Below the pieces are notes generated by a model. That model was given only the letters and a program-made list of their open reading frames with translations. It was not told the origin of the DNA and searched no databases. The position numbers were made by a program, and so were the translations under genes. 19,260 nucleotides of DNA, from the NCBI GenBank assembly GCA_902767145.1, contig CACXGG010000040.1, forward strand, positions 1 to 19,260, in the 5' to 3' direction. Below are positions 1-19,260 of this stretch, one piece after another (position 1 is the first letter of the stretch; each line of letters opens with the position of its first letter). The stretch is from Oscillospiraceae bacterium (GTDB lineage Bacteria; Bacillota; Clostridia; Saccharofermentanales; Saccharofermentanaceae).

Positions 1-1085
1 AGGTGTCTTGCTCTTGTATAGTCGTCGATAGTAGAGTTCTTGACCTCGACATAAGCACCGATGGTAACGTGATCGTTGATCCTCGTCTCGGGCCTTATGT
101 GAGAGAAGGGTCCGATACGGCAGTCGCTTCCGATGATGCAGGAAGTAGCTACCGAATAGTCGATAACGGTGCCGTCTCCTACCTCTACTCCGTCAAGTCT
201 CGTATTCTCACCGATGATGCACTCCTCGCCGATAACGGTGTTGCCCATGAGGGTAGTACCGGGAAGGATTATCGTATCTCTTCCGATCTCGACTGCGGAA
301 TGGATCCATGTGGAATTCTCGTCAAGGATCTGGACACCGTTCCTCATGTGCTTGTTGATGATCCTTCTGTTCATGATCTTGCAGGCCTGCATGAGCTGCA
401 TCCTGTCGTTGACGCCGAGGGTATCCTCGAAGTCGCATATCACGGAACCTACCGTATATCCGTCGGAGATAAGTATGCCGATAGTATCGGTAAGATAGTA
501 TTCCTTCTGTGCGTTCTGAGCGGAGAGCCTTCCCAATGCGGAAAGGAGGAGTGACGTCTTGAAGACATACATGGAGGAATTGATCTCGTGGATCTTGAGC
601 TCCTCATCATTTGCATCCTTATGCTCTACGATACGAAGTACGTTGCCGGACTCATCCCTTACGAGACGTCCGTATCCCGTAGGATCGTCCGCCTTCGCCG
701 TGATAACGACGGCAGCATAGTCACCGTCTTCCATCTTGTTCAATGCCTTGCAGATAGTCTCCGCGCTCACCATGGGAGAGTCACCGGGAAGTACGATAAC
801 GTATCCGTCCCTTCCCTCAAGGAAAGGAGCTGCCTGCATAACGGCATGTCCGGTACCTAACCTCTGCTCCTGGAAGACATAAGCTACGCCTTCACCTAAG
901 ACATCCCTTATCTCTTCCTGCTTATCTCCTACGATATATACCTGCTCGCTGCAGCCTGCCTCACAGAGCGCGTCGGCTACCCACTGAACGATGGGCTTTC
1001 CCGCAACCTGATGTACGACCTTGGAATGGACGGATTTCATCCTTGTTCCGTTACCTGCGGCCATAACTACTGCACATATATCCAT
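1..1085 (-). CDS. glmU: Bifunctional GlmU (UDP-GlcNAc pyrophosphorylase / GlcN-1-P acetyltransferase), 3' end missing
   Basis: GlmU acetylates glucosamine-1-phosphate and couples the product to UTP, giving UDP-GlcNAc for peptidoglycan and wall polymers in the cytoplasm. The reading frame runs open from ATG at 1085 to the window edge (361 codons). Residues 5-16 carry the nucleotidyltransferase signature AAGNGTRM, followed by a Rossmann-like uridylyltransferase domain to about residue 230. After that come left-handed beta-helix hexapeptide repeats (IGEECIIGENT, VGDGTVI and similar). The last visible residue is a His that falls where the acetyltransferase catalytic His sits in E. coli GlmU, so roughly the last 90-100 residues lie outside the window. 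A GGTGG-type SD precedes the ATG, and an extended -10 promoter lies at 1128-1136. Next to it, a VanY-like peptidase diverges on the + strand. Identification is firm from motif order and domain layout. Confidence 0.95.
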   Translation of the reverse strand, partial: MDICAVVMAAGNGTRMKSVHSKVVHQVAGKPIVQWVADALCEAGCSEQVYIVGDKQEEIRDVLGEGVAYVFQEQRLGTGHAVMQAAPFLEGRDGYVIVLPGDSPMVSAETICKALNKMEDGDYAAVVITAKADDPTGYGRLVRDESGNVLRIVEHKDANDEELKIHEINSSMYVFKTSLLLSALGRLSAQNAQKEYYLTDTIGILISDGYTVGSVICDFEDTLGVNDRMQLMQACKIMNRRIINKHMRNGVQILDENSTWIHSAVEIGRDTIILPGTTLMGNTVIGEECIIGENTRLDGVEVGDGTVIDYSVATSCIIGSDCRIGPFSHIRPETRINDHVTIGAYVEVKNSTIDDYTRARH

Positions 1086-1127
1086 AATTGGCTTTCACCA
1101 CCTTGATCTTATTAAATATCCGTAATG

Positions 1128-1156
1128 ATTATAGCAAATAATCTCCCTCTTGTTAG
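1128..1156 (-). promoter_or_regulatory. glmU promoter with extended -10
   Basis: Read on the - strand, 1136-1128 is TGCTATAAT, a perfect extended -10. A -35-like CTAACA lies at 1156-1151 with a 17-nt spacer. Transcription would start near 1121, about 36 nt before the glmU ATG. This is a sequence reading only. Confidence 0.6.
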
Positions 1157-1178
1157 GTGGATATTTGAACGCTTAGTG

Positions 1179-1184
1179 TATAAT
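1179..1184 (+). promoter_or_regulatory. -10 box for the VanY-like gene
   Basis: A perfect TATAAT lies about 38 nt upstream of the GTG start at 1223. No convincing -35 at 16-18 nt is visible. The same GTG-TATAAT context recurs in front of the FMN riboswitch at 2127. Predicted start is near 1191, giving a leader of about 32 nt without a clear SD. Confidence 0.5.
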
Positions 1185-1222
1185 ATTCAAAAGATAATTT
1201 AACATTTTAACGAGAATATAAA

Positions 1223-2095
1223 GTGGCAGGTAAGAGCGTAAGATACGGCATTTTCAAGAAGGGTTTCTCGGTAGCTGCGGCAGCTGCCGTGCTGCTCTGT
1301 CCGTCTTGCATGAAGGCTCCCGTTCCTTCGGAGACGACTTCGGTCCCCACATCCGGATCCACTACGCTCGCGCCGACGGCGACCCCCTCTCCGTCACCTT
1401 CTCCGACGCCTCTTCCCACTCCCGTTCCCACCCCCGTGCCGGAGTATGTGCAACCCGAATACGAAGAGGAAGTATGGTACAACGGCTTTGTGGATCCCAG
1501 ATCCGTAACGGCCACCATCGTCACTAACCCGGACGACATCACGGTGGTAGTAAATAAATATTTTGCTCTCCCTTTGGACTACGTCCCGGGAGATCTTGTG
1601 GATGCCCCCAACTCCATGAACCAGCAGCTTCGAGCCGAAGCCTGTGACGCATGGATCGCCATGAACGAAGCCTGTACGGCCGAGGTCGGTCAGGGGCTCT
1701 TCCTGGTATCGGGATACAGGGATGCGAATACCCAGCAGTATCTGTTCTACAGATCCGCCAATCTTCGCGGCATAGCATTTGCCTGCCAGAAGAACGCATG
1801 GCCCGGAAGATCCGAACACCAGCTGGGACTGGCTCTGGATATCACTCCCGCAGGTACCACCGAGATCCTCGACTCCTTCGGCGAGACCGCTACGGGACAG
1901 TGGGTCAACGAGCATTGCCACGAATACGGATTCATAAGGAGATATCAGCTGGAGTACGCATACGAGACAGGCTACGGTCAGGAAGCATGGCACTACAGAT
2001 ATGTGGGCGTGGACGTGGCTACATACCTCTACGAAAATGACATGTCCCTGGAGGCATATTACGGGCTTGAGCAGGTCCTTCCCTGGGACGAGTGA
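1223..2095 (+). CDS. Secreted or lipid-anchored D-alanyl-D-alanine carboxypeptidase, VanY/M15B family
   Basis: This is a zinc peptidase predicted to trim the terminal D-Ala from peptidoglycan stem peptides outside the membrane. It has 290 residues. An N-terminal signal segment (basic residues to 14, hydrophobic 15-26) ends near two cysteines (C26, C29), but neither sits in a good lipobox, so anchoring is uncertain. A Thr/Pro/Ser linker spans about residues 40-74. The catalytic domain shows SGYR (163-166), the zinc-binding SEHQLGLALD block (His199, Asp206) and EAWHYRYVG (Glu254, His257), which is the full M15B ligand set. The start is GTG at 1223: the frame is closed by a stop at 1208-1210 and no ATG lies between. 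No SD is evident. It could be a peptidoglycan-recycling or housekeeping carboxypeptidase rather than a vancomycin-resistance gene, since no vanHAX-type genes are near. Confidence 0.9.
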   Translation: MAGKSVRYGIFKKGFSVAAAAAVLLCPSCMKAPVPSETTSVPTSGSTTLAPTATPSPSPSPTPLPTPVPTPVPEYVQPEYEEEVWYNGFVDPRSVTATIVTNPDDITVVVNKYFALPLDYVPGDLVDAPNSMNQQLRAEACDAWIAMNEACTAEVGQGLFLVSGYRDANTQQYLFYRSANLRGIAFACQKNAWPGRSEHQLGLALDITPAGTTEILDSFGETATGQWVNEHCHEYGFIRRYQLEYAYETGYGQEAWHYRYVGVDVATYLYENDMSLEAYYGLEQVLPWDE

Positions 2096-2126
2096 TCTCC
2101 GCTCTTTTCTTTTCGCTGACCTTGTG

Positions 2127-2132
2127 TATAAT
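2127..2132 (+). promoter_or_regulatory. -10 box for the FMN riboswitch / ribU transcript
   Basis: TATAAT stands just upstream of the riboswitch P1 stem, so the RNA would begin at or within the first P1 bases (about 2137-2139). Only a weak TTTTCT (2105-2110) is available as -35. Confidence 0.5.
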
Positions 2133-2136
2133 ATAT

Positions 2137-2286
2137 TCGAATCCAAGGCGGGGCGTAATTCCCCGACCGGCGGTGTTCTCTGTCTGATAGGACAGGGTAA
2201 GCCCGCAACTCCCGTCAAATCTTTAAGGCGGGACTGACACGGTAAGATCCCGTGGCCGACGGTACAGTCCGGATGGAAGGAGTCGA
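2137..2286 (+). ncRNA. FMN riboswitch (RFN element)
   Basis: The stretch carries the RFN conserved blocks in order: AGGCGGGGCGTAATTCCCC near 2145-2163, ACCGGCGGT, AGCCCGC near 2201, and GCCGACGGTACAGTCCGGAT at 2254-2273. FMN binds this RNA and lowers expression of riboflavin genes. P1 pairs 2137-2144 (TCGAATCC) with 2279-2286 (GGAGTCGA), with 7 of 8 pairs. The 3' strand of P1 contains the GGAG of the ribU SD (GGAAGGAG, 2275-2282), so ligand-stabilised P1 would hide the ribosome binding site. Seven T residues follow P1 directly, just before the ATG. The downstream ribU gene fits the switch. Confidence 0.95.
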
Positions 2287-2293
2287 TTTTTTT

Positions 2294-2929
2294 ATGTCCG
2301 AAATCACCAGAGATTCAAACAATTCAACACGCCGTGCGATCATCAGGAAGATCGCCTGCGCAGCCATCATGACGGCACTTGCTGTCAGCCTCATGTATGT
2401 AGAGGTATCACTTCCCTTTATGCCGCCTTTCCTCAAGTTCGATTTTTCCGAGGTCCCGGTGCTCGTGGGTTCATTTGCCCTGGGTCCCATCTACGGAGTC
2501 ATCATCGAACTTCTGAAGAACCTTCTTCACCTTCCCGCAACGGGAACCATGGGTATCGGCGAGCTTTCCAACTTCATAACAGGAAGCATCTATGTCTTTA
2601 CTGCAGGAATGATCTATTCAAAGAAAAGAACGAGAAAGGGCGCCATCATCTCCATGATCGTGGCAACACTTTTCCTGGGCCTCATCGCCTGCCCTTTCAA
2701 CTATTTCATCACACTTCCGCTCTATCAGAACGTACTTCATTTCCCCATGGAAGCTATCCTTGGGATGTGCAGCTATAACCCGATGATAACGAGCAAGGTC
2801 TCCCTCATACTGTGGGCATTCCTTCCCTTCAACCTCTTTAAGGGTACGGTCGTAGGCCTCATCACATTCTTCATCTATAAGCCCATCTCAAGGCTTATAA
2901 ACAAGACATACAAAGAGACCAGGACCTGA
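2294..2929 (+). CDS. ribU: Riboflavin ECF transporter substrate-binding (S) component RibU
   Basis: RibU is the membrane S component that binds riboflavin and works with a shared EcfA/A'/T energising module, which is not in this window. The product is 211 residues with about six hydrophobic segments (near 20-38, 53-78, 92-108, 116-138, 150-172 and 175-195). The LKFDFSEVPVL stretch near residues 47-57 and the KNLLHLP...GELSNF region (75-94) are typical of RibU. The ATG at 2294 is preferred over an in-frame upstream ATG at 2252, because 2252 lies inside the riboswitch and the GGAAGGAG SD is 11 nt before 2294. FMN is inferred to regulate it through the leader. It ends four bases from the converging LtaS-like gene, with no visible terminator between them. 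Confidence 0.93.
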   Translation: MSEITRDSNNSTRRAIIRKIACAAIMTALAVSLMYVEVSLPFMPPFLKFDFSEVPVLVGSFALGPIYGVIIELLKNLLHLPATGTMGIGELSNFITGSIYVFTAGMIYSKKRTRKGAIISMIVATLFLGLIACPFNYFITLPLYQNVLHFPMEAILGMCSYNPMITSKVSLILWAFLPFNLFKGTVVGLITFFIYKPISRLINKTYKETRT

Positions 2930-2933
2930 TCTT

Positions 2934-5000
2934 TTATTCTTCCTCCACAGGGAAAAGATAAGCAATGAAATCGTTGTTCAGTGCACCTCTCGTGTAGGTG
3001 ATCTTGTCAGCGACCATATCTCTTATGGCATCGACATATCCATCGGGTATGTCGATATCATCAGAGGCCGGGATAAACTCGCCCGATGAGTTGATATATG
3101 TTCCGTAATCAGTCTTCCAGTCGTAGTTGAGATTGAAGTAGAGAGCCGGTGCATCAGAGAGCACATCCCTTCCCGGGAAGAGCCTGGAATCCCACTCAAG
3201 TCCGAAGAGGTTAAGAAGAGTAGGCAGGATATCCATACTTGAGGAAGGAGAATCCACCACGATGGGATCCATATCCTCAAGGCAGCCGGACCAGATTATG
3301 GCCCTGTTGTGATCCCTGTCGATATAGTTCTCCACCTCATACCCGTAGAGCTCGGAAAGGTAGGGAACGTTTCCGGGAGGAGCATCCTGATCGAGTCCAT
3401 AGGGGAAATGGTCAGCGACGATACAGATGACCGTATCATCCTCTATCCCGTATTCCTCCAGCTGTCCAACAAGATAGGCCATGGAGGCTTCAAGCTCCAG
3501 ATTTGCGGAGATATACGCCCTTACTTTTTCGGATACGATGTCCTCCATGAAGGCGGTCTCATCCCAGTGCGCCCTGGCCATGGCATTGGCACTGTAGCTG
3601 TAGTTACTGTGTCCGCTGACGGTCATGTAGTAGACGTTGAAGGGTTCGTTTTCGATATAAAGAGGGACCGTTCCCTCGAACATCTCAAGATCGCTCTCGG
3701 GCCATACAGGTTCCACATAATCCTCCATGCCGTTGCCCCATCCCATGAAGCCCTCCGAATATCCAAGGCGGTTGTGGGTGGTGTTCCTGGTATAGAACTG
3801 ATAGTCGTTATTGTGGAAGGCCATGCCATAGTATCCCAGGCTGTTCAGCTGCTGGCCCATGGTGAAATATGTATCACCGTGGGACGTCATGTGGGGTACG
3901 GAACTTCCCCCCAGGGTAGGAAGGAATCCGAAGAGATGGGTGAACTCTCCTCCGGTGGTTCCCGCGGTGGCAGGGACATAGAAATCGTTGAAGTTTATAC
4001 CGTTATATGCAAGGCGGTAGAGTGTCGGTGTAAGATCCGGATCGATGACCTCCTCCGTAAATGCTTCCGCCGTGATGAGGATAAGGTTCTTTCCTTCAAA
4101 AAGACCTGTGTACTGATTTGTATTTGAAGGTGTCAGGGTGCTGCAGTACTCGGCAAGGGTACTGATGGTACCGCTCTCATCCTCTGCTATCTGTTCAAAG
4201 TCGATATCCATCACCTGGGGCTCAGGAATGGGAGTCGGTGAAGGCGTCGCCGTGGGCGTGGCTCCCGGCACCGTGGGGGCAGGTGTTGCAGTGGGCTTTG
4301 GAGTGACCGTGGGAATGGCACCTGCAGGGGCAGAAGTGAATTCCACATTGTCCTTGGATACGTTCTGCACATCGAGCCTCAGGGAGTCGAGAAGGCCGAA
4401 CCTCTGGACTGCTGTCTGGAAACTGTACTCCTCCTTATAAACCCTCCTGTCCACATCGTTGCTCCTTACGAAGACGATATTTATCAGGAAGGCACATACC
4501 CCGATGGCCAGCACGAGGGCAACAGCTTTCCTGTCGTATACAGGATAGTTCTTATCTGTTATCAGAAATACCGTTCCGGCGATGATAAGAAGGATAAATA
4601 CCACCAGTGTCCTTATACCTGAAGGACTGAAGGCAAGTTCTCTTATGGTCCCCGAAAAACCTGTGAGGGCACCCTCTCCGCCGTTGACTACCGTATTAAG
4701 ATCGTAGACGGTCTTAAACTGCATGTAGATAAATCTTTCGATAAGAAAAGGTAGTGCATAGATGACCGTGAGGATGGGCAGTGCTATCCTTCTTCCACGC
4801 CTGGTCATGAGCATCAGCACGACCACAGGAACTGCCGTCATATATATGGCTGACAGCAGCATATGGACCGCACTCCTCGCCGTCAGTGAACCGTAGAGAA
4901 GGTATGACAATATGATCTCGAATATAAATACCGGGACCGGAAGCAAGAGGGGTAATATGAATGTTGAATAGCTTAGTCTTTTCCTGTCAACCTTTGGCAT
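2934..5000 (-). CDS. LtaS/sulfatase-superfamily membrane enzyme with Thr-Pro linker
   Basis: This is a 688-residue membrane protein with an extracellular alkaline-phosphatase-superfamily domain, as in lipoteichoic-acid synthases and phosphoglycerol transferases. About five hydrophobic helices (near 12-36, 44-66, 72-94, 130-148, 158-178) match the LtaS layout. A Pro/Thr/Ala linker (about 229-261) leads to the catalytic domain. Visible candidate active-site residues are Glu312 (ITAEAF), Thr348 or Thr349 (AGTTGGEF; threonine rather than sulfatase cysteine), His464 (SGHSNY) and Asp530-His531 (VADHFPYG). These resemble the LtaS nucleophile and metal ligands. The ATG at 5000 overlaps the end of the upstream esterase by 14 nt and has only a weak SD, suggesting translational coupling. 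The substrate could be lipoteichoic acid or another phosphoglycerol- or phosphoethanolamine-modified polymer; the sequence does not decide this. Confidence 0.82.
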   Translation of the reverse strand: MPKVDRKRLSYSTFILPLLLPVPVFIFEIILSYLLYGSLTARSAVHMLLSAIYMTAVPVVVLMLMTRRGRRIALPILTVIYALPFLIERFIYMQFKTVYDLNTVVNGGEGALTGFSGTIRELAFSPSGIRTLVVFILLIIAGTVFLITDKNYPVYDRKAVALVLAIGVCAFLINIVFVRSNDVDRRVYKEEYSFQTAVQRFGLLDSLRLDVQNVSKDNVEFTSAPAGAIPTVTPKPTATPAPTVPGATPTATPSPTPIPEPQVMDIDFEQIAEDESGTISTLAEYCSTLTPSNTNQYTGLFEGKNLILITAEAFTEEVIDPDLTPTLYRLAYNGINFNDFYVPATAGTTGGEFTHLFGFLPTLGGSSVPHMTSHGDTYFTMGQQLNSLGYYGMAFHNNDYQFYTRNTTHNRLGYSEGFMGWGNGMEDYVEPVWPESDLEMFEGTVPLYIENEPFNVYYMTVSGHSNYSYSANAMARAHWDETAFMEDIVSEKVRAYISANLELEASMAYLVGQLEEYGIEDDTVICIVADHFPYGLDQDAPPGNVPYLSELYGYEVENYIDRDHNRAIIWSGCLEDMDPIVVDSPSSSMDILPTLLNLFGLEWDSRLFPGRDVLSDAPALYFNLNYDWKTDYGTYINSSGEFIPASDDIDIPDGYVDAIRDMVADKITYTRGALNNDFIAYLFPVEEE

Positions 5001-5874
5001 ATTCCGCGACCGTCTGTATGAATTTATCAGATTCCGGCCACTCCGGATGAGCTATGGAAAAGACATGATACATCTGTCTTTCCTCAGAGGTGGTCTTAAA
5101 GAGCTCAAAGTAGTGGGGCTTACCCAGCTCCCTGAGCTTTTCTGAAAGAAGTGTGTTGTCCTTATCGAGGAAATCCTTGTCTCCGCTCATAAAATTACAG
5201 TAAGGGAATGTATCTCTTTCCGTAAGGAGAGTCAGATCGTAGATATAATCGGGAAGCTCTTTTTTCTTCCCTTCGAAATAGATGCCGGGGAAGGTCCTTC
5301 TGAAGACTTTTGTGCTTCCGCAGACCATATTGGAAGACAGGCACTCCACGTCTTTTTCGAAAGAGATGCCCAGGTCTTTTCTTATTTCTGCGTCCCTCAT
5401 GATCATGGCCACGAGAAGGGCCAGATATCCGCCGGAGGAATCACCGATGGTATGTATCTTCTCTATTCCCTTTTCCCCTGCCACGAAGTCTATGGCGCTC
5501 TTGATCTCACCTATCAGGTTCTTAAGATCCCCGCCGGGAAGGAGAGTATAGTTCATGTTTATTACGGGAAGCCCGGACACTTTTGCCAGCTTCATGCCAA
5601 AAGCCTTATCAAGTTCCTTAAAGCCATAGACGAGAGCTCCTCCGTGCATAAGAAGGAATGCCGTCTTCTTCTCATCCTGTTCAAATGAATATCCTTCGGG
5701 AAGATAGAAGTCCAGGAGATGCTGCTCCGCTTTGTCCGCACGGTAGGGAACATCTTTTATCACTTCCACATCGTCAGGATAGATATCGCCTTTCATCCTC
5801 TCCGTGTCAGTGTTGACACAATTAGCGATGAACTTTTTCCTGTAATGGCTCGCTAAGATATTATCCAGAAACAT
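4987..5874 (-). CDS. Alpha/beta-hydrolase fold-3 esterase (HSL-like)
   Basis: This is a predicted cytoplasmic serine esterase of 295 residues. From the ATG at 5874, the oxyanion-hole motif HGG lies at residues 77-79, and the nucleophile motif GDSSGG at 144-149 gives Ser146. Asp232 or Asp234 (SGDKDF) and His270 (YHVFS) complete a likely triad. This is the HSL/carboxylesterase pattern with one residue change in the usual HGGG and GDSAGG signatures. An in-frame GTG at 5886 is an alternative start, but the GGGGGTG at 5890-5884 sits 9 nt before the ATG and looks like its SD. The gene heads a two-gene transcript with the overlapping LtaS-like gene, from a promoter at 5910-5938. The substrate is unknown; removal of an acyl group from a surface polymer or lipid is possible but inferred only from this coupling. 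Confidence 0.8.
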   Translation of the reverse strand: MFLDNILASHYRKKFIANCVNTDTERMKGDIYPDDVEVIKDVPYRADKAEQHLLDFYLPEGYSFEQDEKKTAFLLMHGGALVYGFKELDKAFGMKLAKVSGLPVINMNYTLLPGGDLKNLIGEIKSAIDFVAGEKGIEKIHTIGDSSGGYLALLVAMIMRDAEIRKDLGISFEKDVECLSSNMVCGSTKVFRRTFPGIYFEGKKKELPDYIYDLTLLTERDTFPYCNFMSGDKDFLDKDNTLLSEKLRELGKPHYFELFKTTSEERQMYHVFSIAHPEWPESDKFIQTVAEYAKG

Positions 5875-5909
5875 AGGCTTTTTCACCCCCGGGACAGACT
5901 TTCAAGACT

Positions 5910-5938
5910 AATATTGCATGCAGAGATATCAAAGTCAA
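5910..5938 (-). promoter_or_regulatory. Promoter of the esterase / LtaS-like operon
   Basis: On the - strand TTGACT (5938-5933) is followed after 17 nt by AATATT (5915-5910), preceded by TGC as an extended -10. The predicted start near 5903 gives a leader of about 29 nt containing the SD. Confidence 0.55.
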
Positions 5939-5971
5939 TTTCAATCATATTACTTTCAGTTTATTTAGCTG

Positions 5972-5980
5972 TGATACAAT
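5972..5980 (+). promoter_or_regulatory. Extended -10 promoter of the HAD gene
   Basis: TGATACAAT is an extended -10 ending 9 nt before the ATG at 5990. No good -35 is seen. The predicted start would be at about 5987, making the transcript almost leaderless. Confidence 0.45.
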
Positions 5981-5989
5981 ATCTTCGTT

Positions 5990-6673
5990 ATGAAGATGCC
6001 CTATACCGATGACATAAAAAAACATGCAAGATGCCTTATCTTTGACCTGGACGGAACGGTCCTTGATTCCATGGACCTGTGGAACCGGGTGGATATACAG
6101 TTCCTTTCTAAGAGAGGCTTCGAAGTGACGGATGATTACACTGAAGTGGTAAAGAGCGTCAATATAGATGATGCTGCCGTTTATACAAAAGAGCGGTTCA
6201 GCCTTCCCGAGACACCTCAGGAGATCATGGACGAGTGGAACAGCATGGTAAGCCATGCCTATGCCCATGAAGTAAAGCTCAAGGATGGTGTGTCCGGATA
6301 CCTGAAAAGAGCAAAGGAAGAGGGATTTATCCTTGCCTTTGCCACTGCCCTTTCAAGATCCCACGCCCATAATGCCCTCAGAAGCAACGGGGTGCTGGAT
6401 CTTTTCACCTGCGGTCTCACACTTGAGGACATTGGGAAAAAAGCTGACAAGACAGATCCCGGGATCTATCTGGCAGTTTCTGATATCACCGGTATCCCGC
6501 CTTCAGAGACCATCGTCTTCGAGGATGTCCCCGTGGCCATCGAAGGAGCAGAGAAGGGCGGATTTCAGACTTGCGCCGTCTACGACAGGATCGGCAGCGG
6601 AACGGAGGAAGGCTGGAAGAGTATGGCTCAACGGGCCGGATATTATGTCAAAAACTGGACAGATTTAATATAA
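5990..6673 (+). CDS. HAD-superfamily phosphatase (beta-phosphoglucomutase-like)
   Basis: This is a cytoplasmic Mg-dependent phosphohydrolase or phosphomutase of 227 residues. Motif I is DLDGT with Asp19 (nucleophile) and Asp21. Motif II is probably Thr119 in FATALS, motif III the Lys at about 154 (ADKTDPGIY), and motif IV the acidic pair Glu178-Asp179 in VFEDVPVAIEGA. The cap between residues 25 and 100 is helical, as in subfamily I members such as beta-phosphoglucomutase and phosphatase-like proteins. ATG 5990 has no SD; ATG 5996 is a close alternative. A promoter-like extended -10 lies immediately upstream, so translation may be leaderless. The GGDEF-EAL gene follows after 51 nt. The substrate cannot be told from the sequence. 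Confidence 0.87.
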   Translation: MKMPYTDDIKKHARCLIFDLDGTVLDSMDLWNRVDIQFLSKRGFEVTDDYTEVVKSVNIDDAAVYTKERFSLPETPQEIMDEWNSMVSHAYAHEVKLKDGVSGYLKRAKEEGFILAFATALSRSHAHNALRSNGVLDLFTCGLTLEDIGKKADKTDPGIYLAVSDITGIPPSETIVFEDVPVAIEGAEKGGFQTCAVYDRIGSGTEEGWKSMAQRAGYYVKNWTDLI

Positions 6674-6674
6674 T
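6669..6674 (+). promoter_or_regulatory. Possible -10 box for the GGDEF-EAL gene
   Basis: TATAAT overlaps the HAD stop codon (6671-6673), about 50 nt before the ATG at 6725. There is no good -35. The GGDEF-EAL gene may instead be read through from the HAD promoter. Confidence 0.25.
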
Positions 6675-6724
6675 CGCTCCTATTTGTTCATTTTTATTTA
6701 ATATATCCGCGCAATAATATTGAT

Positions 6725-8542
6725 ATGTATTACGATGAGAACTATGTTTTTTTCAAGAAGAAGGTAAGTTTCCTTACTGCTATGAGTACACTGGTCCTGC
6801 TCTTCCTTGCCGGACTTGTGCTTCAGAGTATTACTTTTTTCCCTCTTTTCCAGATGCTCATCTCCATTGTCCTCGTACTTATCGCAGTCATCTTTAACCT
6901 GACCCTGGGGACTCCCGGATTTGTAGTATCATCAGCTCTCGTAATATTCCAGATCTTTATCTACCTTTACAGGTTATTCTTCTCCTTCCGCAATTCAGAG
7001 GACGACAACTACTATCTTCAGATGGCAGTCATGTCCCTGGCGCTCATCGTCATGCTCCGTCTCTTTATCAGAAGGATCAACGAGAAGCTGGAGACACTCC
7101 GCGGCAGGGCAGAGACAGAGTATAACAGAAGGATCATGAGCGAGAACGCCTCCCTCACCGAATCCGCCACCCTCCGTACCAGCCTTATCGTAAAGCACGA
7201 TGAGCAGGCAGCTGAGGCAGTTACCCAGTCCAGGATCAATACAACAGATACCCTGACTACTCTTCCCGGAAGAGATATGGTCATATCACACATAGACAGG
7301 CTCATCGACGAAAGGATCTTAAAGTCCCAGAGCTCCCTGGATGCCAAGGCATCACAGCATCCCATCTATGTCATCTATCTTTCCGTTATCGATTCCGTAC
7401 GCTTCAAGCATAACCTGGGCCACCGCACCATCGACCTTTTCATCCAGTGCATGGCACACCGTTTAAGGGAAGCTGCAGACCCCAAGGATCTTGTGGGAAG
7501 GATCGCAGGAAACGAGTTTGTAGTAGTTACTTCAAGGGATATCTCCGAGAAGGATCTTTTCGATTACATAAAGGTCTTAAGGAGTGCCATGAACGAAAAC
7601 GAGAATTCCCATGTCTACTCCGGTTATTCCCAGTACCCCAGGGACGCCAGGTTCCCGGGAGTCCTGCTGAACAATGCAGAGGCAGCCATGAGAAGCGCCA
7701 TCGCATCCTCCACCTATATCGAGAGCTTTACCAGCATCAAGTCTTCCGAGGATTCCTTCCTCCGTAAGATGGAGCCGGCACAGCGCCACGAGATATTTGA
7801 TGCTGCCCTTGAGCATGACGAGATCCACATGGTCTACCAGCCCTGTATGGATGAGGATCACAAGGTCGTTGGCTTCGAGGCATTTGTCAGATGGAACAGT
7901 CCCCAGTACGGCATGGTGGATACCAGGGATTTCCTGAACTATGCGGAGAAGACGGGACACATCTTCAGGATCGGAACCATCGTCTTTGAAATAGCACTGG
8001 AGGAACTGAAGAGGATCAACGAACTTTCCTCCGAGACAAAGATGACCATCAACCTCTCGGATATGCAGCTCAAGAATACGGATTCCATGAACGAGATAAT
8101 ATCCATCATCAAGAGATCCGAGTGCAATACCTCCAACCTTATCCTGGATATTCCCGAGGAGAGCCTGATGACTGATTTCCAGAACATCCGTCCCATCATC
8201 GAGAAGATCAAGGATATGGGTATCACCCTTGCTCTGGATAACTTCGGAAGAGGTTATTCCTCACTTAACAACATACCTCTTCTTCCCGTATCCATCGTCA
8301 AGCTGGATGGTCATTTTACTGCTGATCTCAGCGAGGATGCCACATCAAAGCTCCTCACCTCATCCATCATCGACCTTCTGTCAGAGATCGATATCTCAGT
8401 GGATGCCACAGGCGTTGAGACTAAAGACCAGTTCGAAGCTCTGGTCAATGTGGGATGTGCTTATTTCCAGGGTAAATATCTGTGTGATCCTATTGCAGAC
8501 AGCGATATGAAGCGCTGGATCCTGGACAATATGATCAAGTAA
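6725..8542 (+). CDS. Membrane GGDEF-EAL protein with degenerate catalytic motifs
   Basis: This is a 605-residue protein. Four hydrophobic segments (about 17-34, 38-60, 64-87, 97-115) are followed by a helical connector (116-170), a GGDEF-like domain (about 175-335) and an EAL-like domain (about 352-603). The cyclase signature reads AGNEF (261-265) instead of GGDEF. In the EAL domain the first glutamate is kept (EAF, 385-387), as are the NLS asparagine (443), Lys527 and Gln582. The usual DDFG is DNFG (505-508), the usual EGVE is TGVE (562-565), and the ExTE glutamate is an Asp (475). Loss of the second metal Asp and the EGVE Glu argues against phosphodiesterase activity. A c-di-GMP receptor or protein-interaction role is inferred. 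No SD precedes the ATG. The gene ends 8 nt inside the converging maf gene. Confidence 0.9.
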   Translation: MYYDENYVFFKKKVSFLTAMSTLVLLFLAGLVLQSITFFPLFQMLISIVLVLIAVIFNLTLGTPGFVVSSALVIFQIFIYLYRLFFSFRNSEDDNYYLQMAVMSLALIVMLRLFIRRINEKLETLRGRAETEYNRRIMSENASLTESATLRTSLIVKHDEQAAEAVTQSRINTTDTLTTLPGRDMVISHIDRLIDERILKSQSSLDAKASQHPIYVIYLSVIDSVRFKHNLGHRTIDLFIQCMAHRLREAADPKDLVGRIAGNEFVVVTSRDISEKDLFDYIKVLRSAMNENENSHVYSGYSQYPRDARFPGVLLNNAEAAMRSAIASSTYIESFTSIKSSEDSFLRKMEPAQRHEIFDAALEHDEIHMVYQPCMDEDHKVVGFEAFVRWNSPQYGMVDTRDFLNYAEKTGHIFRIGTIVFEIALEELKRINELSSETKMTINLSDMQLKNTDSMNEIISIIKRSECNTSNLILDIPEESLMTDFQNIRPIIEKIKDMGITLALDNFGRGYSSLNNIPLLPVSIVKLDGHFTADLSEDATSKLLTSSIIDLLSEIDISVDATGVETKDQFEALVNVGCAYFQGKYLCDPIADSDMKRWILDNMIK

Positions 8543-9101
8543 GGATCTCTCTTGCAAGACCTGCTACGGGAAGACCGACAACGTTAAAATAATCTCCATC
8601 TATCTTCTTTACCAGCAGAGCGCCTCCGCCCTGTATTCCGTATGCGCCGGCTTTGTCATAGGGCTCATCCGAGGAGATATATCTTTCGATCAGATCCTTC
8701 TGGAAATCATCAAGAGGATTAAACTCAACAAAGGTCTCTTCGTAGAAAGTCTTCTCCTGTCCGTCCTTTATGATGCATACTCCGGTGATGACGCTGTGGA
8801 CCCTTCCTGAAAGAGAGGTGAGCATCCGCCTTGCATCTTCCTTATCTTCCGGCTTTCCCAGTATCATGTCGTCCAGGACTACTGAAGTATCAGCTCCGAT
8901 GACGATATCTCCTTCTTTTGCAGGTACAGCAGCAGCCTTTGATCTTGCCAGTTCCATGGCGGTGACGGCAGGTCCCAGGCCTTCACATCTCCTCTCGATC
9001 TCCCTCTCATCCACATCAGCATTTGCGATGTCAAAATCATCCATGATGAGCTTCATGAGTTCTCTTCTTCTGGGTGATGCACTTGCTAGTATGACTGCCA
9101 T
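8535..9101 (-). CDS. maf: Maf-family nucleoside triphosphate pyrophosphatase
   Basis: Maf proteins hydrolyse dTTP/UTP or modified nucleotides to the monophosphate plus pyrophosphate and are linked to septum formation and housecleaning. The 188-residue product begins with the family signature LASASPRRREL (4-14). It has the conserved GADT with candidate catalytic Asp71, LGKPED (81-86), LSGRVHSVITGV (97-108) and DKAGAYGIQG near residue 150, as in YhdE/BSU Maf. The start is the ATG at 9101: a GGAGGT SD (9114-9109) stands 7 nt upstream, and an in-frame extension to 9158 has no such support. The 3' end overlaps the converging GGDEF-EAL gene by 8 nt. Length and motifs match the family. Confidence 0.93.
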   Translation of the reverse strand: MAVILASASPRRRELMKLIMDDFDIANADVDEREIERRCEGLGPAVTAMELARSKAAAVPAKEGDIVIGADTSVVLDDMILGKPEDKEDARRMLTSLSGRVHSVITGVCIIKDGQEKTFYEETFVEFNPLDDFQKDLIERYISSDEPYDKAGAYGIQGGGALLVKKIDGDYFNVVGLPVAGLAREILT

Positions 9102-9139
9102 TACTGTAACCTCCGGTTTTTCCTGAACGATGATAACAC

Positions 9140-9175
9140 GAAGCCGCCCGGACCTCAAATCATCCGGGCGGCTTC
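9140..9175 (-). terminator. Hairpin between the SDR gene and maf
   Basis: A perfect 13-bp inverted repeat, 9140-9152 with 9163-9175, has a 10-nt loop. It lies 45 nt beyond the SDR stop codon and upstream of maf. It lacks a T-run on either strand, so it is at best a weak or Rho-assisted terminator or an mRNA 3'-end stabiliser. Confidence 0.5.
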
Positions 9176-9219
9176 ATCTCCAGAAGTTGTAATAAATAAA
9201 ACCTTATAACAAGGTGCTC

Positions 9220-10200
9220 TTAAGCGTTATTTAATGCATCTCCTATGGAGTCTGTTACTTTTCTGGGATTGGATTCGGGCATTACCTCATCCATGGTGCT
9301 GTCGAATACCATATCGGGATTGTTTGCGAACAGGGCATATACATCCTTGGGATTATCCTTCTTGGTGATCCTGTAGTATGTATCAACGAACCTGGCCATG
9401 GATCTGCTCATCATCCACTTGGGCATGGGCTTGACATCCTTTTCGATGCCTCCCGCCTTCTTAACGTCCTCGAAGAACTCATCCGTGGATCTGTGCTCGC
9501 CGTTAAGGATATAGCATCCGCCTACCTTGCCGTTCTCTGAAAGTGCAAGAAGACCTGCGGCAACATCCCTGACATCTACGAAAGCATGGCCTCCCTTGCT
9601 GGTGGCAACGCCCTTTTCGAGATAGTTCTTGATCATGACGTTCATATCGGAGTCAGCGTCATATCCCGGACCGATGATAAACGTAGGAAGGAGCATTACC
9701 GCATTGAACTTATTTAGGGATACCTTCTCGATGATATAGGCACCGGCCTCCGCCTTGCTCCTGGCATATTCACCCTCGACCTTCGTCCTGTCGAAATGAA
9801 GGACTGAGTTCTCCAGACTGGCCTCCGGATTAAGGGCATATGCGGAACCGAGCCATACAAATCTGGAGATCTTGTTCTTGAGGCACTGCTCGACTACATT
9901 CTGGGTACCCGTAACGTTGACCCTTCTCATGTTGAGATTGGTGCGGTCCGAAGAGTCGACGATCTCCTCTGTATGTATGACAGCACACTGCCTGGGGTCG
10001 TCAAGGGTGAAGAACGGCTTCATGGAATCCTTGTCGAAGACTTCGCCACGGAACACCTCGACATTCATCCCGGCGAAGGCTGACAGGTCTGCATCCTCAT
10101 CTACAAGGATCCTGACATTATTGCCACTCTCGACGAGCATCTTTGTTACAAGCCTACCGACAGGTCGCGCTGCTCCTGTCACAAGATATGTCTTATACAT
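9220..10200 (-). CDS. NAD(P)-dependent extended SDR (epimerase/dehydratase or reductase)
   Basis: This is a 326-residue protein of the extended short-chain dehydrogenase family. The N-terminal dinucleotide-binding motif is TGAARPVG (8-15), a variant of TGxxGxxG with Ala for the middle Gly. A Ser at about 119 (LGSA) and the Tyr145-x3-Lys149 pair (YARSK) form the catalytic set. LLPTFIIGPG (170-179) is typical of dihydroflavonol-reductase or NSDHL-like members. ATG 10200 is chosen because AAGGGTGAT lies 6 nt before it; an in-frame GTG at 10209 lies inside that SD. The gene diverges from the T-box-controlled acyl-CoA synthetase. The substrate is unknown; a role with that gene is possible but not shown. 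Confidence 0.83.
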   Translation of the reverse strand: MYKTYLVTGAARPVGRLVTKMLVESGNNVRILVDEDADLSAFAGMNVEVFRGEVFDKDSMKPFFTLDDPRQCAVIHTEEIVDSSDRTNLNMRRVNVTGTQNVVEQCLKNKISRFVWLGSAYALNPEASLENSVLHFDRTKVEGEYARSKAEAGAYIIEKVSLNKFNAVMLLPTFIIGPGYDADSDMNVMIKNYLEKGVATSKGGHAFVDVRDVAAGLLALSENGKVGGCYILNGEHRSTDEFFEDVKKAGGIEKDVKPMPKWMMSRSMARFVDTYYRITKKDNPKDVYALFANNPDMVFDSTMDEVMPESNPRKVTDSIGDALNNA

Positions 10201-10237
10201 AAAGATCACCCTTTTTGACCTTTCACATATTTATACA

Positions 10238-10264
10238 ATTATATTTTATTTTTATTTTTTTCAA
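10238..10264 (-). promoter_or_regulatory. Possible SDR promoter
   Basis: In a very AT-rich stretch, TTGAAA (10264-10259) and TATAAT (10243-10238) are separated by 15 nt, shorter than ideal. The start would be about 30 nt before the ATG at 10200. Confidence 0.35.
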
Positions 10265-10316
10265 TAGTTTTCAATAAGTTGTAAACAAAATGTGAACTTG
10301 TGTCACAAAAAAAGTG

Positions 10317-10345
10317 TTGACAATTACACTGCCCTTGATTATCCT
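10317..10345 (+). promoter_or_regulatory. Promoter of the T-box leader
   Basis: A perfect -35 TTGACA (10317-10322) is followed by a 17-nt spacer and TATCCT (10340-10345). The predicted start is near 10352, about 10 nt before the T-box Stem I. An 11-nt palindrome TTGTGTCACAA (10298-10308) lies just upstream and could be an operator. Confidence 0.65.
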
Positions 10346-10361
10346 TACAGTGTTTCATAGA

Positions 10362-10627
10362 GTAAAGGCTGTGACGAAGACGGTCTGACGATCAAAGTTT
10401 ACAGAGAGCCGGGATGGGCTGGGAACCCGGTAACAGAGATCCTCAAACGACCTATCACTTCTGAGCCGGTACACCGAAAGCATCAGCAAGTAGACTGTAC
10501 CCGAAGGCCGCCGCGTTAAGGCAAGGGGTTTGTTAGAATCCAAAAGTGGTATTCCGTTAAGGGAATGCAAGTTGAGTGGTACCGCGGATATTTCCGTCTC
10601 AAGCAAAGGTTGCTTGGGGCGTTTTTT
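10362..10627 (+). ncRNA. T-box riboswitch, specifier read as AUC (tRNA-Ile)
   Basis: This leader senses tRNA charging. Stem I is built from GGCT/AGCC (10367-10370 with 10464-10467), a K-turn (GTGAC against TG), GAAG/CTTC (10376-10379 with 10458-10461) and GGTC/GACC (10382-10385 with 10449-10452), up to the conserved AGAGAG region at 10403-10408 and the apical stem CCGGG/CCCGG. The specifier loop 3' side is TATCA (10453-10457). The codon followed by unpaired A is ATC, isoleucine. Stem II starts with GGTACA/TGTACC (10468-10473 with 10496-10501). The antiterminator pairs TTGAG/CTCAA (10572-10576 with 10598-10602) and GCGGA/TCCGT around the 7-nt bulge TGGTACC (10577-10583). The bulge UGGU fits an ACCA tRNA end (discriminator A). 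It excludes the terminator at 10595-10627. Confidence 0.93.
10595..10627 (+). terminator. T-box-controlled intrinsic terminator
   Basis: A 12-bp stem (10595-10606 with 10610-10621, including G-U pairs) with a 3-nt loop is followed by six T residues. Its 5' strand overlaps the 3' strands of the antiterminator, as expected for a transcriptional T-box. Confidence 0.9.
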
Positions 10628-10684
10628 ATTTCCGGAAAAACACCTGAAGCTTTTGGACTGCAAGTACAGAAAAGGAGATTAAAG

Positions 10685-13036
10685 ATGGCAGACCTTAAGG
10701 ACAACACAAACATGGATATCAAGATCGCTGAAGTCGCAGGACGTGTAAAAGGTATACGTCTCGACCTGAACCTCACCACTGAGCAGATGGCTCAGAGGAT
10801 CGGTATATCCGAGGAAGAGTACATCAAGTACGAGAGCGGAGAGTCAGACTTCAACTTTACATTCGTATATAAGATGGCAAATGTTGCCGGCATCGATATC
10901 GCCGACCTCATGGAAGGATCTTCCCCTTCCCTTACAACATATGCCGTTACAAGAAACGGAGAGGGACGCCCCATCGCAAGACATGAGGGCTACAAGTACT
11001 TAAGACTCGGTTCCAGGTTCAAGTCAAAGCTGGCTGAGCCCTTCCGTGTAACCATCCCCTATTCCGAGGAGGCTTTAAATCCCCCGTACGAGCTCGTTAC
11101 ACACTCCGGTCAGGAGATGAATATCGTTATCAGCGGAACCCTCAAGGTAATGATCGGTGATGCTGTTGAGATCTTAAATCCCGGCGATTCCATCTTCTTC
11201 GATTCCTCAACTCCCCACGGTGAGTTTGCCCTGGGCGGTGAGGACTGCGAATTCTACGCAATCATCTTAAATCCCGAAGCTTGGTCAAAGGGTGATACTT
11301 ACCGTTCCACCTTCAAGACGGAGATGAAGGCAGACAACGTTACAAATGTCGATCTTGCAAACCTCAAGGACGCTGTCTACGAGACATACTTCAAGAGCGA
11401 GCTGGACGAGAACGGTATCCTTTCCAAGGTAACCTTCGACGAGGAGAAAGTTAAAGACTTCAACTTTGCATACGACTGCGTTGACGTTATCGCAAAGAAG
11501 AATCCTGATAAGACTGCAATGATGTGGGTGTCCAAGGATGGTGTCACAGACCACAGGTTCACCTTCGAGGAGATGAGAAAGTACTCCAACAAGACAGCAA
11601 ATTACTTCAAGAGCCTTGGCATCAAGAAGGGCGACAAGGTAATGCTCGTCCTTAAGAGACACTATCAGTTCTGGTTCTCCATGCTGGCACTCCACAGGAT
11701 CGGTGCTGTTGCAATCCCTGCAACCAACCTTCTTAGAGAGCACGACTTCGAGTACAGATATAAGGCTGCCGGCGTTAAGGGCATCATCTGCACAGCTGAT
11801 GGCGACACTGCTGACGAGGCTCTCAAGGCTGCCAAGGGCGTAGAAGGCATGGATGTCTTCGTAATGGTCAACGGATGCCGTGATGGATGGAGAGACTTCA
11901 ACAAGGAGTTCGAGGCCTTCCCTGATGAGTTCGAGAAGCCCGAGGACTATGCAAGAGGAGACGACCCAATGGTCATGTTCTTCTCCTCCGGTACGACAGG
12001 ATATCCCAAGATGGCTATGCATTCATACCGCTACGGCCTCGGACATATAACAACAGCAAAGTACTGGCAGAATGTCGATCCCAACGGTCTTCACTTCACC
12101 ATCTCAGATACAGGCTGGGGTAAGGCTCTCTGGGGTAAGCTCTACGGACAGTGGCTCTGCGAAGCACCCGTATTCACCTTCGACTTCGACAGGTTCCATG
12201 CAGAAGAGATCCTTCCCATGTTCAAGAAGTACGGCATCACCACATTCTGTGCTCCTCCTACGATGTTCAGGTTCCTTATCAAGGAAGACCTTTCCAAATA
12301 CGACCTCACATCCCTTAAGTATGCTGCAGTTGCAGGTGAGGCTCTGAACCCTGAGGTATTCAACCAGTGGATGAAGGCAACAGGTATCAGGCTCATGGAG
12401 GGCTTCGGTCAGACCGAGACCACACTGGCTATCGCCAACCTTGTGGGATCTTCCATCAAGCTTGGTTCCATGGGTAAGCCCAATCCTCTCTACGATGTCC
12501 ACATCCTGGATGAGGACGGAAAGGACTGTAAGCCCGGTGAGACAGGTGAGATCTGCATCAGGACAGCTGACGGAACTCCCAACGGTCTCTACCTCTGCTA
12601 CTACAGAGACGAGCAGAAGACAGCCGAGGCATGGCACGACGGCTTCTATCACACAGGTGATACAGCATGGCAGGATGAGGATGGTTACATCTGGTATGTC
12701 GGCCGTATCGACGACGTCATCAAGTCCTCCGGTTACCGTATCGGACCCTTCGAGATCGAGAGCGTTATCATGGAGCTTCCTTATGTTCTTGAGTGTGCTG
12801 TTACAGGCGCACCTGATCCCCAGGGCGTAAGAGGCATCGTCGTCAAGGCGACCATCGTCCTCGTTCCCGGCAAGGCCGAACCCACAGAGGAACTTAAGAA
12901 GGATGTCCAGAACTACGTTAAGTGGAAGACAGCTCCCTACAAGTATCCCCGTATCGTTGAGTTCGTCGAGGAACTTCCCAAGACCATCAGCGGCAAGATC
13001 AGAAGAACAGAGATCAGGGCCAACGACAACAAGTAA
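10685..13036 (+). CDS. HTH (XRE)-cupin-AMP-forming acyl-CoA synthetase fusion
   Basis: This is a 783-residue three-part protein. Residues about 13-76 form an XRE-type helix-turn-helix (LTTEQMAQRIGISEEEYIKY). Residues 117-196 form a cupin_2 barrel (HSGQEMNIVISGTL, NPGDSIFFDSSTPHG). Residues about 255-783 are an AMP-binding synthetase with SSGTTGYPK (434-442), GFGQTET (573-579), HTGD (656-659), GRIDDVIKSSGYRIGPFEIE (673-692) and the catalytic Lys771 in SGKIRR. It should turn a carboxylic acid, ATP and CoA into acyl-CoA, AMP and PPi; the core resembles medium-chain/branched acyl-CoA synthetases. ATG 10685 has AAGGAG 7 nt upstream. An in-frame extension to 10565 runs into the T-box terminator and is rejected. 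Control by an Ile-type T-box suggests a branched substrate such as 2-methylbutyrate (inference). A terminator follows at 13046. Confidence 0.92.
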   Translation: MADLKDNTNMDIKIAEVAGRVKGIRLDLNLTTEQMAQRIGISEEEYIKYESGESDFNFTFVYKMANVAGIDIADLMEGSSPSLTTYAVTRNGEGRPIARHEGYKYLRLGSRFKSKLAEPFRVTIPYSEEALNPPYELVTHSGQEMNIVISGTLKVMIGDAVEILNPGDSIFFDSSTPHGEFALGGEDCEFYAIILNPEAWSKGDTYRSTFKTEMKADNVTNVDLANLKDAVYETYFKSELDENGILSKVTFDEEKVKDFNFAYDCVDVIAKKNPDKTAMMWVSKDGVTDHRFTFEEMRKYSNKTANYFKSLGIKKGDKVMLVLKRHYQFWFSMLALHRIGAVAIPATNLLREHDFEYRYKAAGVKGIICTADGDTADEALKAAKGVEGMDVFVMVNGCRDGWRDFNKEFEAFPDEFEKPEDYARGDDPMVMFFSSGTTGYPKMAMHSYRYGLGHITTAKYWQNVDPNGLHFTISDTGWGKALWGKLYGQWLCEAPVFTFDFDRFHAEEILPMFKKYGITTFCAPPTMFRFLIKEDLSKYDLTSLKYAAVAGEALNPEVFNQWMKATGIRLMEGFGQTETTLAIANLVGSSIKLGSMGKPNPLYDVHILDEDGKDCKPGETGEICIRTADGTPNGLYLCYYRDEQKTAEAWHDGFYHTGDTAWQDEDGYIWYVGRIDDVIKSSGYRIGPFEIESVIMELPYVLECAVTGAPDPQGVRGIVVKATIVLVPGKAEPTEELKKDVQNYVKWKTAPYKYPRIVEFVEELPKTISGKIRRTEIRANDNK

Positions 13037-13045
13037 TAGTTCATC

Positions 13046-13078
13046 AAAAAACTGCCGGGTCACACCGGCAGTTTTTTT
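13046..13078 (+). terminator. Terminator of the acyl-CoA synthetase gene
   Basis: The 8-bp GC-rich stem ACTGCCGG/CCGGCAGT (13051-13058 with 13065-13072) has a 6-nt loop. It is extended by A/T pairs and followed by a run of seven T. It starts 10 nt after the stop codon. Confidence 0.93.
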
Positions 13079-13093
13079 GTGCCTGAAAACATA

Positions 13094-13194
13094 TCCGCAC
13101 AATTAACGCACAAAACGTACCCTTTGTGCGGCAGATTGTGTGAAAACACACAATCTGCCACATAAAAACTCATTTAATGAGGAAAATGTGCGGA
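13094..13194. repeat. Cloverleaf-like palindromic element of unknown function
   Basis: This noncoding stretch of about 101 nt, between two terminators, can fold into a four-way junction. The outer stem is 13094-13104 with 13184-13194 (10 of 11 pairs). Hairpin A is CGCACAAA/TTTGTGCG (13107-13114 with 13123-13130). Hairpin B is a perfect 13-bp stem (13130-13142 with 13147-13159) with an AAAA loop. Hairpin C is CTCAT/ATGAG (13169-13173 with 13177-13181). The hexamer CGCACA or its complement occurs four times. It could be a structured RNA, a MITE-like or REP-like element, or a protein-binding DNA site. No flanking target duplication is seen, and I do not recognise a family. Confidence 0.6.
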
Positions 13195-13212
13195 AAGCTT
13201 TCTTCAATATAT

Positions 13213-13249
13213 AAAAAGGCCGTCCCGATCGGAACGGCCTTATGTTTTT
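13213..13249 (-). terminator. Terminator of the 13267-13785 lipoprotein gene, possibly bidirectional
   Basis: The stem AAGGCCGT/ACGGCCTT (13216-13223 with 13234-13241) with an inner CCGATCGG has a T-run on the - strand side (13217-13213). On the + strand a weaker T-run lies at 13245-13249. It lies 18-50 nt past the lipoprotein stop codon. Confidence 0.85.
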
Positions 13250-13266
13250 GATCTTAAAGAATACTC

Positions 13267-13785
13267 TTAGGGCTTGGGGAATCCGAGCTCAGAAAGGAGA
13301 TCATCGATGGACTCTTTCTTGGCATCCTTTGAGCTTGTCGTGTAGATATAGACTACCATATCACCTGCATAGTAGAAACCACCGTAGATATCATCATCGA
13401 GCCAGTGCTTTGTATCAGCTTCACCGTTAAGAGTGATATAACCGTATGTATCTGTGAATACAGCCTTTGACTTACCGGAAAAATCCTTATCGTCCATCAT
13501 ATCCTGATACTCGTCATACAGATCCTCAAAACGATCATATGCGTCGTCTTCATCCTCATAGATATAGAAGTCGACCATGATATTGCTGTCACTGTACCAG
13601 ATATTTTCATCATCTCCGTCGTCCCAGTCATAATACTCGTCATCATCGATATCGAGGGATTCCTCAAGTGCCTTCTTAAAATCCTTGGCCTTGACGGGCT
13701 CGATCTTCCTGCCGCATGCTGCAAGAGGAAGTACTACTGAAGTAGCGAGTATAACAGACATGATCTTCTTAACTGTCTTGTTCAT
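13267..13785 (-). CDS. Small acidic lipoprotein, distant paralogue of 16274 and 17044
   Basis: The function is unknown. The 172-residue product has a lysine-rich n-region, a hydrophobic core and lipobox LAAC (Cys24), so it should be lipid-anchored outside the membrane. The mature part is rich in Asp, Glu and Tyr, for example around residues 46-62 and 78-99. It shares a layout with the two lipoproteins at 16274 and 17044: an acidic first third, a DDAYDRFEDLYDEY-like helix, a small beta strand region (GGFYYAGDMVVYIY) and a final helix KKESIDDLLSELG. Similarity is clear in order but weak in identity. The start at 13785 has GGAG and GAGG within the preceding 15 nt. Its own promoter lies at 13824-13852 and its terminator at 13213-13249, so it looks monocistronic. 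Confidence 0.8.
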   Translation of the reverse strand: MNKTVKKIMSVILATSVVLPLAACGRKIEPVKAKDFKKALEESLDIDDDEYYDWDDGDDENIWYSDSNIMVDFYIYEDEDDAYDRFEDLYDEYQDMMDDKDFSGKSKAVFTDTYGYITLNGEADTKHWLDDDIYGGFYYAGDMVVYIYTTSSKDAKKESIDDLLSELGFPKP

Positions 13786-13823
13786 AAAACCTCGTCTCCT
13801 TTTCTTTATAGAAATACATGTTC

Positions 13824-13852
13824 ATGATACACTCAGAAGGGCCTAAAATCAA
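13824..13852 (-). promoter_or_regulatory. Promoter of the 13785 lipoprotein gene
   Basis: On the - strand TTGATT (13852-13847) and TATCAT (13829-13824) are 17 nt apart. The start is predicted near 13817, about 32 nt before the ATG, and the promoter begins just beyond the trxB stop. Confidence 0.65.
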
Positions 13853-13874
13853 TAAAAATTGCGTTTAGAACCTG

Positions 13875-14801
13875 TTATTGATCCTTTTTGGATGATCTGA
13901 TGAGATCACAGGCAGCAAGAGCCGCTACAGCACCATCAGAGGCTGCCGTTGTGAGCTGGCGGACCTTCTTGGTCCTTATATCCCCTGCTGCAAATATCCC
14001 GGCCGTGCCTGTGTGGCAGTCTTCTCCTGCAACGATATATCCGGACTCATCCATATCCACGAGCCCCTTATAAAGATCAGAAGACGGGATCTGGCCGATG
14101 GCCACGAAGACTCCATCGACGCCAATTTCCCTGAGAGAGCCGTCCTTTCTGCTCTCCAGCACAAGGCCCTCCAGCCTGTCTTCTCCCTTAAGGTCCTTCA
14201 CCACATAGGAAAGGACCTCCTCGATATTGTCCCTGGATCTTAAGAGCTCCACCTGGGCCGCATCTGCCCTGTACTCGTCTCTTCTGTGGATGATATATAC
14301 TTTTTCGCAGAGGTCCGACAGATAGACAGCATCCTCAAGGGCAGTATTTCCCCCGCCCACCACAGCAGTTGTCTTGCCCTTAAAGAAGGACCCGTCACAG
14401 GTGGCACAGTATGATATCCCTCTGCCTTCGAACTTCTCCTCTCCGGCGATACCCATATGCCTGTTCCTGGCTCCGGCTGCGATTATGATGCACTTTCCTG
14501 TTTCAGTTGTGCCATACTCGCCCTTTACGGTAAAACCTGTCTCATATGTTCCTTCTATGGAAACTATCTTATCGAATTCGACCCTTGCCCCGAGAGATAC
14601 AGCCTGTTCATACAGAGAAGTGGCAAACTCAAAGCCTGACACATTCTTTATTCCGGGGTAGTTCTCGATCTCAGGGGTATTTATTATCTGACCGCCGTAG
14701 GAATCTGATTCAAAGACCACTGCTTCCATTCCGGCTCTTTTTGCATATATAGCAGCAGTAAGACCTGCTGTTCCTGCTCCGATGATGATGATATCTGCCA
14801 T
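13875..14801 (-). CDS. trxB: Thioredoxin reductase
   Basis: This FAD/NADPH flavoenzyme reduces thioredoxin in the cytoplasm. The 308-residue length is normal for the family. The FAD motif GAGTAG lies at residues 8-13 and the redox-active CATC at 132-135. The NADPH-binding GGGNTALEDA is at 149-158, with the basic HRRDEYRA at 172-179, which favours NADPH over NADH. The C-terminal FAD motif is TAGIFAAGDI. ATG 14801 is chosen: an AAAAGGAG SD lies 8 nt upstream and is formed by the last codons of the thioesterase gene. A GTG at 14810 overlaps that SD. It is the last gene of the operon, with a 5-nt gap to the thioesterase stop. No thioredoxin gene is in the window. Confidence 0.95.
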   Translation of the reverse strand: MADIIIIGAGTAGLTAAIYAKRAGMEAVVFESDSYGGQIINTPEIENYPGIKNVSGFEFATSLYEQAVSLGARVEFDKIVSIEGTYETGFTVKGEYGTTETGKCIIIAAGARNRHMGIAGEEKFEGRGISYCATCDGSFFKGKTTAVVGGGNTALEDAVYLSDLCEKVYIIHRRDEYRADAAQVELLRSRDNIEEVLSYVVKDLKGEDRLEGLVLESRKDGSLREIGVDGVFVAIGQIPSSDLYKGLVDMDESGYIVAGEDCHTGTAGIFAAGDIRTKKVRQLTTAASDGAVAALAACDLIRSSKKDQ

Positions 14802-14806
14802 ATGGA

Positions 14807-15235
14807 TCACTCCTTTTCGGGAAGATACTGACGGAGCTTTTTGTCGAGGTCCGGTCGGGCACGAACAATAGACTGAATCTTACCATTCGCATCGATAAAG
14901 CAATGTTCGCTATGCCCGACGCATCTCACCTCTGATGTAACTTTATCACGTACCTCGTACTCGATATAGAGGCGAACTCCGGTATATTTGGTGAATTTCA
15001 GGTGCAAAACTACGGTATCGTAGAATTTGGCCATAGTCTTGAACTGAGCCTCAACGGCCGTAACAGGGCTTATTATCCCTGCCTCTTCCATCTCCTTATA
15101 ACCCATTCCGATCCTGTCGAAAACAGATATCCTGGCCTCCTCAAACCATCTTATATAGTTTGAGTGATGTACCACGCCCATCTGGTCAGTCTCATAGTAC
15201 TGTACCAGGTGCTCATATTCCGGCAACTCAGTCAT
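14807..15235 (-). CDS. YbgC/4-hydroxybenzoyl-CoA-type acyl-CoA thioesterase
   Basis: This is a 142-residue hotdog-fold thioesterase predicted to cleave acyl-CoA in the cytoplasm. The signature YYETDQMGVVHHSNYIRWFE (13-32) includes the catalytic Asp17 and the His23/His24 pair typical of YbgC and 4-hydroxybenzoyl-CoA thioesterases. The ATG at 15235 is supported by AGGAGG about 6 nt upstream, within the 3' end of the hydrolase gene. The gene overlaps that hydrolase by 8 nt and is followed by trxB after 5 nt, so it is the middle gene of a tight operon. The acyl substrate is not evident; short-chain or branched acyl-CoA would be usual for the family. Confidence 0.9.
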   Translation of the reverse strand: MTELPEYEHLVQYYETDQMGVVHHSNYIRWFEEARISVFDRIGMGYKEMEEAGIISPVTAVEAQFKTMAKFYDTVVLHLKFTKYTGVRLYIEYEVRDKVTSEVRCVGHSEHCFIDANGKIQSIVRARPDLDKKLRQYLPEKE

Positions 15236-16196
15236 TCTTTCCTCCTGTCTTCTCATCCGCGAACCGGATGATGTCCTCAAAGTATTTATATCTCACAGGC
15301 TCGTTCTGGATCTCATGCCTGTAATGTCCATAGTTGATAGCGGTCACGTCCCTCCCTGTAGCCGCGATGATATCGGCAACAGACCGGGCACCCTTGCCAT
15401 AGCCGGCGACCGGGTCATCCTCTCCATATGTTATAAGTACCGGGGCAAAAGATGCATCCATATATGCATTTTTGCCCTGCATCCTGTCTATCAGTGTAAA
15501 CAGGTCATTAAAACCCTTGCAGGTAAAGAGGAAGCCTGCAAGAGGGTCCTCACAGTACTTGATCACTTCTGTCTCCTCAGAACTGACCCAGTCAAAATCA
15601 GTCCTGGGATGTTCGATCCTCTTGTTATAGGCTCCGAATGCGATCCTGTTCAGCAGCTTTCCGGGCTTTCTCTTCATTCCGAAGACACCGAAGGCACCTG
15701 AAAGGGTGAGGCCAAGCTTGACCAGCGGTTCTCTTCCCATGGTGGAAGCGAAGACAAAGGCGTCAAACTCCTTTGCCCATGAAGAAGTGATGTAGATATT
15801 CCTGACGACAAAGGATCCCATGCTGTGACCGTACAGCACCATGGGAAGCCTCTTATCCGGACAGAACCTCTCCACCGCCCGGAAATGCATATTCATGATG
15901 TCCTTCAGGATACATTCAGCAGAGTCAGAAGTTCCTCCGAAAAAACCAAGGGGCATATCACGATCCCGGTTTAGTTCATATGTCTTTCCATGACCCAGCA
16001 TATCCATTCCACAGACATGCCATCCGTTTCTGTTGAAGAAATCGGTCATCTCTTCGTATCTGAAGAAATAATCCGCCATTCCGTGACAGATCTGGATAAC
16101 GCCTTTAGGGGAAGGATCAGAGGTTTCGGAAAAGAAACCTGCGATCTTATTACCACCGCCAACAGAGGCGTCAAACGTAATGATTTCAGCGTTCAT
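15228..16196 (-). CDS. Alpha/beta hydrolase, monoacylglycerol-lipase-like (Hydrolase_4 / S33)
   Basis: This is a 322-residue serine hydrolase, probably a lysophospholipase or monoacylglycerol lipase. The oxyanion segment CHGMADYFFRY starts at residue 37. The nucleophile elbow GHSMG (123-127) gives Ser125. Asp261 (YGEDDPV) and His294 (YRHEIQNE) complete the triad. The start is ATG 16196, with AAGGGG 10 nt upstream. An in-frame ATG at 16250 lies upstream of the predicted transcription start (-10 at 16233-16238), so it cannot be used from this promoter. It is the first gene of the operon with the thioesterase and trxB, and is divergent from a lipoprotein gene through a shared promoter. The combination suggests lipid or acyl turnover (inference). 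Confidence 0.88.
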   Translation of the reverse strand: MNAEIITFDASVGGGNKIAGFFSETSDPSPKGVIQICHGMADYFFRYEEMTDFFNRNGWHVCGMDMLGHGKTYELNRDRDMPLGFFGGTSDSAECILKDIMNMHFRAVERFCPDKRLPMVLYGHSMGSFVVRNIYITSSWAKEFDAFVFASTMGREPLVKLGLTLSGAFGVFGMKRKPGKLLNRIAFGAYNKRIEHPRTDFDWVSSEETEVIKYCEDPLAGFLFTCKGFNDLFTLIDRMQGKNAYMDASFAPVLITYGEDDPVAGYGKGARSVADIIAATGRDVTAINYGHYRHEIQNEPVRYKYFEDIIRFADEKTGGKND

Positions 16197-16225
16197 CGTA
16201 TTATTTCCCCTTGCCGATGTTTTCG

Positions 16226-16241
16226 TGATATAATTATACCA
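16226..16241. promoter_or_regulatory. Divergent promoter with overlapping symmetric -10 elements
   Basis: TGATATAAT (16226-16234, +) and, on the other strand, TGGTATAAT (16241-16233) are both extended -10 motifs, and their TATAAT boxes share two bases. The core TATAATTATA (16229-16238) is a perfect palindrome. The + start serves the lipoprotein at 16274, the - start the hydrolase at 16196. Neither side has a clear -35. Confidence 0.75.
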
Positions 16242-16273
16242 TTCGTGCATACGAAATAATAAGGAGGTATTAC

Positions 16274-16951
16274 ATGAAGAAGATCAAGACAATAATCGCT
16301 GGAACACTTATTGCTTCCATGCTCTTTTCTGCTACAGCATGTTCCCTTGGCGGAGCCAAGTTCGGTCCTTCCAAGCTTGCAGCTTATGCAAAGGATCAGG
16401 GAGCTGAGCTCTATGAAGATTCAGACGACTGGGAAGATGATCTGGATGATCTCTATAGTGATTTCAAGATCGTTAAGGACGGTATCTATGTTCACGTAAA
16501 GGGTGATGATGTTAAGGATTTCCTTAAGGGACCCTCTGTAACATCAGAATTCTATGACAAGACAGTCAAGGATGCTACCGTTTATATCATCGGAAAGCAG
16601 AAGGATGACAGTTCTAATCTTGCTGTTGCAGCTGCTCTTACATTCGAGACCAAGGACGATGCTCTCGACTTCTATGAAGATGGAGCAGACGGAATGGAAG
16701 ACAACTACAAGGACGACAAGGACTACAGCTGGTACGATGTAGATTTCGATACTTTCGAGGAAGGCAACACTCAGTATGCTCTCTTCTTCGAGGAGGATAC
16801 AGACTGGGGCGATACAACTGTTGGTGGTATCTACCTTCAGGGCAACACAGTATTCTTCATTATGGGTTACGGTTCAAGCAAGAAGGACGTCAATAGTTAT
16901 GTAGATGATATCTGCGAGGGCGTAGGCGTTGTAGCTCCCAGCGAACTCTGA
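16274..16951 (+). CDS. Acidic lipoprotein, first copy of a tandem pair
   Basis: The function is unknown. The product has 225 residues, a signal peptide and a weak lipobox ATAC (Cys23), then the LGGAKFGPSKLAAY block (25-38). The mature part is strongly acidic. Recognisable blocks shared with the gene at 17044 are KLAAYxKDxGAELYED, FETKDDAxDFYED, YDVDFDTFEEGN and a C-terminal GVVAPSEL. No enzymatic motif is seen. A strong AAGGAGGT SD stands 5 nt before the ATG, and the promoter is the symmetric element at 16226-16241. A terminator follows at 16971. The DNA match with the second copy is high around the FDTFEEGN and C-terminal blocks, pointing to a fairly recent duplication or gene conversion. 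A surface role such as a cation- or peptide-binding protein is possible but not shown. Confidence 0.85.
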   Translation: MKKIKTIIAGTLIASMLFSATACSLGGAKFGPSKLAAYAKDQGAELYEDSDDWEDDLDDLYSDFKIVKDGIYVHVKGDDVKDFLKGPSVTSEFYDKTVKDATVYIIGKQKDDSSNLAVAAALTFETKDDALDFYEDGADGMEDNYKDDKDYSWYDVDFDTFEEGNTQYALFFEEDTDWGDTTVGGIYLQGNTVFFIMGYGSSKKDVNSYVDDICEGVGVVAPSEL

Positions 16952-16970
16952 TAAGTGAACAACCAATAAC

Positions 16971-17001
16971 AAAAAAGCTGTCCGCAAGGGCAGCTTTTTT
17001 T
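16971..17001 (+). terminator. Terminator between the two lipoprotein genes
   Basis: A 13-bp stem (16971-16983 with 16988-17000, one G-U) is capped by a GCAA tetraloop, with the T-run formed by the 3' arm. The promoter of the next gene begins within 10 nt. Confidence 0.9.
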
Positions 17002-17007
17002 ATGCCA

Positions 17008-17016
17008 TGGTATAAT
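17008..17016 (+). promoter_or_regulatory. Extended -10 promoter of the second lipoprotein gene
   Basis: TGGTATAAT starts 7 nt after the terminator T-run. No usable -35 is seen, since that position falls in the terminator. The start would be near 17023, with a leader of about 20 nt holding GGAGGTGG (17031-17038). Confidence 0.7.
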
Positions 17017-17043
17017 CAATCTATCAAACCGGAGGTGGAACAT

Positions 17044-17709
17044 ATGAAGAAAAAAGCAATTGCACTTTTACTTACAGCATCCATGGCACTTTCTCTTGCC
17101 GGCTGCTCCCTGGGTGGCAGTAAGATAGGCCCGAAGAAGCTGGCCGCTTATGGTAAGGATTCAGGAGCAGAGCTTTACGAAGATGCCGATGAATGGGAAG
17201 AAGATATGGAAGATATTGCCAAAGATTCCGACTGGGCCAGCCTTGATGACGGCGTTTATATAAATGCCCGGGATAAAGATATCAAATCCGTATTCAGTAC
17301 TTTTGAGATGGACGGACTAAAATTCTACGACAAGTCCATGTCCGAGGCAACAACTTATTTTATGGCCGAAGAGAAGAACGATAAGCGTGTGACGGTCATA
17401 GCATGTTCCTATGTCTTCGAGACAAAGGACGATGCTGCAGATTTCTACGAAGACTGGGTTGATAACCTTGAAAGCCAGTATAAGAGCGACAAGGAATACT
17501 ACGATGTAGATTTCGATACCTTCGAAGAAGGAAATATGGAATATGCCCTTTTCGCTGAAGACAGCTTTACCAGCTTCTCAACGGGCATCTACATGGACGG
17601 AAAGACAGTCCTTCTTGTTTTCGGCGCAGGAAGCGAATTAAAGACCATCAACAAAAACATTGACGACGTCTGCGATGCAATGGGCGTTGTAGCTCCCAGC
17701 GATCTTTGA
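17044..17709 (+). CDS. Acidic lipoprotein, second copy of a tandem pair
   Basis: The function is unknown. The product has 221 residues with a clear lipobox LAGC (Cys21), followed by SLGGSKIGPKKLAAY, nearly the same as the first copy. It keeps the shared blocks FETKDDAADFYEDW, YDVDFDTFEEGN and GVVAPSDL, while the central part differs. ATG 17044 is chosen because GGAGGTGG lies 5 nt upstream and the promoter -10 (17011-17016) sits beyond an in-frame upstream ATG at 17002. It has its own promoter, so the pair is independently transcribed despite being adjacent. It ends against a REP-like palindrome that separates it from the converging glycosyltransferase gene. Confidence 0.87.
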   Translation: MKKKAIALLLTASMALSLAGCSLGGSKIGPKKLAAYGKDSGAELYEDADEWEEDMEDIAKDSDWASLDDGVYINARDKDIKSVFSTFEMDGLKFYDKSMSEATTYFMAEEKNDKRVTVIACSYVFETKDDAADFYEDWVDNLESQYKSDKEYYDVDFDTFEEGNMEYALFAEDSFTSFSTGIYMDGKTVLLVFGAGSELKTINKNIDDVCDAMGVVAPSDL

Positions 17710-17738
17710 TGACAAAAGGGGACGGTTCTGTTTTGTCA
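17710..17738. repeat. REP-like palindrome with GGGGACGGTTCTG loop
   Basis: TGACAAAA (17710-17717) pairs perfectly with TTTTGTCA (17731-17738) around the loop GGGGACGGTTCTG. The GGGGACGGTTCT core with GACAAAA arms resembles, from memory, a repeat widely scattered in Clostridia and other bacteria near Y1/RAYT transposases. It fills the 30-bp gap between two convergent genes and may also end transcription in either direction. No transposase is present here. Confidence 0.65.
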
Positions 17739-17739
17739 C

Positions 17740-19260
17740 CTATTTCTTAGTCACTCTGAAAACTATATTCTCCCCGTAGTTATAGCCTATCTCATCAGCG
17801 TAGGGAAGGTGGTATCTACCTACCTCCTCTATGGTGATGTCCTTGTCATCGAAGTAATACATGTAATACTCCACGGGATCAAGGGTGGAATAAGCCTCAA
17901 AATTGACGGCATTAAAGATATAGACCACATCCGTCTCGTTCCAGATCTCATCAGCCTTGTGAAGATATCTGATATCCGTGGTAAACACATCGATGGTCTG
18001 AAGGACAGAGTCCGTCTGATCACATACATAATGCCTTGAATCCGGGAAAGTATATGAGATGACTCCCAGGCTCTGCTCATCGAAATGGATAAAGACCGGA
18101 TCGTTTCCAGAATCTGCCATGATATCCTCCACGAACTCATCCTTGGTGGTGGTATCCAGAAACTTCTTCTCAGTTACGAAATTAGAAACGAATACCGCAG
18201 TCATCAATACGGCAATGACGATGGCAGGGACCTTCTTTCCCTTGCACAGGCAGAAGAGGGATGCTACTGCGATGGTGCCGCTTCCTGCAAAGATATAAAG
18301 ATATCTGACTGCAAAGATGGGAACTGCCGTGACAGTGACCACATAGAAAAAGATCATGGAAACAACGGGGATTCCCACTATGAACAGTACCCTCTTGAGG
18401 TTGGGCCACTTCTCCCTGATATCCTTTTTGGAGATCAGTTCGGTGATGCTCCCTGCGGTCTTGAGCTTCTTTGTGTCGATAAGAAGGAAGATATTGATGA
18501 AGGGTATGAGCACGATGGCAAGAAGGATGATATAGCTTACAAAGGAAGGAAGCTTATTCTCCATAAATCCCACAAATGCGATATAGAAACCGAACATCAG
18601 GGAATCCGTATCTCTCCAGAAATAGTCCACTACATTTCCGAACTGACCCAAAAGTACAAAGAGCCAGGGGATATAGAGTATAGCTACTGTGATTCCGCTT
18701 ATAAGGAACTTAAGGAAGAGTTTCTTATCTTTCTTCACAAGTGAAGCGATGATGCAGACACCATAGATACAGAAAGCAAAGATCAGGGATACGTTATGTG
18801 TATACATGGATCCCAGGGCAAGTATGGTGAAGATGATAAGATCCGACTTCTTCTCTTCAAAGAAAACAAGCCCCGCATAGATGATCGTAGCCGTGGATAT
18901 CACATAGGCCAGGACCGTAGGTCTTATCTCTACTCCGAAAAAGAGATTATAGCTTGATGTAAAGAGCAGTATGGCACTAAGTACCGCTGTCTCTTTTCCC
19001 AGGAGCCTTCTTAAGGGAAAGAGCACCGTGAGGAAAAGAAGGGACATAAGGCATGCCGAAAACATACGAAGGGATACAAGGCTTCCTCCGAAGATCAGGG
19101 AAAACGTCTTAAGCCCCAGTGAATAAAGAGGGGGACTGTAGTCCTTGGGCAAAAGCTCAAAGATACCCTTGTAGGAATGGCAGTTCAGGAAATACTGATA
19201 GGAACTGTCATAGGTGATACTGTCGTGGCAGCAGAGGATCCTCCAGAAGGCAAAATAGCC
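17740..19260 (-). CDS. GT39-like (PMT/ArnT superfamily) membrane glycosyltransferase, 5' end missing
   Basis: This is a predicted polytopic membrane enzyme that would transfer a sugar from a polyprenyl-phosphate carrier to a surface acceptor. The frame is open from the stop TAG at 17742-17740 to the window edge, giving 506 visible residues; the start lies outside. In the first 36 codons, upstream of a TTG at 19152, the frame stays open, so that TTG is not the true start. Near the visible N-terminus are DSITYD and DYSPPLYSLGLK; the PPLY block after an acidic loop, and EIRPTVLAY downstream, are typical of GT39/PMT-like proteins. About ten hydrophobic helices follow, then a soluble C-terminal domain of about 140 residues. 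Specificity cannot be told. Confidence 0.8.
   Translation of the reverse strand, partial: GYFAFWRILCCHDSITYDSSYQYFLNCHSYKGIFELLPKDYSPPLYSLGLKTFSLIFGGSLVSLRMFSACLMSLLFLTVLFPLRRLLGKETAVLSAILLFTSSYNLFFGVEIRPTVLAYVISTATIIYAGLVFFEEKKSDLIIFTILALGSMYTHNVSLIFAFCIYGVCIIASLVKKDKKLFLKFLISGITVAILYIPWLFVLLGQFGNVVDYFWRDTDSLMFGFYIAFVGFMENKLPSFVSYIILLAIVLIPFINIFLLIDTKKLKTAGSITELISKKDIREKWPNLKRVLFIVGIPVVSMIFFYVVTVTAVPIFAVRYLYIFAGSGTIAVASLFCLCKGKKVPAIVIAVLMTAVFVSNFVTEKKFLDTTTKDEFVEDIMADSGNDPVFIHFDEQSLGVISYTFPDSRHYVCDQTDSVLQTIDVFTTDIRYLHKADEIWNETDVVYIFNAVNFEAYSTLDPVEYYMYYFDDKDITIEEVGRYHLPYADEIGYNYGENIVFRVTKK

Follow-up and report, generated by a model that had tools for sequence, protein, structure and literature searches.

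An isoleucine T-box leader upstream of an HTH-cupin-acyl-CoA synthetase gene points to a probable 2-methylbutyrate-to-isoleucine salvage switch

In the stretch of DNA analysed here (the window; 19,260 nucleotides of Oscillospiraceae bacterium contig CACXGG010000040.1), a T-box leader RNA with an isoleucine specifier precedes a gene encoding a fused HTH-cupin-acyl-CoA synthetase. It is probable that this T-box attenuates transcription of the synthetase gene for the salvage of 2-methylbutyrate into isoleucine, and that paralogues under valine or leucine T-boxes use isobutyrate. The T-box, the specifiers, the domain make-up, the gene linkage in relatives and the presence or absence of pathway genes were read directly from sequence, and from these we infer the substrate, the direction of flux and the regulatory response. 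A salvage switch of this kind had been suggested in a preliminary description of the window, and the idea now appears well supported by the comparative evidence presented below.

Results

The leader RNA and the gene boundaries

A covariance-model search placed a T-box leader (RF00230) at exactly 10362-10604 of the forward strand (83.5 bits, E 9.5e-19), showing that the element previously recognized by eye is a genuine T-box. Because 83.5 bits is below the Rfam gathering score of 93, the T-box is absent from the gathering-score scan of the window, where an FMN riboswitch was the sole entry; the thrS (85.6 bits) and trpE (82.8 bits) T-boxes of the same genome likewise fall under this score. The AGAGAG motif of Stem I lies at 10403-10408 (+) according to both the sequence and the Rfam alignment, and the alignment puts AUC, an isoleucine codon, in the specifier loop at 10454-10456 (+), where it is followed by A and stands six bases before GAGC. 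The identical codon was present in all 30 same-genus loci fetched, the window's included. The preliminary description had read the same codon and had named another codon in this loop, such as UAU, as the finding that would speak against it; the alignment left AUC standing. Both UAU and CUA were rejected, being against the Rfam alignment, and the UAU reading is further disfavoured since several relatives with C at the preceding base (e.g., L039, L041, L045, and L046) retain ATC.

The antiterminator with the T-box sequence was located at 10572-10603 (+) by alignment and folding, and the bulge UGGU, as described previously, was found within it at 10577-10580, from where it would pair with ACCA, that is, with discriminator A. 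An intrinsic terminator follows at 10595-10627 (+), or at 10595-10621 in a narrower delimitation, with a stem of 12 pairs, a three-base loop and a T run (-16.6 kcal/mol, z -4.9), and its 5' arm overlaps the antiterminator such that the two compete. Folding of the antiterminator stretch (55 bases) gave a z of -3.4 against shuffles, and the isolated Stem I half (10362-10488) folded like its shuffles (z 0.35), hence the support for Stem I comes from the covariance model. Based on this anatomy, the leader is predicted to respond to uncharged tRNA-Ile.

Upstream of the leader, a promoter TTGACA-17-TATCCT was identified at 10317-10345 (+), with a 10/12 match and both hexamers largely kept in six loci, in a region where the promoter scan gave five sites against a shuffle mean of 2.7. 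A possible operator, the dyad TTGTAAACAA, is located upstream of this promoter at 10279-10288 (+); in the alignment of six loci its half-sites are kept in five, one base differing in L009, and its spacer is altered in L011 and L012, making the dyad a weak candidate site for the HTH domain. The protein start had been placed at 10565, but translation most likely begins instead at the ATG at 10685, behind a ribosome binding site AGGAG at 10673-10677 (+). Downstream, a likely gene-end hairpin (CTGCCGG...CCGGCAG with a T run) was read from the sequence at 13052-13078 (+), although it is absent from the terminator scan, and the synthetase gene therefore probably stands alone in the window.

The synthetase and its closest relatives

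The gene (10685-13036, +) encodes a 783 aa protein of the MACS type. Pfam confirmed the previously described acyl-CoA synthetase by an AMP-binding domain (residues 270-628, 11492-12568; 219.6 bits, cut-off 29.9) and an AMP-binding_C domain (residues 690-771, 12752-12997; 65.9 bits, cut-off 24.5), but also revealed two domains that had been missed, HTH_3 (residues 24-75, 10754-10909; 32.6 bits, cut-off 23) and Cupin_2 (residues 139-193, 11099-11263; 44.5 bits, cut-off 27.2). The best solved relative is 3etc, with 663.8 bits over residues 257-781 as compared to 373.9 bits for the next structure. This is MacsMa of Methanosarcina acetivorans, which prefers 2-methylbutyrate according to the available text of PMC10455477, and is thus in agreement with the archaeal synthetase mentioned in the preliminary description. 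The substrate of the window enzyme is, as judged from sequence, most likely 2-methylbutyrate. The best-scoring NCBIfam model was MbcS (NF047394), matching residues 271-782 with 429.4 bits; membership was ruled out by the equivalog cut-off of 850. The few public names shown for relatives are generic ("AMP-binding protein") or "acetyl-CoA synthetase".

Specifiers and gene linkage across synthetase copies

Among 113 synthetase copies of at least 40 per cent identity, 105 carried an isoleucine, valine or leucine T-box specifier, comprising 68 AUC, 28 GUA, 2 GUC and 4 CUG as well as three copies in which a second candidate codon accompanies AUC or GUA; the specifiers of L022 and L026 were read by eye, both as ATC. 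Eight copies had no specifier, five of them at contig ends, and a T-box was not found for three copies (L029, L077, and the first copy of L086). The spacing rule yielded the cognate codon in 20 of 23 control T-boxes, being wrong for L006, L162, and L179, and gave no call for L003, L158, L167, L169, and L172; this count leaves out six genes for synthetases as well as L173 and L178, whose genes are not known. Many loci hold two synthetase copies, the first behind an isoleucine T-box and the second behind a valine or leucine T-box. No T-box was found in any of the 24 stretches fetched for unfused ligase relatives, although for five of them (L136, L138, L140, L143, and L145) the stretch extended only some 0.9 kb to the upstream side of the ligase, so that a T-box ahead of an HTH-cupin gene placed before it could have escaped notice.

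Behind the valine and leucine copies, a P-loop-like protein, ferredoxin, VorB, VorA and VorC follow on the same strand in 19 of the 21 cases with at least 3.4 kb downstream, and an aminotransferase, sought with a query confirmed as IlvE, does so in 17 of the 20 with at least 5 kb. In these relatives Vor and mostly IlvE hence form one gene string with the synthetase paralogue; behind the two GUC copies, L071 and L084, lies neither Vor nor IlvE. Vor was found downstream in none of the 29 Ile-only loci with enough sequence to be evaluated, and none is linked in the window either.

Residue 479

The codon at 12119-12121 (+) encodes Gly479 (GW-G-K), a residue that was Gly in the isoleucine-specifier copies examined and Ala in the valine and leucine copies examined. 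Within the tree set, which excludes the partial copies L056_0, L058_1, and L065_0, Gly was present in 71/71 isoleucine copies and Ala in 42/42 valine and 4/4 leucine copies, and the 3etc alignment shows Gly at this position of MacsMa. Mapped on the tree, specifier and residue 479 require equally many changes. Adding an outgroup makes Ala the ancestral state and brings the changes to three, overturning a scenario of two Gly to Ala changes. The outgroup was selected by a motif demanding Ala, so its 22/22 Ala is circular; unfused ligases picked without the motif had Ala in 22 of 24 and Met in two (L134 and L137, both outside the tree). The independent-pairs test of specifier and residue 479 cannot reach significance, as it comprises two pairs only. 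The leucine-type copies branch among the valine copies and a LeuA-type domain is present in all four genomes carrying them, making isovalerate less likely, and isobutyrate likelier, as their substrate.

Pathway genes

The window genome, which is 78 per cent complete, contains IlvB, IlvD, LeuA, IlvE and Vor. The preliminary description had proposed a search for pathway partners, and these were indeed present: VorB (549 bits, cut-off 399) with beta and gamma subunits adjoining, IorAB (IorA 674 bits, cut-off 650.9), and the branched-chain aminotransferase IlvE (387 bits, cut-off 250). The 2-oxobutyrate sources threonine deaminase (IlvA) and citramalate synthase (CimA) were not found over cut-offs in the window genome, an absence that is weak alone given its completeness. 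IlvA was over cut-off in 4 of 35 same-genus genomes, where the synthetase is nonetheless present. Other 2-oxobutyrate sources, or uptake of isoleucine, may contribute.

For the counts of IlvD, VorB and synthetase, 50 loci were chosen by class from the best 80 of 197. IlvD was over cut-off in 14/14 control genomes and in 7/50 chosen genomes, was split in an eighth, and was not found in the other 42. Copies with a valine or leucine T-box occurred in none of the eight genomes with IlvD as compared to 33 of the 42 without (chance 4.5e-5, kinship ignored). IlvE was over cut-off in 48/51 genomes and VorB in 45/50. A rule that genomes without IlvD carry a valine T-box copy is nevertheless not general: nine of the 42 lack a valine or leucine T-box copy, and of the 25 genomes of the window's genus in which IlvD is missing, no more than three (L185-L187) have a verified GUA copy. 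Nine matches fetched there, each the second or the sole one of its genome, are unfused ligases with no T-box. The retention of IlvE and a LeuA-type domain where IlvD is missing calls for another source of 2-oxoacids.

Discussion

In the mechanism that we favour, uncharged tRNA-Ile would pair with the leader at two sites, the AUC of Stem I and the UGGU of the antiterminator, leading to transcription read-through. The synthetase would then use ATP and CoA to convert environmental 2-methylbutyrate to 2-methylbutyryl-CoA, which a 2-oxoacid:ferredoxin oxidoreductase (Vor, perhaps Ior) would carboxylate to 3-methyl-2-oxopentanoate, to be aminated to isoleucine by IlvE. By analogy, the paralogues under valine and leucine T-boxes would channel isobutyrate via 2-oxoisovalerate to valine and, via LeuA, to leucine.

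Alternatively, the synthetase could make branched acyl-CoAs that prime the synthesis of membrane fatty acids (2-methylbutyryl-CoA giving the anteiso type), with the isoleucine T-box as a proxy for a short isoleucine-derived primer. MbcS of Staphylococcus aureus feeds 2-methylbutyrate and isobutyrate into fatty acids by activating them (PMC10026030, available text), and both its rank as best-scoring model and the lack of Vor behind the Ile-only loci fit such a role. We nevertheless regard it as unlikely, as the MbcS score is about half the cut-off, priming does not need the Vor and IlvE that share a gene string with the paralogues, and the missing IlvD, with IlvE and the LeuA-type domain kept, calls for another 2-oxoacid source. 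Ligase specificity is hard to infer from sequence and the few public names shown are either generic or "acetyl-CoA synthetase", so that another carboxylic acid could be the substrate, the branched-chain T-boxes being a less direct link; this seems very unlikely given that all 105 called specifiers (three with a second candidate) are isoleucine, valine or leucine codons, that specifier and residue 479 change equally often on the tree, and that the paralogues are linked to Vor and IlvE. Vor is reversible and peptide fermenters use it oxidatively, and enzyme and Vor might thus ferment branched-chain amino acids to branched acids. However, a T-box raises expression under shortage of its amino acid, which is the opposite of catabolic need, and an AMP-forming synthetase consumes ATP when turning the acid into its CoA ester, making the oxidative direction the most improbable of these readings.

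Salvage under isoleucine T-box control might be part of a two-layer regulation, an extension that we put forward tentatively and consider possible but doubtful. Here, the specifier would track the substrate of each paralogue (2-methylbutyrate for isoleucine, isobutyrate for valine and leucine), and the HTH-cupin part would act as the enzyme's own transcription regulator, reading, at the upstream dyad, the state of its acyl-adenylate or acyl-CoA, in analogy to the biotin ligase BirA. Taken together, these genes might then supply the genetic explanation, so far lacking, for why rumen Clostridia require branched acids.

Candidates for the activating enzyme, for an operon joining it with genes for a carboxylase and an aminotransferase, and for the inducing signal can now be named. 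The specifier codon provides a predicted substrate for each paralogue, whereas a label like "AMP-binding protein" or "acetyl-CoA synthetase" gives none. Related gut and rumen bacteria have this arrangement too, which singles out genes by which they may build isoleucine, valine and leucine out of branched acids that they scavenge. Isoacids are used as a feed additive for ruminants (PMC12272956, available text).

The leader shares its RNA anatomy with T-boxes of amino acid biosynthesis genes (RF00230; here ilvB, leuA, ilvA, and trpE), and in the strain KHP2 genome (G062, locus L011) an AUC T-box also stands ahead of ilvA; it differs in that its product is predicted to activate a scavenged fatty acid. 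A word search found no "acyl-CoA" in the main texts of the T-box papers PMC2494555, PMC3766115, and PMC7778990, and no link between T-boxes and acyl-CoA synthetases was found in the accessible text of the open-licence papers searched; control of an acyl-CoA synthetase would be a novel form of T-box regulation. MacsMa, the nearest solved relative, shares Gly at the 479 position and has the corresponding acid preference (PMC10455477), but it is archaeal and its matched chain is confined to the synthetase part, with no HTH-cupin match. MbcS is likewise an AMP-forming synthetase acting on 2-methylbutyrate and isobutyrate (PMC10026030), but serves fatty acids, and the window protein scores 429 against its cut-off of 850. 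Finally, rumen microbes convert 2-methylbutyrate to isoleucine, isobutyrate to valine and isovalerate to leucine (PMC7356843, PMC2812497), as reported since the 1960s according to the available text of these papers, which cite Robinson and Allison (1969) and Allison et al. (1962). The reductive carboxylation described there would be the same conversion, for which genes, an operon and tRNA-based control are here proposed from sequence.

The isoleucine T-box and its synthetase gene

The preliminary description claimed that a T-box with an isoleucine specifier controls an acyl-CoA synthetase, and both parts of this claim were supported at the sequence level. A covariance search identified a T-box (RF00230) at 10362-10604 (+; 83.5 bits, E 9.5e-19), which is absent from the gathering scan because its score lies under the Rfam gathering score, and the Rfam model alignment places the specifier AUC at 10454-10456 (+). 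A promoter (TTGACA-17-TATCCT, 10317-10345, +) lies upstream, and a terminator of 12 pairs followed by a T run (10595-10621, +) overlaps a competing antiterminator that exposes UGGU, the bulge described previously. Folded in isolation, the Stem I stretch was no better than shuffles (z 0.35). The downstream gene (ATG 10685 to stop 13036, +) encodes 783 residues with HTH_3, Cupin_2, AMP-binding and AMP-binding_C domains, and cupin and AMP-binding domains were present in all of the 120 nearest proteins listed (of 7998 scored). The closest solved structure is 3etc (663.8 bits; runner-up 373.9), the Methanosarcina acetivorans synthetase, for which a preference for 2-methylbutyrate is reported.

The window also holds an FMN riboswitch (2135-2288, 90.7 bits) preceding a small membrane protein gene that, judged by eye, probably encodes a riboflavin transporter. 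Three lipoprotein-like genes were likewise recognized by eye, two of them adjoining and similar (16274-17709, +) and the third at 13267-13785 (-). Near the synthetase, a gene at 14807-15280 (-) resembles acyl-CoA thioesterases of the YbgC/FadM or MenI type, with all scores below cut-offs.

Specifiers among relatives

Among the best 80 of 197 related stretches, which were kept for analysis, a first pass found an upstream T-box core in 76 of 78 loci, including at least one false match (L058). Counted per synthetase copy (n=113), the specifier was AUC in 68, GUA in 28, GUC in two and CUG in four; three copies had two candidate specifiers, one of the two being AUC or GUA in each, and eight had none, five of these being at contig ends. 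In the other three, the fused synthetases of L029, L077 and the first copy of L086, a T-box was absent also by Rfam. AUC was found in 30/30 fetched loci of the window's genus, a set that includes the window's own and in which several share genomes with the 80 loci. As a control, the spacing rule was applied to other T-boxes (36 loci, 31 calls); with six synthetase and two unknown genes left out, it gave the cognate codon for 20 of 23, GUC being taken as cognate for ilvB, a gene shared by all three branched-chain pathways. The control T-boxes include an AUC leader upstream of ilvA in the genome of strain KHP2. The T-boxes of the two unknown genes (L173 and L178, G087) have the same CCU-like specifier, identical scores and apparently one and the same reading frame downstream, and are perhaps a repeated or mobile element.

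Tandem paralogues and the vor operon

Many loci encode two synthetases with a T-box before each, the specifier being AUC for the upstream copy and GUA or CUG for the downstream one; the covariance model confirmed both leaders in L067, L070, L052 and L076, and in these four loci found no T-box in the interval from the downstream synthetase to vor. The downstream synthetase of L067 overlaps the following gene by one base and is succeeded by genes for a 221-residue protein, ferredoxin, VorB, VorA and VorC. The 221-residue protein has a P-loop-like start and had no Pfam match. The same order was found for 19 of the 21 valine- or leucine-type copies (GUA/GUC or CUG) with at least 3.4 kb downstream, the exceptions being the GUC copies of L071 and L084; vor was downstream of 0/29 isoleucine-only copies. 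IlvE followed 17/20 valine- or leucine-type copies, lying between the synthetase and the P-loop gene in L061 and L062, and was absent from the fetched stretch of L071, L084 and L066. Just past the operon of L076, a further T-box (12897-13175; CUC by Rfam alignment) precedes a LeuA-like gene.

Residue 479 and the unfused ligases

Position 479 (GW-G-K) is Gly in 71/71 isoleucine-type copies of the tree and also in 3etc, and Ala in 42/42 valine-type and 4/4 leucine-type copies. Of 24 ligases lacking the fused HTH-cupin part, 22 have Ala and two have Met at this position; since ligases were picked for the tree by a motif requiring Ala, only the 22 are included. The rooted tree, made by a quick method with some weak forks, gave three changes each for specifier and residue 479. 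The position aligns to the V of GWVTG in acetyl-CoA synthetase 9g79, a valine that probably lines the acyl pocket. As a check against a trivial association, no T-box was found in the 24 fetched stretches of unfused ligases, five of which have little sequence before the HTH-cupin gene, and three fused copies fetched alongside them have GUA T-boxes. A separate HTH-cupin gene adjoins most unfused ligases (L188-L204, L134-L145), which looks like the older arrangement. In L190 (2514-2657) and L196 (426-566), the manganese riboswitch model (RF00080) matched weakly, below its gathering score.

Loss of branched-chain pathway genes

IlvD was over cut-off in 14/14 control genomes compared to 7/50 genomes holding chosen loci, with one further split match. 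Valine or leucine T-box copies occurred in 0/8 genomes with IlvD and 33/42 without (chance 4.5e-5, uncorrected for kinship and with genome completeness not given), and in nine IlvD-lacking genomes every fused second copy lying beyond the initial stretch had a GUA T-box. IlvE was over cut-off in 48/51 genomes, the LeuA-dimer domain, common to CimA, was present in 50/51, and VorB was over cut-off in 45/50. The 2-oxoacids thus appear to have another origin while still feeding transamination and leucine synthesis.

The window's genome (78 per cent complete) yielded six T-boxes, with specifiers by Rfam alignments GUC, CUC, UGG, ACA, AUC and UGG, preceding by family scan ilvB, leuA, a trpB-like gene, thrS, the window synthetase and trpE (3 bits below the family cut-off), respectively. 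The genome encodes IlvD (621 bits, truncated by the contig end) and IlvE, and the IOR/VOR genes whose search the preliminary description proposed were present: VorB, accompanied by its beta and gamma subunits, and IorAB. Among 35 genomes of the genus, this one included, CimA was over cut-off in none, weaker matches being mostly LeuA-like in length; IlvA was over cut-off in four and IlvD in nine, with one split match (G010). G017 and G019, relatives that are 99 and 97 per cent complete, encode IlvD, with IlvA and CimA not over cut-off, and each has a single synthetase match, with specifier AUC (L098, L095).

Exactly one synthetase match (E 1e-60) occurred in each of the 10 IlvD-containing genomes of the genus, the split one included, whereas the 25 without IlvD had two or more in 20, one in four and none in one (chance 1.6e-5, computed without kinship correction). 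Within the genus, a second match was confined to genomes in which no IlvD was detected. Those second or sole matches whose sequence was fetched comprise three fused copies behind a GUA T-box (in G013, G021 and G031, the last being its genome's sole match) and nine unfused, T-box-free ligases (L188-L193, L196-L198).

Proposed function

Our best reading of the window system is an isoleucine-starvation switch for 2-methylbutyrate capture, the enzyme function being predicted; sister enzymes under valine or leucine T-box control would handle isobutyrate. The proposed direction of flux is based on T-box logic and on gene linkage in relatives. A less likely alternative for the window synthetase, whose gene appears to stand alone, is an MbcS-like role in fatty-acid metabolism. 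MbcS is the top NCBIfam model for the protein, with a score far under the model's cut-off. According to PMC10455477, 2-methylbutyrate is the preferred substrate of the M. acetivorans synthetase. The HTH-cupin part fused to the enzyme hints at a further control layer on top of the proposed T-box switch, for which layer the dyad TTGTAAACAA (10279-10288, +), a putative operator upstream of the promoter and largely kept in six loci, is a weak candidate site.

In the open-licence papers searched, we found no reports of a T-box on an acyl-CoA synthetase or of a synthetase-Vor operon; an earlier listing in T-box database tables may exist. The branched-acid chemistry itself is classical for the rumen, as described in PMC7356843 and PMC2812497.
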